A DNA stretch of 64,000 nucleotides from Promethearchaeota archaeon. GTDB taxonomy: Archaea; Asgardarchaeota; Lokiarchaeia; Sigyniarchaeales; SOKP01. The notes under the pieces are model-generated. The model saw nothing but the letters and a program-made list of their open reading frames with translations, was not told the DNA's origin and made no database searches. A program made the position numbers and the translations under genes. Where the stretch lies: NCBI GenBank assembly GCA_030599585.1, contig JAUVNS010000001.1, positions 62,001 to 126,000 on the forward strand. Reading direction: 5' to 3'. This document shows positions 1 to 64,000 of the stretch, piece after piece. The first letter of the stretch is position 1. The number at the start of each line of letters is the position of its first letter.

Positions 1-283
1 CAAGTTATTCAAACCTTAGAATTAAATTATTCTGTCTATAGTTATTTGGCGCGTATAATATATATAGATATAACTACCCCTTTGAATATCCGCAATTATT
101 GATATTATTTTTTCTTACTATTTGCGTTATATTTCTAGTGTCTGTCAAGGTTTATATCGCAAACATTAAAAATAGTGGTGGCGATTAATTATGTGCATAT
201 ATTTCAATGTAGTGAAGAAGTATATATTAGGTATAAGATATATATAATTCATCTGAATGAGACATATTAGGAGTAGAGATTAA

Positions 284-1069
284 ATGATATCGTTTGAAAC
301 AGAGCGCACACCACCATGGTTTTTCCAATATATTGAGAATTATTCTCATATCATGTTAGATTTGCGATTTAAGACAGAAGATGTATCAGCCGAGATGTTA
401 AACTTCTCGCTCGATTTAGAAATTCAAGGATTTGAGGGGTTGATTTTTTATATTTACAAACCATCGTTTAATAGGATAGAATTCGACCTTCTTGACCATA
501 GAAACGAGATGATTCATACTATAAAAGATTTGTATATCAACGTGAAAGATTATTCCTCTTCTGATTCGCTGGATCTCATAGTTATTCCGTTTGGACGTTT
601 TAAAGAAGATCATAAATTTATCCCCGTGATTCGTAGTGGAAATGTCGTTTCAAACTTTCAAATTTTTTCATGGACTCCTTCTCTCCTTTTTAAAAACATA
701 AAGTCTGTAATAAAAATATCTAATAGGTACGAGGAAATAATTCCAATGGAGTATTTCGATCGATATTATTACCAATTTAAAAGTACTTTTAAAGGAAATA
801 AAACAGAATTTTTATTCAGCCTTATTAATCTACTCGTTCGGCTTGAGGACATCCCTGATGTTGAGCCTTTAGTCACAAAAATTAAAATGATAATTTCAAA
901 AACCAACGAGCTTTTGTTTGAATTGATCGAAAGATCGATTCCCTTAGAGATGATAAACCTGCTCAAGGAAATAGAACGATTGAAATTTAACCTCGATAAT
1001 TTATCGAAAGAAGAAATCTATAACTGGTTAGATGATTTATTAACCTCGTACAGTGAAAAGATTAACTAG
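284..1069 (+). CDS. hypothetical protein
   Basis: 261-aa ORF with ATG; antisense ORFs in it are short and low-complexity; no family recognised. Confidence 0.7.
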   Translation: MISFETERTPPWFFQYIENYSHIMLDLRFKTEDVSAEMLNFSLDLEIQGFEGLIFYIYKPSFNRIEFDLLDHRNEMIHTIKDLYINVKDYSSSDSLDLIVIPFGRFKEDHKFIPVIRSGNVVSNFQIFSWTPSLLFKNIKSVIKISNRYEEIIPMEYFDRYYYQFKSTFKGNKTEFLFSLINLLVRLEDIPDVEPLVTKIKMIISKTNELLFELIERSIPLEMINLLKEIERLKFNLDNLSKEEIYNWLDDLLTSYSEKIN

Positions 1070-1118
1070 CGTATATTTTATTAAATGGATTAAAAGAAAA
1101 AACGAGAATTTATTGAAT

Positions 1119-1664
1119 CTATTTCTTAAATCGTTTAATTATGGTCAGGACTAAGACAATTAAGAAGAAGATTGCCCCTACCAATAGTAAACCAAATTTA
1201 ATAAACGCTGTTATCGAAGCAATCGAAGGTACGAAAGATGCGAAGTTAGGAGTATCGTTAAGCATGATAAGAAGGTTGACATTTTCAACTAAGTCGAAAA
1301 TTCCTGCGACTAATGGCGTAAGACTTATGTAAAGGCCGATGTCTACTATTTTACCGCTTAATTTTCGAGTGAATAATAAAATTAATGCAAATAAAGGCAC
1401 TGAGTATCCTATGATATAGAAAAAGTCCCAATACACTCCATTAGCTTGTAAAGCCATTCCAACGCCCCCCCACTCTGTAAAAATAATTAAAATTTGGTCT
1501 TTAGTCCAAGCAAATTCGAAATCAAGGATTCCATAAAAAAAACCTGAATTTGCTAGGGGTTCAAAAACAACCATATTTATAACTAGAAGGATAATGATAC
1601 CTATAGCCGCGATTATTAATAAAATTAAATCGCTTGGTGTTTTTTTTAATTTTTCTAAAATCAT
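1119..1664 (-). CDS. multi-pass membrane protein, unknown function
   Basis: 181-aa ORF with about four hydrophobic segments and a Lys-rich C-terminus. Confidence 0.7.
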   Translation of the reverse strand: MILEKLKKTPSDLILLIIAAIGIIILLVINMVVFEPLANSGFFYGILDFEFAWTKDQILIIFTEWGGVGMALQANGVYWDFFYIIGYSVPLFALILLFTRKLSGKIVDIGLYISLTPLVAGIFDLVENVNLLIMLNDTPNFASFVPSIASITAFIKFGLLLVGAIFFLIVLVLTIIKRFKK

Positions 1665-1848
1665 TCTATTTTTTCACGTTGTTGTGATATTAAATTTAAT
1701 TATTTAATGTATTATTTGCTGTAAGTAATATAAAGAATTCGCGTATGAGTTAAAGAAGAACTAATCGATGTATAATAATAATAATCATTACTTTTTTTTA
1801 GCCTCTAATATTACATAATGTAGTTAAAATCGCTGAATTATATTACTC

Positions 1849-2091
1849 ATGTGTCTCGCAATTCCAGGTAAAATTGTAAGTATTGATGGGCATTCCGCAT
1901 TAGTCGACTTCGATGGAATAGAGCAAAAAATTATCATAGCGCTAGTCTTAAACCCTGAAGTAGGTAAGTACGTTATTGTTCACGCCGGTTACGCAATTGA
2001 ACAAATGGAAGAGAAGGATGCTATGGAGGCGATAGAACAATGGAAAGAAATCGCTGAGGATCAGAATCTCGATTTATCCGATATGTTATGA
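1849..2091 (+). CDS. hypC: hydrogenase maturation factor HypC/HupF
   Basis: N-terminal MCLAIPGKIVSIDG typical of HypC, then DFDGIEQKI and GKYVIVHAGYAIEQM. Confidence 0.93.
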   Translation: MCLAIPGKIVSIDGHSALVDFDGIEQKIIIALVLNPEVGKYVIVHAGYAIEQMEEKDAMEAIEQWKEIAEDQNLDLSDML

Positions 2092-2115
2092 TTACGGATA
2101 TCCAACTAAAAGAAA

Positions 2116-2301
2116 CTACTTCTTCTTCTTATCTATGGTTGACATTACCAAATATTTTGCGTTTGAAAATATCGCAGCACCAATAAAAAGTAAACTTATC
2201 ACATCAAGGATTATATTCGCATTACCAAACATCTCAAAGATAAACGCAGTTATCAAGCAAAACATTCCTAATACTAGTAGATTCTCTTTTTTCTTAACCA
2301 T
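2116..2301 (-). CDS. small membrane protein
   Basis: 61-aa ORF with two hydrophobic segments and Lys-rich tail. Confidence 0.45.
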   Translation of the reverse strand: MVKKKENLLVLGMFCLITAFIFEMFGNANIILDVISLLFIGAAIFSNAKYLVMSTIDKKKK

Positions 2302-2449
2302 CTATCTCATCCCTCCTTTTATTAATTTTAATAATTTTTGGATTGCTCCAATCACGAAAGTTAAATTTGCTTATTTATTGATTCCATATATAGACTATAT
2401 ATTTTAAATAATTGGGAGAAACAAGGGATGTAGAGAAACTTTACTCCGA

Positions 2450-3253
2450 TTACAAATCAAATAGCTCTAATTTTAGTTTCTTTAATTTATCGTAAAGTCT
2501 TTTAATAGATTGGATCGCTTCTGATTGATCATTATGATCTAAAGGGGAGGTACCTTCTAAATCGGCTTTTCCAATTTCAAGATCAAAAGGGATGGAATGA
2601 TAGAGCGGGATTTCCCAGGTTTTAATTCTCTCGTTAATTGCAGATAATTGAGTATCGTCAAAAATTTTATTGGCAATAAGAAAAATGTTAACAACTCCTA
2701 ACTTTTTTGAGAGATCGATTATTTTATTACATAAGTCCAATGATTTTTGAGAGGGTTCAGTAACTACGAGCATCACATCGATTCCTTTAGCAGTTCCGCG
2801 ACCTAAATGCTCCAGTCCCGCTTCAAAATCTACAATTATTACTTCATTTCTTTTTACAAGTAAATTAAATAGCAAGGTTCTAATGAGCGCGTTTTCGGGG
2901 CATAAACATCCAGATGCGGGTTCTTCTATACCCCCTAAAACTAGAAGCTGTAAGTTATCTGGACCAGTAACTTTGAATCTATCTGGAATATCCGAGACTT
3001 TGGGATTAATGTTATAAACGCCGGCACCAGCTCCCTTTACAGATGTCCGCTCTTCAATCATAGCTGTCATCTCAGAAATCGGGACAATTTTTGATTTCAC
3101 ATCGTCTTCAATCCCCAGAGTATAACTTAGATTCATTGCCGAGTCGTTGTCAATCGCTAAAACATTAAATCCGTCTTTAGCAAATAGTCGAGCAATTGTT
3201 CCAGCTACAAGCGTTTTACCTACGCCTCCTTTTCCCGAAATCGCAATTTTCAT
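2450..3253 (-). CDS. CooC-like nickel-insertion/maturation P-loop ATPase
   Basis: MKIAISGKGGVGKTLVAG deviant Walker A; IIVDFEAGLEHLGRGTAKGID and VVTEPSQKSL as in CooC/MinD-family CODH accessory ATPases. Confidence 0.88.
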   Translation of the reverse strand: MKIAISGKGGVGKTLVAGTIARLFAKDGFNVLAIDNDSAMNLSYTLGIEDDVKSKIVPISEMTAMIEERTSVKGAGAGVYNINPKVSDIPDRFKVTGPDNLQLLVLGGIEEPASGCLCPENALIRTLLFNLLVKRNEVIIVDFEAGLEHLGRGTAKGIDVMLVVTEPSQKSLDLCNKIIDLSKKLGVVNIFLIANKIFDDTQLSAINERIKTWEIPLYHSIPFDLEIGKADLEGTSPLDHNDQSEAIQSIKRLYDKLKKLKLELFDL

Positions 3254-3423
3254 AAGAGATCCCTATTGAATTATAATATAAACTATATTTATTATGTTGT
3301 ATTAGATTTAAAAGCTTGAGATTTGATTCTGTAAATGACTCATAAGAATAGTTTAACATTAATAAGAAATTTTACAAATAATTAATATATTATTAGCACG
3401 GAATGTCAAAGGCGTTATTGAAG

Positions 3424-3684
3424 CTAACAGCTCTTACCCATCGATTGCATTCTTTTTGAGACTTTCATCATCTCATTAAAAATATCTGAGTTCTTTTTCG
3501 GATCTTTACACATAATTAACTTATCGTTCAGAATTTTAATTTTCATGGTTAACTCTGTGAATTCTTTAGGAGGATTTATTTGATAATGGTAAAGTAATGT
3601 TCCATTATCATCGCACTCAATAAATACCCATTGTTGATCTTTTTGAGACCAGTTCCATCTATTCTGAGTTAATTTTCGTATCAT
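3424..3684 (-). CDS. hypothetical protein
   Basis: 86-aa ORF, plausible composition. Confidence 0.5.
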   Translation of the reverse strand: MIRKLTQNRWNWSQKDQQWVFIECDDNGTLLYHYQINPPKEFTELTMKIKILNDKLIMCKDPKKNSDIFNEMMKVSKRMQSMGKSC

Positions 3685-3826
3685 ATTGAATAAACTTTCA
3701 GGAATTGATTAATAAATGCAGAGAAATGAAGATTCAAATGCTTAAACCTGTTTATTATTTAATGTTTTATGCGAACTGCTATTTATTTTTTTTAGAAAAA
3801 ACATATTAACGAGAAAATATAATATT

Positions 3827-5290
3827 TTAGGATTGCTTTAAATCTGAAAGCATGCTTAGTGCAGCTTCGCGAACATCAGTATCTTTATCTTCTAGCATTT
3901 TTTTTAATAACGGAGTTATATCATCTTTTTTAAAGTATCGAAATGCCTTAATAAGATAGAGTTTAACTATCCAATCATCGTCATTAACAATATCTTTTAA
4001 CACTTCAAATATGCGATCTCCTTTAATAACACTTAATATTTTTATAGCGTATGTCCTTACATCTCTGATATGGCTATTTAGGTCGTCGATCAATTGATTT
4101 ACGATGGTTAATTTATCACCTTCGCTTAAAAATCGATACATTCTAAAGAAAAGATTGGGAGGTAAGTATTCGTACACAACACTTTTAGGAGTACTTTCGA
4201 CCTCTATGGTTTTACCGTTATCATCTTTTTGTACTTTTAAGTCGACAATAATATCACTGAGTTGTTTGTTAGCATTCTCAAACTTCTGCGATTTAAGAAT
4301 TAGTTTATTTAACATTTCTTCTTTTTCTATAACTTTTTCCCGTAAATCATCGATTTTTTGAGTTCTAAAATTTATTTCTTCTCCTAATTTCTTTTCCATA
4401 TCGCTGTTTCTTTGTTTTAAATTTTCTATTATGGAAATATTAGTGTTAACGAGGTTATTCAAATCGTTATTCTCAATCTCTAAGTCAAATAGGATTTTAT
4501 TTAATTCTTCGAGCTCATTGTTATCTCCTTCAGCTTTAGGTAATTCAACTTGAAGTTTTACTGTTTCTTCTAATTTTTGTTGTATATAATTTACCTTTGC
4601 ATGATACTGATCGTTATCGTAAGTTAATTGGTCTAATATTTTATTTGTTTCACCTAACTCGCGTGAGAATTGATTTTTTAATGTTTCGTTCTCTTGATTT
4701 TGTTGTTTAAGATTTTCTAGCTCTTGTTGGAAATTTGCAATTTGCACGCGACTAATCCCGTTCTCTTCAGTTAATTGGATAATCAATTTTTTAGCATCTA
4801 GTAAATCAGAGCCCTCTTCGTCTGGATCTTCTTTAAGATTGACTGACTCTTTCTGGAGATTTGCCAAGCTGATATTAAGCTCTTCAACTTTTAATCGAAA
4901 ATTTTCGTTTTCTTCTGTTAATTGAACAATTTCTTTATTCGCATAGATTAGTTCTTCGTTTTCTCCTTCATATTTTTGAACATTTTCTAATTCCACAGTA
5001 ATTTCTGAAATCGTTTGTTGGAGAATTTCAACATCTTTATCCTTTTTTATAATATCTTGCCGTTGTTGCGTTACCAATTCTTTTAGCACAGAAATGTCTT
5101 CAGGAATATTACCGTTTGGAAAATTGGAAAGCTTTGACTCTTGGTTTTGAATTATTCTTATCTGTTCATCGATAGTAAAGTTTAAACGTTGGACCTCTTC
5201 TTTAAGCTCTCTATTCATTGTTTCTAAGTCAGCTTGAGCTTGATTAGCCGAATCAACCGAATCTATTAAATCTTTTAGTTCTTTACTCAT
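3827..5290 (-). CDS. long coiled-coil protein with C-terminal HEAT-like repeats
   Basis: About 370 aa of E/L/N/Q-rich heptads, then HEAT-like helices (IRDVRTYAIKILSVIKGDRIFEVLKDIVNDDDWIVKLYLIKAF..., DTDVREAALSMLSDL). Confidence 0.85.
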   Translation of the reverse strand: MSKELKDLIDSVDSANQAQADLETMNRELKEEVQRLNFTIDEQIRIIQNQESKLSNFPNGNIPEDISVLKELVTQQRQDIIKKDKDVEILQQTISEITVELENVQKYEGENEELIYANKEIVQLTEENENFRLKVEELNISLANLQKESVNLKEDPDEEGSDLLDAKKLIIQLTEENGISRVQIANFQQELENLKQQNQENETLKNQFSRELGETNKILDQLTYDNDQYHAKVNYIQQKLEETVKLQVELPKAEGDNNELEELNKILFDLEIENNDLNNLVNTNISIIENLKQRNSDMEKKLGEEINFRTQKIDDLREKVIEKEEMLNKLILKSQKFENANKQLSDIIVDLKVQKDDNGKTIEVESTPKSVVYEYLPPNLFFRMYRFLSEGDKLTIVNQLIDDLNSHIRDVRTYAIKILSVIKGDRIFEVLKDIVNDDDWIVKLYLIKAFRYFKKDDITPLLKKMLEDKDTDVREAALSMLSDLKQS

Positions 5291-5400
5291 TTTAAACGCA
5301 AATTAATGTTCTAATTTGAATTATTAATAAAGGCATAGGCTAATAAATCTTTCTGATCGTAAATTTTAAAAAACATTTTTTCATAAAGGAAGTTTGCTAA

Positions 5401-5544
5401 ATGGGTGAAGGAAAATTAGGTAATGTATATAAAGATAAAAAAGAAGAAGAGAATTATGATTACGAAGATAACGAAGAAGACGATGACGATGACGAAGATG
5501 ATGATGACTACAATGATGGGGGATGGGATGAAGAAGATGAGTAA
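5401..5544 (+). CDS. small highly acidic protein (47 aa)
   Basis: ATG..TAA translation MGEGKLGNVYKDKKEEENYDYEDNEEDDDDDEDDDDYNDGGWDEEDE; 26 of 47 residues D/E; absent from the supplied track, which gives a different-frame ORF (5423-5617). Confidence 0.65.
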   Translation: MGEGKLGNVYKDKKEEENYDYEDNEEDDDDDEDDDDYNDGGWDEEDE

Positions 5545-5619
5545 AATGTGTGTTAGTGAAAAAATCGAAAAAGAAGTAAGAAAAAAAAAAGTTTGTCCGT
5601 TGAATTTTACTTCTTAAAA

Positions 5620-6096
5620 TTATACAATCTCAATTGCCGTTATTTTATCTCCTTGTGCAATCTTGTCAACTACACTTTGATCCGCAGAACTTACTACTTC
5701 TCCAAAAATCGTGTGCTTGTTGTTTAAGTGAGGAGTAGGGACGTGCGTTATGAAAAATTGCGAACCATTCGTGCCAGGTCCAGCATTTGCCATGGCCAAT
5801 ATACCTGCTTTAATAAAGACTTTTCCTGATTTAAATTCGTCTGCGTAAGGATATGATACGTCTTTTCCTTGAAAGGGGAAAGATTTTACTCCAACTGCGC
5901 CCGGACCACCCGTACCATTTCCAAGAGGATCGCCCCCTTGAATCATAAAGTTAGGAATTACTCGATGAAATTTTATTCCGTTATAGAACCCTTTATTTAC
6001 TAAAAACAAGAAACTTGAAACAGTGAGTGGAGCTTCCTCGTCGAATAAGGTAATATTAATATCTCCTTTAGTTGTAATCATTTTTACTATTGTCAT
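5620..6096 (-). CDS. cyclophilin-type peptidyl-prolyl cis-trans isomerase
   Basis: [33 protein letters not shown] ... [35 protein letters not shown]. Confidence 0.96.
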
Positions 6097-6261
6097 AATA
6101 CCTATAAAAAAGCATTTTTAAAAAATTGTTATAAAAAATTTCTTGGTAATAAACCCTAAAATAGAATTAATTTTTTTATGAAAAAAATATAAAAATTTTT
6201 AACTTACTAGAGATAAAACAGTTTTAGAATACAGTAAAAGTTCCAAATCACCCCAATTACT

Positions 6262-8430
6262 ATGGTAGAAAATAACGATATTTCTTATTTCTTTGATCCT
6301 AAAAGCATTGCAATCATAGGAGCAAGCTCAAAACCAGGAAAAGTAGGATATAATGTATTGAAAAATATCGTTGAATCAAAGTATAAGGGTAAACTATTTC
6401 CTATCAACCCTAAAGCAGAAGAGATACTTGGATTCACATCATACAAAAGCGTCTTAGATGTTCCAGAAGAAATCGACATAGCCATAATCGTTATTCCCGG
6501 TAAGCTTGTTAATCCTATAGCAGAAGAGTGCGGAAAGAAAAATATAAAGGGGTTGGTTATCATTACTGCAGGCTTCAAAGAAATTGGAGGAGCCGGAATT
6601 ATTCTAGAACAAGAATTAGTCAAAATTGCTAAGAAATATGATATGAGAGTTATTGGGCCTAATTGTTTAGGTCTAATTGGCGTAAACTATAATGGTTCCT
6701 TCGCTGCCAATACTCCTAAAAAGGGGGAAATAGCTATGATTTCTCAATCAGGAGCCATGCTAACGGGAATGATGGATTATTCCATGGACCAAGCATTCGG
6801 ATTCTCTTGTAATATAAGCTTGGGAAATAAAGCCGACATGGACGAGGTTGATTTTATTGAATACTTGGCTAACGACCCAAACACTAAAGTAATCTTGTGC
6901 TATTTAGAAAGCATTGAAGATGGAAAAAAATTCCTTCGAGTTGTTTCGAAAGTTGCTCGCAAAAAACCTATTATTATTTTAAAATCTGGAGTTAGTCCTG
7001 CAGGTGCTCGAGCGGCTTCAAGCCATACTGGAGCTTTGGCAGGATCCGATATAGCTTACGATTTAGCTTTCGAAAAATGTGGAGTTTTAAGGGCAAATTC
7101 AATTGCGGAGCTTTTTGATTACGGTGAACTCTTTTTATATCAACCTATACCAAAAAAGAACTCTTTTGCTATTGTCACTAACGCAGGCGGACCCGGAATT
7201 GTAGCAACAGATGCATTTGAAAGAGAAGGTCTAAAATTTGCTCAATTTTCTGAACCAGTTTTGCACTTGTTAAGAGAAAATTTACCAGCTGAGGCGGCAA
7301 TATTTAATCCTATAGATATAATCGGAGATGCAACTCCTAAACGTTATGAATTTACGATTAAAACGATTTTTGGATTAAATCACGAAACAGTCCAAGGTTC
7401 TATCGAAGAAGAAGATATTACAACCTATGGCGCTCTAATTATAATGAGCCCCCAAGCTCAAACGAAACCAGCTGATGTTGCTAAATTAATTTATGATATA
7501 GCATCAAAACATCTATCTGATAAACCGATTGTATGTGCACTCATAGGTGGAGTCTCTATGGCAGAAGCTACAAAATATTTAAAACAGCACCGAATTCCCT
7601 GTTATCGATTTCCTGGAAGAGCTGCTCAATCTCTTAAAGGTATGGTAGAATATAGTGGCTTTATAAATAGAAAAAAGATAGAAGATTTAGAAGTAACAAA
7701 ATTTAAGGTAGAGCAAGAGAAAGTAGCAGAAATATTCAAGGAAGTCAGAGCCGATGGAAGAACAGTTCTCTTAAGCCACGAAACGAGTGAAATTTTCGAT
7801 AAATACGGAATTGTTTCACCAAAATCAAGATTAGCAAAAACACCAGCACAAGCGAGAAAATTACAGCGTGAAATAGGAAAATCAGTTTTAAAAATTGTCA
7901 GTCCCAATATTATCCATAAAACCGATGTAGGGGGAATATTCTTAAATATTGAAACCGAACAAGAAGCTTTTGAAGCTTATGTGCAAATCATTGAAAATGC
8001 TAAAAAATTTGGACCCCAAAACGCCCGCATTTATGGTGTCGAGGTCCAAGAAATGATCGATATTAAAAAAGAACTCAAAGTGAATGAAATTATTATCGGA
8101 ATGTCTGAAGATCCACAATTTGGACCTCTACTGATGTTTGGAACAGGTGGAATTTATGCTAATTTCATGAAAGACGTAAATTTTGCGTTGGCATGCAAGT
8201 TTACTAAGGAAGGAGCTAAAAAGTTAATCGAAAATACCAGAATCTATAGTTTACTTCAAGGAGTTAGAGGTGAACCCTCTTCTGATATTAATGCTATTAT
8301 AGAAGTTTTGTTAAGACTATCCCAACTTGTAAACGAATTCCCGGAGATTGTGGAATTAGATATCAATCCTCTACTTTCATTTGTTAAAGGGTATAGTGCG
8401 GTTGACATTAAAATTACGATATCGCGTTAA
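6262..8430 (+). CDS. acetate--CoA ligase (ADP-forming), fused alpha-beta subunits
   Basis: N-terminal CoA-binding IAIIGASSKPGKVGYN; SQSGAM; SSHTGALAGSD; C-terminal ATP-grasp VLKIVSPNIIHKTDVGGI. Confidence 0.94.
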   Translation: MVENNDISYFFDPKSIAIIGASSKPGKVGYNVLKNIVESKYKGKLFPINPKAEEILGFTSYKSVLDVPEEIDIAIIVIPGKLVNPIAEECGKKNIKGLVIITAGFKEIGGAGIILEQELVKIAKKYDMRVIGPNCLGLIGVNYNGSFAANTPKKGEIAMISQSGAMLTGMMDYSMDQAFGFSCNISLGNKADMDEVDFIEYLANDPNTKVILCYLESIEDGKKFLRVVSKVARKKPIIILKSGVSPAGARAASSHTGALAGSDIAYDLAFEKCGVLRANSIAELFDYGELFLYQPIPKKNSFAIVTNAGGPGIVATDAFEREGLKFAQFSEPVLHLLRENLPAEAAIFNPIDIIGDATPKRYEFTIKTIFGLNHETVQGSIEEEDITTYGALIIMSPQAQTKPADVAKLIYDIASKHLSDKPIVCALIGGVSMAEATKYLKQHRIPCYRFPGRAAQSLKGMVEYSGFINRKKIEDLEVTKFKVEQEKVAEIFKEVRADGRTVLLSHETSEIFDKYGIVSPKSRLAKTPAQARKLQREIGKSVLKIVSPNIIHKTDVGGIFLNIETEQEAFEAYVQIIENAKKFGPQNARIYGVEVQEMIDIKKELKVNEIIIGMSEDPQFGPLLMFGTGGIYANFMKDVNFALACKFTKEGAKKLIENTRIYSLLQGVRGEPSSDINAIIEVLLRLSQLVNEFPEIVELDINPLLSFVKGYSAVDIKITISR

Positions 8431-8473
8431 ATTAATTATAAAATAATAATAATAATAAAAAAATTAAAAAGAA

Positions 8474-9547
8474 GTGAGTAAAGTGGTAAAAGCATTCTAT
8501 TTGTGTAGTTTAGCACAAAGAGCTGGAAAGAGTTTTCTTTCCATTGGTTTTATTCAAAAATTACAAAAAGAAGGGAAACGTTTTGCGTACTTTAAACCGA
8601 TCGGGTGCCCACATGGAGCGTATAGTTCTAAGGCAGACAAAGATATTGAGTTCATTTTACAAAATGTCTATAAGGATCGAAGCCCTTATGATTTAGTTTG
8701 TCCAGTTTCTATTCCCGATTCATATTATATCGATTTAATTGATTCTAGTAAAAAATCAGAGTATATCCAAAAGATCAAGACGGCATACGACAAAATCGTT
8801 AAGGATGTTGATTACGTAATTATAGAAGGAGCACCTTCAATTCGGAAATTTGTGAGAGTGGGAATCGATGATGTTAGTATCGCAAAAGCTTTAGGCATCA
8901 ATGACTTAATCTATGTCTCTCCCGAATCTTCAGATGATTGCATTGATAATATATTTTTTACGAAAAATTACTTTGAATTCAGGAACGTTAGGATATCTGG
9001 GGTTATTTTTAATAAAATAGACCTAGAATACATAGCAAGAATCAAAGAGCTTCAAAAAGACCATATTGTTAAGTATAATTTACCAGTATTAGGTATAATA
9101 GAAAGGAGCATTGCATTATTTTCTCCCCGTGTGAACGAAGTGATGGAGGCAATAGGTGGAGAATTTATTAACGAAATGGCGTCAGCAGGCTTGAATAATA
9201 CTGTTGAAACTTTTATCATCGGAGCTATGAATGCTCAAGCTGCTCTTAAATATTTAAGACAAGTTAAAAAAGCGGCTGTAATTACAGGTGGAGATCGCGC
9301 AGATCTTGCGTTAGCAGCGCTATATGAAGATGTATCCGTGCTTATTTTAACTGGTTTTATACAACCCGATGCGAAAGTGATTACAGTAGCCAATGAGAAA
9401 AATATTCCGATAATTCTTAGCCCTTCTGATACGTATACGACAATGAGAAATCTCGAGAGAATAAAACCGGGAATTCAAGAGGATGAAATTCAAACAGTTT
9501 TAGATTTAATGGAAAACGAAATCGACTGGGATTTTTTGTTACAATAA
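8474..9547 (+). CDS. phosphotransacetylase N-terminal-domain-like protein (BioD-like + DRTGG domain)
   Basis: GTG start; P-loop-like SLAQRAGKSFLSIGFIQKL; C-terminal AVITGGDRADLALAAL...ILTGFIQPD DRTGG-type sequence. Confidence 0.82.
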   Translation: MSKVVKAFYLCSLAQRAGKSFLSIGFIQKLQKEGKRFAYFKPIGCPHGAYSSKADKDIEFILQNVYKDRSPYDLVCPVSIPDSYYIDLIDSSKKSEYIQKIKTAYDKIVKDVDYVIIEGAPSIRKFVRVGIDDVSIAKALGINDLIYVSPESSDDCIDNIFFTKNYFEFRNVRISGVIFNKIDLEYIARIKELQKDHIVKYNLPVLGIIERSIALFSPRVNEVMEAIGGEFINEMASAGLNNTVETFIIGAMNAQAALKYLRQVKKAAVITGGDRADLALAALYEDVSVLILTGFIQPDAKVITVANEKNIPIILSPSDTYTTMRNLERIKPGIQEDEIQTVLDLMENEIDWDFLLQ

Positions 9548-9614
9548 AAAACATAACTTTTTTGAAGCTCTTTGAAGCGTGCTCAAAATCAATAAAAATA
9601 AAAAAAAGGAAATC

Positions 9615-11729
9615 TCAAATGTACTTCTCTTTAAACTCTTTTAACTTTGCCAATACCTCGTCTCGTAAAGGACCAACGATTAATTTATCTGGCCATTTTG
9701 TTTTGAGATCTTTGGCAAACTGCATAAATTGATGCAATACCGGTCCAGGGGGAAATCGATCTTTCATATTTTCAATGAAATCTCCAAAGGTTCCTCCAGT
9801 TATGGTTTGATCTATTTTTTTAGATATACTTAAAAAAAGATCGTTAATAATTGCACTTTTTTCAGGACGCATAACCGAAACTGAACCACCAACACTTTTT
9901 TCTGTCTTATCTGATTGTATATTAGAAGAAGGAGCCAATTCTGAGCCTTTACGACCTTGAACAAGGATTTCTGGTTCATATCTTGGATATTCACCTTGTC
10001 CAGTACAACTATAATTAAGATTTAATGATTCATTTCCTTTTAACTCTGCAATCTTGACATGTAACTCAGATTCTTCCCCAATTTTAACAATTTCGTAATC
10101 TTTGATGTTGATATCAGTTAAATCGAAACCCTTAGGAATTTTATCTTTTACAATTATATTTTCTAGTTCTACATTTCCTTTATTCTGGAGCCTGACGCTG
10201 ATAGAAAACTCTCCATCAGAGATACCAGGTTTTATACTTTTAAGTGTTTTCAATTTTCGCTTTACATATCTTACTTTAATTTCTGGTTCAATATCTGGAG
10301 TTTTAATATACAGATTTCCTTCTAATGGGCTATTCATTTCTATTGTTACAGGAGTTTTGTAAAGCATTTCGGTAGGTGGGCGAGGATTTCTTGCTTTAAG
10401 AGGGTACGAAACGATTAATTTAGCATCTGCTTTAAACTCGCTAGATAAATTGAAAAGTTCGATAATGATTTGGTGTTTTTCATCTGGATTTTGATTATTT
10501 GGTTCAATTTGAAGCTTTTTTGTGAAATCTGTCCGAGAACTAATGTCAATCGCCCCCAATGTAAATCTTATCTGGTTTAACATAGGAGGAATAAAATCTT
10601 GGGGAATTTCATCTATTATATTAATTGTCCCTATATCTGAGGTGCCATTATTTACAATAATAATTTCTGATACCATATCAGTATTTGCGTACGCGTCAAC
10701 TTCTGCGGGATTAAGAGATTTATTTACAGTGGCGCTTAGAACGGGATAAACAGTAGATTCTTTATTAATTTCACCACACACTCTGGTGATAACAACGAAT
10801 AAAGGCGTGAATTCAATAACAGAACTTAATTCTGGAACATTCTTAGACTCAATTGGAAAATCAAAACTCCAAGATTGGTTTGGATTAAGCAAATGGTTAG
10901 GTGCTTGAGATACTACAGGTTCGATTCCTGTAGTGATTTTCTGTGAAACTTTAGCGCTCTCCAATTTTACTTGAAATTCCGACTCGTTAATAAACTCAAC
11001 ACTACAATCCCACATTCCTGGTTGAGTTCCTTCATCTCTGTCAATCCCGGACATTGAATCCGTAAGTCCTCGGACTTCTGGATTAACCAATGTTAATTTA
11101 TAATTATTAATTAAATAAGTTACATTTAAAGCGCCTAATGCTTTTACATCTGTATCCTTTAAATTTACAGTACATTTTAACACCAATTCAGCTCTTTGTT
11201 GTCCATCTAATGATATAATATCCCAATTCAAAGCCTTCTCCTCTCCATCCTCAGCAATACCTGCAATCCCAATGTTCGGATTAGCTAATTCAATTTCTTG
11301 GAAAAATGAGGGGATTTTTCTGTTCACTTTGATGTTTGATATAGGTATATCTAAAGGATTTGTTAGTATTAAACTCAGTTTACACTTATTCTCTGTTTCA
11401 AATAGAAATGTGTTATTTAATTTATCTGGCATAGAAATAGCAGTATCAAATATTTCAACGACTTTAAGAGAAGGTTCCTTTAAATTATGAATCTCGTATT
11501 CTTTTGAGTATTCTTGGTTTGGATTTAAAATTCCCACACTTAATTCTCTTGAATTAAATGTTGTATTAACAATCTCCTTTAAGTTGCATTCCAAATTCCA
11601 TAGTCGACTTTTCTGAGAAGGATTCTTTATTAGAATTTTTCCATTTCCTTTAATTTCTTTTTGATTTAGTTGACCATCTAAAAGAATTTTTTCATTTTCA
11701 GTAATATCTACAATTATTAAATCAGACAT
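9615..11729 (-). CDS. tandem beta-sandwich (DUF11/Ig-like) repeat protein without evident signal peptide
   Basis: 704 aa with recurring strand patterns (LILTNPLDIPISNIKVNRKIPSFF, IVNNGTSDIGTINIIDEIPQDFIPP, LQNKGNVELENIIVKDKIPKGFDLTD); N-terminus not hydrophobic. Confidence 0.75.
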   Translation of the reverse strand: MSDLIIVDITENEKILLDGQLNQKEIKGNGKILIKNPSQKSRLWNLECNLKEIVNTTFNSRELSVGILNPNQEYSKEYEIHNLKEPSLKVVEIFDTAISMPDKLNNTFLFETENKCKLSLILTNPLDIPISNIKVNRKIPSFFQEIELANPNIGIAGIAEDGEEKALNWDIISLDGQQRAELVLKCTVNLKDTDVKALGALNVTYLINNYKLTLVNPEVRGLTDSMSGIDRDEGTQPGMWDCSVEFINESEFQVKLESAKVSQKITTGIEPVVSQAPNHLLNPNQSWSFDFPIESKNVPELSSVIEFTPLFVVITRVCGEINKESTVYPVLSATVNKSLNPAEVDAYANTDMVSEIIIVNNGTSDIGTINIIDEIPQDFIPPMLNQIRFTLGAIDISSRTDFTKKLQIEPNNQNPDEKHQIIIELFNLSSEFKADAKLIVSYPLKARNPRPPTEMLYKTPVTIEMNSPLEGNLYIKTPDIEPEIKVRYVKRKLKTLKSIKPGISDGEFSISVRLQNKGNVELENIIVKDKIPKGFDLTDINIKDYEIVKIGEESELHVKIAELKGNESLNLNYSCTGQGEYPRYEPEILVQGRKGSELAPSSNIQSDKTEKSVGGSVSVMRPEKSAIINDLFLSISKKIDQTITGGTFGDFIENMKDRFPPGPVLHQFMQFAKDLKTKWPDKLIVGPLRDEVLAKLKEFKEKYI

Positions 11730-11877
11730 TTTCTCTATAACCTTAATATGTTTTAAAAGTATTATTAAACAATTTTTTTTATATAAAAAAAATAAAGTTC
11801 AAAAATATAAGTTTTCGGAAATCAAAAATTTTTAAAAAATAAAAAAAAATAGAGATTAATTAAAAGTAAAAATACAT

Positions 11878-12162
11878 TTAGAGAGTTGGTAATATGGCTC
11901 CAAGTCCCATCAGGATTAAGAAAACTAGTAACATTGGTAAGATGAATAGAATAAATACTATATCGAAAATACCAAATATTAATCCTGCTATTGCCATCCC
12001 TTTAGATTCGTCCGCAATCAGGCCTACAATGCCAAGAACGATAGCCGCTCCTGGTAAATAGTAAAAACCAAAAGGAAGAGAACCTAACAAAAGCCATGCA
12101 AATAACCCTAATATCCCACAAAGTAAAGCGAGAATCCCAAAAAGTTTACCCATTTTTATCAC
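11878..12162 (-). CDS. small DUF4190-like membrane protein
   Basis: FGILALLCGILGLFAWLLLGSLPFGFYYLPGAAIVLGIVGLIADES; paralogous to 29084..29347. Confidence 0.65.
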   Translation of the reverse strand: MIKMGKLFGILALLCGILGLFAWLLLGSLPFGFYYLPGAAIVLGIVGLIADESKGMAIAGLIFGIFDIVFILFILPMLLVFLILMGLGAILPTL

Positions 12163-12290
12163 TAAATTTAGTTTTTATTAGTTTTAATTTCTATGTAGAG
12201 TTTATTAATCTTTAATGAGTGCAAGATCTATAAAAATCTTAGTATAAATAAAAGGGTAAAAGAGTTAAAATATAGCCTAATTCTGTAAAT

Positions 12291-12986
12291 TTACTGTTCT
12301 GATCCACAATTTGGGCAAAATTTTGCTTCAAACGATATTTTTGTACCACAATGTGCGCAGAATTCCGGTCTTGGACTATATGAACTCTCTTGTTTTTTGA
12401 CACTTGTGGGTTCCTTCGTTATTTCTGAAGATTTGATCGATGGTTTGACCGATCCAGAAAAATTTGCTTTAATCTTAGAAACATCTTCAATAAGTTGTAC
12501 ATCATTTTTTCTTTTTTTCGAAAAGCTATTAGTTAGTACCCAAAAGATTATCATAGCCGGAACGAGTGCAATGATAAGAACCATGAAAATAATTATCGAG
12601 TATAGCGATCCAAAAATGCCCCACATCGACCCAAAAGATATCGGGATGATACCTACTACTACTAATACTCCTATGACTAAACCAATTGTAACTAAAATAG
12701 CAGAAGTTAGCGACATATAATACATCCAATCACTTGATCCTTCTAACATGTTTTCTTCAATGTTTCTCGATTGGTTAATGATGTAATTGATCCTTACTTT
12801 ATTCCCCGAGGTTGTGGTTCCAATTACGATAATATTATCTGATGGACTCAGAGTTGGTCTTTTTTTCGTTGAAAAACAATAATGTAAGTTATTTTGCGAG
12901 TCTTCTAACATAAAAGACAAATTTCCCGAATAGGATTTTGTGAAACTTTTAACCATTCCTTCCAAAACAATTGTGTGTTCAGACAT
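12291..12986 (-). CDS. membrane protein with C-terminal zinc ribbon
   Basis: Two hydrophobic segments; C-terminal FCAHCGTKISFEAKFCPNCGSEQ. Confidence 0.8.
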   Translation of the reverse strand: MSEHTIVLEGMVKSFTKSYSGNLSFMLEDSQNNLHYCFSTKKRPTLSPSDNIIVIGTTTSGNKVRINYIINQSRNIEENMLEGSSDWMYYMSLTSAILVTIGLVIGVLVVVGIIPISFGSMWGIFGSLYSIIIFMVLIIALVPAMIIFWVLTNSFSKKRKNDVQLIEDVSKIKANFSGSVKPSIKSSEITKEPTSVKKQESSYSPRPEFCAHCGTKISFEAKFCPNCGSEQ

Positions 12987-13122
12987 TTTGTTAAATCAAC
13001 TCGAAATTAATATTGAATAATGTTAAATTAATATCGTATGGTCTTAATTTATAAGAAATTTAAACTAATATTTAATTTTTTCAGCATAAAGTAGGTTGTG
13101 TTGGAATTATCATTTAGGATTC

Positions 13123-13695
13123 TTAACTTTTTCTCTCACGAAAACCATGTTCGTATAATTTATCTCGAATCTTTTTCATTCCGGGACAATCATCCCAATT
13201 TCCTTGGTAGTCACATTTAATACAATCCTTTTTAAGACGGTTTGCTCGAATGTAGGCTATTGCTCCAATTAGGAAATTAATTTCTAACAATGTAAGTATT
13301 TTTACGAATAATGGGAAAGGTAATAGAAATACGGAAACGAGATGTAATCCTACTCCTATTCCGTTAGAGGCTTTTGAGAATATCTTTAGGAATCGGTACT
13401 TGGTTAAACCTATAACGCTGAGGATTATAGGTATAAAAAAGATAGGTGAAATGAGATACATAATGATCAAATTGTATATGTTTAGGTCTATAAACAATAA
13501 AGTAAGAATGATAGTGATTATTATTACGGGATAGAAAGTAAAGCAACCAATACAGAGCCGCCGTTTTCCTAAGTGATATACATGGGCTGAGAACTCATCG
13601 CAATTTGGATGGTGCGATAACATGATTGGTTTAAAATCCGATAAAAGCAAGCGGAAACGAGAAAATTTATGTCTTATCTTTTTAAAAAACTTCAC
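13123..13695 (-). CDS. DUF2085-like membrane protein
   Basis: SHHPNCDEFSAHVYHLGKRRLCIGCFTFYP cysteine/histidine motif plus hydrophobic segments. Confidence 0.72.
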   Translation of the reverse strand: MKFFKKIRHKFSRFRLLLSDFKPIMLSHHPNCDEFSAHVYHLGKRRLCIGCFTFYPVIIITIILTLLFIDLNIYNLIIMYLISPIFFIPIILSVIGLTKYRFLKIFSKASNGIGVGLHLVSVFLLPFPLFVKILTLLEINFLIGAIAYIRANRLKKDCIKCDYQGNWDDCPGMKKIRDKLYEHGFRERKS

Positions 13696-13800
13696 CTTGG
13701 TTTGTAAAGTATCCTCAAATATTTTTTCTGAAAATAAAATTACTTGAATCCAATCAAAATTAAAAAAAAAAGAATAGATTGTTATAAATAATATTCTAAT

Positions 13801-14019
13801 TTAATCTCTAACTACTAAATAGATGATGCAGCCTATACATCCTGTAACTAAAACTATTAATAACCAGACTGCTGCATTCATGTCTCTTTTCTTAGCGTCC
13901 TTATATACCCATATAGCGACTATTATTGCGATAATAAACCAGACTCCAGCCAAGATTAAGGGTAGTATCAATAAGAATCCTAACGCTCCAAAAGGATCAA
14001 ATGGGAAAGTAAATAACAT
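13801..14019 (-). CDS. small membrane protein
   Basis: 72-aa ORF with two hydrophobic helices (PLDE-like VYKDAKKRDMNAAVWLLIVLVTGCIGCIIYLVVRD). Confidence 0.65.
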   Translation of the reverse strand: MLFTFPFDPFGALGFLLILPLILAGVWFIIAIIVAIWVYKDAKKRDMNAAVWLLIVLVTGCIGCIIYLVVRD

Positions 14020-14225
14020 TTTTTTTTGCCTCAGTTTTGTTTTTATACTACAAATTTTTTAAATTTGTTGTAATTAACATAGTCATCGTGTTATTTAAAG
14101 ATGCTTATTTCCCAGCACTAACCCACTATTAAACTTATTACAATTCTTGAATTAAATGCAATAATTGCATGTAATTTCTCTTTGATAATAATATAAAATA
14201 ATAATAAAAACATCTGACTATTGAG

Positions 14226-15503
14226 ATGCCTCGGCAAATTTTAAATAAGAACCGTATTACATTTCTCTCTTTTGTAGTGTTGTTTTTAGTTTCAAATATA
14301 ACAATGTTTTCTATTTTTGTCGACAATAACATGATGCCTACTTATTTAGATGTAGATCGAAAAGCCAATGGAAACACCATGATTTCTACATTCAGTTTTT
14401 TAGAAGTATTGAATTATCCAAATAGAATGCTAAATCAGATTCCAGTAGAACCAAATAGTTCAGATCATAAAATCTTTGAAGTAGATCGATCAGGAAATAA
14501 AGTATGGGAGCTAATTGGCTTAGCGCAACCTCATGAGATTGAGGAATTACCGAATGGACATTTATTAATAGCCGATACTGGCTTTGATAGGGTAATAGAA
14601 ATCGATTATCCAAATAAAAATATAGTATGGGAATGGAAACCAGAGCACATTAATTGGACCAAGGTAAACCCACTCTGGGATTCTAGCCATTATTACAATG
14701 GGCCTCCAGCTTTTGATTGGACTCATCTAAACGATGTGGATTTTAAGCAGTACTCTACTTGGAACGCGTGTTTAATTTCAATTCGGAATTTTGATATGAT
14801 TGTAGAAGTTAACTATACTGCAGAAAAATTAGGTCCCAGTAATAATCCCGATAATATTGTGTGGTATTATGGGGATTATAAAAACCATTCAGTTCTACAA
14901 CGACAGCATAATCCGGATTATTTAAGTAATGGAAACATTATCATTGCTGATTCTGAAAATAATCGAATCATAGAGGTCAATTACACCACTAAAAAGGTAG
15001 AATGGGTATATCAAAGCGGATTAGATTGGCCAAGAGACGCAGATGAAATACTCAACGGAAATATTTTGATCACAGATTCGTTAAATAGTAGGGTCTTTAT
15101 AATTAATAAAGAGTCTAAAGCAATTTTATGGCAATTCAAAGGTGATTTAGTAAATCCATATGAAGCCGATATGCTCGACAATGGAAATATACTAATTGGT
15201 AATGGTATAGGAGGTGTTGTATATGAACTTAATAGAGATGGTGCCATAGTTTGGAAATATGGTTTGTCCTATTTAAAGAGTGTAGTGTACCTTAATTGTA
15301 TCATTACTGTGCTTATGTCGGGAGCGTTTTTATTTTTTCTATTTACCAAGAAAAACTGGAAAGCAGAGTTTACAAAAAGAAAATTAAGTTTTTCGATCAA
15401 ATCAGGGGTTTTAATAAGCCTCATTATAATTTCTATTACAGTATTACTCACTTATACTTCAATTACAATGTTGGTGTTCCGAATCTTGTTTAGTAGTAGA
15501 TGA
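14226..15503 (+). CDS. membrane-anchored beta-propeller, arylsulfotransferase-like
   Basis: Hydrophobic N- and C-terminal segments; repeated blades of HEIEELPNGHLLIADTGFDRVIEIDYPNKNIVWEW type. Confidence 0.78.
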   Translation: MPRQILNKNRITFLSFVVLFLVSNITMFSIFVDNNMMPTYLDVDRKANGNTMISTFSFLEVLNYPNRMLNQIPVEPNSSDHKIFEVDRSGNKVWELIGLAQPHEIEELPNGHLLIADTGFDRVIEIDYPNKNIVWEWKPEHINWTKVNPLWDSSHYYNGPPAFDWTHLNDVDFKQYSTWNACLISIRNFDMIVEVNYTAEKLGPSNNPDNIVWYYGDYKNHSVLQRQHNPDYLSNGNIIIADSENNRIIEVNYTTKKVEWVYQSGLDWPRDADEILNGNILITDSLNSRVFIINKESKAILWQFKGDLVNPYEADMLDNGNILIGNGIGGVVYELNRDGAIVWKYGLSYLKSVVYLNCIITVLMSGAFLFFLFTKKNWKAEFTKRKLSFSIKSGVLISLIIISITVLLTYTSITMLVFRILFSSR

Positions 15504-15577
15504 TGACTCAAATAATTATTAAATTTTGACTTACCTAAAAAAACTTAAGTATAGAGATGTAATTAAAGAACAATAAT

Positions 15578-17128
15578 ATGAGAATTAGAAACCCTTTTTC
15601 CATTCGAATCGCACTACATCTAATTCTATTATTATTACAATTACTATTTTGGAATTTCACCATAGACGATGCGTTTATCTCGTTTAGATACGCTAAAAAT
15701 CTTTTTTTCAATCAAGAAATGGTATTTAATGTAGGTGAGGCTCCCGTTGAAGGTTATTCGAATTTCTTATGGGTAATGTGGATGACGTTAAGTTTCGCTT
15801 TTAACATAGAAATTGTCTTTTTTTCCAAAGTTTCTGGATTGATTTTTTGTCATTTTAGCGTTGTAATCCTTTACAAATTAGCTTTTCGAATAAGTAAATC
15901 AAAAGATTCAAGCTGTCTGATAATTCTTTTTTATGTTTTAACTCCAAACATAGCTCTATGGTCAGTGGGTGGTTTAGAGACTTCCCTATTCTCCTGTCTT
16001 TTACTTGTATCCGTTTACTTTTTTATTCAAGATGTATCTGTTAGGAAAAATCGAATTGTTAAGCTATCACCTTTTTCTTTCCTGTTGTTAAGTTTAACGC
16101 GTCACGAAGGAGCAGTCTTATATACCCTAACATTGATTTTCTTTATTTATTTACTCATCAAGAGCAAAGAAATTGAAGTCAATAGACGAATCATTCTTCT
16201 TTTTTGTTATGGAGGAACATTTTTGCTTACATACGCACCATATTTTCTATGGAGAATCGCTTATTATAACAACATCCTCCCCCATACATTCGTAGCAAAG
16301 CAAACGGGTTTTGATTTATTGTTGTTTATGGGGCGATTGGTTTTTTATTTACCGTTAATAATCTTTCTATTACCTACTTTTCTCCTAATTATGCTATATT
16401 ATATTAAACGCTCCAATTACCGAATAAAGGATGTAATTCAACAGTATATTATTCTAATTATACTTTCATTATCAATTATAATCCTATTCTTAACAGCTTG
16501 GATGCCCGGATTTAGATTTACCGTGCCGATAATTCCATTAGTCTATTTACTACTACTGAAACCGCTTAATTTCATATTTACTACTTATAGAAACAAATTT
16601 AAACTCAGCATTTTGTCTAAGAACTTCAAATATATAACTGTAACAATAATTTGCGTATTAAGTTTCTCACAGATTTTTACATTCTATCCTTTCGTTGATT
16701 TTTATGGAACTGGAATCAACGATTGTAATATAGTTTTAGGAAAGTGGATTGACGAGAATTCATCAGAAAATGCATCTCTTGCCGTTTGGGATGCTGGAGC
16801 TATTCCATTTTATTCTAATATCCGCACAATAGATATATACCCCGATAGTTTACAAGATCTACATTTATATAATAATCCGGAGGATACAGATTATATTTTA
16901 GACCAAAATATAACTTTTCTTATATTGAATGACGAGTATTTTAGTTACATTAAAGCAGATGTTCGCTTTCTCAATAATTATCACTTAATATTTTTCGCCC
17001 AGTTCTATTATGCTGACAATTTCTACGGAAGAGATTATGTCTACCAAATGTATTTATTCAATGAATTTAATATCTCTGAATCAGCGATCAGCGCCTTGAT
17101 TAACTCTTCTAATAGATTTTACATTTAA
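15578..17128 (+). CDS. polytopic glycosyltransferase (GT-C fold, AftB-like)
   Basis: DDAFISFRYAKNLFFNQEMVFNVGEAPVEGYSNFLWVMWM signature followed by many TM helices. Confidence 0.78.
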   Translation: MRIRNPFSIRIALHLILLLLQLLFWNFTIDDAFISFRYAKNLFFNQEMVFNVGEAPVEGYSNFLWVMWMTLSFAFNIEIVFFSKVSGLIFCHFSVVILYKLAFRISKSKDSSCLIILFYVLTPNIALWSVGGLETSLFSCLLLVSVYFFIQDVSVRKNRIVKLSPFSFLLLSLTRHEGAVLYTLTLIFFIYLLIKSKEIEVNRRIILLFCYGGTFLLTYAPYFLWRIAYYNNILPHTFVAKQTGFDLLLFMGRLVFYLPLIIFLLPTFLLIMLYYIKRSNYRIKDVIQQYIILIILSLSIIILFLTAWMPGFRFTVPIIPLVYLLLLKPLNFIFTTYRNKFKLSILSKNFKYITVTIICVLSFSQIFTFYPFVDFYGTGINDCNIVLGKWIDENSSENASLAVWDAGAIPFYSNIRTIDIYPDSLQDLHLYNNPEDTDYILDQNITFLILNDEYFSYIKADVRFLNNYHLIFFAQFYYADNFYGRDYVYQMYLFNEFNISESAISALINSSNRFYI

Positions 17129-17134
17129 AACAAT

Positions 17135-17947
17135 TTAATCTAATTTTAACCCTTTAACCGGCTTGCGTGATCGTGGAGGAGCTCGTTTGAAGGTTATGTT
17201 AGGATATCCAATCATAAAAGCTCCAATACGTTTCCCTCTCACACCAGCTAATTTCATAATTTTCTTATTGTGCTGAGATGCAATATTAATAAAACCATTC
17301 CAACACGTACCTAAACCTAAAGATTGTGCTGCGAGTCTACCATACGTAATTATGATACCAATATTATGATCAGCAAGTTGCATATCAAACATGGATGATA
17401 CAAATATCACATGAGGAGCATCATGGAATAAGGGATTAGCATAATTTTTTTTCCGAGCTTCAAAAGATTCTCCATATTGTGCTCTCATGCCAAGTTTATT
17501 AAATAACGTGTCAATTACCTCATCTGATAAACTCTTTAATATCTCTTGATCAGATACAATCGCATACTTTTCATACCTGAGATTACTGGCTGTTGGAGCA
17601 TGTTGCATAAGATCCAGGACTTTTTTTAAGATATTCTTAGGCACTTCTTTCTTTTTGTACTGCCTTATAGAACGGTGACCTCTTAGAAATTTATACAGAT
17701 TATCGTAGGGTACGATTGAATCGAGTTTTTCAATCCCTTCAAAAGCGAAAGCCTCATCTCCAAAATCTTCGTAAATTATTGCATCTTGTGGACAAACTGC
17801 AATACAGTGCCCACAAAGCATACACATATTGTCTAAATCTTCAAAAAGGACATTATTTTTGGCTTCATCTAACGAATAAAATCGACACTCTTGAATACAC
17901 AAACGGCAACCATTACATCTTTCATAATCTATTCCCACGATCGGCAT
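17135..17947 (-). CDS. 2x[4Fe-4S] ferredoxin-nitroreductase fusion
   Basis: CNGCRLCIQEC and CMLCGHCIAVCP cluster motifs; nitroreductase RGHRSIRQYKKKEVPK ... GLGTCWNGF. Confidence 0.92.
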   Translation of the reverse strand: MPIVGIDYERCNGCRLCIQECRFYSLDEAKNNVLFEDLDNMCMLCGHCIAVCPQDAIIYEDFGDEAFAFEGIEKLDSIVPYDNLYKFLRGHRSIRQYKKKEVPKNILKKVLDLMQHAPTASNLRYEKYAIVSDQEILKSLSDEVIDTLFNKLGMRAQYGESFEARKKNYANPLFHDAPHVIFVSSMFDMQLADHNIGIIITYGRLAAQSLGLGTCWNGFINIASQHNKKIMKLAGVRGKRIGAFMIGYPNITFKRAPPRSRKPVKGLKLD

Positions 17948-18112
17948 AATTTTCCACGATTTGTATTTTTATAGAATATATTAAAGAATAGAATTTCTTT
18001 AAATTTTCGGGTTAATAATATTAGTATTTTGAAATTATATCAATGAAAAAGAATTGGCGTAATTTGAATCAACTGAGAATGATTTTTAAAGTGTCAAGAA
18101 TTTTAGAAAATT

Positions 18113-19222
18113 ATGATAAGTGATTTTTACGAAAAATTAGCTAAATTAGCAGTAAATTATGCCGTGGACGTAAAAAAGGGCCAACGAGTGGCTGTAGTAG
18201 GACCAACATTGGCTAAAGAACTCTTTCAAGCAATTTATGTAGAGGTTATAAAAGTGGGTGCTCATCCAACTTTGGTTCCTGATATCGAAGGAACTCAAGA
18301 ATTACTTTATAAATATGGTTCTGAAGAACAATTGGAATATGTTGATACCATCCAAAAAATGGTGATTAACGAATTTGACTGCCTTATTAGTATTTTTGCG
18401 GATTATAACCAGAAAAAACTGTCGTTAGTCGATCCAAAAAAGGTTGCTAAATCTCGAGGATCACCAGGACGTCGAGAAATGATGGGAATTTATATGGAAA
18501 GATACGCTAAAGGTGAATTGAATTGGGTTATAGTTCCTTTTCCGTGTAATGCATTTGCACAAGAAGCAAATATGGATCTTTTCTCGTACTTTGACTTTGT
18601 AAAAACCGCATTACTCTTAGATAAGGATGATCCCGTAAAAGAGTGGAAGGAAATTGAGAAGAAACAAGATAAACTCGTCGAAATTTTAGACAAAGTGGAA
18701 AAAATACAAGTTTTAGGGCAAGATACGGACTTAACTGTTTCAGTGAAGGGTAGAAAATGGATTAATTGCTGCGGACATAATAATTTACCTGATGGTGAGG
18801 TATATACAAGTCCTTTAGAAGATTCTGTTAATGGACACATAAGATTTACATATCCCGGAATTTATAGCGGTAGAGAAGTAGAAAATATATACTTAGAATT
18901 CAAAGATGGAATAGTTACCAAAGCTACTGCAGATAAGGCTGAGGACTTGCTTCATGAGTTAATTGCTATCGAAGGTGCTAAAATCCTTGGTGAATTCGCT
19001 TTCGGAACTAACTATGGTGTCACCGATTTTACAAAAAATATGTTGTTTGACGAAAAAATGGGAGGGACTATGCATTGTGCGTTAGGTGCAGGACCACCCG
19101 ATACAGGATCAACCAACAAAAGTGCGATTCACTGGGATATCCTTAAAGATATGAGCTTACCAGGTTCTAAGGTTATTGCTGACGGAAAAATTATTTACGA
19201 AGAGGGTAAGTGGAAGATTTAA
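18113..19222 (+). CDS. M29-family (aminopeptidase T/AmpS) peptidase
   Basis: KLAKLAVNYAVDVKKGQRVAV ... NLPDGEVYTSPLEDSVNGHIRFTYP ... GEFAFGTNYGV. Confidence 0.92.
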   Translation: MISDFYEKLAKLAVNYAVDVKKGQRVAVVGPTLAKELFQAIYVEVIKVGAHPTLVPDIEGTQELLYKYGSEEQLEYVDTIQKMVINEFDCLISIFADYNQKKLSLVDPKKVAKSRGSPGRREMMGIYMERYAKGELNWVIVPFPCNAFAQEANMDLFSYFDFVKTALLLDKDDPVKEWKEIEKKQDKLVEILDKVEKIQVLGQDTDLTVSVKGRKWINCCGHNNLPDGEVYTSPLEDSVNGHIRFTYPGIYSGREVENIYLEFKDGIVTKATADKAEDLLHELIAIEGAKILGEFAFGTNYGVTDFTKNMLFDEKMGGTMHCALGAGPPDTGSTNKSAIHWDILKDMSLPGSKVIADGKIIYEEGKWKI

Positions 19223-19300
19223 ACAAATTCTATTTACTAATAAAACTTTTAACTAAATTTTCTCTTTTAATTTTAAATTGATTGATAAATTCGTAAAAAT

Positions 19301-20296
19301 ATGATTAAAGAGGAAGAGAAAGATACTTCTACTGACCAAAATAGAAGGATTTTAAGCATAGATGTATTTAAAGGGTTAACTATCCTTTTAATGGTTTTTC
19401 TTAACACTTTTCATCCCTACGACGACGTTCCAGCTTGGTCTAAACACGCTGGGGAATACGGACTAACATATGTTGATTTAGTAGCACCTTTTTTTGTATT
19501 TATGCTGGCGCTTAATATGAAAATCTCATATAGACGCCGTGCTGAAAAATTTGGAAAGAAAAGAGTGGTATTAAGATTTGTACGCAGATTTTTAATTTTC
19601 ATTGCCATAGGTTTGTTATTAACTATATATATCGATTACGACGGTTTTTACTTTCGATGGGGTACTCTTCAAGTGTTAGGGTTTTCAGGATTAATGGTAT
19701 TACCTCTACTCGAATTAAAACCATTTGTGAAGCTAACCTTTGCCATCGTTTTTATGGTTTTACATCAATTAATTCTTCTTACACCTGCAAGCGTAATAAT
19801 TTACGATTCGGTAGAAGGAGGTCTTTTAGCAGTACTTTCGTGGGGTTCTATGATGATTTTATCCTCGTTTTTATCCGAGGGATTAGAGAAGGGTAAAGAA
19901 CATGTAAAGCACTATTTCTTGTATGGGGGGTTGATTTGCTTACTAATTGGGATTGGAACTGGATTCTTTTTGGGTGTAAGTAGATCTTATATTTCGCTTC
20001 CTTATATTTTAATTAGCGTAGGAATAGCATCGATGCTATATTATCTTTTATCCTTTATATTTGAAGAATGGAAAACTAATTATAATTTCGTTAAAAATGA
20101 GAAGATATTCAGCGTTGTAGGGAAGAACGCGTTTATTTTTTATCTAATTCATATGTTGATTGCTTTCACGATTTATTCGATATTTCCTTTCGATACTCCT
20201 AGCATAATTCTTTTCCCATTAGCTATCGTTCATACTGCTTTCATCTGGCTCCTAGCGTATTTTATGAACAAACTGGAAATTTATATCGTAATATGA
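19301..20296 (+). CDS. DUF5009/HGSNAT-like multi-pass acyltransferase-related membrane protein
   Basis: RILSIDVFKGLTILLMVFLNT N-terminal signature; WGTLQVLGFSGLMVLPLL; about 8 TM segments. Confidence 0.72.
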   Translation: MIKEEEKDTSTDQNRRILSIDVFKGLTILLMVFLNTFHPYDDVPAWSKHAGEYGLTYVDLVAPFFVFMLALNMKISYRRRAEKFGKKRVVLRFVRRFLIFIAIGLLLTIYIDYDGFYFRWGTLQVLGFSGLMVLPLLELKPFVKLTFAIVFMVLHQLILLTPASVIIYDSVEGGLLAVLSWGSMMILSSFLSEGLEKGKEHVKHYFLYGGLICLLIGIGTGFFLGVSRSYISLPYILISVGIASMLYYLLSFIFEEWKTNYNFVKNEKIFSVVGKNAFIFYLIHMLIAFTIYSIFPFDTPSIILFPLAIVHTAFIWLLAYFMNKLEIYIVI

Positions 20297-20349
20297 GATT
20301 GAATATCTTAAAAGAACAGTTTCTATAACTAATTGTAGAAATATCTAAG

Positions 20350-21537
20350 TTAAAAATAATCTCTTACTCGAAACCATCTATACGACCTGATCCCTTGTGT
20401 TACTTCTAGTAATTTTTCTCTCATCATTTTTAGTAATAAATGCGTAGGATAATACTTTAATAGCGTATTAACTCGATTAAAAATAAGCCATCTTAGCTTC
20501 ATTGTGTATTGAAACTCAGAGTAAAGATATTTAGTTAATAAGTGTAAATAGAAGCTGGTAGATTTCTTTACGTTTTGTAAATTTTTTAAAATTGCGTAAG
20601 AGGCGAATTCAGCGGTTTTTTGTGCGTAATAAATTCCCTCACCCCAATATGGATCAGCAATACCCGCCGCATCACCTATTAACATTACTTTGTTTTTATA
20701 AATAGGAGTGACTTTGAAATTTCCATAGGGGATAGGATGCCCATGGATTTCGGAAATATCTTCTGGATTTATACCCAACGCAGATATAAAATTATGCAAC
20801 GCTTTTTTAAAAAAGCCTTTATTTTTTCTAATGAGACCTCCAACTCCAAGAATTACTTTATCTTTATTTGGAAACAACCAATTATATCCATATTTTAAAA
20901 ACCCTAATGAAATCATAGGATATTTGAAAAGCTCTTTATCTAAATCCTTTCTATCAATAAAACACTCCAGTCCTGTAGCTAAATTATAATTCCATTGCTC
21001 TTTTTTAATTATTCGATTACGGATAAATTCTTGCTTCACTATACTATTAACTCCATCAGCGCCTATGATAATATTTGCTTTAAATGTATCACCTTTCGAT
21101 AAACTTATTTCGCAAGATTGTAAATTTACCTTCTCAACTTTATCTCCTTCGATTACATCTACGCCAGCTTCCTTCGCCTTGTCCAAAAGGAAATTATCAT
21201 ATACTAATCTGTCCACGAAGTAAAAAGGAAACTGGGAAATATTGCTTGACATAATCCTTTTTACTTTATAATTAATTTCAAAACGATTTGTAAAATAATT
21301 TATAATATGCTTATCCAGAAGTGATTCCACCGTTTCGCCGAATATTCTCTTTAAAAGCTTAAAAGTTTTAAAAGTCAGGATACCACCACATAGCTTTTGT
21401 CGAGGAAATATATCTTTATCGATTATTTGTACATTGAGTCCGAGTCTCTTTAATAAATAACCCGCAGTAGATCCGCCTGGGCCTCCACCAACTATGATAA
21501 CATCGTAATCAACAGTTTGTTGAGAAATTTTGTCCAC
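20350..21537 (-). CDS. geranylgeranyl reductase-family FAD-dependent oxidoreductase
   Basis: DVIIVGGGPGGSTAGYLLKRLGLNVQIIDKD; KLCGGIL; VMLIGDAAGIADPYWGEGIYYA. Confidence 0.93.
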   Translation of the reverse strand: MDKISQQTVDYDVIIVGGGPGGSTAGYLLKRLGLNVQIIDKDIFPRQKLCGGILTFKTFKLLKRIFGETVESLLDKHIINYFTNRFEINYKVKRIMSSNISQFPFYFVDRLVYDNFLLDKAKEAGVDVIEGDKVEKVNLQSCEISLSKGDTFKANIIIGADGVNSIVKQEFIRNRIIKKEQWNYNLATGLECFIDRKDLDKELFKYPMISLGFLKYGYNWLFPNKDKVILGVGGLIRKNKGFFKKALHNFISALGINPEDISEIHGHPIPYGNFKVTPIYKNKVMLIGDAAGIADPYWGEGIYYAQKTAEFASYAILKNLQNVKKSTSFYLHLLTKYLYSEFQYTMKLRWLIFNRVNTLLKYYPTHLLLKMMREKLLEVTQGIRSYRWFRVRDYF

Positions 21538-21739
21538 CTATAAAAATAATGATATGATCAAATAGTTAACCCGTTTTTCTATTTATATTTTTAAGTTTAA
21601 AATCTTTTTCTTAAAAAAAAAAAATTTTAAATTTAAAGGTAAATCTAAGCATAGTAAATTTTCATAGATAAAGCTTATAAAAAAGAATTGCATAATTGTT
21701 ATTTGCACTTTTTTGTATATTATATTCACAGGAATTAAT

Positions 21740-22045
21740 ATGAATATCTTAGAAGAACAATTTCATTTGTTTGAAATAGATGAGGAAAACGAAGATTTTA
21801 TGAAAATTGAAGTTGAAAACGGTCCAATTCAAACTCCTTTAGATACATCATCAATTTTTATAATTGTGGACCCTGTAAATAAAATAGTTTGGATATATCA
21901 CGGAAAGAATGTTAATGTTAGAAAGAAATTTATTGCGGCTCAAAAAGTACCAAATATACGAGACAATTATGGAATAGATTTTAAAATTGTAGCCGTTGAC
22001 GAGGGAAGTGAACCGTCTAAATTTAAGGAAATCGTAGGTCTATAA
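21740..22045 (+). CDS. single-domain gelsolin-like protein
   Basis: PLDTSSIFIIVDPVNKIVWIYHGKNVNVRKKFIAAQKVPNIRDNYGIDFKIVAVDEGSEPSKFKEIVGL matches the gelsolin-repeat pattern (L-x-S-x-x-x-F-I-x-x-x..IxxWxGxxxxxxxKxxA); track start 21713, ATG at 21740 preferred. Confidence 0.72.
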   Translation: MNILEEQFHLFEIDEENEDFMKIEVENGPIQTPLDTSSIFIIVDPVNKIVWIYHGKNVNVRKKFIAAQKVPNIRDNYGIDFKIVAVDEGSEPSKFKEIVGL

Positions 22046-22182
22046 CAATTTCTCTACTCTAAAATGTTCGAAAAAATTACATTAGGGCAAAGATCATAAT
22101 ATGTAGATGTCGTTCTACGAATACGGGTGTATACACAATTTAGCGTGAAATGAATCTTTCACGATCTTTATGTTAATTGTAT

Positions 22183-23220
22183 TTATTGCAACAAGTTATA
22201 AAGCGATTTCGCTATAGTATAAAAGGCATATTCAACATTTTCACCAGTTAAAGCGCTGGTTTCAATGTATCCTAAATTAAGGTAACTCGCGAGATCAGAC
22301 CCTTTTTCAGAAGTGCTCTCTGAAGATTGGCCAATATCTTTTTTATTTCCAATAATATAACCTGTTAAAGCCGGTCTATCTGTTAGCTGGTTCTGAATGT
22401 CATAATACCAATTTGAAACGCTTTCTAGCGAGTTTGGCTTTGATAAGTCGAAGATGAGGAATATGCCATCAGATCCTAAATAGAATTGTTGTCTCATAGT
22501 TTCGAATTTTGCTTGTCCTGCTATGTCCCATAGAACCAATTGTATGTAAGACTCTTCTATTTGAAATATCTTATCCGAGACGTGCACCCCAAGTGTTGGA
22601 ATATAATGCCTTCGAAACGCGTTGTTAGTGAATCTTAATATTAACGAGGATTTACCAACAGAGGGATCGCCACAGATAATTATTTTAAATTTATAATTAA
22701 TTAACTTAGCTTCTTTTATTTTCTGATCAGGAAAAGCTTTTGCGTTTTCCTCAGCGATCTCGTTATTTTTAAACTCGGTTAAAAATTGGTCAATAGTGAG
22801 GAAAATTTCATTTAAAATATCTATATAATTCTCTCTTGGAGCTTTTGATTTTTGCAAGTGTGCAACTTTTTCAGCCACTTCTTCAAATGGAGCCTGAAAA
22901 TAATTCAAATATTTATAAAAGATAACATCGTCAGATTCCTTAAACAATAAGGTAATTGCTCCTTGCCCAATTCCGCCTCGTCTGGACTCATCGTTCCATT
23001 TTATATATTTTATTAATCCTTTTAAATTTAAGGAAGGAAATGGAAGAATTACTAACGATTCAGGAATAAGACCATCTTCTCCTGATAGAACTGTAATTGT
23101 CTTAACACTAATATGAATTCTACTCGATTGAGGAACATCTCCTAACCATACAAATGGATTTGGCCCAAGTTCGTCGTCCAATTCTGTGTACAATATTCCC
23201 TTTATTAGTTTAGCTTCCAT
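22183..23220 (-). CDS. Rab-like small GTPase with N-terminal shared module
   Basis: GDPSVGKSSLILRF (G1), WDIAGQAKFETMRQQFYLGSDGIFLIFDLS (G3), GNKKD (G4), ETSALTGENVEYAF (G5); about 170 aa N-terminal extension with DDELGPNP and LPFPSLNLKGL. Confidence 0.93.
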   Translation of the reverse strand: MEAKLIKGILYTELDDELGPNPFVWLGDVPQSSRIHISVKTITVLSGEDGLIPESLVILPFPSLNLKGLIKYIKWNDESRRGGIGQGAITLLFKESDDVIFYKYLNYFQAPFEEVAEKVAHLQKSKAPRENYIDILNEIFLTIDQFLTEFKNNEIAEENAKAFPDQKIKEAKLINYKFKIIICGDPSVGKSSLILRFTNNAFRRHYIPTLGVHVSDKIFQIEESYIQLVLWDIAGQAKFETMRQQFYLGSDGIFLIFDLSKPNSLESVSNWYYDIQNQLTDRPALTGYIIGNKKDIGQSSESTSEKGSDLASYLNLGYIETSALTGENVEYAFYTIAKSLYNLLQ

Positions 23221-23364
23221 CGTAAGGCGATCGTAATAAAAACAAAAAATTGAAAATTTCTTAATATTATTATCGTGTAGAAATATAAATATTAACGCTT
23301 TTTAGAGTGAAAAAGTTTTAATTATGTTTGAAATACAAATAAGAAGAGATTAAAATGGTAAAAA

Positions 23365-23652
23365 TTAATCTTTTATATTTTCTAAGAGTGAGATTATCCG
23401 ATAAATAGTAGTTCGCGAATGAAATGGAATATTTGCATCTTGAGATAAGTCTGTAATCATATACATTACACTACTGGCAAGAACTGCGGGAGAATCATCT
23501 TCACGCTTTAATTCCTCGATTCCTTTGCTCGCAACTCGTTTTATATTTCTTGGAACGCCTCGGTCGTTAATCATTCCATTAAGTAGGTAATCCACTTTTG
23601 AAAATGCATCCAAGATATCTTCAGTAAATTCTGGTCCCCTTGGCATAATCAT
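23365..23652 (-). CDS. UPF0147 family protein
   Basis: LNGMINDRGVPRNIKRVASKGIEELKREDDSPAVLASSVMYMITDLSQDANIPFHSRTTIYRIISLLE. Confidence 0.92.
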   Translation of the reverse strand: MIMPRGPEFTEDILDAFSKVDYLLNGMINDRGVPRNIKRVASKGIEELKREDDSPAVLASSVMYMITDLSQDANIPFHSRTTIYRIISLLENIKD

Positions 23653-23791
23653 CTCACTTTTTAATTTAGTCTAAAAAAAATAATAATAAAATACTCTATT
23701 ACTTGACTTTTTAAATATTGATTAAAATTTAATTTTTTTGATTTTCTAATATAAATAAATAGAGAAGTAGGGAAAGAATAATGATAGAAGA

Positions 23792-26707
23792 CTAGAAAAT
23801 TCCAAATTCACGTATTTTTTTCGTTAATTTTGGAATTTCTTCTTCGAACGTTTTTAATTGATTTTGATATCTATCATAAATTTCACTAAACGCTGAGCTT
23901 CCAGCTTGATTCAAATCTTTAACGAAATCATAAGATATTTCAGATATCTCTGTAAAAACATTATTAAATTTCTCAGTAATTTCTACTAACTTCGGTTCGA
24001 CCTTTTTTCTTTGTTTCCTTTTCATGTTCCTCAATTTTCCTCGAGGGATTCTTATATTATCTATTAGCTTATCACATTTATCCAAAAATAAATATGTGTC
24101 CACTCGATTCTCTTCCGGTAAATTAGTTTCAATGATCTCGGTACGCCAAGTATTTATTCGTCCTCGCGCAAATGTGTCAAAATTAAGGGAAATAGAATCG
24201 ATACCTTCCCTGACTAAAAACCGTAGAAATTCGGGATCGTCACTAGGAGCTTGACCACAAATACCGACTTTTCTATTTCGTTCATGGGCAGTTTTTATCA
24301 AGTGACTTACCGATCTCCGAATTGATTCGCTGTTTGTGTTATAATCGTAATCATTCATGAGGGGAATCATTTTTTCGTTGTCTCTACCTACACCATATGT
24401 TAATTGGGTAAGATCATTGCTTCCGATGCTGAAGCCGTCGAAATATTCGCAGAATATGTCGGCACATATGATATTCGATGGAATCTCGGCCATAACATAG
24501 ACCTTAAGACCGTCCTGACCTCTAATTAATCCTTCGTTTTCCATAATCTCTATGATTTTCTTGGCTTCCTCGGGACTTCGACAGAATGGAAGCATTGGAA
24601 TTATGTTGATCAGCCCCCATGCTCTCGCTTTTTTAATTGCTTTCAGTTCTAAAATGAAGGCCTCTTGGAATTCTTCGTGAACGTAGCGTGAACAGCCCCT
24701 AAAACCAAGCATAGGATTATTTTCATCTCCTTCGTATATCCATCCTCCGATTAGATTTGCGTATTCATTAGTCTTGAAATCTGAAAGACGTACTACGCAT
24801 TCAGCTAACTCCCCATTTGGTAATATTTTCCAGACTCCGGCTGCGATAGTGGCAATTCCTTCTGCTAGTTTTTCAATATAAAATTCTTCCTTGTCGTCGT
24901 AACCCGCTGTAAGTTCCCTAATCATGTCAAGAGTTTCCTTCAATTTCAAAATTTCTCTATTAAATGGATCTTTGTGGTATAGATCGCTTTTCTTGATGTT
25001 TTCAATTTTTTTCCTATGATCTAGCAAAACTCCATACCTCATAACTAGGGAATCAAACGCGATCAAAGCGTTAGGGTGTATCCGAATCTCGTCGTTTATA
25101 ATAAATTCTAACCGGGCTAAACCAGTACCATCAGGATATTTGCCTGAAGATAAAGCCCCCTTAGGGATTCCTAAATTAACTAAAACTTGAGTTTTGGTCG
25201 AGGGAAGTTGTGCAAATTCGATAGAATCGAAATCATACTCTACATCTTTAAGCCAGAGCCGGGGTTCTCCTTCGCTACAATCAATCGTAACGCTTTCAAG
25301 ACCGTCTCTTTGCTTTTCCTTAATTTTTTGTATTATATTATCTGCTCCTACTACTGATGCGATATTTAATTCTCGGGATACTATAGCTGCGTGACAAGTT
25401 GGGCCCCCTTTTTCAGTAATAACGCCACCTAAATTCTGCATATAAGAGGTCCAATCGGGGTTTGTTTCTTCCGTAACTAATATATCTCCTTCCTCTAATA
25501 AGTGTGCATCGTTAATAGATTCAATTACTTTGATTTTACCATATCCAATTCTACGACCTATAGCAGTTCCATTATTATCAACTAAAAAGCCATCGTTAAT
25601 GAGTTTTACAGGATCTTCTAATAAATAAAAAATTTCCTCGGTATCTCCTTTCTGTGAATGAACTGTTTCAGGTCGAGCTTGAACAATATAAATTTTACCG
25701 TCGTTGCCTAAAGCCCATTCGATGTCCATAGGTCGACCATAATGCTCCCGAATTTTGATAGCGTATTCTGTTAAAATCTTAACTTCATCCTTACTCAAAC
25801 AAAATTGTTTTTGTCTTTCTAATTCCACTGGTAAAGTTATCGTTCCACCTTTTTCGGTGTCAAAAATCATCATTTGTTCTTTTTTTACCAACTCGCGACT
25901 TATTATTTGTAAATTAGGTCCGTGCTTGAAGACAATAAACTCGTCCCCTTTCTCAACTCCTTGAACAATAAGTTCTCCTAAACCCCATGTTCCTCTAATC
26001 ACAACTACATTTGGATTTCCAGAATCGGGATCTTCAGTAAACATAACACCTGAGGATTTTACACCTTTTAACCCTCCGGCTATTTCTTGTACACCTACGC
26101 TTAATTTAACGGTAAAGTGATCGAAACCAGCTCTTTCTCTGTACATCGTAGCTCTTGTTGTGAAAATCGAGGCCATATCTTTAAGGATATATTCTAAAAT
26201 TTGATTTTCTCCAGAAATATTTAAGTGTGTATCTTGTTGACCGGCAAAAGAGGCATCAGGTAGATCTTCTGCCGTAGCAGAGCTTCTAATTGCAAAAGTG
26301 GTTTCACTTCCGATTCGACCCACCAAAATGTGGTATGCTTCGATTATCTCGTCAGCCAAACTATCAGGTATTTTGGCTTGTTCGATGACGTAACGGATAT
26401 CAGCACAAAATTTATCTACCTTTTGAATTGATTTTATATCCTCTTTTTTAAGCTCCTTTTCGATCTTGTTTATGTCTCGTTTAATGTAATTTTTTAAGGT
26501 TATCTCTTCATTTTTAATCCTAAAATAATTAGTCTCTAAAATATAATCATAAGCATCAGCTGTAACAGCAAATCCTAACGGTACTGGGATTCCAAAAGAA
26601 AGAAGTTCTCCCAAAGAAGCGTTTTTTCCTCCAACAATACCCACATCATTAGCTCGAACGTCGTCGAAAAATTTGATGTAGTGAAAGCTTGGTTTTTCTT
26701 CATTCAT
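23792..26707 (-). CDS. phosphoenolpyruvate synthase-like protein
   Basis: GGKNASLGELLSFGIPVPLGFAVTADAY; RSSATAEDLPDASFAGQQ; GGPTCHAAIVSRELNIASVVG; GSNDLTQLTYGVGRD; 971 aa, with extra C-terminal helical region. Confidence 0.93.
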   Translation of the reverse strand: MNEEKPSFHYIKFFDDVRANDVGIVGGKNASLGELLSFGIPVPLGFAVTADAYDYILETNYFRIKNEEITLKNYIKRDINKIEKELKKEDIKSIQKVDKFCADIRYVIEQAKIPDSLADEIIEAYHILVGRIGSETTFAIRSSATAEDLPDASFAGQQDTHLNISGENQILEYILKDMASIFTTRATMYRERAGFDHFTVKLSVGVQEIAGGLKGVKSSGVMFTEDPDSGNPNVVVIRGTWGLGELIVQGVEKGDEFIVFKHGPNLQIISRELVKKEQMMIFDTEKGGTITLPVELERQKQFCLSKDEVKILTEYAIKIREHYGRPMDIEWALGNDGKIYIVQARPETVHSQKGDTEEIFYLLEDPVKLINDGFLVDNNGTAIGRRIGYGKIKVIESINDAHLLEEGDILVTEETNPDWTSYMQNLGGVITEKGGPTCHAAIVSRELNIASVVGADNIIQKIKEKQRDGLESVTIDCSEGEPRLWLKDVEYDFDSIEFAQLPSTKTQVLVNLGIPKGALSSGKYPDGTGLARLEFIINDEIRIHPNALIAFDSLVMRYGVLLDHRKKIENIKKSDLYHKDPFNREILKLKETLDMIRELTAGYDDKEEFYIEKLAEGIATIAAGVWKILPNGELAECVVRLSDFKTNEYANLIGGWIYEGDENNPMLGFRGCSRYVHEEFQEAFILELKAIKKARAWGLINIIPMLPFCRSPEEAKKIIEIMENEGLIRGQDGLKVYVMAEIPSNIICADIFCEYFDGFSIGSNDLTQLTYGVGRDNEKMIPLMNDYDYNTNSESIRRSVSHLIKTAHERNRKVGICGQAPSDDPEFLRFLVREGIDSISLNFDTFARGRINTWRTEIIETNLPEENRVDTYLFLDKCDKLIDNIRIPRGKLRNMKRKQRKKVEPKLVEITEKFNNVFTEISEISYDFVKDLNQAGSSAFSEIYDRYQNQLKTFEEEIPKLTKKIREFGIF

Positions 26708-27025
26708 GACAAAATCACTAAAATTTTATTTTTCTATTACTTTTTTTTTAAGTTTTTTATGCTTAAAAAAATTGTTAATTTTATTAGATGCATATAATCC
26801 TCTTTTCCCATTAAGTACTAATTTTAAAATTAAACATTTAAAAGAAAATCTGTATTCCATGGACTCCTCATGCATTAACAAATGCTTAAAGGTCATTTTT
26901 AGTAACCCGTTATTTTATTACACAAATGTAAAATTTATATTACACTGTTTCTAATTATTAATTACTTCGGAATTTTTAGTAGAAGTAAATTTCTAAAGGA
27001 ATTAATAACGAGATGAATGTGAAAA

Positions 27026-27352
27026 ATGCCATATATGTTTACAACGTCTTCTTACCCGACCGATTTAAGAGAAGAAGCAGTCGAAGCTTATTTTAAAATG
27101 TTAAAAGAAATGCCTTTTGATAAATCTCTCGGAAAAGAAACGATAAAGGTAGCAGTCACAACCACTCCAAAGGGAGTGAAGACGTTAAGTATTATGAGCG
27201 TAAAAGAAGGTAAACTTACGGAAGCTCTTTTATGGGATTATAGAAGGATGTCTTATTTTCAGCTTATCAAGGGATTTGAGTTCAAAATTCGAGTGTGGAC
27301 AAATATAGTGGAAGCCCTAGATAGTATCAATCGAAGTTTACCAAGTCAATAA
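27026..27352 (+). CDS. hypothetical protein
   Basis: 108-aa ORF, alpha/beta-like composition. Confidence 0.6.
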   Translation: MPYMFTTSSYPTDLREEAVEAYFKMLKEMPFDKSLGKETIKVAVTTTPKGVKTLSIMSVKEGKLTEALLWDYRRMSYFQLIKGFEFKIRVWTNIVEALDSINRSLPSQ

Positions 27353-27631
27353 AATAACTATTTTTTTTATTTTTATTCTAATATTAAATAAAATAAATTT
27401 GTTAATTTCTAGTTATAGATTAACGGTGTTAGTCATTATCCAATAATTATGGATGACTTCTACATACACAACTTAATTTATTAATACAACTTTTCTAAAA
27501 AAAAAGAAAAAATGAAAATTAAGTGAGTAAAAATGGAGTACAAAAATAATATTTTACACCTACTTAAATCTTAATCTTTACTAATATATTCAAAAAAAGT
27601 GTAAATAATTTTCTATTGACAGAATTGTGAT

Positions 27632-28165
27632 TTAATTCAAATTTAACTCCCTATTGAAAACTTCGTAATCAGAAGTGCTATATAGGCAAAAAACAACTTC
27701 CCTTATTTGAGTTTCTCCAGCAAGGTATTTTTTTACGCTAAAGATCATTATCTTTGCACATCTATCGATGGGATATCCAAAAATTCCCGTTGATATAGCT
27801 GGAAACGCAACAGTCTTCAGTTCGTGCTCGTCCATGAGTTTAAGGCTATTTAAAACGGCGTTGGTTAATTTAGAATCCTCATCGCCCTCACCCATACGAG
27901 GTCCAACAGCGTGAATAACAAATTTAGCTTTTAAATTCCCTCCTGTTGTAATAACAGCACCACCTACGAATGTCCCTCCAATTTTATTACATTCTTCTTG
28001 AATTGTTGAACCTCCTGTCCGTCTAATCGCACCCGCTACTCCTCCACCAAGGATTAATTGGGCATTCGCGGCGTTGACTATAACATCAGTGTCTAAATCT
28101 GTTATATCTGCTTGCACAATTTTGATCAAAGAGTTTTTAACAACTATAGAATACATTTTGTCCAA
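27632..28165 (-). CDS. macro domain (ADP-ribose-binding) protein
   Basis: QADITDLDTDVIVNAANAQLILGGGVAGAIRRTGG ... VIHAVGPRMGEG ... FPAISTGIFGYP. Confidence 0.96.
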   Translation of the reverse strand: MDKMYSIVVKNSLIKIVQADITDLDTDVIVNAANAQLILGGGVAGAIRRTGGSTIQEECNKIGGTFVGGAVITTGGNLKAKFVIHAVGPRMGEGDEDSKLTNAVLNSLKLMDEHELKTVAFPAISTGIFGYPIDRCAKIMIFSVKKYLAGETQIREVVFCLYSTSDYEVFNRELNLN

Positions 28166-28209
28166 AGTTTATATGTGCAACTCCAAAAATAAATAATAAA
28201 AAAATAAAA

Positions 28210-28959
28210 TTATTCTGGTTGGGGTTCTTGGCCTTTCTTTAAAATCTCATCAAGTTGAGAACGATCTTCGTCACTCATTTTCGACATCGCGTCCATGTTT
28301 TGCTTCATTAAATCCATCATTACTTTCTGTGAAATTAACTGGCTTAATACTGGTAAAGCAATCCTCATTCGAGTGAGTTCATAGAACATTTGTTTCGCTG
28401 TGTCTCTCATATCCTTCAAGTTTTCTTTAGTCATTCCTTCCTCACCTATTCCAGGGCATTCTACATCGACAACAGTGAAATTTTTTCCATCAAATTCTAA
28501 CGGATAAGTTCTGCAACTCAGAGGGCGGTTATCATACACTAAACATTCTTTTTTCTCTTTGTTATAGAGAGCACACTTAATTTCTAGTAAATCTTCTATT
28601 GGAACTCCACCAAATGGATCCCGTGGTTTTTCTTCTTCACCTTCTTTTGGAGTAGGTGGTAAAGGTTTTAGGACCAAATCAATTCCTCCACTTGGTTTAT
28701 TATATATATCCAAATATGGTAAAAAGTTCGTAACAACGCCATTTCTTGCCCACAATTCAAGATCCCAAAAGGTAATCGGTATCGGTCCACGAGTTAAACA
28801 ACATTTATCGGATCGAGTACACTTAAATGTGAATTTTGCTTTTGGCTCTTCAATGTCGGTCTTGGTCTCAGATTCCTCTTTGATGTCCTCTATTTTCTTA
28901 TCTTCTTCTTTTACTTCCGGTTTTTCATCATTTTTATTATTTTCAACCATAACAAACAC
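28210..28959 (-). CDS. YkgJ-family cysteine-cluster protein
   Basis: FKCTRSDKCCLTRGPIPITFWDLELWA; CALYNKEKKECLVYDNRPLSCRTYPLEF. Confidence 0.85.
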   Translation of the reverse strand: MFVMVENNKNDEKPEVKEEDKKIEDIKEESETKTDIEEPKAKFTFKCTRSDKCCLTRGPIPITFWDLELWARNGVVTNFLPYLDIYNKPSGGIDLVLKPLPPTPKEGEEEKPRDPFGGVPIEDLLEIKCALYNKEKKECLVYDNRPLSCRTYPLEFDGKNFTVVDVECPGIGEEGMTKENLKDMRDTAKQMFYELTRMRIALPVLSQLISQKVMMDLMKQNMDAMSKMSDEDRSQLDEILKKGQEPQPE

Positions 28960-29083
28960 TAATAAAAGTTTGATAAATTTTGATACTTTTCAATTTAAAG
29001 AATTAATCATTGAAAAAAAATTTTCTTTTTTTATATGATAAATTGGTATACTATTCTTTAAATTTTAGGTGCTATTGTTTTAT

Positions 29084-29347
29084 TTAATCGTAAAGTGCTA
29101 AGAGTACAAACTGAATTATCACTGGCAATGTAAATATACCTATAAAACCTAATATAATACCGATAATCGATAGAACTTCAGAATCGTCATATTTCGATCC
29201 AATAACTCCAAATATGATCGCCGCTCCCGGTAAATAGTAATAGGTAAAAAAATATAAGCATAATGGAAATACTAAGCAAATAAAATACCATGCAAAGAAG
29301 CCGAATATACCACAAAGTAATGAAATAATCCCAAAAATTTTTCTCAT
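29084..29347 (-). CDS. small DUF4190-like membrane protein
   Basis: Paralogous to 11878..12162 (FGIISLLCGIFGFFAWYF...YYYLPGAAIIFGVIGSKYDDSE); ATG at 29347 (MRKIFG) preferred over the track start at 29458. Confidence 0.7.
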   Translation of the reverse strand: MRKIFGIISLLCGIFGFFAWYFICLVFPLCLYFFTYYYLPGAAIIFGVIGSKYDDSEVLSIIGIILGFIGIFTLPVIIQFVLLALYD

Positions 29348-29528
29348 TTCATTCACTAAACTTAGTTTTATTAAGTTGATCCTTGAAAAATTCTTTTTTT
29401 TATTTATCTTTTGATTTGGAAATGCATTTAATTGTGAAAAATTCGATCTCCTTTTCACTTCATTCTAATTGCCTATTTAAAGGAAGACTAATATGTTTTA
29501 ACAAATAATCTTAAAAATATTATTACAT

Positions 29529-29550
29529 TTCCTAGTAAGTCTACTAGGAA
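29529..29550. promoter_or_regulatory. perfect inverted repeat TTCCTAGTA-AGTC-TACTAGGAA upstream of archaeosortase gene
   Basis: 9-bp perfect arms, 4-nt spacer; lies after a TTAAAAATA TATA-like box (about 29511-29519) and before ATG 29590. Confidence 0.55.
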
Positions 29551-29589
29551 CTAAATCTAGAGTCAATTTATCAGTTTTAGGACAACATT

Positions 29590-30651
29590 ATGAAAACCTT
29601 GATCACTAATAAATATCTAATATGGCTTATTTTATCATTTTTACTTGTTGCTAGCTTTTTTCTTGGTATGTTTTTATTTGCTTCGTCTCTAGAAGTGACT
29701 ATCATTATCCTGGTAGTATTGATCATCTCTTTCTGTATCCAAATTCTTTTAATTTTAAATTTTGCGAGCAGTAGAATAAAAAATCGATTGAAGATTGGAA
29801 TGCTAACTACGCACTCGTTGAATTTGTTATTTGCTATCGTTATTGGATTTTCCATTTCGGTGATGGAATCTGATTTCAAATATAATTTTGGGATAGTAAT
29901 GATTCCTTTACTTCTAATATTGAGTCTCGTTATAACAGATAAATATGATAACGATATGAAGGGTTTTACCCTTGAGAAAGAGGAAAAGCCGAAAAAGAAA
30001 TCAACAAGACCCGTTATAGAATTCGAAAACAAAAAGTACGTTTTTTCGTTAAATTCTTTAATAATATTAGGAGTTGGCACACCTCTTCTAGCAATAGTCA
30101 TTTATTTCTTCTTCGATATTGAGGCTCAATTTTGGCTACACGAAATAGTTGTGAAACAGACTATCTATTTCCTTAATTTATTTTTTGACATGGATGTATC
30201 TACTAGCTATATTCCAAGTGGGAAATATCATTGGAGTTTTAATTTTGTAGGGAGTATTGATGGAGACCCGTTAAGTAGTATTTATTTTGAGACGTTCTGT
30301 ACGGGCATTCAAGCTATCTGCGTATTCGCAGGTATCATCATTTGCACTCCTCACTCCCAAGATAAACGCACTAACAAGGATATAATTTGGAGAAAAGCTA
30401 AAGCATTAATTGTATCTTCAATTATCTTCTACGTGGTAAATGTTATTCGAATGTTAATCCAGATTGAATTATATTACCTTGGATATCCCTGGGATAGCAT
30501 ACATGTTTCGATCAGCGCAGCAAGCTCTTTCATTGCAGCTATTATTATTCTCTTACTTCATAAATGGATCCCCGAATTCATCATTAGCATCATATATATT
30601 GGCACTTTAATTAGCAAAAGAGTTAAACGCGTGAGAAAGCCAAAAGAATAG
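29590..30651 (+). CDS. archaeosortase/exosortase-family transmembrane protein
   Basis: Candidate Cys/Arg/His catalytic triad in context FETFCTGIQAICVFAGIIIC ... FYVVNVIRMLIQIELYYLGYPWDSIHVSISAASSF, within a multi-TM protein. Confidence 0.8.
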   Translation: MKTLITNKYLIWLILSFLLVASFFLGMFLFASSLEVTIIILVVLIISFCIQILLILNFASSRIKNRLKIGMLTTHSLNLLFAIVIGFSISVMESDFKYNFGIVMIPLLLILSLVITDKYDNDMKGFTLEKEEKPKKKSTRPVIEFENKKYVFSLNSLIILGVGTPLLAIVIYFFFDIEAQFWLHEIVVKQTIYFLNLFFDMDVSTSYIPSGKYHWSFNFVGSIDGDPLSSIYFETFCTGIQAICVFAGIIICTPHSQDKRTNKDIIWRKAKALIVSSIIFYVVNVIRMLIQIELYYLGYPWDSIHVSISAASSFIAAIIILLLHKWIPEFIISIIYIGTLISKRVKRVRKPKE

Positions 30652-30713
30652 TAATAAAATTTTAAACATACCAATTGTTCATTTGTTCAATAACTAAAAA
30701 GTTAGAGATAATC

Positions 30714-31616
30714 ATGTTAAATTTTGAGAAAGAGCAAATAGTTTCAAAAATCGGTAATGTATCCGTAGGAGGGCAACCGGGTGAGAATCCCGTAGTAATG
30801 GTTGCTACCGTTTTTTACACTAACCACGCTGCTTTACTAGACGAGAAAACTGGAAAAATTGATAAAAAACTCGTCGAACAAGAATTAAATGAATACTCAG
30901 AAATTATTGAAGAAACCGGAATGCAAGGAATAATAGACGTGGTAGGAGGATATCCCGAGGCATTACTAAAACAGTGTGAGTTTGTCGCTGACATTGTGGA
31001 TTATCCGTTTTTAGTTGATGGGTTAAACGATAGTTCCCGAATTCCAGCAATGGAGGGTTTAAAAGACATTGGATTGTTGGATAGAGCCATCCTAAACAGC
31101 ATTGATGAAGCAACCAGCGAGGAAAGTTTGCAAAAGCTGAAAGAAATTGGGGTGAAACATGCCGTGTTGTTAACTTTCGGAAACAGGTATATTTTTCCTC
31201 AAAAAAAAATCGATTTTTTAAAAAATACTTTGCTTAAAAAAGCTCAAAGCGCTAATATAGAAAATGTACTAGTCGATACTGCGGTTTTAGACCTACCTTC
31301 GATAGGAATTAATGCTGAGACAACCCGGTTAGTAAAATCAGAGTTAGGTTTGCCCACCGGATTTGCCCCCGCCAATGCAATTTATGGTTGGAATTTTGTT
31401 AAAAAATATGGTGACAAAGCGAGATGTGGTGGCATCGCTTCTTTGATGGCTTATTGTGTCAACGCTGGGAGTGATTTTGTGTTATTTGGGCCTGTTAAGT
31501 TCGCAAAGTGCATTATTCCCTCAATGTCCCTGATTTCTGCTATTAATTCTTATTATCGAAAAAGAGTTTTAAGAAAAGAAATATCTGACCGAACTCCGTT
31601 GAAACACATCTTCTAA
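30714..31616 (+). CDS. MtrH-like methyltetrahydropterin methyltransferase
   Basis: KIGNVSVGGQPGENPVVMVATVFYTNH ... FLVDGLNDSSRIPAMEGLKDIGLLDRAILNSI ... AETTRLVKSELGLPTGFAPANAIYGW; ATG at 30714 preferred over 30675. Confidence 0.88.
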   Translation: MLNFEKEQIVSKIGNVSVGGQPGENPVVMVATVFYTNHAALLDEKTGKIDKKLVEQELNEYSEIIEETGMQGIIDVVGGYPEALLKQCEFVADIVDYPFLVDGLNDSSRIPAMEGLKDIGLLDRAILNSIDEATSEESLQKLKEIGVKHAVLLTFGNRYIFPQKKIDFLKNTLLKKAQSANIENVLVDTAVLDLPSIGINAETTRLVKSELGLPTGFAPANAIYGWNFVKKYGDKARCGGIASLMAYCVNAGSDFVLFGPVKFAKCIIPSMSLISAINSYYRKRVLRKEISDRTPLKHIF

Positions 31617-31624
31617 GATTTGTT

Positions 31625-33148
31625 TTAAGATATATACCTCAGTAGTAAATCTTGCGTGCGATTAAGAAAATCTTGAAGATGTTGGTTAATGATATCTTTT
31701 TTACTTTCTTCATCAATTAAAAAGAGGACATATAACTCGTAGTTTACGATTTCTACTCGCTTTAACAAGATTATTGAGTTTGAAACTCTAAAGATTGCTT
31801 CTTCTTTCTCAGACAATTTAAATTTGTAAAAAATCTTGAATAATGTAGTAAACTGAGGGGCAACGACTTCAAACACATTTATTAACTCTTCAGAATTTTG
31901 CATATTAGTAATTTTCATTGCTTCTGGGGTGAAGTGCTCTGCTAACACTAAACCATCGCTACTCAAAAGGAGCACTAACGATGAGCCTGTGAGCGAAGTA
32001 AATTCTCGAAGATTTTGTTCGATTAAATTCCTATTTGGGCTCAATTTTGCTATACCAGATGAAAAAGCTCTTAAAATTGAAAAGATTTTAAACATACTCG
32101 TCACATATATTTCAGGACTTCCGATAGAAGATAAATTTGTTAAGTTTTTTTTAAGGTCTTTTATGTTTGATTGCATTTCAATAGAATCGATAATGTCAGG
32201 ATCTCCTTTCGAAAAAATGTAAATTATTGGAGTATTCTGCTCCAAATTTTTCAAAGCAGTTCTAATTTTTTTGAGATATTCAATGCTTTCGCTGAACCTC
32301 TCTTCATCTCGAAGGTCGATAAAATAAAAGAGCAAATCAGCTTCAAATAAGTAAATTTGAGATTTATCGAGATATCCTTCTTGATAGCGTCGTTGTCCCC
32401 CTAAGTCCCACAAAAAGATATTTGTTCCTAAAGCTTCTATTGAGCTTACATCTGCTCCTCTTGTGGGTTTTAATCCAATCAGCTTTGAGAATTTTCTATC
32501 AACAGATAATATAAAGCTGGTTTTTCCGCTATTATCAAGACCAGAGAGAATAATTTTCATTTTTCTCTGTGTTGTTATTGGTGTTGATGGTGTTTGTTCA
32601 ATGTTAATTATTTTTTCTAAGAGCTTTTTAAAATCTCTTGCTACCTGTTCTTGAGGTAATAGTTCTTCAGTGATATGTTTATCAAATTCTGAAAAAAAAT
32701 CAGTAATTACATTTTTTAATCGTTTTATATTATCGTATAAGAAACTCCTTTTTTTTTCATCTATTAATATGCAAAAAGCACTTGCTAGTGGTATTTCTGA
32801 AAATTTAGCATCAATAAAATGAAAGTAACTAAGCGAAGTTAAATGAAAATCAGGAAATGGCATGATACCAAAATGGTGGTATTTCTTCAATGCGTTAAAA
32901 TCTTGTTTAAAAATATTTCCATCCCCAAGTAATAAGGAGATATTTTTAATCGCAATCTGCGTGTAATCTCTTAAGGAAATTCCAAGTTTATTCGCCTCTC
33001 CATTATCTGAATTGGCTTTTTCCCGCAGGTCCTCATCAATAGGCTCTGGAAACATATAAATTGGTTGAGGTCCGAGTTTATCGAATGCAGAGAATAATAT
33101 TCCTTTAATTATAGACGATTCAATTAATTTATCAATTAATTTATCCAT
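31625..33148 (-). CDS. Rag/Arf-like GTPase with N-terminal shared module and C-terminal roadblock-like domain
   Basis: N-module FDKLGPQP, KNISLLLGD, FGIMPFPDFHLTSLSYF; G1 GLDNSGKTSF; G3 WDLGGQRRYQ; G4 diverged (FSKGDPD); C-terminal SSLVLLLSSDGLVLAEHF... Confidence 0.9.
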   Translation of the reverse strand: MDKLIDKLIESSIIKGILFSAFDKLGPQPIYMFPEPIDEDLREKANSDNGEANKLGISLRDYTQIAIKNISLLLGDGNIFKQDFNALKKYHHFGIMPFPDFHLTSLSYFHFIDAKFSEIPLASAFCILIDEKKRSFLYDNIKRLKNVITDFFSEFDKHITEELLPQEQVARDFKKLLEKIINIEQTPSTPITTQRKMKIILSGLDNSGKTSFILSVDRKFSKLIGLKPTRGADVSSIEALGTNIFLWDLGGQRRYQEGYLDKSQIYLFEADLLFYFIDLRDEERFSESIEYLKKIRTALKNLEQNTPIIYIFSKGDPDIIDSIEMQSNIKDLKKNLTNLSSIGSPEIYVTSMFKIFSILRAFSSGIAKLSPNRNLIEQNLREFTSLTGSSLVLLLSSDGLVLAEHFTPEAMKITNMQNSEELINVFEVVAPQFTTLFKIFYKFKLSEKEEAIFRVSNSIILLKRVEIVNYELYVLFLIDEESKKDIINQHLQDFLNRTQDLLLRYIS

Positions 33149-33229
33149 AAGTTGGGGTTCTGGAATATAGTTTTTTAATATTAATTAATTATCAATCTAA
33201 TTATATTAAATTATATATAGATTAATTAT

Positions 33230-34186
33230 ATGCTAGATAAAATTGCTGAATATATTAGAACAAATCTAAACATCATAGAAAAGACTGAAATTAGCCCATT
33301 TGTTCAAAATATTAACGAGAATTCCTATAAAAGCCCTCGAATATTTTCAGATATTGGTCAAGACTCAGCAGCTGTTACAAATAATAACGATATGCTCACA
33401 TTAATCACTACTGATAGAATAAAGACTAGTTATATAGAAAATTTCCCATTGGGTGCGGGATTTAGCTCAATCTTGGTCGGTGTAGACGATATATATGCGT
33501 GTGGAGGAAAACCGATAGCAGCAAGCATAATTATATCATTCAAAGATCAAATCCTTGGTCAAAAAATGATCGATGGTATTTGTAAGGGTTCGAGATTATT
33601 TCAGGTTCCAATAGTTCGTGGTCACACGAATTTAAAAGAGTTTAACGAATTGAGTTCGACTGTGATAGGCGAAATTAAGAAAGACGAGTATATATCTGCG
33701 ACTAATGCGCAAGATAAAGACGAAATTATCCTAGCTGTAGATTTTAGTGGAAATGTTGGAAAAGCAAGTAAGCTCCATTGGGATACAGTTACTTTTAAAA
33801 GCTCTGAGGAAGTTTTGAATAAAAGGAAGTCGATGAATGAAATTGCTAAACTAAAAATCGTAAACTCCGCTAAGGATATATCAAACGGAGGTATTTTCGG
33901 CACGATTTTACAGTTAATTAATTATTCCAAAGTTGGAGCGGACATAAATATAGAAAAGATCGTAATGCCTCCCGTGTTAATAGAAAAAGCTTACAATTTA
34001 GAGACCTATATGCAAATGTATTTAACAACCTCATATGTTTTAACCGCCCCAGAAAAGACAAGTCAAGATGTAGTAAAGATTTTCAACGATCATGGAATGT
34101 TTGCTGCTGTAATTGGAAGGATAAGGAATGAACAAGAATTAAATATTACTGACGGTCAAGATACAATTAAAGTTATAGAATTTTAA
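33230..34186 (+). CDS. AIR synthase-related (PurM-fold) protein
   Basis: DIGQDSAAV..., ILVGVDDIYACGGKPIAASIIISF, VPIVRGHTN, AKDISNGGIFGTILQL pattern of PurM/HypE/ThiL/SelD-like proteins. Confidence 0.82.
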   Translation: MLDKIAEYIRTNLNIIEKTEISPFVQNINENSYKSPRIFSDIGQDSAAVTNNNDMLTLITTDRIKTSYIENFPLGAGFSSILVGVDDIYACGGKPIAASIIISFKDQILGQKMIDGICKGSRLFQVPIVRGHTNLKEFNELSSTVIGEIKKDEYISATNAQDKDEIILAVDFSGNVGKASKLHWDTVTFKSSEEVLNKRKSMNEIAKLKIVNSAKDISNGGIFGTILQLINYSKVGADINIEKIVMPPVLIEKAYNLETYMQMYLTTSYVLTAPEKTSQDVVKIFNDHGMFAAVIGRIRNEQELNITDGQDTIKVIEF

Positions 34187-34274
34187 TCTTCTAAGGTTTA
34201 ATCTAATCGATAAGAAGTAAGCTATGAGAAACACCATTTATCCCACATCTAACGATAATTTTAGTTATTAGCCT

Positions 34275-34493
34275 TTACTTAAGATCTGACAATCTAAAAA
34301 TTTGTTTCGGAGTAATTGTATTACAAATAGGACACTGATAAACTAGTTTTTCATTTTTGGGCGTATGATGAATTAGTTCCATGATGTGTCCACAAGCTGG
34401 GCAATATGTTGGAAAATCTTTTCGATGGGGGGTTAAAAAAAAATTTGGTTTAAATCTGTGTTTTGTTTCCATATAATAATAGTATGATTTCAT
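34275..34493 (-). CDS. small zinc-ribbon protein
   Basis: YCPACGHIMELIHHTPKNEKLVYQCPICN. Confidence 0.75.
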   Translation of the reverse strand: MKSYYYYMETKHRFKPNFFLTPHRKDFPTYCPACGHIMELIHHTPKNEKLVYQCPICNTITPKQIFRLSDLK

Positions 34494-34658
34494 GCATTTA
34501 ACTTTTTGCTTTCGGTCATATGATGATCATTTTAGAACATTTGAAGATCAATAAATTCATTTTGAAAAATAATAATTTATTGGATACTTATCTTTCTAAT
34601 AAAATAATAATATTCGAGCAATATTAGGAATTATAAAAAAACAAGATATTGAAATAAA

Positions 34659-35219
34659 ATGAGTTTTAATTTCAAAAATAAATTTAAGGGAACAATCTCT
34701 ATTATTGGCACGAGTGACATCGAACCAAGAACAGAAGAGATAGCTATAGAATTAGGACGGTTATTAGCTATTAATAATTATGCCGTGGCGTGCGGGGGGT
34801 TGTATGGTGTTATGGAAGCCGTTTGTAAGGGCGCTAAAAAAGAAGGTGGTTTTACTATAGGTATTATTCCTTACGAAGATAAGAGTCGAGCAAATGAGTT
34901 TATAGATGTTGTAATACCAGTCCCTTTTTCTCAGGCTCGAAATATTGTTGTAGTATTGAGTGGTGATGCTTGTGTCGCTGTAGAAGGAAAGGCTGGGACT
35001 CTTTCTGAAATCTGTTTTGCTTGGATATATGGGAAACCTATTATTGCACTAACTGGTGAAATTCATGGGTGGTCTTCCAAAATGGCGGGAAAAAAAATCG
35101 ATGACAGGAGGAGTGATTCGATCTATGGAGCTACATCAGCTCAAGAAGTCGTTGACCGATTGAACGACATTTTTAAAACTAAACCCAATATCAAGTATAA
35201 GATGCCTACTGAATTTTAA
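34659..35219 (+). CDS. TIGR00725/LOG-like Rossmann-fold (SLOG superfamily) protein
   Basis: SIIGTSDI ... ACGGLYGVMEAVCKGAKKEGGFTIGIIP ... VAVEGKAGTLSEICFAWIYGKPIIAL. Confidence 0.88.
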   Translation: MSFNFKNKFKGTISIIGTSDIEPRTEEIAIELGRLLAINNYAVACGGLYGVMEAVCKGAKKEGGFTIGIIPYEDKSRANEFIDVVIPVPFSQARNIVVVLSGDACVAVEGKAGTLSEICFAWIYGKPIIALTGEIHGWSSKMAGKKIDDRRSDSIYGATSAQEVVDRLNDIFKTKPNIKYKMPTEF

Positions 35220-35390
35220 ATAGGAATTTTTTTTCGATATTTTATCCAAAAATCATCCTTGAAAATAATATTAAACCATCAATATGCTATAGAGTATATA
35301 TAAGGTTAGGTTAATTTTATAAGAACGGGCTACATAAGAAACATAAGAATATATACTTGAAATTTTTTATCTAATACCGGTGAGATTATT

Positions 35391-36356
35391 TTGACAATTC
35401 AATTTTTAGATGAGAAAAAGAAAACAAAAGAATCCGTTAGCCCAAGTAAACTCCTTTTCACAGGATTGGACAATGCTGGAAAAACGACTATAATCCAAGG
35501 AATTCAGCGTGAGTTTTCGAAAATCGCGTTTCTCAAACCTACACGAGGTGCTCAGAGAAGAATTTTTGAATTTATGGGACGGGAAATTGCAGAATGGGAC
35601 CTCGGGGGACAGATAAGTTATCGAATCTCTTATTTGAAAAACCCTGGAAAGTATTTTGACGACACTGAGATCACTATTTATGTTATAGATGTTCAAAATC
35701 GTGTCAGGATTCCCGAAGCCCTTAGTTATCTAAAAGACGTAGTTGACCGGTTTAAAAAACTTGAAATAGCTCCACCAATATATGTGTTCCTCCATAAATA
35801 CGATCCCGCGCTAAGAAGAAATGCCCTAAACGAAATGAAGAATCTCGAAGTAGAAATTAAGGATAAAATAAAAAGAACCGTAGATTATAAGGAAATCTTT
35901 TATTACACGACATCTATTTATGATTTGCCGAGTATAATTAAAGCCATGTCCGAAATCCTGCTCAGTTTGTATCCGAAATCAGAATTAATTGAAAAAACTA
36001 TAATAGAATTTGGCAAAAAAACCTCTTCTGACGGAGTTGTACTTTTGGATGATAATTCTCTTATCGTTGGAAGCTATTATAAAGACGAGGAAATAAAGAA
36101 TCTCCTCACGGCGAGTACCCCTTATTTTTTGACTTTAAACGATTCATTTATCTTTACCGAAGTACAACCAGGACGCCAACATGAAGAAAATCACATGATT
36201 GTACAAAGATATGGAAGGAATTTTATCTTCAAACAACTTACATTTAAAGAGGGATCGAGTCCTTATTACATCCTTATGCTTAAGCAAGATACGAATATAA
36301 ATAAAGACGAAATTGAAACCTTTGCTAATCTCTTAAAACAAATTTTATATAGTTAA
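35391..36356 (+). CDS. Rag-like GTPase with C-terminal roadblock-like domain (no N-module)
   Basis: TTG start behind GGTGAG; G1 GLDNAGKTTI; G3 WDLGGQISYR; G4 LHKYDP resembling the Rag/Gtr HKxD variant; C-terminal SSDGVVLLDDNSLIVGSYY. Confidence 0.9.
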   Translation: MTIQFLDEKKKTKESVSPSKLLFTGLDNAGKTTIIQGIQREFSKIAFLKPTRGAQRRIFEFMGREIAEWDLGGQISYRISYLKNPGKYFDDTEITIYVIDVQNRVRIPEALSYLKDVVDRFKKLEIAPPIYVFLHKYDPALRRNALNEMKNLEVEIKDKIKRTVDYKEIFYYTTSIYDLPSIIKAMSEILLSLYPKSELIEKTIIEFGKKTSSDGVVLLDDNSLIVGSYYKDEEIKNLLTASTPYFLTLNDSFIFTEVQPGRQHEENHMIVQRYGRNFIFKQLTFKEGSSPYYILMLKQDTNINKDEIETFANLLKQILYS

Positions 36357-36485
36357 CTTCTACTCTTTTTAAAACCTTTTTGTCAACATTAATAAAATCG
36401 AATTTATTTATTAGTACTATATATTGTCAAATCTTTCTAAGAGAAAATTTTCCTAATTTGATAATTGGTCGAGGAGGTAAACACT

Positions 36486-37550
36486 GTGATAATCTGTTCT
36501 AATTGTGGGACTACTAACAATGAATCAGCAGGTAATATTTGTAGAAAGTGTGGAGCATTACTTCCGAGGTCACGTAGACCACCAAGAATGAGAATTGCTC
36601 CAAAGAAAAAAGAAATCTTAGAACCTCAGGGAGAAAAGACAAAGGTAAAAACAAAAACAAAAACAAAAAAAACTCCACAACCAGCTAAATCCCAGAAAAA
36701 ACCACCAGTTAAGAAGGAACAAACAAAACCTACAAGTTTGGATCTTCATGAAATCCCGAAAGTTAAAGCATTGAATAACGACCAAGTCGAAATTTCGGAA
36801 GATGATATAGATGAAGAGGAAATAATTGAAGATGATTTCGATGATGATTTAGACGATCTGGAAGAAGATACAGATTTTCTACAGGAAATTGCTCCACAAC
36901 CATTCAGAGGCTCGATAATTGCTGATAAAGGCGTTTATGGACAACCTAAACCAAAAAGAAAGGTTTCACGTTCTAAGTCCAAAAAAGGCATTCAAGACGG
37001 AGTTGGTTCCGAAAGCACTGAATCCAACCTTCTAAAGCAGAAACAATTGGAAGAAGATATGACTAAAGTGCTTTCATTCTTGTCAAAGAAAATTACTGTA
37101 AAACCCTTAAAACCAGTTAAAAAAGGGGTAAAAGCTTCATCAAAACCTAAAGATTCCATACCTCCCTCGAGTATGAACGAAATCTTGAAAGATTTGTTAA
37201 AATTAGACTTACACATTGAAGCGTCTGCGATTATTAAAAAAGATGGGACAATATTAGCCTCAGCTCTTAGTTCAAGGATTTCAGATTCCCTTTTTGCGAC
37301 AATTGCAGCCAACCTGTCAATGATGGGAGTGGATATAATTGAAGGGTTAAGTGCTGGAACCTTATTAAATATGTCTATAAGGGGCACTGATGGAGTACTA
37401 GACTTAGCGCCTATCAGCTTTAAAAACCTTCCTGGAGACGAGATGATCTTAATTATTTTTTCGCATCCCAAAATCAAGAGTGGAATAATACACTTCGCAG
37501 TCAGTATTGTAAAGAAACGAGTAAAGCAATATCTAGGTTTATCAAAATAA
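36486..37550 (+). CDS. zinc-ribbon protein with charged linker and C-terminal roadblock/LC7 domain
   Basis: ICSNCGTTNNESAGNICRKCGALLP; C-terminal LKLDLHIEASAIIKKDGTILASALSSRISDSLFATIAANL... roadblock pattern; GTG at 36486 preceded by GGAGG preferred over TTG at 36465. Confidence 0.86.
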   Translation: MIICSNCGTTNNESAGNICRKCGALLPRSRRPPRMRIAPKKKEILEPQGEKTKVKTKTKTKKTPQPAKSQKKPPVKKEQTKPTSLDLHEIPKVKALNNDQVEISEDDIDEEEIIEDDFDDDLDDLEEDTDFLQEIAPQPFRGSIIADKGVYGQPKPKRKVSRSKSKKGIQDGVGSESTESNLLKQKQLEEDMTKVLSFLSKKITVKPLKPVKKGVKASSKPKDSIPPSSMNEILKDLLKLDLHIEASAIIKKDGTILASALSSRISDSLFATIAANLSMMGVDIIEGLSAGTLLNMSIRGTDGVLDLAPISFKNLPGDEMILIIFSHPKIKSGIIHFAVSIVKKRVKQYLGLSK

Positions 37551-37567
37551 AAATCGTGTTCTTAACA

Positions 37568-38365
37568 TCAATGTAACTGCTTTTGCACACTAATTTTTTC
37601 AACCGTGACTGTTTTAAAATATGGCAAATTTACTGATAGTTCTTGCAAAAACGAGTTCAAATTTACAATTGCCACAAGTGGGACTGAATTATCGTTAATT
37701 TTTATCCAATTTGATTCTACTGTAACCATAAGCGGAATTAGAGTAAATGGTAACCGTTTTTTATAGTTATAGCTTAATCCTAATATCTCTTGAATCATAT
37801 TCGACAGGATTTCTGGATTCTTTTTAAGGGCTTTTACTCGCTGATATTGTAAATTCGCAGCCTTGTTCATGGCGGAATAAGAATCTTTGCGCTTCCATTG
37901 TTTAGCGTCTATAACAAGTATATAGTTTTGATAAATCCCTATTACATCAATTTCGTATCGTTTTTGAGAAGTTTCATATTTTAACTCAGACTTATCTGAA
38001 AACCTATAATTTTTTATCACCTTATAATGATTTTGAGATAAAATTTCTTGAATTAGCGCTTCGAATCCGTCGTAGTTTAATAAATATGATAATTGGTTTA
38101 TATCTAAATCCAAGTAGTTGAAGCATCTCGTAATAAACGCAATTTTGTCAATTACAAGGTAAGGTATGTAATTCCCTTTTTGAATCGTGATAAATTCAAA
38201 TCCTTTTATAAAATCCAGGACTTCACATTTATCAAAAGTCTTAAAAAGATCAATATCAGAAAACTCAAACCACAATTCGGTGACTTCCGAATTCGATTCT
38301 TTAAGTAAGTCGTAAATATCTGAAAAGAAATGTTTAACTGATGAATAAGAAAAAGGATCGATCAT
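37568..38365 (-). CDS. PD-(D/E)XK restriction-endonuclease-like (Mrr-like) protein
   Basis: GFEALIQEILSQNHYKVIKNYRFS...RYEIDVIGIYQNYILVIDAKQWKR: E..D-x(n)-D-x-K nuclease core. Confidence 0.8.
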   Translation of the reverse strand: MIDPFSYSSVKHFFSDIYDLLKESNSEVTELWFEFSDIDLFKTFDKCEVLDFIKGFEFITIQKGNYIPYLVIDKIAFITRCFNYLDLDINQLSYLLNYDGFEALIQEILSQNHYKVIKNYRFSDKSELKYETSQKRYEIDVIGIYQNYILVIDAKQWKRKDSYSAMNKAANLQYQRVKALKKNPEILSNMIQEILGLSYNYKKRLPFTLIPLMVTVESNWIKINDNSVPLVAIVNLNSFLQELSVNLPYFKTVTVEKISVQKQLH

Positions 38366-38463
38366 ATTCTAACTGAAGATGATGGTATAAAATAATATAA
38401 GGAGAGTATCGATATATTGATTAAATGAAGTATTTTGAGTTTATACTTTCTTTTATTAGAAAG

Positions 38464-38889
38464 CTAACTGGGCTCGTCAGGATTCTCAATAAGTTTTTTT
38501 ACTTCATTAAATTCGGTTAGAACTCCCTGATAAATAAATTCTTTTAGCTCGTTAATGTCTTGACACTCATCAATCTTCTCTTCTAAATCGTGATAAGGAA
38601 ACCCTATTCTTGTATTTTGTAGCCGAGCTATTTCAAAACCAAATTTTGAAAGAGTATAACTAACTAACTCTCTTATAAGAGGCGCTGTTAAAATTTTAAG
38701 GTTAGACGACGCTATAAAACGGAATACGTCAAGCGTCACCTTTTCAGCGTCCTTTTCAGAAAGACTCGTTTCTTTAACAAGCCTATCATAGATGCGATTG
38801 GGATCGAATTTGTTCTTCTTTACAATACCCTCCTTTTTATCTTTATAAAGGACTTCTGGAAACGATTGAATTATTTTTTCGTCAAACAT
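38464..38889 (-). CDS. stand-alone ATP-cone domain protein (NrdD N-terminus-like)
   Basis: KKEGIVKKNKFDPNRIYDRLVKETSLSEKDAEKVTLDVFRFIASSNLKILTAPLIRELVSYTLSKFGFEIARLQNTRIGFPYHD resembles the NrdD ATP-cone and following segment; ATG at 38889 preferred over 38946. Confidence 0.72.
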   Translation of the reverse strand: MFDEKIIQSFPEVLYKDKKEGIVKKNKFDPNRIYDRLVKETSLSEKDAEKVTLDVFRFIASSNLKILTAPLIRELVSYTLSKFGFEIARLQNTRIGFPYHDLEEKIDECQDINELKEFIYQGVLTEFNEVKKLIENPDEPS

Positions 38890-39237
38890 TTTAGGAGTTT
38901 TAACTTTGATTTTAATGATTAAATTATAAAAAGAAATACTTTTCATTAAAGCCTATTATTAAATTTTTATTAATTCCCTTAAATGATACTGAAAAGATTT
39001 ACAGATAGCGATTTTGTACTTCATTTTATAATCGTTTTTGAGTAAAATTGAATAATAAAACTTGAATAAATTTATAAAAGGATTTCCTTTTGATATTAGT
39101 ATATTTATATAATATATTATTTTAAATGGTTTTATAAGAAATTAGGATAAAATAGGTTTATGATTATACTTAGAAGCAGTGTCTTTTTAGCTAACTTCTT
39201 TTAAATCTTAGATAGTAGCCAAGATTGTCGTAGGATT

Positions 39238-40650
39238 ATGTCAGAACAGAAAAATAGTATTATTAAATCAATAGTTTTAAGTTTATTTGACGACGATGGA
39301 CCCACCCCTAAGATTTACTGGCCTACAGCAATGGACGAATCGTCACGCTTGCTAATAGCGATGAAAACGATTTCGCTATTAATGGGGGATTCTGTGTATC
39401 AAAATGGAACTTCGTCAGATAGTGTTAATTATTTCGGCATATTACCTTTTCCAGATTTAAAATTGAACGGGTTGACATATTTCTTCTTAATTCTTGATCC
39501 GACGGCCAGAGGCAACGCTAAGGCAGCTACTATTACCGTTCTAATAAATGAAGACGATAGGGTTTTTTTCTACGAAAATATGAAGTATTTAAGAGTCATA
39601 ATAGATAAATCTGCGTCAAGAGTTCAATTAGCTAAAACGATGGAAGAAAACCAAACAATTATGGATGATTTAAAAGAAGAATTATTCAATTTTACTAGCG
39701 AGATAAAGGATCCCTTCCTAAATTTGAGACAAATCAAAATTCTTATGACAGGATTGGATCGAGCGGGAAAAACAAGTTTCTTGCATGCCGTTAAGCAAAG
39801 ATATAGTGAAATTATCAAAACTTTACCAACTAAGGGAGTCGCACGAAGCGAAGAAAAGATATTCGAAGAACAAAATTCTAAGATATCGCTTTGGGATTTA
39901 GGGGGGCAAAAGAAGTACAGAGATAAATTTATTGAACAAAGAAAAGTTTACCTCTACAACGTTGATCTACTTTATTATTTTATAGATATTCAAGATTCAG
40001 AAAGGATTTCGGAAGCAATTGAATTGTTTGAAACCGTCATCAATTCTCTTATCGAATTGGAAGAATTTCCCCCAATTGTTGTATGCCTCAATAAATTTGA
40101 TCCCGATATTAAAAATGCGAAGGAAATTAAAAAAAATATTAAAACTGTAAATGAAAACATTCATTTAATCTCTGAAAGGTTTTTTGTGAAGATTTTCCAG
40201 ACTTCTATCTTTGATCATTGGTCGTTAGTCTCAGCTTATTCCTACGGTTTATCGCAATTAAGCCCTAATAGGGAACTGTTTCAAAATCAATTAAAGCATT
40301 TTGCGAAGAAAATAAATTCCGATGCAATACTATTGCTCAACGAAAATGGAATTATCCTTTCAAATTTCTCTAAGCCTGGCATTTCTGAAAGGGTTTTTGA
40401 AATTTCTGCCCCTCACTTCCAAACATTGTATAAAACATTTAAGGAATTTAAAATACTTAAACAAGATTTTTTAATTTCATCTGGAATAACTTCTGAATCA
40501 AAGAAAATAATATTTAAAAGGATTCCTGTTGAGAAATATAACCTTTACCTACTTTTGTTCTTGGAAAAAGAGCTAAATATTGATAAAATAGATAAAAATT
40601 TACCTAAATTATCTAAAAACTTGAATGATTTAATCCAGACTTACATATAA
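39238..40650 (+). CDS. Rag/Arf-like GTPase with N-terminal shared module and C-terminal roadblock-like domain
   Basis: N-module FDDDGPTP, KTISLLMGD, FGILPFPDLKLNGLTYF; G1 GLDRAGKTSF; G3 WDLGGQKKYR; G4 LNKFDPD; C-terminal SDAILLLNENGIILSNF. Confidence 0.92.
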   Translation: MSEQKNSIIKSIVLSLFDDDGPTPKIYWPTAMDESSRLLIAMKTISLLMGDSVYQNGTSSDSVNYFGILPFPDLKLNGLTYFFLILDPTARGNAKAATITVLINEDDRVFFYENMKYLRVIIDKSASRVQLAKTMEENQTIMDDLKEELFNFTSEIKDPFLNLRQIKILMTGLDRAGKTSFLHAVKQRYSEIIKTLPTKGVARSEEKIFEEQNSKISLWDLGGQKKYRDKFIEQRKVYLYNVDLLYYFIDIQDSERISEAIELFETVINSLIELEEFPPIVVCLNKFDPDIKNAKEIKKNIKTVNENIHLISERFFVKIFQTSIFDHWSLVSAYSYGLSQLSPNRELFQNQLKHFAKKINSDAILLLNENGIILSNFSKPGISERVFEISAPHFQTLYKTFKEFKILKQDFLISSGITSESKKIIFKRIPVEKYNLYLLLFLEKELNIDKIDKNLPKLSKNLNDLIQTYI

Positions 40651-40969
40651 CTTTCCGCTAATTTGTATCACTCTTAATCCTGAATTCTTTTGACTTTACT
40701 TGATAGATTTTCTATGATGCTTTGGGTTGTGTCCCTTAGCATCTTTAAAATTATCTAATTCAATGTATATACTCCATAACATTAAGAAATTCATATAAAA
40801 CTATGAAGAATTATGATTAAAATCAAAAGAAAATAGCATCATAAATGAATAGTATAAAACATGGAGGTATCAAAAAAAGTGGAAAACCTGATTAAATACA
40901 TTTTCTATTTTTTCCTTTCGGCCTTGTTCTTCTCGTAATTGATTTTAAATTCACTTTTAATACTATATT

Positions 40970-41023
40970 AAAAAAAAATCCGGCGATTCTGGAGTAGTCC
41001 CTTTTGATGGGCAACAAGAATCG
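40970..41023 (-). terminator. hairpin + poly-T candidate terminator for 41039..41491
   Basis: Perfect 7-bp arms CGATTCT (40984-40990) / AGAATCG (41017-41023) with inner CCC/GGG pairing; on the minus strand followed by CCGGA and a 9-nt T run. Confidence 0.6.
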
Positions 41024-41038
41024 ACTTTTTGATATCTT

Positions 41039-41491
41039 TTATTTTTCTGGTTCAGCTCTAAACCTGTATTCTGCAACCCAAGATGTGTGAGCCTGAGAGA
41101 TAAGATTTTCAATTCGCTCTACAAACAATTTTTGCTTATCTTGAGCTTTACCATATTCATTTATGTTTGCTTTGAAGTAGTACTGCTCTTTTTTCAATAA
41201 TTCAGCAACCGATCTATAATTTACCCATTTTTCTTGAAATTTCAGAAATCTTATGGTTGGTGCTATAAAGGCTATAAGTATGGATGTAATCACGGAAAGA
41301 ACTCGCAAAATAGGGAATTCTTGGAAGATAATATCTATGATGATTAAAAGTGGAGTCATTGATGTTAAAGCAATTAAAGTTAATTGTAGAGTTGTATTCC
41401 AGTTTTTATTAAATCTAGCCTTGTTTTCATACCATTGTCTTTGATTTTCATATCTATCCTTTAAATATGTTTCAAATTCGTTATCGTTCAT
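41039..41491 (-). CDS. DUF4231/SLATT-like 2TM protein
   Basis: YLKDRYENQRQWYENKARFNKNWNTTLQLTLIALTSMTPLLIII...FPILRVLSVITSILIAFIAPTIRFLKFQEKWVNYRSVAELLKKEQYYFKA. Confidence 0.82.
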   Translation of the reverse strand: MNDNEFETYLKDRYENQRQWYENKARFNKNWNTTLQLTLIALTSMTPLLIIIDIIFQEFPILRVLSVITSILIAFIAPTIRFLKFQEKWVNYRSVAELLKKEQYYFKANINEYGKAQDKQKLFVERIENLISQAHTSWVAEYRFRAEPEK

Positions 41492-41804
41492 TTTCGCTCA
41501 ATATATTATTATTTTTAAAAACAATTTGGAAATACTTTGATTAATTTAATTACTACATTTCATGATTTTTAACTTTTTATTAACTTGAACGATAGTAATT
41601 ATCACAAGCTAAGAAACATCCCGTTTCTATTTCATTAATAGATTAATTTTTTTTCTTAAACATTCAATATGGATATTAAGCAAAGCGTTTACTAAGAGAT
41701 TATAAATAGATTGAGATTTTGGGAGTGTAAATTTCTCATAGAGAGGCTTAATAAGGCGTGATTAAAACACACAAAATATCACAAACAAAATAAAAAGAAA
41801 AATT

Positions 41805-43034
41805 TTAATAGCCTGAAGCTTGTTCGTATAACCTTCTTTTTTTCCTACTCGATCTAATCAATAGAGTAACACCGATTATTACTACCCCAACAATAGATAC
41901 TATAACAATAATAATAATTAGGTCAGTGAAAAGCAAGTCTGTTTCTAATACTGTTATTTTAACTTCGTAGTTAAAAGAGTAAGCGTCGTGATCTGATGCA
42001 ACTGGAGATGGGATAAAGGGGAATTCTGAGGCATAATCGTATCCAGAGGAGGCACCGGGTATAAAAAACCACGCGCCAATGTTTAAGTTAAATCTTCTGT
42101 AATCAATTTTTTTATAGGAACTTCCTATTTGAGGTTCACACGCAATCCATCCTATTTCAGGGATATAGTATTCGACCCAAGCATGTCCTAAAAAGTTTGA
42201 GCTCCCACTGGAGGCCGCGGTGAATGTGAAAACCTCTCCTACTGCAGGATTGAATTCATCTTCAGAGACAATGAAAAAACCGGCTACTTTTCTTGCTGGA
42301 ATCCCTTGAATTCGCAATAGTGTAACCATTAAAGTAGAATATTCACTACAATCTCCTTTTTTGTTGTCAAAGGCCCAAGAGGCTCCTTTTTCTTCAGCAG
42401 GAAGAGTTCCATCGTATACTAAGTAATTGGATACATTTTCACAAATTTTCCTAGCTTTTTCTAACGGGTTATCAGAAGGAAGTACGATGCGATTTGAGGC
42501 GGTGATTAAATCAGGATCGTTTATATCGTAATAAGTTTCTGTATTATTACAATATAAATTAAACATTTCATCAGATGTGTCATAGCTTCCTATATCAGTA
42601 TCTCCTATGTTGCCAAAAGCGATTTCGTTCAGCTTTATAAGATATTTTTGACTAAGTGTAATTGTTTCAGAAGTACTCATAGCAGTAACATTAAATAGAT
42701 CATAGGTATTGTTGAATTTATCATGTGACCCCATTATAAGCGTATCGTATCCAGTTATAGAATTGTACAAGAGTTGAGCTTCTTGATATGGTGGAGTATA
42801 TTGGGTTATTGACGAATTAGGTTGTCTATTATTCAAACGTACAACTTTAAAATAATAATTTTGCGGAGTTATTCTCGTATGAGTGAAAGTATAGTTTATG
42901 TCTACTTGATATGTAATTCCTTGGTTGATTGAATAATTAGATACACCGTCAGTAGAGCTAACTGCGAGCTCATTGGTGATATTTAACGGGAATAGAACAA
43001 TTAATACTATTAATACTAGTTTGAATGCTTTCAT
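41805..43034 (-). CDS. secreted/membrane-anchored transglutaminase-like protein
   Basis: Signal-like N-terminus MKAFKLVLIVLIVLFPLN; KKGDCSEYSTLMVTLLRIQGIPARKVAGFF ... GHAWVEYYIPEIGWIACEPQ; C-terminal TM. ATG at 43034 preferred over 43124. Confidence 0.9.
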   Translation of the reverse strand: MKAFKLVLIVLIVLFPLNITNELAVSSTDGVSNYSINQGITYQVDINYTFTHTRITPQNYYFKVVRLNNRQPNSSITQYTPPYQEAQLLYNSITGYDTLIMGSHDKFNNTYDLFNVTAMSTSETITLSQKYLIKLNEIAFGNIGDTDIGSYDTSDEMFNLYCNNTETYYDINDPDLITASNRIVLPSDNPLEKARKICENVSNYLVYDGTLPAEEKGASWAFDNKKGDCSEYSTLMVTLLRIQGIPARKVAGFFIVSEDEFNPAVGEVFTFTAASSGSSNFLGHAWVEYYIPEIGWIACEPQIGSSYKKIDYRRFNLNIGAWFFIPGASSGYDYASEFPFIPSPVASDHDAYSFNYEVKITVLETDLLFTDLIIIIVIVSIVGVVIIGVTLLIRSSRKKRRLYEQASGY

Positions 43035-43189
43035 GGTTGTGAGATCAATTAAATTATGTTTTGTATAGATATTATGAAAATCTCTATTTTTATTTGTTCT
43101 GGTATTTTTACTAAAGAAGAACATTATTAAGACAGAAATTTTATTATGTTAATAATTAAATTTTGAGCTACTACTAAGGGTAAGATACT

Positions 43190-43831
43190 ATTATCTACAA
43201 AATATTTCTAATTGATAGCGACAGTGGGATTTCACTTCTAGAAACTACTTTTAAGGAATTAAAATATAAAAACAATGGTAATAATGTTATACCCGGTTTT
43301 TTTAATGAAATAAATGAGATAATCGATAAAATTCAAGCTGCTATGGTTAAGGGTAAAAATAAAGATGATATGACTAGAATTGTCGAATCGGAAAATTCTA
43401 CAATTATTATTGTTTACCATCCTCCCTCAAGGATTTTATATTGCTCTATTTCTGATGCTGATGATGATATAGATAAATTAATTAATGTAATTCATAAAAT
43501 ATCTAGTAGGTTCTTTAAAAAACATCAATCGGACCTAGCATTATTTAGAACTACTTCAGAGAAATCGAGATTTCAGACGATTAAAACGGATATAGAAAAT
43601 ATATGTCAAGGGGGGCGTATAGCTGAAGTCTTTCCAAGATTACTCGTGGGCGAGAAAGTCTTGCCCAAAATCGTTTCAATGGGGATGATTGACGACGAGG
43701 ACCTTCAAGTTGCCTTGAAATGCACTGGAAAAACCTCACCCTTAAGAATAGCAAGGGAGTTAGCTAAATCTCGGAACGACGTAAATAGCATCTTAAAAAA
43801 ATTAGAACAGTTAGATATCGTTAATTTCTAA
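43190..43831 (+). CDS. longin-like domain + C-terminal winged-helix protein (N-terminus extended upstream of the track ORF)
   Basis: In-frame translation upstream of ATG 43343 reads IIYKIFLIDSDSGISLLETTFKELKYKNNGNNVIPGFFNEINEIIDKIQAAM; the frame is open from stop TAA 43181-43183 with no ATG/GTG/TTG before 43343; C-terminus TSPLRIARELAKSRNDVNSILKKLEQLDIVNF is wHTH-like. Confidence 0.68.
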   Translation: MIYKIFLIDSDSGISLLETTFKELKYKNNGNNVIPGFFNEINEIIDKIQAAMVKGKNKDDMTRIVESENSTIIIVYHPPSRILYCSISDADDDIDKLINVIHKISSRFFKKHQSDLALFRTTSEKSRFQTIKTDIENICQGGRIAEVFPRLLVGEKVLPKIVSMGMIDDEDLQVALKCTGKTSPLRIARELAKSRNDVNSILKKLEQLDIVNF

Positions 43832-43992
43832 GGTCATTATCATTCTAATCCTTACCTTGAGGTATAAAGGTATTACTAATTAATTTATTTTGTAAGTTAA
43901 ACAATCTATAAATTCGATAGTAAATAGAAAAAAATAAAAGGTTGTTATATTTATCTAAATTACCTTAGAATCAATTATGTGATGTTTAGATT

Positions 43993-44607
43993 ATGGAGAG
44001 TAATAAAAAAATTGTAGCAATGGTAACTTCACCCGCGAAAGACGCTCATAAGCGAAAAGCGAAAGGATTTTCTTTAGGAGAAATACAAGAAGCGGGAAAA
44101 ACTGTTGAATTACTAAGAAAATTGAATGTTGATGTTGATTTTTTCAGAAAATCTAAACATGAAAACAATATTGAAAAACTTAGAACACTAAAAGATACAG
44201 GCAAAAAAGCGAAAAAGAAGAAGCCATACGAGGCTAAAGAGAAGAAAAGGACGCCTTTTAAACCAAGAGTTTCAAAACCAGAAAAGAAACCAGCTAAAAA
44301 AGTTGTAGCCGAGAAACCAGCTAAACCAACTAAAGCCGCTAAAAAGGCACCTGCTCCCAAAAAAGAGAAAGTTAAAAAAGAAGCAAAAGCTATAAAGAAA
44401 GAGCTTCCAAAAGCTGAAACAACAGCGTTAACTTCCCTTTCGGGCTTGGGTCCTGCCACTGCCAAAAAATTTGAAGAACTTGGAGTAAATTGTGCTGAAG
44501 AGCTTGTGAAAGAAGATCCTGCTGAGCTGGCTAAACTGATTAAAGGGGTTTCGGAAGAAAGAATTAAAAATTGGATTAAAGAATGTAAAGAATTACAACA
44601 AGAATAA
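43993..44607 (+). CDS. ribosomal protein eL13 (L13e)-like with Lys/Ala/Pro-rich linker and C-terminal helix-hairpin-helix domain
   Basis: N-terminal HKRKAKGFSLGEIQEAGKTVELLRKLNVDVDFFRKSKHENNIEKLRTLKDT resembles eL13; C-terminal LTSLSGLGPATAKKFEELGVNCAEELVKEDPAELAKLIKGVSEERIKNWI is HhH. Confidence 0.75.
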   Translation: MESNKKIVAMVTSPAKDAHKRKAKGFSLGEIQEAGKTVELLRKLNVDVDFFRKSKHENNIEKLRTLKDTGKKAKKKKPYEAKEKKRTPFKPRVSKPEKKPAKKVVAEKPAKPTKAAKKAPAPKKEKVKKEAKAIKKELPKAETTALTSLSGLGPATAKKFEELGVNCAEELVKEDPAELAKLIKGVSEERIKNWIKECKELQQE

Positions 44608-44741
44608 TCCTATTTGTATATTATAATCAAGTTCTCCTTTTTTGCATATTTTTATGGAAAATAAAGGTTTTTATTATTGTAAACTATTTTTTTGATATAT
44701 TAATATCATTTTTTAAATTTCCTAAGGAAATCAGTCTAATA

Positions 44742-45236
44742 ATGGAGTATAATTACTATACCTACGAAAAAAAGGAAGCTAACATAACAGTTCATAAATT
44801 AGCTAAATGGTTTATAGAAGAGAAGTTTGAAGGAGACATAAATGAAGGATATATCTCATTCCACTCTCAAAACGATTACGATGAGTTTTACGGTGCTAAT
44901 GCAAAAATGGAGATTCACTGGGAGAAAAAAGAGAGGGCCGGTTTTTTTCATGGAAAAGAAGTTCAAAATTCTATCGAGCTTTATAGTTCAATTGGATTTG
45001 TAATTATAAAGAAGGAGAGCGATTGGCTCCTTAGTCACGAATTTGTTACATGGTTCGGACAAAGAACTAAAATGATGAGGAAAAGATATTATCGAGAAAA
45101 ATGTATCCATGGTATATTCTATTGTGATGTTACTGAGCGTCTAATTAATATTCATGTTAATGTTATTGATAAGCATTTTGATAATTTTAAACCATTCGTC
45201 ATTAAATCTCTCAGCACCATTATATGTCACGAATGA
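44742..45236 (+). CDS. hypothetical protein
   Basis: 164-aa ORF, no family recognised. Confidence 0.6.
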   Translation: MEYNYYTYEKKEANITVHKLAKWFIEEKFEGDINEGYISFHSQNDYDEFYGANAKMEIHWEKKERAGFFHGKEVQNSIELYSSIGFVIIKKESDWLLSHEFVTWFGQRTKMMRKRYYREKCIHGIFYCDVTERLINIHVNVIDKHFDNFKPFVIKSLSTIICHE

Positions 45237-45262
45237 AGTAAATTATTATTGTTATAGCTTTT

Positions 45263-46012
45263 TTACCTTCTCGCTCTTTTTTTGGCCAAAATAAAAAAAT
45301 TGTCTTTTTTATTAGGACCTCCTCTCTTCTTCATTTCCATAATTATATACATTTGTAACAATTTTTTCAATTCTTTACGCGAAAAGAAGTGATAAAATCG
45401 ATTGTAAGTCAAATTCTCTTTTGAAATTGTCCAAGGGACAAATTTGTCTCCAAAATCCTCTAACCCAAGCTTGTTTTGAGTCATCCTATAGTGAGAACTA
45501 TACAATCTTTTGAACCAATCGCGAACGAAATAATAACGATATTTTTTTTGATATTTTCTCCAAAGGGTTAAAAAAAATAATCCATTATCTTTTAAAATTG
45601 CGTATATTTGCTTTACAACGTGATTACGACTCTGGATGTTTTTAATATGGTGGATAGCTGCGATAGAAAAGATATTATCTATTGCTTCTGGTCGGATTGG
45701 TATAGCGTTGATATCGCTTTGGATTAGTTCTATTGATCTCCGTTCTTTCATTGTATAATTATGTCCCGTTTTTAATCTATTGCGAGTTATTTTCAGAAAT
45801 TCTATGGAATTATCAATACCGATAAGTTTAATGTCAGACTGTAAGAAAATTTTAAAATTTCGCCCATTAGCACATCCTAAATCAATATTGTATCCATTAA
45901 AGGATACATCTTTTTGAATGAGCTCATCAAAAAACAATTTAAAATCCTTCCATGGATAAAATCGTTTTTTATGATAATCGAGTGCCAAAATATCGTAAAT
46001 TTTCTTACTCAT
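45263..46012 (-). CDS. SAM-dependent methyltransferase (Trm9/ALKBH8-like)
   Basis: IDLGCANGRNFKIF motif I; LIGIDNSIEFL; FSIAAIHHI. Confidence 0.85.
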   Translation of the reverse strand: MSKKIYDILALDYHKKRFYPWKDFKLFFDELIQKDVSFNGYNIDLGCANGRNFKIFLQSDIKLIGIDNSIEFLKITRNRLKTGHNYTMKERRSIELIQSDINAIPIRPEAIDNIFSIAAIHHIKNIQSRNHVVKQIYAILKDNGLFFLTLWRKYQKKYRYYFVRDWFKRLYSSHYRMTQNKLGLEDFGDKFVPWTISKENLTYNRFYHFFSRKELKKLLQMYIIMEMKKRGGPNKKDNFFILAKKRARR

Positions 46013-46112
46013 TGTTCGAAGTAATTTAATTTAATGTAAATTTATTTGTAATTAGTACTTTTAATTCAGATATTATTAAATATTTATAAGCACCGTAGAT
46101 TGGGGGATAATA

Positions 46113-47693
46113 ATGAATGAAATAGTGAACACTGTAAACAATATAGTAGATTTCTTGAACGATGATGTCTATAATTTATATAGGATTTATGAGTCTTATG
46201 TACGAGATCTCATTATTTCTAAAAACGTAAATATTTCAGCGATCATCGATAACGAAACGGAAGAAGAGATAAATGATACGATATTTCAAATTATATCTGC
46301 TACAAATTCTGCGTTCGTGACGATTGGAGTATCTAAAAATAAAATTATGTCTAATCAAGACCTATTCCAAAATGACTTTTTAAGTAAGAGAGATATTTTT
46401 ACAAATTATCTTTCATTTTTACAAGTTGGATTAAAAGAATACATCAATAAACATCTATTCGTAATAATTATAGAGTATATAATCGATGCTGAGGATAAAA
46501 TCCTTGAAAATTTGGATTTATTTGATTTATTACCTAGAAATTTCCTTAGCAACTTAAGAATCCTCAGAAAGAAATATGCGATATCTGAAGAGAGTAAGAA
46601 AAGATTTAACATTTTTTATAATGAAATTGATACTTATTTCAATCCGTCAAATTTAACATTTAAGAAATTTGATTTTGAAATTCAAGAACTTAAAGAAGAT
46701 TTATCTGAAGACGCTATCTTAAAACGCTTACAAGAAGCTCGCGTGGATAATATAGAGGCTCTCCAGCAACCCACACATCGAGAGCGGGGAGAAGGTAGTG
46801 CGTCTCAAATCGAATCCCAATCGCTTTTATCTAATTTTTTAGATTTTCCCGCTGTAAGCCACTCAATATTAGAAAAGATTAAAGTTGACGTAAAGCAGTT
46901 AATAAATTTTGTTAATTCCTCACCAGAATTTTTAGATTTAGAGAATCTCTTTTATAGCATTAATATTATTAAAATGTTAGGACTAAGAAATCAGCTCGAA
47001 CCGGGATACATTAAAAAAATCATGAGTAATTACATAAATGGAGGAGTCTTCAGCACAGGAAGGTATCACATTCCGAATCCGATGAGTGTTTTTTATGGAT
47101 TGTCAATTCTTCACGAATTAGATATGTTAAATGGTGAAATTATTGATCTATTAAATATAGAAATGTTCCTTGAAAATGAATTAAATAATTTTGTTCCTGA
47201 GAATATAATTCTACACTTTTTTACAATCCTATGCTTTAAGATGCTAGAAAAAACGGGAGGAATTATAACGGACAAGAAATATTTAATGGCACCGCTTGCA
47301 AAAGTAGATGTATTTAATTTGGAAGGATTTAAACCAGCTTCAGAAATTTTCTATTTTCTAGGACTTCTAAGTTTATTAGATAAGAATGTTAGTTTCAGCA
47401 ATTTTAGAGAACCTTATTTGAGTACGCTTAAAAATAAAATATCGTCTGACGGTTCTCTTAATGAAAACATTACAGAAACTGCTAGAGCGTTGTTGAGTTT
47501 ACAATTATTAGGTTTACAGGATAAAGAATTGAATATCATTTCGGGATTTTTAAATTTCTTGAATCAAAATGTAAATATGTTTAAAGATGAAAGTAATTTT
47601 ACTGAATTCGATTGGAAAAATAATAAGATTGCTTTTAAAATAGAACTACGGATGCTTTTTTGGGTATTACTTGCATTTTCTCAGTATTTCTAG
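46113..47693 (+). CDS. uncharacterised protein with C-terminal prenyltransferase/terpenoid-cyclase-like alpha/alpha toroid repeats
   Basis: Repeats of GGVFSTGRYHIPNPMSVFYGLSILHEL and SDGSLNENITETARALLSLQLLGL type. Confidence 0.6.
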   Translation: MNEIVNTVNNIVDFLNDDVYNLYRIYESYVRDLIISKNVNISAIIDNETEEEINDTIFQIISATNSAFVTIGVSKNKIMSNQDLFQNDFLSKRDIFTNYLSFLQVGLKEYINKHLFVIIIEYIIDAEDKILENLDLFDLLPRNFLSNLRILRKKYAISEESKKRFNIFYNEIDTYFNPSNLTFKKFDFEIQELKEDLSEDAILKRLQEARVDNIEALQQPTHRERGEGSASQIESQSLLSNFLDFPAVSHSILEKIKVDVKQLINFVNSSPEFLDLENLFYSINIIKMLGLRNQLEPGYIKKIMSNYINGGVFSTGRYHIPNPMSVFYGLSILHELDMLNGEIIDLLNIEMFLENELNNFVPENIILHFFTILCFKMLEKTGGIITDKKYLMAPLAKVDVFNLEGFKPASEIFYFLGLLSLLDKNVSFSNFREPYLSTLKNKISSDGSLNENITETARALLSLQLLGLQDKELNIISGFLNFLNQNVNMFKDESNFTEFDWKNNKIAFKIELRMLFWVLLAFSQYF

Positions 47694-47708
47694 TGTAGTT
47701 TAAAAAAT

Positions 47709-48320
47709 TTATTCTAAATTAAAAATAGTCATGATAAAATTCCTCGCTGAGGGTATAATCTGTTTATTTTTAACGCTATTATTCCATTTTTTAATTAATT
47801 GATTATTTTTCGATAAATCTTGTATGACTTTACGACCTAATTTAATCCATTGTTCTAAATTAATAGTTGGATATTCTTCACTTATACCTCTGCAATATTG
47901 AATCCCCTTATCAGTGTAAAATATGTTGATCTCGCTTGTTTTCTTATCTTTGCCTTTTTGAATTGTAAATGTAAAAGGAAAAGTCCTACAAAATCCGGGT
48001 CTAAAAGAATAAATAGAACATCTCTCTTTAGCTTCATCGTAAAAAAAACATTTCCCATTTAATCTCTTTTTCAAACCAGTAAATGCCATTCCTCTTTCAG
48101 TTTGTATAGGTGGAACCACCATTCGATCTATTTCTTTTTCAGAGGGCGCCTGATCAAATACATAAAAGCCTAGAATTTCAAGTACTTCATCGATAGTTAG
48201 ATTTAATCCATTCTTTATTCGAAGAACATCTATGTATGTCGTATTTACAAGCGTATTTAAATCGGTACAACAGTGACCACAGTGTACACATTCAAACTTA
48301 AAGTTATTATTAATACCCAT
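47709..48320 (-). CDS. YkgJ-family cysteine-cluster protein
   Basis: FECVHCGHCCTDLNT ... CFFYDEAKERCSIYSFRPGFCRTFPFTF. Confidence 0.88.
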   Translation of the reverse strand: MGINNNFKFECVHCGHCCTDLNTLVNTTYIDVLRIKNGLNLTIDEVLEILGFYVFDQAPSEKEIDRMVVPPIQTERGMAFTGLKKRLNGKCFFYDEAKERCSIYSFRPGFCRTFPFTFTIQKGKDKKTSEINIFYTDKGIQYCRGISEEYPTINLEQWIKLGRKVIQDLSKNNQLIKKWNNSVKNKQIIPSARNFIMTIFNLE

Positions 48321-48356
48321 AAGTAGCTAATAGAATGCGAAAAAAGTAATAAATAT

Positions 48357-51300
48357 TTATTTATTTGATGGTATAATAATTTGCTTGTTTATGAGAGTTT
48401 CTATTGCATCTATTATGAGATCTTGATTTTTTTCGTGTACCACTTCAAATATAGTCTCCAGATGAAATTCCTGCTTATTCTTAGCGATCGAGTATATTAC
48501 ATTTAAGATTCGTGTTTCCATCGAATTTAACTCGCTTTCTTTTCTTAATCTTGCAATAAACTTAGCATCGTTGATTTTAAAAGCGTCTTTATAATATAAC
48601 TCTACATATTTTGTTATGATAGGAGGTAATTGTGCTTCAAACTCATGAATTGCTCCGTCCCAGCTTTCTATTAGCTGTGAAAGATCGAACATGATTCCAA
48701 GAGACAAATCTGATATCAATTTCTTCAATCGGTCTGAAGCTTTTTCATTGAGTAAAAAAATCATTCGTAAATCTTGTCGGTCACAGATTAGGCAATAAAA
48801 ATATTTAAAATCTAATTCTAAAATCGTCCTACTACCATCCGAGTCATCAAGATTGGTTGAATCACCATCGACTTCCCTTTTACCTACCATTTCTTCTCCA
48901 ACTGTAATAATAGCTTGGATGAAGCCTGAAAAAAGTTCTTTTTTGTGCTTCTCTAAAATAGAATAACTTTTTGAATAGAGTGGAATGCCGCTATACCTGT
49001 GTATGGCCACAATAGCTTGAATGTTCTGGATATCTTTGAATCTTTGGGTTTTTGACAGTAAATCTGCTTCTTTTCTCCTTCTTCGTGGTAAAATCACGTA
49101 AGATCTCAAGCTTAATATTCCTAAAACACTTATAATCGCCACTGCAATAAAGAATATAATAAACATTAATAACACAGGAAATTCTGGTTCGCCAATTACC
49201 AAGAGAAATGAAGATTGCATCGATTTATAAAGAACATTTTCTGTTGAAATAATTAAAGACACCTTAAAACTTCCATGGATATTTTCTGGGATCTCAAGTT
49301 CAATTTCATAAATTCCATTTCCTACTTCTTCAAAATTACCTAATCCAAAGTCCCACGAATACGAGATTGTAGTATTCTCAATAGAAATGGCTGAAATAAG
49401 TTCAGTTAAATTAATTCTAATGACTAAAGAATTTCCAGCAAGACTTTCAATTGAATCTTGAAAATCAATAGTATCAACTTTCATTTCTATTTGATTAACT
49501 AAAATCTGAAAGTAAAAGGTTGAGGATGTGTAATTCGGATGTAGAAACCTAACATAAACAGAATTAATCCCCAAATCGAAATTAGCAAGATCACATACAA
49601 CAGATGTGTTATACCAATAGTTAGCAGTTTGAGTAAAATCTTGATTATAACTACCAATAGCAATAATGGCACTACCACCATCAAGAAAAACTTTTTCTAC
49701 ATTTGCGAGAGCTCTTATTGATAGAGAGAATACGTCATAATATGTGATTTGAATTAAACTATTCGCATCAATTTCTTGTGAATCTATATATAACGACAAA
49801 TTAACTGTTTCAGCGGTTATAAAAAATTGGAATGAAAAATAAGCTTCAGAATAATTAGCTTGCTCAAATTTAACAGATACAGTATTGATTCCTAATTCAA
49901 AGTTAGCTCCATCTATTACAATATCTGTAGAAAACCACGTGAGATAAGTTACATTTTCATTAATGTTAAAAGAAAACATTTCACCTATTATGGTTATATT
50001 TCCTCCGGAAAGAAAAATACCCTCTCCCATAGCATATGCTTGTGCAGCAATTGTTATATTCTCCTTAAGCATTACTTCAATTAGAGCGTTTTCGAGGATA
50101 GATTGACTATTGATTGATACGTTAAGTTGGACTGATTGTTCTCTAACTAATAATTGAAATGAAAAGTATGTTGTTGTATAATTTTGCTTTTCGAATTTAA
50201 TTGAAACGGTATTAATCCCTGAACTGAAATTTATCGCTGAAAAAGTTAAGGATAAATTATACCAATTGGCTCCATATTCAATGAAATTTGTAATATAAAA
50301 TTCGCTATTCCAAGAAATGTAAGCCTCATCAATGTAATTCGAATCAATCTCACCATAGACTCTCGCAGAGATTGTTATATTTTGTTTAAACATTACTTCA
50401 ACTAACTGATCTTCTGCAATTTGTTGAGAATTCAAGTATAATGAAAAATCGACCGATTGTTCTTCTACAAGTAGTTGAAAATAAAAGATTTCGTGTTGGA
50501 AATTATCTTTTATGAATTCTATTGCTATACTGTTTAATCCTGGAGTATAATTTGATGGCACTATTTGAATTGATGTATTATACCAATCTGCTCCTACCTC
50601 AATTAGAGTTCTATCTTGATCTCCACCTTGCCAAGTTATTAACGCTCCATTTACATAATCTGCTTCAATTGTTGCGAATGCTTTTGCTGAAATAGTAATG
50701 CTTTCCATATACATTATTTCAACTATCTCATTCTCCAAAATTGGTTGAGAATTGATAAATACAGACAGATCGACTGGTTGCTCATATACTAACAATTGGA
50801 AATAGAATATATCGGTTTGATATTTATCCATTTCAAACTGTATCCCAATTAAATTTAATCCAGGTGAGTAAATTGATGGATTAAATTGAATGGAAGTATT
50901 ATACCAAAAATTAGAATATTCGTTTAATGTCTGTTCATAACTATTGATTTTCCACGAGAAATTTCCTCCCGTTAAAAGATTGTCATCAATCAAGGCTCTA
51001 GCTTGAGTAGAGATGTTTATCTCTTCCATAAATATAACTTCAATTATTGAATTTCGATAAATTTCTACATTATCAATATAAGCAGTGATATTGACACTCT
51101 GTTCTACAATCTCAAATTGATATATGTGCGTTTGAGGTTCAAAAGAAGGAGCAGAAAAATTGAAGTTAAGCTGTTTTATACCTAAGTTATTAGTAAATGA
51201 AGTATCAAATTCAATATTATAATAACCACCCGGTAAATTTTCAATGCTATATAGGTCAGGATTTGATATATTAACACCTACAGTCGCTCCATCAATTCCT

Positions 51301-53870
51301 TCGCTATCTAATAGTGAATAATATCTAAATTCTATTGTGCTATTTGCGTGCAACTCTATATTATAATCAGACTGAAGTCGTTGCACGTTAGTTTCCTCTC
51401 CAAGGTTAATTTTCAAAGTCAAATTATAATCTAAGAACCCTACTTTTGAAGATTCAATTAAAATCTCATAAAAACCATTTGATCCTAATAATGAAGTATC
51501 TAAAATGGTCTCATAAATTCCAAAACCGGCTTCTACAAAATCTACTGTTCCTGAGGTCCAATTATAGGAAATTAATGCATTTAAAATAAAATCATTGTTA
51601 TCAGAATCTGTTAAATTTACTTGTACGGGTATAATATCTCCAATAAATGCGTCTGTTATGGAATCAGAAATGGCATCATTAGGTTTAAGAAGTGAGAATG
51701 AACTCTGATGTATAACTAAAAAACTAGCGTTTAATCCCCCTATAGAAGTGCCATTAGACCAAAAGAGCGTGTAATCATATTGTCCTCCAGTTGTATTTAA
51801 TGCATCAAAAAATAACTCAGAAAAGAACACGCTTCCATTTGACAAGGGTGAATTTACTTCTGAATACCACTGATTTCCTTCGGGATCAAATATCGTTAAG
51901 TTTACTTCTGTTGAACCAAGATTATTAGGAATTTCACCGCTGTAATTTACTTGAGTTTTAATTCGTGTTGATTCGCCGGTATTAAAACTGGTGTGTGTCC
52001 ATTCACCTTGTTTCAACATTTTTGTATTTGTTATATCGAGATAATTTGGAGAGGTCGCTTTAAATGACCACCAACCAGGATAAAGCGCATTTGTTTTATT
52101 AATTTTTAATAATAAATCGCCAATATTTCCGTTTTCAAATGGTCGAGAAAGAAGAGTTGGGTCTAGAGCGTAGAGAAACTCCCAATTTACAGGTTTATCA
52201 ATTATAAATTCAAAATCCGAATACTGAGAAGGCATGTAGAAATTATGTGAAAAATACCAATATACTGAGCCATTTTCTAAGATTTCATAAGAGATTCCTT
52301 CAACTATAGTTTGCCCTACCCTTGAAGTAGTTTCGTGATATCCATACAAAAAAGTGTCCAATTCAAAAGTAAGCGAAGGTGAACTTGTATTTGCGGTAAG
52401 AACTACAGGATTTACACCCCAATTCCCCGTAATATTTAACTCTGATTCTCCCCATTGGTCTCCTTGAGTAAGAGAATACCCGTTTAACGTAAGATTTATA
52501 TCGCTTTGACTTGAATTTGCGAGCGTAATAAGTACTAAAGATAAATTATCAAACCAAAAGAGTTGTTGGAATCGTTCATCAAAACCGGAATATGTTATTG
52601 TACCACCACTCATAATACCAACTGAGATATTAAACTCTTGATTATTTTGAATTTCTTCAAATAAGCTCGAAGTATTCGACCATAAGTCTAGATGTATTTC
52701 TCCAGTACTTAACCAAGTTCGCCTACCACTTCCATCACCAACAATATCCCCTAAACCTTTAGAGTAAATTTTTTTATTATTTATCTCACAATACAAAAAA
52801 TTTTCGTTAGAATCCATTGCGTATTCAGCATAGTAATCGAAACTTATATAACCATCAATAATTTGGCCTCGAGGAATAGTTATGTTTTGATAGATTTCTG
52901 AAAAGTCGTTTTCGTAATAAGATACCTCTATCCTTCCGTCTCTGGCGGGATTTCCTACTAAGCTGACATACATCGCTGTTTCATTTTCCATGGTAGAAGA
53001 ACCAAAATTACCTCCTATTGTAGCATTATCATATCCCCAATGATCGAAGCTATCATAGTATTCTATACCGTCATAGATATATTCGTAATAGTCAATATCG
53101 TAACCCCACCATTGAACCGATCCATCGGAATCCATAGTAATTTTTATATTTGTTGTTTTAATCCAAGGGCTAAAAAATGATGCTTTATTTCCTGTGTCAA
53201 CATATTGTAGTATGTTATTCTCATCGTAAAAACAAACTATGTCCCAATCTTCTTCTATTTCAAATCTGTCAAAATGAACTCGTATTAATGACGCATTATT
53301 TTGAGTTATTTCACTATGGATGTTTGCAGGAGTAGCAGGATCTCGAGATAAATCCGCGGTGTAATTATGTCGAGGCGGAGATGTGTCTGGAATATTTGTT
53401 AACGATACATTTACTCTATAAGTAGAAACTTCTGAGTAGTCGTTGTTTTTAACCCATTCTCTTGTATCTTGAATGTTTCGGATGTTTGTTTCTATTTTTG
53501 ATATCTCCCAATCATGAACATCGTCGAGAGTGTAATTAATTTCGAGTTCTTCCTGACTCGTTAAAGAAATTAGTTGATTATTTTCATATAAGTTACCGTA
53601 ATCTGTTATATTTAAAGATATTTCATTTCCTTCAAATAAAATTGAATCAGAATCGGCAAGTAAGGGTGACTGGGAATAATAATTAAAGTCGCTGTCTATT
53701 TTTTTAATATTTTTGGAATTTGGAATGAGAAAACTACTTGAAAGAAATATACCTAATATAATAATAAGATAGGCTATTCTCAGAACTAATGATTTTTTTA
53801 AAAGTGAATTATTAGAAACCTTTTTCATACTATCCCCTGTTGTTAAATAAAAAATAATTATAAAACTCAT
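48357..53870 (-). CDS. giant cell-surface repeat protein with single C-terminal TM and cytosolic longin-like + winged-helix tail
   Basis: 1837 aa; N-terminal hydrophobic segment; extracellular N-glycosylation-like NxS/T-rich beta region with about five ~107-aa repeats; TM FPVLLMFIIFFIAVAIISVLGIL; cytosolic IQAIVAIHRYSGIPLYSKSYSILEKHKKELFSGFIQAIITVGEEMVG... Confidence 0.85.
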   Translation of the reverse strand: MSFIIIFYLTTGDSMKKVSNNSLLKKSLVLRIAYLIIILGIFLSSSFLIPNSKNIKKIDSDFNYYSQSPLLADSDSILFEGNEISLNITDYGNLYENNQLISLTSQEELEINYTLDDVHDWEISKIETNIRNIQDTREWVKNNDYSEVSTYRVNVSLTNIPDTSPPRHNYTADLSRDPATPANIHSEITQNNASLIRVHFDRFEIEEDWDIVCFYDENNILQYVDTGNKASFFSPWIKTTNIKITMDSDGSVQWWGYDIDYYEYIYDGIEYYDSFDHWGYDNATIGGNFGSSTMENETAMYVSLVGNPARDGRIEVSYYENDFSEIYQNITIPRGQIIDGYISFDYYAEYAMDSNENFLYCEINNKKIYSKGLGDIVGDGSGRRTWLSTGEIHLDLWSNTSSLFEEIQNNQEFNISVGIMSGGTITYSGFDERFQQLFWFDNLSLVLITLANSSQSDINLTLNGYSLTQGDQWGESELNITGNWGVNPVVLTANTSSPSLTFELDTFLYGYHETTSRVGQTIVEGISYEILENGSVYWYFSHNFYMPSQYSDFEFIIDKPVNWEFLYALDPTLLSRPFENGNIGDLLLKINKTNALYPGWWSFKATSPNYLDITNTKMLKQGEWTHTSFNTGESTRIKTQVNYSGEIPNNLGSTEVNLTIFDPEGNQWYSEVNSPLSNGSVFFSELFFDALNTTGGQYDYTLFWSNGTSIGGLNASFLVIHQSSFSLLKPNDAISDSITDAFIGDIIPVQVNLTDSDNNDFILNALISYNWTSGTVDFVEAGFGIYETILDTSLLGSNGFYEILIESSKVGFLDYNLTLKINLGEETNVQRLQSDYNIELHANSTIEFRYYSLLDSEGIDGATVGVNISNPDLYSIENLPGGYYNIEFDTSFTNNLGIKQLNFNFSAPSFEPQTHIYQFEIVEQSVNITAYIDNVEIYRNSIIEVIFMEEINISTQARALIDDNLLTGGNFSWKINSYEQTLNEYSNFWYNTSIQFNPSIYSPGLNLIGIQFEMDKYQTDIFYFQLLVYEQPVDLSVFINSQPILENEIVEIMYMESITISAKAFATIEADYVNGALITWQGGDQDRTLIEVGADWYNTSIQIVPSNYTPGLNSIAIEFIKDNFQHEIFYFQLLVEEQSVDFSLYLNSQQIAEDQLVEVMFKQNITISARVYGEIDSNYIDEAYISWNSEFYITNFIEYGANWYNLSLTFSAINFSSGINTVSIKFEKQNYTTTYFSFQLLVREQSVQLNVSINSQSILENALIEVMLKENITIAAQAYAMGEGIFLSGGNITIIGEMFSFNINENVTYLTWFSTDIVIDGANFELGINTVSVKFEQANYSEAYFSFQFFITAETVNLSLYIDSQEIDANSLIQITYYDVFSLSIRALANVEKVFLDGGSAIIAIGSYNQDFTQTANYWYNTSVVCDLANFDLGINSVYVRFLHPNYTSSTFYFQILVNQIEMKVDTIDFQDSIESLAGNSLVIRINLTELISAISIENTTISYSWDFGLGNFEEVGNGIYEIELEIPENIHGSFKVSLIISTENVLYKSMQSSFLLVIGEPEFPVLLMFIIFFIAVAIISVLGILSLRSYVILPRRRRKEADLLSKTQRFKDIQNIQAIVAIHRYSGIPLYSKSYSILEKHKKELFSGFIQAIITVGEEMVGKREVDGDSTNLDDSDGSRTILELDFKYFYCLICDRQDLRMIFLLNEKASDRLKKLISDLSLGIMFDLSQLIESWDGAIHEFEAQLPPIITKYVELYYKDAFKINDAKFIARLRKESELNSMETRILNVIYSIAKNKQEFHLETIFEVVHEKNQDLIIDAIETLINKQIIIPSNK
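49495..51103 (-). repeat. about five tandem ~107-aa beta-sandwich repeats inside 48357..53870
   Basis: Repeat starts: EQSVNITAYIDNVEI, EQPVDLSVFINSQPI, EQSVDFSLYLNSQQI, EQSVQLNVSINSQSI, AETVNLSLYIDSQEI; repeat ends: GIQFEMDKYQTDIFYFQLLV, AIEFIKDNFQHEIFYFQLLV, SIKFEKQNYTTTYFSFQLLV, SVKFEQANYSEAYFSFQFFI, YVRFLHPNYTSSTFYFQILV. Confidence 0.85.
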
Positions 53871-53989
53871 AAAAAATAAAATTAATAAATTTAAGGGAAT
53901 ATAAAATGAATCTCTATTCGAAATTTACTTTTTAGGAGTTTTAAAGTTTAAATTTAAGGAGTTTATGAATAATTTGCCAATTCTATTAG

Positions 53990-54340
53990 CTAATTAGGTA
54001 TCTCATCGGCAAACTCCGTTTTGAGAAGTGAAATGTAAGACTTTTTTTCTATGTGGTCTAAGGAATTCACATTCGTCCCTCTGCTAGTATAAATATCTGG
54101 AGGATGTTCTTCAAATAATGAAAGAATGAGTAATATTGCATTTTTTACAAATTCTTTTCTACTCGTTTTTCTTTCTAAAACCTTCATTAATTCTATGAAT
54201 GATTTATTTTTCCATATTTCTATGGTTTCTTTATTTACGTTCGGATTCTGGAAGAATTCTATGATATTTGAGTAATATTCAAATTCAGAGGTATCGCAGT
54301 TGTTTGACTCATTCATAAGTTTTTGACCGTTGTTATACAT
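53990..54340 (-). CDS. hypothetical protein
   Basis: 116-aa ORF, helical composition. Confidence 0.6.
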   Translation of the reverse strand: MYNNGQKLMNESNNCDTSEFEYYSNIIEFFQNPNVNKETIEIWKNKSFIELMKVLERKTSRKEFVKNAILLILSLFEEHPPDIYTSRGTNVNSLDHIEKKSYISLLKTEFADEIPN

Positions 54341-54368
54341 ATATAACCAAATTATTTGTTTTTAAATT

Positions 54369-54389
54369 CCATGAGAATCATGGTTTTTT
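54369..54389. promoter_or_regulatory. inverted repeat CCATGA-GAA-TCATGG next to a TATA-like box
   Basis: Perfect 6-bp arms with 3-nt loop, then T6 on the plus strand; on the minus strand it abuts TTTAAAAA upstream of 53990..54340. Confidence 0.45.
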
Positions 54390-54567
54390 GTTGCGACAAT
54401 CCGCACGTTAATTTTCCAAAAATTTATGGTTCTTGATAAAAATAACATCCATTATCGACAAGTAAGAATTTCAAGAAGAGTGTTATTTTCTTATGTATTA
54501 CGCTGATAATATCTCCCCTAAATGAGAAAAGTGAGTAAAAAGAGTTTAACAAGGGACAAGAATAATC

Positions 54568-55623
54568 CTATAGATTTTCAATTTCTGAAGGAATAAAACC
54601 AAAAGTGTCTAAGAAACGCTTTCGCACGTCTGAAATGTCATAAATTTGTGTTTGAGCACCACTAGTTTCTACAACGAAAGAGCCTACAGTTGAACCTAAA
54701 CGACAAGAATCTTGCAAACTCATATTAAGAATCATTCCAGACAAAAAGCCTGCGCGGTATCCATCCCCGGCACCTGTAGTGTCAATTACTTTATTCGGAT
54801 TCGAAATCGGAATTTCTATGGACTCTACTTTTCCAGATGGAGTTTTTGTTACAATTTCTGAACCCTCCGACCCCTTAGTTTTTACTATAGTACTAATATA
54901 CTCGAGTAAATCTGTTTCGTTCATCTCTGTCTTGCTCATAACTTGATTTATTTCGTACGTATTTCCTATAAGAAATTCAGATTTGGCTAAAATGCTCATT
55001 AAATTGTCTTTGGAGAATAAGGGAGTAATTTGTCCAGGGTCAAATATCATAGGAATACCTAACTCGCTTAATTGATCAGCAAAATTCTTCATTGCATCAA
55101 TACCTTGGGTAGAATTTATAGCATAGGCATATTGTTCAGGATTTTTAATCTTTCTCCGTAAATCTATATTTTTACCATCATCTAAAGCGCCCCCATGAAA
55201 AATAATCATTTGATTCGATTTCTCATCGTTTACAATGTAGCATGCTGCAGTAAACAGATCAATTTGAATATCTACATTCAAATCGATGTTTTGGAATTTT
55301 GTTATGTGATCTTTATAACCTAAGCTTTCGAAATCTTTACCAACCGAACCTAAGAGTGAGACGGGGGATATATTTAGTAATCCAAGGTTATACGCGATGT
55401 TTCCCGCAGTTCCGCCGAAATGCTGGATTCGGCTATTGGCAGTTACTGTGCTTTGGTATACTTTTTTCTCGTAATCAATAGACACAGCATTTACAAAATT
55501 CTCGTCAAATCCCATGATGTAATCGAAAGCAAGGGAACCCAATACTATTACTTTATCTCGTTTCATTTCAGTCTTTACCTTATACAAATTGAAGTAAATC
55601 GATAATATATTATTTTTACGCAT
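54568..55623 (-). CDS. PfkB-family carbohydrate/nucleoside kinase
   Basis: VIVLGSLAFDYI; HFGGTAGNIAYNLGLL; VIDTTGAGDGYRAGFLSGM. Start may be internal (MKRDKVIVLGS). Confidence 0.92.
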   Translation of the reverse strand: MRKNNILSIYFNLYKVKTEMKRDKVIVLGSLAFDYIMGFDENFVNAVSIDYEKKVYQSTVTANSRIQHFGGTAGNIAYNLGLLNISPVSLLGSVGKDFESLGYKDHITKFQNIDLNVDIQIDLFTAACYIVNDEKSNQMIIFHGGALDDGKNIDLRRKIKNPEQYAYAINSTQGIDAMKNFADQLSELGIPMIFDPGQITPLFSKDNLMSILAKSEFLIGNTYEINQVMSKTEMNETDLLEYISTIVKTKGSEGSEIVTKTPSGKVESIEIPISNPNKVIDTTGAGDGYRAGFLSGMILNMSLQDSCRLGSTVGSFVVETSGAQTQIYDISDVRKRFLDTFGFIPSEIENL

Positions 55624-55687
55624 TAAATTTAGACTTTATGAAATAACAAACTACTAATAAAGAAATAAAATAAAAGAAAGGCTATTG

Positions 55688-55954
55688 TTACAAATTATCC
55701 AACGGTAAATCTAAATCTACTTCAGCAGATTTAAGCTTTTTCATGAATTCTACAGCCCCAACTTCATTTACCATTAATTCTAATAGATTTTCGTAGAGGT
55801 GCTCGATGTTATCCTGCCCGATTTGAAAGTATATATCTTCAGAGGGAAGAGTTATCTTAAAAATTTCATAAAGGCCTCGAATACAGTCTTTAATATTCTC
55901 AAAATTAATTAATGCCTTTTTCGTCGATTCGTAAACAATATCAGTTTTTTCCAT
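55688..55954 (-). CDS. hypothetical protein
   Basis: 88-aa helical ORF. Confidence 0.55.
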   Translation of the reverse strand: MEKTDIVYESTKKALINFENIKDCIRGLYEIFKITLPSEDIYFQIGQDNIEHLYENLLELMVNEVGAVEFMKKLKSAEVDLDLPLDNL

Positions 55955-56343
55955 TTTTAATTATTACCGCTTAAACTTGTTTCCCGTTGTATTAAAAGAA
56001 GAAATGAAGGCTTAAAAAATAGTTGTTATTTTGACAATTGCGTGACTAAAGAACAAATAACAAAGAATACAATACATCTTATATTATGTTTCAAGGCGGG
56101 CTAGTTCTCGTTTAAGAATATTTGGTAAAACTTTAGACAATCAAGTAATTAGCTATCGAAAACTAGTTTCATTCATAGTTTACATTCCCAAATTGATAAT
56201 AAGATATTTTATTTTTGTCTGTGCAAAAACCTTGCTTTAATTCCTAATAACCTAGATATAAATATTTTTAATTATTTTTTTTTATTATTCCGTATGCAAA
56301 AGAAAATGTAATTTTTTTTAACAAATTATAATAATTTTTCACC

Positions 56344-57393
56344 ATGAAGAAGCTAATTGATGCTGTAATATATACAGATGTTCACGATGAACTCGGTCCG
56401 AATCCCATTCTTTGGCTACCGCCAAATTTACCTGAATCTGTCAGAATGTTAGTAGGAATTAAAACTGTAACATTACTTACAGGTGACCAAGGGTCTGTAC
56501 CAGATTCGCTATTAATAATCCCTTTTCCTTCACTTAAATTAAAAGGATTAATTAGATATATAGAAAGAGAAGATGAAAGTAAAAGAGGAGGATTCGCAAG
56601 AAGTGCAATAACATTCTTGTTTAAAGAAACAGATGATGTGATTTTCTATAAATATATGGGTTATCTTAAAGCTCCCTTCGATGAAACTTCGAGAAAAATA
56701 ATTGAATTAGAGAACAACCATGCAGAAAGTTCAAAAATCTTTGAAGAGATTAAAATTTTACGAGATAGCGTCAGTGAATTACTAGATGATTTTAGAACTA
56801 AAGAAATAACTTCACCAGCATCAAAAGAATTTCCAGAAAAACGAGTTAAAGATGATAAAGTAGTAGATTATAGACTTAAACTCGTAATAGTTGGAGATCC
56901 TGGAGTAGGTAAGACATCTACCATACTAAGATTTACTGATAACGCGTTCTTAAGAACATATGTTCCAACACTTGGGGTATCCATTACTGAAAAATTATTT
57001 GATACCAAAAGCGGAGTAATAGAAACGATCTTATGGGACATCGCAGGACAAGCAAAATTTGAGACGATGAGAAGACATTTCTACCAAGGCTCTGAGGCGA
57101 TATTACTTATTTTTGATCTAACTAATAGAAATTCCTTTACAAGTATAAAATCGTGGTATCATGACGTTATGAAAAACATGGAGAAACATCACCACAAAAT
57201 GTCGGGTTATATTTTTGGAAATAAAAGTGATTTAATCGAACTACGAAAAGTTAAATTAGTTGAAGCTTTAGCTTTAGCTAAGGAATTGAATTTAAAATAC
57301 ATAGAAATATCTGCCCTAACTGGTAAAAATGTCGAATACGCTTTTTATGATATTGCCAACACAGTCGTAAAAATGCGTTTGAACAAACCTTAA
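56344..57393 (+). CDS. Rab-like small GTPase with N-terminal shared module
   Basis: GDPGVGKTSTILRF, WDIAGQAKFETMRRHFYQGSEAILLIFDLT, GNKSD, EISALTGKNVEYAF; N-module DELGPNP, KTVTLLTGD, IPFPSLKLKGL; close paralog of 22183..23220. Confidence 0.94.
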   Translation: MKKLIDAVIYTDVHDELGPNPILWLPPNLPESVRMLVGIKTVTLLTGDQGSVPDSLLIIPFPSLKLKGLIRYIEREDESKRGGFARSAITFLFKETDDVIFYKYMGYLKAPFDETSRKIIELENNHAESSKIFEEIKILRDSVSELLDDFRTKEITSPASKEFPEKRVKDDKVVDYRLKLVIVGDPGVGKTSTILRFTDNAFLRTYVPTLGVSITEKLFDTKSGVIETILWDIAGQAKFETMRRHFYQGSEAILLIFDLTNRNSFTSIKSWYHDVMKNMEKHHHKMSGYIFGNKSDLIELRKVKLVEALALAKELNLKYIEISALTGKNVEYAFYDIANTVVKMRLNKP

Positions 57394-57404
57394 AGGTTAT
57401 AAAT

Positions 57405-57977
57405 ATGGATTTAGAAGAAGCAATAAATAAACGTAGAACAATTAGGAGATTTACTCAAGAAACTATTCCGAGCGAAATCTTAAAAAAATTAATCGATTAC
57501 GCTCGAATCGCTCCTGCTGGAAATAATATTCAATGCGTTGAATATGTAATCGTAGAATCTCCAGAAATGAGAGAAAAAATGTTTCCTTTAGTAAGATGGG
57601 CCGCATCGCTACCTAAAGAATTAAGAACTCCAGAAAGTGGTAGGGAACCAACAGCATATATAATCGTGCTAGTAAATACAAACATTAAAAAATCATATTA
57701 CGATTTTGACGTTGGAGCCGCAGTTGAGAACATATTACTCGGTGCTGTGACGTTTGGAATTGGAACGTGTTGGATGGGTTCAATAAAAGGAGATAAAATA
57801 AGAGTATTACTTGACATTCCTGATTTTTACGAAATTAAACATGTGATTAGTCTAGGGTACCCTGACGAGACATCTGTGATTGAACCGTATAAAGAGTCTT
57901 TTAAATATTGGAAAGAAGGAAACGAAATGCACATCCCAAAACGAAAGTTGGAAAGCCTTATTTTAAAGGTGGTATAA
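57405..57977 (+). CDS. nitroreductase family protein
   Basis: AINKRRTIRRFTQETIPSEILKKLIDYARIAPAGNNIQ ... AVENILLGAVTFGIGTCWMGSIKG. Confidence 0.92.
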   Translation: MDLEEAINKRRTIRRFTQETIPSEILKKLIDYARIAPAGNNIQCVEYVIVESPEMREKMFPLVRWAASLPKELRTPESGREPTAYIIVLVNTNIKKSYYDFDVGAAVENILLGAVTFGIGTCWMGSIKGDKIRVLLDIPDFYEIKHVISLGYPDETSVIEPYKESFKYWKEGNEMHIPKRKLESLILKVV

Positions 57978-58365
57978 AAGAGAGTAATAGTAATGAATTT
58001 TGCCCTCCTCCTACTCTCTCTTAATTAAATTACTTAAATAACAACTGTTTAGAGCGTTAAATACCCCACCCATAGATTTTTGTCATAAAATCTATAAAAT
58101 AGATATTGATTATGAAAATATAAGTGTTATTCCCCAGAATTGAGGAAAATTTTCCTGCGTCACTTAGATTGTCCTCAATCATGGAGAAAAATTTAGTTAT
58201 TCTCTAAATTTACGCCTTGGTTCTCATTTTTTATCAAAAAGTCTGCTAAATGAGTCGGATTTGTTAATCATCTTAACATTAAATTTATATTCAATTAAGG
58301 TCATTTAATATTTACGCTAAATAATTTTATATGAATAAATATTTACAATTTGTTGCAAGATAAAT

Positions 58366-58917
58366 ATGTCAAATCAAAAAAATGAAAAAAAAATGGTAAC
58401 CTTGGTTAGTCCACTGTCAATGAGAGAGTTTGAGGCTTTATTGATAATTTTAAAAAACGATGGGGAGGAATTAGCAGTTTTAAAAGCTGCAATCGATGCG
58501 AGATTTAAACTTGGGAGTAGAACTAAAGGGTACGATTATATAAGAAATCTGTGCACTAAGAATTTCACCGTTAAAAAAATTTCTGATCCAGTTGCTGGCA
58601 GGAAGAGAATCGTGAGAATTTTTGTAGAAAAAAAAGTAAGGAGTGAATACGAGAGATTAATCTTGCCCACAGTGAAAAATTTAAATGAATCGATAAAAAA
58701 ACTTTCCAAGGATTACATGGAAGAGATTAAAGAAGAAGAAAAACTAATGGAGAAATTTAGAACCTATACAGAAACTATTCTTAAGGGTATCAATCATGTA
58801 TTGGAGGATACACCGACAAGAAATTATACTCAAAAGAAACTTGAAAGAAAAATAGAGGATACGATCTGGCGTTATTTTCGCGCGGAAATGTTAAAAATTG
58901 AAATGTTTTCAAAATAA
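58366..58917 (+). CDS. hypothetical protein, possible winged-helix N-terminus with helical C-terminus
   Basis: SMREFEALLIILKNDGEELAVLKAAIDARFKLGSRTKGYDYIRNLC... ; inference from composition only. Confidence 0.55.
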   Translation: MSNQKNEKKMVTLVSPLSMREFEALLIILKNDGEELAVLKAAIDARFKLGSRTKGYDYIRNLCTKNFTVKKISDPVAGRKRIVRIFVEKKVRSEYERLILPTVKNLNESIKKLSKDYMEEIKEEEKLMEKFRTYTETILKGINHVLEDTPTRNYTQKKLERKIEDTIWRYFRAEMLKIEMFSK

Positions 58918-58964
58918 AAACGCTGTAGGGTCGATAGAAAATATATAGGGAATATATTGGATAA

Positions 58965-58983
58965 AGTCATAACATTTAAAAAT
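58965..58983 (+). promoter_or_regulatory. conserved promoter block, copy 1
   Basis: AAGTCATAACATTTAAAAA; TTTAAA at 58975, 30 nt before TTG 59005. Confidence 0.65.
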
Positions 58984-59004
58984 TCATAAATTCATGTATA
59001 TGCA

Positions 59005-59727
59005 TTGCTATTTCAAAATGAAATTATTGTAAGATTAATTGCTGCATCAGTGCTTCAAGTATGGCCGATTTTTTACTTATCTTATTTCACATATAGATTA
59101 CTAAGGCGAGCTAAAAATCGTTCAACTTATATTTTGAGTGCTTATTTCGTAACAACAGCACTTGCTTATTTTCTTGCCACTCTTTCAATTTTTTTAACAA
59201 ATACGCCCTTTGCTTACATCATTTATGTGCTTTCAATTTATGTTTTTGTTTTTAGTTATAGTTTTTTAATAAATTTTAGCTGGTTACTTACTCGACTAGA
59301 TGAAAAACCACACTATACAAAGCTTTATTTAAGAATAATTTTCTACGCGATCTTATCACTCTATGTTATTGTAATTAGTATTCCATTTAATGGTATAGCC
59401 TTAGATGCAAGTACTGGATGGACACCTAATTACAGTTGGCTCTTTCTTGTTTTTAGTTGGATTTATTTCTTGATTTTATTAATTATTCCACAAATATATT
59501 TCTCGTTTAAAATTTTAAAAGTATATGAGGGAGTTGTCCTCAAGAAGAGATTAAATTCATTTATATTTAGTGTCTTTCTATCTTTGTCATTGGCTATTTC
59601 GCTATTCTTGTATCACACATGGATTGAAAATCTAATTTTCAGGACATTTCATATTTTTCTGGGGCTAGTATTTGGGATATCAGCTGCATATTTAATATAC
59701 AAGGGATTCGGGAAGCAACTGGAATAA
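59005..59727 (+). CDS. multi-pass membrane protein, tandem family copy 1
   Basis: 240 aa, about seven hydrophobic segments; shares YRLLRRAKNRSTY, NFSWLLTRLDEK, YAILSLYV, STGWTPNYSW, YKGFGKQLE with the other copies; TTG start. Confidence 0.85.
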   Translation: MLFQNEIIVRLIAASVLQVWPIFYLSYFTYRLLRRAKNRSTYILSAYFVTTALAYFLATLSIFLTNTPFAYIIYVLSIYVFVFSYSFLINFSWLLTRLDEKPHYTKLYLRIIFYAILSLYVIVISIPFNGIALDASTGWTPNYSWLFLVFSWIYFLILLIIPQIYFSFKILKVYEGVVLKKRLNSFIFSVFLSLSLAISLFLYHTWIENLIFRTFHIFLGLVFGISAAYLIYKGFGKQLE

Positions 59728-59826
59728 AAAATAATGAACATTTCCTGACCTTTAATTTATTATATTTATCTCCCAAATAACTTAGAAACCATTATAATAG
59801 AAAAGATATAAGACCTCTATGGAATA

Positions 59827-59845
59827 AAGTCAAAACATTTAAAAA
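59827..59845 (+). promoter_or_regulatory. conserved promoter block, copy 2
   Basis: AAGTCAAAACATTTAAAAA; TTTAAA at 59838, 35 nt before TTG 59873. Confidence 0.6.
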
Positions 59846-59872
59846 ATCATGCACTTTTTTGTATACAATGCG

Positions 59873-60595
59873 TTGCTGTTTCAAAATGAATTTTTTGTCA
59901 GATTAATTGTTGTTTCAGTTTTTCAAATATGGCCTGTTGTTTACGGGTCATATTTCGCCTATAAGTTATTAAAGCGGGCTAAAAATCGCTCTACTTATAC
60001 AATGAGTGGCTATTTTATAACCACTGCTCTTACTTATTTTCTTGCAACGATTTCAACATTTTTGGTAAATACACCCTTTTCTTACATTCTTTACGTGATT
60101 TCAATTTATGTGTTTGTTTTTAGCTATAGTTTTGCAATAAATTTTAGCTGGCTTCTTACTAGACTTGATGAAAAATCGTGTAATACTAAATTTTACTTAA
60201 GAACAACTCTTTACGCAATCTTATCACTATATGTTCTATTGGTTGCCATTCCTTTTAACGGCATAACCTTAAATGCGAGTACTGGTTGGATTCCTACTTA
60301 TAGTTGGTTCTTTCTTGGCATTAGTTGGACTTACTTCTTGATTTTTTTAATTATTCCACAAATATATCTCTCGTTTAAAATTTTGAAAGTATACGAGGGT
60401 GTTGCTCTTAAACATAGATTAAATATGTTTCTAATTAGCGTATTGTTAGTGATGGTGTTGGCAGTTTTTATGTTATTATATAACACATGGACTGAAAATG
60501 TAATTTTCCGGACATTTTACGTTTTTATAATGCCGGAATTAGGTGTATTTGCCGCTTATTTCGTCTACAAAGGATTCGGAAAGATGCTAGATTAA
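59873..60595 (+). CDS. multi-pass membrane protein, tandem family copy 2
   Basis: Same family (YKLLKRAKNRSTYTMSGYF...YKGFGKMLD); track starts at ATG 59849 but the conserved TTG start is 59873. Confidence 0.82.
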   Translation: MLFQNEFFVRLIVVSVFQIWPVVYGSYFAYKLLKRAKNRSTYTMSGYFITTALTYFLATISTFLVNTPFSYILYVISIYVFVFSYSFAINFSWLLTRLDEKSCNTKFYLRTTLYAILSLYVLLVAIPFNGITLNASTGWIPTYSWFFLGISWTYFLIFLIIPQIYLSFKILKVYEGVALKHRLNMFLISVLLVMVLAVFMLLYNTWTENVIFRTFYVFIMPELGVFAAYFVYKGFGKMLD

Positions 60596-60746
60596 TGAAT
60601 AATGTTAATTTCTTCGATATTATATTGTAATTTCTGTGAAAACCTTTGCCTCTTCAACGGTAACCATCCTAATCTATACACAGAAAATAATGAGATGGAA
60701 AAAATGCTGGAGTTTTGATAGAATATATATTCAGAATTATATAAAA

Positions 60747-60765
60747 AAGTCATAACCTTTAAAAA
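60747..60765 (+). promoter_or_regulatory. conserved promoter block, copy 3
   Basis: AAGTCATAACCTTTAAAAA; TTTAAA at 60758, 30 nt before TTG 60788. Confidence 0.65.
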
Positions 60766-60787
60766 AACAAAAAGTCATGTATATTTA

Positions 60788-61519
60788 TTGTTATTTCAAA
60801 ACGAATTTATTGTCAGATTAATTGTTGTTTCAGTTTTTCAAATATGGCCAATTTTCTACGCGTCGTATTTCGCCTTTAAATTACTAAAGCGCGCTAAAAA
60901 TCGTTCGACTTATACGTTAAGTAGTTTTTTCATTTTAACAGCTCTTACTTATTTTCTTGCTTCACTTTCAACTTTTTTAGTCGCTACGCCTTTGTTTACC
61001 TTTACTCACATTATTTATGTGCTTTCAATTTACACGCTTATCTTTAGCTATAGTTTTTTAATAAATTTTAGCTGGTTACTTACTAAACTTGATGAAAAAA
61101 CATGCCCTACTAAATTTTACTTAAGAGCAATTCTTTATGCGATTTTATCTCTATATGTTTTAGTGATTGCGATTCCGTTTCACGGTATAACCTTAAGTGC
61201 AAGCACTGGGTGGATACCTGTTTACAGCTGGTTCTTTCTTGGTTTTAGTTGGACTTTTATCTTGATTTTTTTTATTATTCCACAAGTATTTTTATCTTTA
61301 AAAATTGTGAAAATATATGAAGGCATTGTCCTCAGGAGAAGATTAAATCTTTTTCTAATAAGTGTGTTTTTGGGATTGTTAATACCCATTTTTGTATTCT
61401 TATATCACGCTATGCCTGAAAATATAGTTTTCAGGACATTTTATCTTTTAACAATGCCGGAAGTAGGAGTATATGCTGCTTATTTAATATATAAAGGATT
61501 CGGGAAGGAACTGGATTAA
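60788..61519 (+). CDS. multi-pass membrane protein, tandem family copy 3
   Basis: Same family (FKLLKRAKNRSTYTLSSFFILTALTYFLA...YKGFGKELD); TTG start. Confidence 0.85.
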   Translation: MLFQNEFIVRLIVVSVFQIWPIFYASYFAFKLLKRAKNRSTYTLSSFFILTALTYFLASLSTFLVATPLFTFTHIIYVLSIYTLIFSYSFLINFSWLLTKLDEKTCPTKFYLRAILYAILSLYVLVIAIPFHGITLSASTGWIPVYSWFFLGFSWTFILIFFIIPQVFLSLKIVKIYEGIVLRRRLNLFLISVFLGLLIPIFVFLYHAMPENIVFRTFYLLTMPEVGVYAAYLIYKGFGKELD

Positions 61520-61614
61520 AAAATAACGATTAATCAATCAATACACAAGAAATTTTGTATTATAAAAAAACGCTGGAGATTTAATAGAATAAAAATAAGG
61601 AACATATAGAAAAG

Positions 61615-61633
61615 AGTCATAACATTTAAAAAT
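61615..61633 (+). promoter_or_regulatory. conserved promoter block, copy 4
   Basis: GAGTCATAACATTTAAAAA-like block; TTTAAA at 61625, 31 nt before TTG 61656. Confidence 0.65.
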
Positions 61634-61655
61634 TCATACACTGAATTATGATACA

Positions 61656-62387
61656 TTGCTATTTCAAAACGAATTTATTGTCAGATTAATTGTTGTTTCA
61701 GTTTTTCAGATATGGCCAATTTTTTACTCGTCCTATTTCGCCTATAAATTACTCAAGCGAGCTAAAAATCGTTCTACTTATACTTTGAGTAGTTTTTTCA
61801 TACTTACCGCTCTTACTTATTTTCTTGCAACAGTTTCAACTTTTTTAGTAGCTACTCCTTTGTTTTCCTTTACTTACATCATTTATGTGCTTTCAATCTA
61901 CACGCTTATATTTAGTTATAGTATTCTAATAAATTTTAGTTGGTTACTTATTAATCTTGATAAAAAAGCATCTTCCACTAAATTTTACTTAAGAATTGCT
62001 TTTTATGCGATCTTATCACTCTATGTTCTTATAATTGCTATTCCATTTAATGGAGTGATCTTAAATGCGAGTATTGGTTGGATTCCTCAATACAGTTGGT
62101 TCATGCTTGGTTTTAGTTGGGTTTTTATCTTGATTTTTTTAATTATCCCTCAAATATATTTCTCGTTTAAAATTATGAAAGTATACGAGGGTGTTGTCCT
62201 CAAGAAAAGATTAAATTTATTTATTTTTAGCGTATTTTTGGGATTCCTAATCCCCATTTTTCTCTTCGTATATCACGCAATGCCTGAAAATGTAATTTTT
62301 AGGACGAGTTATTTTTTAACACTGCCAGGAGTAGGAGTAGTGGCTGCTTATTTAGTATACAAAGGATTCGGGAAGGAACTGGATTAA
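61656..62387 (+). CDS. multi-pass membrane protein, tandem family copy 4
   Basis: Same family (YKLLKRAKNRSTYTLSSFFILTALTYFLA...YKGFGKELD); TTG start. Confidence 0.85.
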   Translation: MLFQNEFIVRLIVVSVFQIWPIFYSSYFAYKLLKRAKNRSTYTLSSFFILTALTYFLATVSTFLVATPLFSFTYIIYVLSIYTLIFSYSILINFSWLLINLDKKASSTKFYLRIAFYAILSLYVLIIAIPFNGVILNASIGWIPQYSWFMLGFSWVFILIFLIIPQIYFSFKIMKVYEGVVLKKRLNLFIFSVFLGFLIPIFLFVYHAMPENVIFRTSYFLTLPGVGVVAAYLVYKGFGKELD

Positions 62388-62421
62388 TAAATCTGATGAT
62401 TTTCTAATTGTTATAAGAACT

Positions 62422-63144
62422 CTAAAGATATTTTAAAGCTAATTCGGTCGATTCTCGAGCTTCGTCCACGCTGACCATACCTATTGTAGTGCAGCAGATG
62501 TTATGCTTAGAAATGTACTCATAAGCTTTTTTAGGGTTCAATTTACCGGCTGCTAGCGTTTTCATTCCAATAAAGTGATGATCTTTATGGTTATTTACTT
62601 GATTTTCAAGCTCTTTTTGATTCCCCATTAAATACCCCCGAGCGTTAAATGGAATTAAAAACGCTTTTACATTAGGAAGGTTTTCGAAAGCGTATTCCAA
62701 GGTAGAAACGGGATTATGCGCAGCTATTCCGGGTATTATTCCCATTGACTCAATCTCAGCAATAAATTTCTCTAATTTCTCATCTTTTTTATCCGCGACC
62801 ATTCCGTGGGCAAAAACTATTTTAGCTCCAAGTTCAGCTAATTCTTTAATGAGAGGATCAGGTCCCGGAAAAGTAGACCCCGTAATGACAAAGTCGCTAT
62901 GAGTTTCAACCATTATTTTAGCTGCATTGGTGATTTTTCCACCCGGGATTAATTGTATTCCGCGACCCCCTACTTCATAAGACGCTTCCAGTATCTCTAA
63001 CACAGCTTCCGCGTTATTTAAGAATTTTCTTCGGTATACACGCGCATTCTTTCCGAATTGGGAAGCTCCAAAGAATGGTGAGGTCCCTACCGATACTATC
63101 GGTATTTCCTGGCCTTCGATTTTACAAAATATGATCTCTACACC
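62422..63144 (-). CDS. TIM-barrel-like protein of unknown function (N-terminus extended upstream of the track ORF)
   Basis: Upstream in-frame translation GVEIIFCKIEGQEIPIVSVGTSPFFGASQFGKNARVYRRKFLNNAEA joins the track ORF VLEILEASYEVGGRGIQLIPGG...; open back to stop TAA at 63148-63150; no ATG/GTG/TTG in the extension. Confidence 0.72.
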   Translation of the reverse strand, partial: GVEIIFCKIEGQEIPIVSVGTSPFFGASQFGKNARVYRRKFLNNAEAVLEILEASYEVGGRGIQLIPGGKITNAAKIMVETHSDFVITGSTFPGPDPLIKELAELGAKIVFAHGMVADKKDEKLEKFIAEIESMGIIPGIAAHNPVSTLEYAFENLPNVKAFLIPFNARGYLMGNQKELENQVNNHKDHHFIGMKTLAAGKLNPKKAYEYISKHNICCTTIGMVSVDEARESTELALKYL

Positions 63145-63268
63145 TTTTTATTTAGGCTTTTAAACCAAAATTCTTCAAATAATAAAACTTTTATGAGATT
63201 TAATTAATAACTTCAGATAAATACTAACTATAAAATAAAATTATAAAAATGATTCAATTTGATGAGAA

Positions 63269-64000
63269 ATGACAGACCCTAAAGCTATAGAAAACAATCC
63301 TTTTAAAGAGTTAGGTGAAATTCCAGAAAAAAAATACGCCGATGGATATATAGTTGATTCGACATATATAACCGTAAGAGAGGGCGTTAAAATTGCTGCT
63401 ACTATCTGTCTCCCGAAGGGACTTTCCATAGATACTAAAATTCCTACAGTGTTAACGCAAACGAGGTATTGGAGAGCAATGGAATTACGAATTCCTTTTA
63501 GGTGGGTTCTTGATAGTATGGTGCCTAATACTCCAAACCCGGAGGTTATTACTAGTCGAGGTTACGCACTTATTTATACTGATGTCAGAGGAACTGGGGC
63601 ATCAGATGGTACTCGGGTAGTTCCGTTTTCTGAAGAAGAGATCATGGACGGTTCTGATGTAATTGATTGGATAATATCTCAGCCTTGGTCAGATGGAAAC
63701 GTCGTATCTAAAGGTATTTCGTATACTGGAACTACAGCGGAGTTATTTGCTAAGAATAATCACAGCGCAATAAAAGCGGTTGTACCGGGACATGGTTTCT
63801 GGGATCCTTACACAGATGTCGCATTTCCAGGTGGATGTTTCGACCATGCCTTTATGCAATTATGGTCATTTTTAGGGAAGAATTTAGATTTAAATAGTCC
63901 TAAAGTCTTCAGACAATTAATGCCCGGAGTTTGGTTACTTGCAAAAGGTGTAAAACCTGTAAAAAGCGACAACGACCTAAAATTATTACAAGATGCTATA
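63269..64000 (+). CDS. CocE/NonD-family hydrolase (partial, runs off right edge)
   Basis: 244 open codons to the window end: MTDPKAIENNPFKELGEIPEKKYADGYIVDSTYITVREGVKIAATICLPKG...GYALIYTDVRGTGASDGT...DVIDWIISQPWSDGNVVSKGISYTGTTAELFA; absent from the supplied track. Confidence 0.9.
   Translation, partial: MTDPKAIENNPFKELGEIPEKKYADGYIVDSTYITVREGVKIAATICLPKGLSIDTKIPTVLTQTRYWRAMELRIPFRWVLDSMVPNTPNPEVITSRGYALIYTDVRGTGASDGTRVVPFSEEEIMDGSDVIDWIISQPWSDGNVVSKGISYTGTTAELFAKNNHSAIKAVVPGHGFWDPYTDVAFPGGCFDHAFMQLWSFLGKNLDLNSPKVFRQLMPGVWLLAKGVKPVKSDNDLKLLQDAI

Follow-up and report, generated by a model that had tools for sequence, protein, structure and literature searches.

A giant Lokiarchaeal surface protein with a predicted longin tail and a mosaic exterior

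In a window of 64,000 nucleotides from a Lokiarchaeal genome, one gene encodes what we read, at a probability of about 0.55, as a single-pass surface receptor, in which signals from a variable exterior would reach small GTPases by way of a conserved longin platform. Sequence comparison and structure prediction showed how its domains are ordered, the assignment of its tail to the longins by fold and by family, recurrence throughout the phylum and a mosaic exterior joined to a conserved tail. The host Lokiarchaeon is a close archaeal relative of eukaryotes, and the predicted tail fold is one that eukaryotes use for the control of small GTPases. The source genome (label G000, window on contig C20) is a metagenome-assembled genome (MAG) with an estimated contamination of 8.9%.

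The gene is an uninterrupted frame of 1837 codons on the minus strand, a strand left unstated in a preliminary description of this DNA. The plus strand of the same interval (48357-53870) has many stops. Since the frame and the tail are under strong purifying selection, the ORF is not due to chance; the tail, of about 247 aa, is 51-94% identical in 30 out of 31 Lokiarchaeal relatives and 34% identical in the remaining one. The true start is probably Met15 rather than codon 1, because Met15 closely follows a purine-rich AGGGGAT and orthologues show the context TTGDxMK again. Residue numbers follow the 1837-codon numbering throughout. For the tail we used an alignment with 32 relatives (A1) and a profile from 29 diverse relatives (A2). 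The features of the protein and of the adjoining gene are as follows.

48357-53870, minus strand: whole ORF, 1837 codons; likely true start at 53828 (Met15, 1823 aa)
53712-53786, minus strand: N-terminal signal peptide or signal anchor, residues ~29-53, by hydropathy; also in full-length orthologues
52071-53708, minus strand: distal ectodomain, called the tip, residues ~55-600, all beta in the AF2 model; the most divergent part among orthologues
51105-52073, minus strand: beta domains of the stalk, residues ~600-922, from AF2; a second segment, exchanged independently
49497-51104, minus strand: five tandem beta repeats R1-R5, residues 923-1458, 106-109 aa each
49185-49496, minus strand: membrane-proximal domain, residues 1459-1562
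49110-49178, minus strand: transmembrane (TM) helix, residues ~1565-1587, hydropathy peak 3.1; kept in homologues
49023-49109, minus strand: polybasic juxtamembrane segment and helix, residues 1588-1616, from charge and an AF2 helix at positions 6-26 of the tail
48588-49022, minus strand: longin domain, residues 1617-1761, from AF2 topology, Foldseek against PDB, the A2 profile and overlap with Fuz_longin_1 loci
48369-48566, minus strand: C-terminal winged-helix-like segment, residues ~1769-1834, from AF2
47709-48320, minus strand: PF03692 (CxxCxxCC) metal-site protein, Pfam E 1.5e-13, 36 bp downstream on the same strand

Hydropathy, on which the signal and TM assignments rest, marks two strong hydrophobic segments, at residues ~23-53 and 1553-1590. 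The second contains the single TM helix and is followed by RSYVILPRRRRKE. Along the protein, the signal or anchor thus precedes about 1500 sequon-rich residues, one TM helix, the polybasic juxtamembrane segment and a 247-aa tail. The ectodomain carries 49 N-glycosylation sequons where shuffled sequence predicts 23, and the tail has none; the juxtamembrane net charge is +3 to +6 across 32 orthologues. By hydropathy and these statistics the protein has the signal or anchor, glycosylatable exterior, one TM helix and positive-inside tail of a single-pass surface receptor or adhesin. The preliminary description had pictured a large surface protein with an N-terminal hydrophobic segment, an NxS/T-rich exterior, some five tandem repeats and one C-terminal TM helix; all of this was borne out, the repeats number exactly five, and the two tail sequences it quoted are present where it placed them.

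The same layout was found in 53 of 53 long homologues from Lokiarchaeia and related classes, a set defined by full ORFs with more than 300 residues ahead of the longin. Their ectodomains hold 1958 sequons versus 880 expected, with every one of the 53 above 1.3-fold, and their tails are depleted (55 versus 74). The net charge is at least +3 in the 20 residues after the TM helix and averages -1.8 before it. These sequon and charge statistics support an inside position of the tail, and the opposite topology, which would have spoken against the original proposal, was not encountered.

The AF2 model of the tail, computed on A1, is of moderate confidence (pLDDT 75.9, pTM 0.70), with pLDDT mostly between 70 and 90 except in one loop and at the start of α1. 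In the model a juxtamembrane helix is followed by β1-β2-α1-β3-β4-β5-α2-α3, which is the longin topology, and then by helix-helix-helix-strand. All 50 best Foldseek matches listed against PDB are proteins of the longin/roadblock superfold; the TM-score over the target is 0.71 for the Sec22b longin (1ifq) and 0.63 for a TRAPP core chain, and MP1/p14, AP sigma and zeta-COP are among the further matches. The check proposed at the outset for a longin- or roadblock-like tail, structure prediction followed by Foldseek, therefore came out in its favor, and we assign the predicted fold to the longins. Searches with the tail alone, with A1 and with A2 against Pfam and PDB sequences gave nothing significant, as did searches of the whole protein against Pfam and NCBIfam.

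A roadblock/LC7 tail, in which the juxtamembrane helix would serve as the roadblock α1, is improbable. A helix does precede β1 in the model of this protein, and roadblock proteins occur among the fold matches. The roadblock architecture has an N-terminal α1 and a single C-terminal helix, whereas two helices follow β5 here, as in longins. In addition, the domains of relatives, including the longin-Arf fusion L164, start 6-10 residues past the preceding stop codon, which leaves no space for α1, and relatives match a longin Pfam family and not Robl_LC7. The longin assignment is preferred over roadblock because of the two helices and these short leaders.

R-SNARE longins, e.g. Sec22b, likewise place a longin fold on a single-TM protein. 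The Lokiarchaeal protein differs from them in its reversed order, with the TM helix before the longin, in its giant ectodomain and in the winged-helix-like segment that follows in place of a SNARE helix; we thus rejected membership in the R-SNAREs. The same evidence bears on the idea that the longin is a trafficking handle, i.e. a sorting signal or adaptor-like module that sends giant surface proteins into vesicles or protrusions. This would agree with the matches to Sec22b, AP sigma chains and zeta-COP, and with longins combined with adaptin appendage and Vps28-C domains in a published Asgard survey (PMC10936438). We consider it unlikely given the missing SNARE helix and the inverted domain order, and given that cultured strains have no reported internal compartments (PMC10933270).

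The C-terminal segment behind the longin is modelled as three helices and a C-terminal strand. It had been called wHTH-like; the predicted helix and strand pattern fits this, but the best library matches, to SarA-type and RuvB_C winged helices, stay below significance. Both the pattern and these weak matches could be taken to suggest a one-component transcription regulator that sits in the membrane and binds DNA through the winged helix. We give this very little credence: there is no significant match, the segment is near neutral (mean net charge -0.1 in 32 sequences), and the putative recognition helix, NQDLIIDAIETLINK in this protein, is slightly acidic (mean -0.8 in the same number of sequences). 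Because of these charges, a protein contact is favoured over DNA binding as the probable role of the segment.

To place the tail in a family, we relied on its relatives, since the tail itself matches neither Fuz_longin_1 nor any other Pfam model. The A2 profile detects 33 sites in the source genome, and five of these loci also match Fuz_longin_1 (PF19036), the first longin of FUZ, MON1 and HPS1 (C12:38.8k, C34:152.5k, C40:80.6k, C22:12.2k and C21:186.2k), the first two above its curated cut-off. Fuz_longin_1-type matches are present in 57 of 61 genomes (60 relatives and the source genome); among 14 control genomes none matched at E 0.01, and two controls had weak matches at the laxer E 1. Sequence comparison through these shared loci indicates that the tail family is homologous to the MON1/FUZ/HPS1 longins of eukaryotic Rab-GEF complexes, which have the same fold class. 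MON1, FUZ and HPS1 longins are soluble multi-longin GEF subunits.

The family recurs throughout the phylum. With the tail as a single-sequence query, relatives were found in 56 of 61 genomes, and the A2 family occurs in 227 of 232 Asgard genomes, in all 46 high-quality ones and in 61 of 63 genera, counts that include soluble and multi-TM longins of the family. More distant Asgard families, with examples of up to 2042 aa, also have a large sequon-bearing ectodomain, a TM helix and then a longin. The same longin also follows a set of six or seven TM helices in some proteins, and one soluble paralogue has it in front of a helical C-terminal region that is probably TPR-like. The family longin is a modular output domain. 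Proteins of the source genome with about 6-7 TM helices and a C-terminal longin (L150, L151, L155, L162) constitute a second type of membrane protein with longin output, and arrays of two or three surface-longin paralogues of 740-810 aa, some in tandem, were also observed (L072, L073, L122, L123, L124).

Asgard longins are already known (PMC4917890, PMC10933270, PMC9834061, PMC10936438), and 41 longin-like domains have been counted in Loki (PMC4917890). They belong to the same domain family, as the tail profile recovers 33 domains that include two longin-Arf fusions of the source genome. Within the consulted parts of PMC4917890, PMC10933270 and PMC10936438, the published examples are soluble or fused to a GTPase, TRAPPC3, Vps28-C or adaptin, and none ends a single-pass protein with a large ectodomain. 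In the open-access papers searched we found no description of giant single-pass surface proteins that end in a cytosolic longin, or of their mosaic exteriors, though subscription papers or preprints may hold one. The preliminary description had seen neither the phylum-wide family nor the mosaic.

The exterior is predicted to be built of beta domains. The AF2 model of residues 50-1136 is beta throughout (pLDDT 74), and its pTM of 0.37 makes the global domain arrangement unreliable. The repeats R1-R5 share 30-45% identity with one another. Foldseek matches of the ectodomain are strings of beta-sandwiches from axonemal central-apparatus proteins, S-layer proteins, RTX adhesins, macroglobulin/complement domains and an Ig receptor. 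Such matches are generic; they point to a tandem of beta-sandwiches and to no particular ligand. Copies of the protein's own beta repeat are borne by giant ORFs, one of 1556 aa, at another locus of the source genome (L079, G000:C8:1-11000), and these ORFs were not recovered by the tail profile.

We compared orthologous loci, whose orthology is firm because they share the downstream PF03692 gene, a convergent gene of 526 aa and an upstream PfkB kinase gene. The PF03692 gene is kept beside the receptor gene in nearly all of them, and its product is a possible functional partner. The relationships of tip and stalk depart from those of the tail. In the tail the window protein is 94% identical to L029 and 92% to L030 (91-94% among the three) and 74-80% identical to L036 and L037. 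In the tip (residues 120-320) it groups with L036 and L037 (72%) and is 34% identical to L029 and L030, whereas over the stalk (600-922) its group consists of L030 (91%) and L033 (81%), with L029 (68%) outside. The clade of window, L029 and L030, chosen from the tail ahead of testing, has support of 98/98 in the tail tree and is rejected by the tip (AU p 9e-9), the mid-tip (2e-103) and the stalk (4e-10). Tip and stalk thus form discrete classes common to several species and at odds with the tail tree (AU p ≤ 1e-8), and the number of repeats among orthologues is 0, 1, 3, 4 or 5.

These sequence comparisons indicate that the orthologues are mosaics, with an exterior reshuffled between species and a conserved tail. 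The mosaic requires recombination between lineages or gene conversion among copies that have since been lost. Chimeric assemblies or MAGs are an unlikely source: the same classes occur in MAGs of separately named projects (L030, L034 and L039; window, L036 and L037), and the tail and the flanking genes are mutually consistent. VARTIG of Thermococcales (PMC8416519) offer the closest evolutionary parallel: they too are large beta/Ig-like proteins of archaea that have diversified through interspecies recombination. Their variable part is the C-terminal Ig region, and a gene module lies downstream of it, whereas in the Lokiarchaeal protein the N-terminal tip and stalk vary and both the C-terminal longin and the flanking genes are conserved. 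It is accordingly not a member of VARTIG, which are defined by a hypervariable C-terminal Ig region and a variable gene module. The exchange of modules adds a case, from beyond Thermococcales, of an archaeal surface protein diversified by recombination within its gene.

A very long beta-repeat stalk of variable copy number could also belong to a structural adhesin, which would bind partner cells or surfaces and use the longin tail only as an anchor to an inner scaffold, such as a GTPase or cytoskeleton platform, with no ligand-triggered signalling. The S-layer and RTX adhesin matches are in line with this, and cultured Lokiarchaea bear many complex surface proteins and protrusions (PMC9834061). 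We regard such an adhesin as possible but less likely than a receptor, because the tail is conserved far beyond the apparent need of an anchor, including helix α1 (mean 0.86) and strands β1-β5, and because the use of the same longin on multi-TM and soluble proteins fits a regulatory output module better. The receptor reading is further supported by the reassortment of tip and stalk classes between species while the tail stays conserved, which argues for a role in recognition.

We searched for links between the longin family and small GTPases. The source genome encodes about 76 Ras-family GTPases. Two of its ORFs join a family longin to an Arf-like GTPase (L158, 318 aa, and L164, 496 aa; A2 E 3e-13 and 1e-9). 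The latter (L164:1486-2973, plus strand) combines longin, Arf-like GTPase and roadblock in one ORF (Pfam Arf, Robl_LC7). In five genomes the soluble longin-tail paralogue (L074 and relatives) is followed, 0.1-0.8 kb downstream and in the same orientation, by a Ras-like gene; in three others no GTPase gene was found within the stretch examined. Single loci show a GTPase gene 117 bp upstream of a surface paralogue of the source genome and 43 bp downstream of a surface longin of a distant family. Most surface longins examined have no GTPase gene next door; for the arrays of 750-aa surface paralogues, a GTPase is linked at one source-genome locus and at none of thirteen loci from other genomes.

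For the receptor gene itself, no operonic or adjacent GTPase gene was found; the nearest (56344-57393) is 2.4 kb away, divergent, and present in five orthologous loci. The earlier suggestion that the protein signals to the GTPase network is thus upheld as an association, through the longin-Arf fusions and the Ras-like neighbours of the soluble paralogue, but not by any GTPase adjoining the gene. According to PMC10933270, small-GTPase genes of MK-D1 generally lie outside the operons of longin genes, and some longins serve SNARE or coat functions without regulating GTPases. We conclude that coupling to GTPases is likely for the longin domain, and it would be an extrapolation for this particular protein.

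In the mechanism that we propose, the interchangeable beta-rich tip would bind something outside, be it a partner cell, kin, a polymer or a virus, and would be held out on an extensible stalk of beta-sandwich repeats. The TM helix and the basic juxtamembrane helix may carry binding or clustering to the cytosolic longin; that a ligand is bound, that a signal crosses the membrane and that a GTPase is controlled directly are all inferred. As a membrane-fixed platform, the longin could recruit, and possibly activate, a Ras/Arf/Rag-like GTPase at the contact site, in the manner of the MON1-CCZ1, TRAPP and MglB platforms, and the recruited GTPase would then act on the membrane or the cytoskeleton. 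The winged-helix-like end probably serves as one more site of protein-protein contact. Longin and roadblock dimers are platforms for small GTPases elsewhere (PMC10933270). The MglB and Ragulator platforms share the superfold and are membrane-located platforms for Ras/Rag-like GTPases (PMC10933270); they differ from the receptor in being roadblock rather than longin, soluble or lipid-anchored, and without an ectodomain.

Asgard genomes have dozens of longins and scores of small GTPases, and the receptor layout offers them a candidate signal input: in almost every Asgard lineage sampled, it sets a longin at the plasma membrane immediately behind a large surface domain that recombines. Should the coupling be true, it yields specific and testable receptor-GTPase pairs, and the GTPase machinery of eukaryotic internal membranes may first have read the cell exterior. 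More broadly, Asgard receptors across the phylum may signal from recombining recognition ectodomains through the longin to small GTPases, by a route that may predate the longin GEFs on eukaryotic internal membranes; we offer this wider view tentatively, at somewhat less than even odds.

The window contains further GTPase genes. The products of 56344-57393 (plus strand) and 22183-23220 (minus strand) are paralogues with 48% identity, in which about 170 N-terminal residues precede a Ras-family GTPase; by eye, this N-terminal part could be another longin-like domain. A RagA-like GTPase (39238-40650, plus strand) matches Pfam Folliculin weakly in its N-terminal part (E 0.0046), and by this sequence match it is a possible longin-Rag fusion. 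The nearest Rag-type gene within the window (35391-36356, plus strand) encodes a Gtr1/RagA-like GTPase (Pfam E 1.7e-26).
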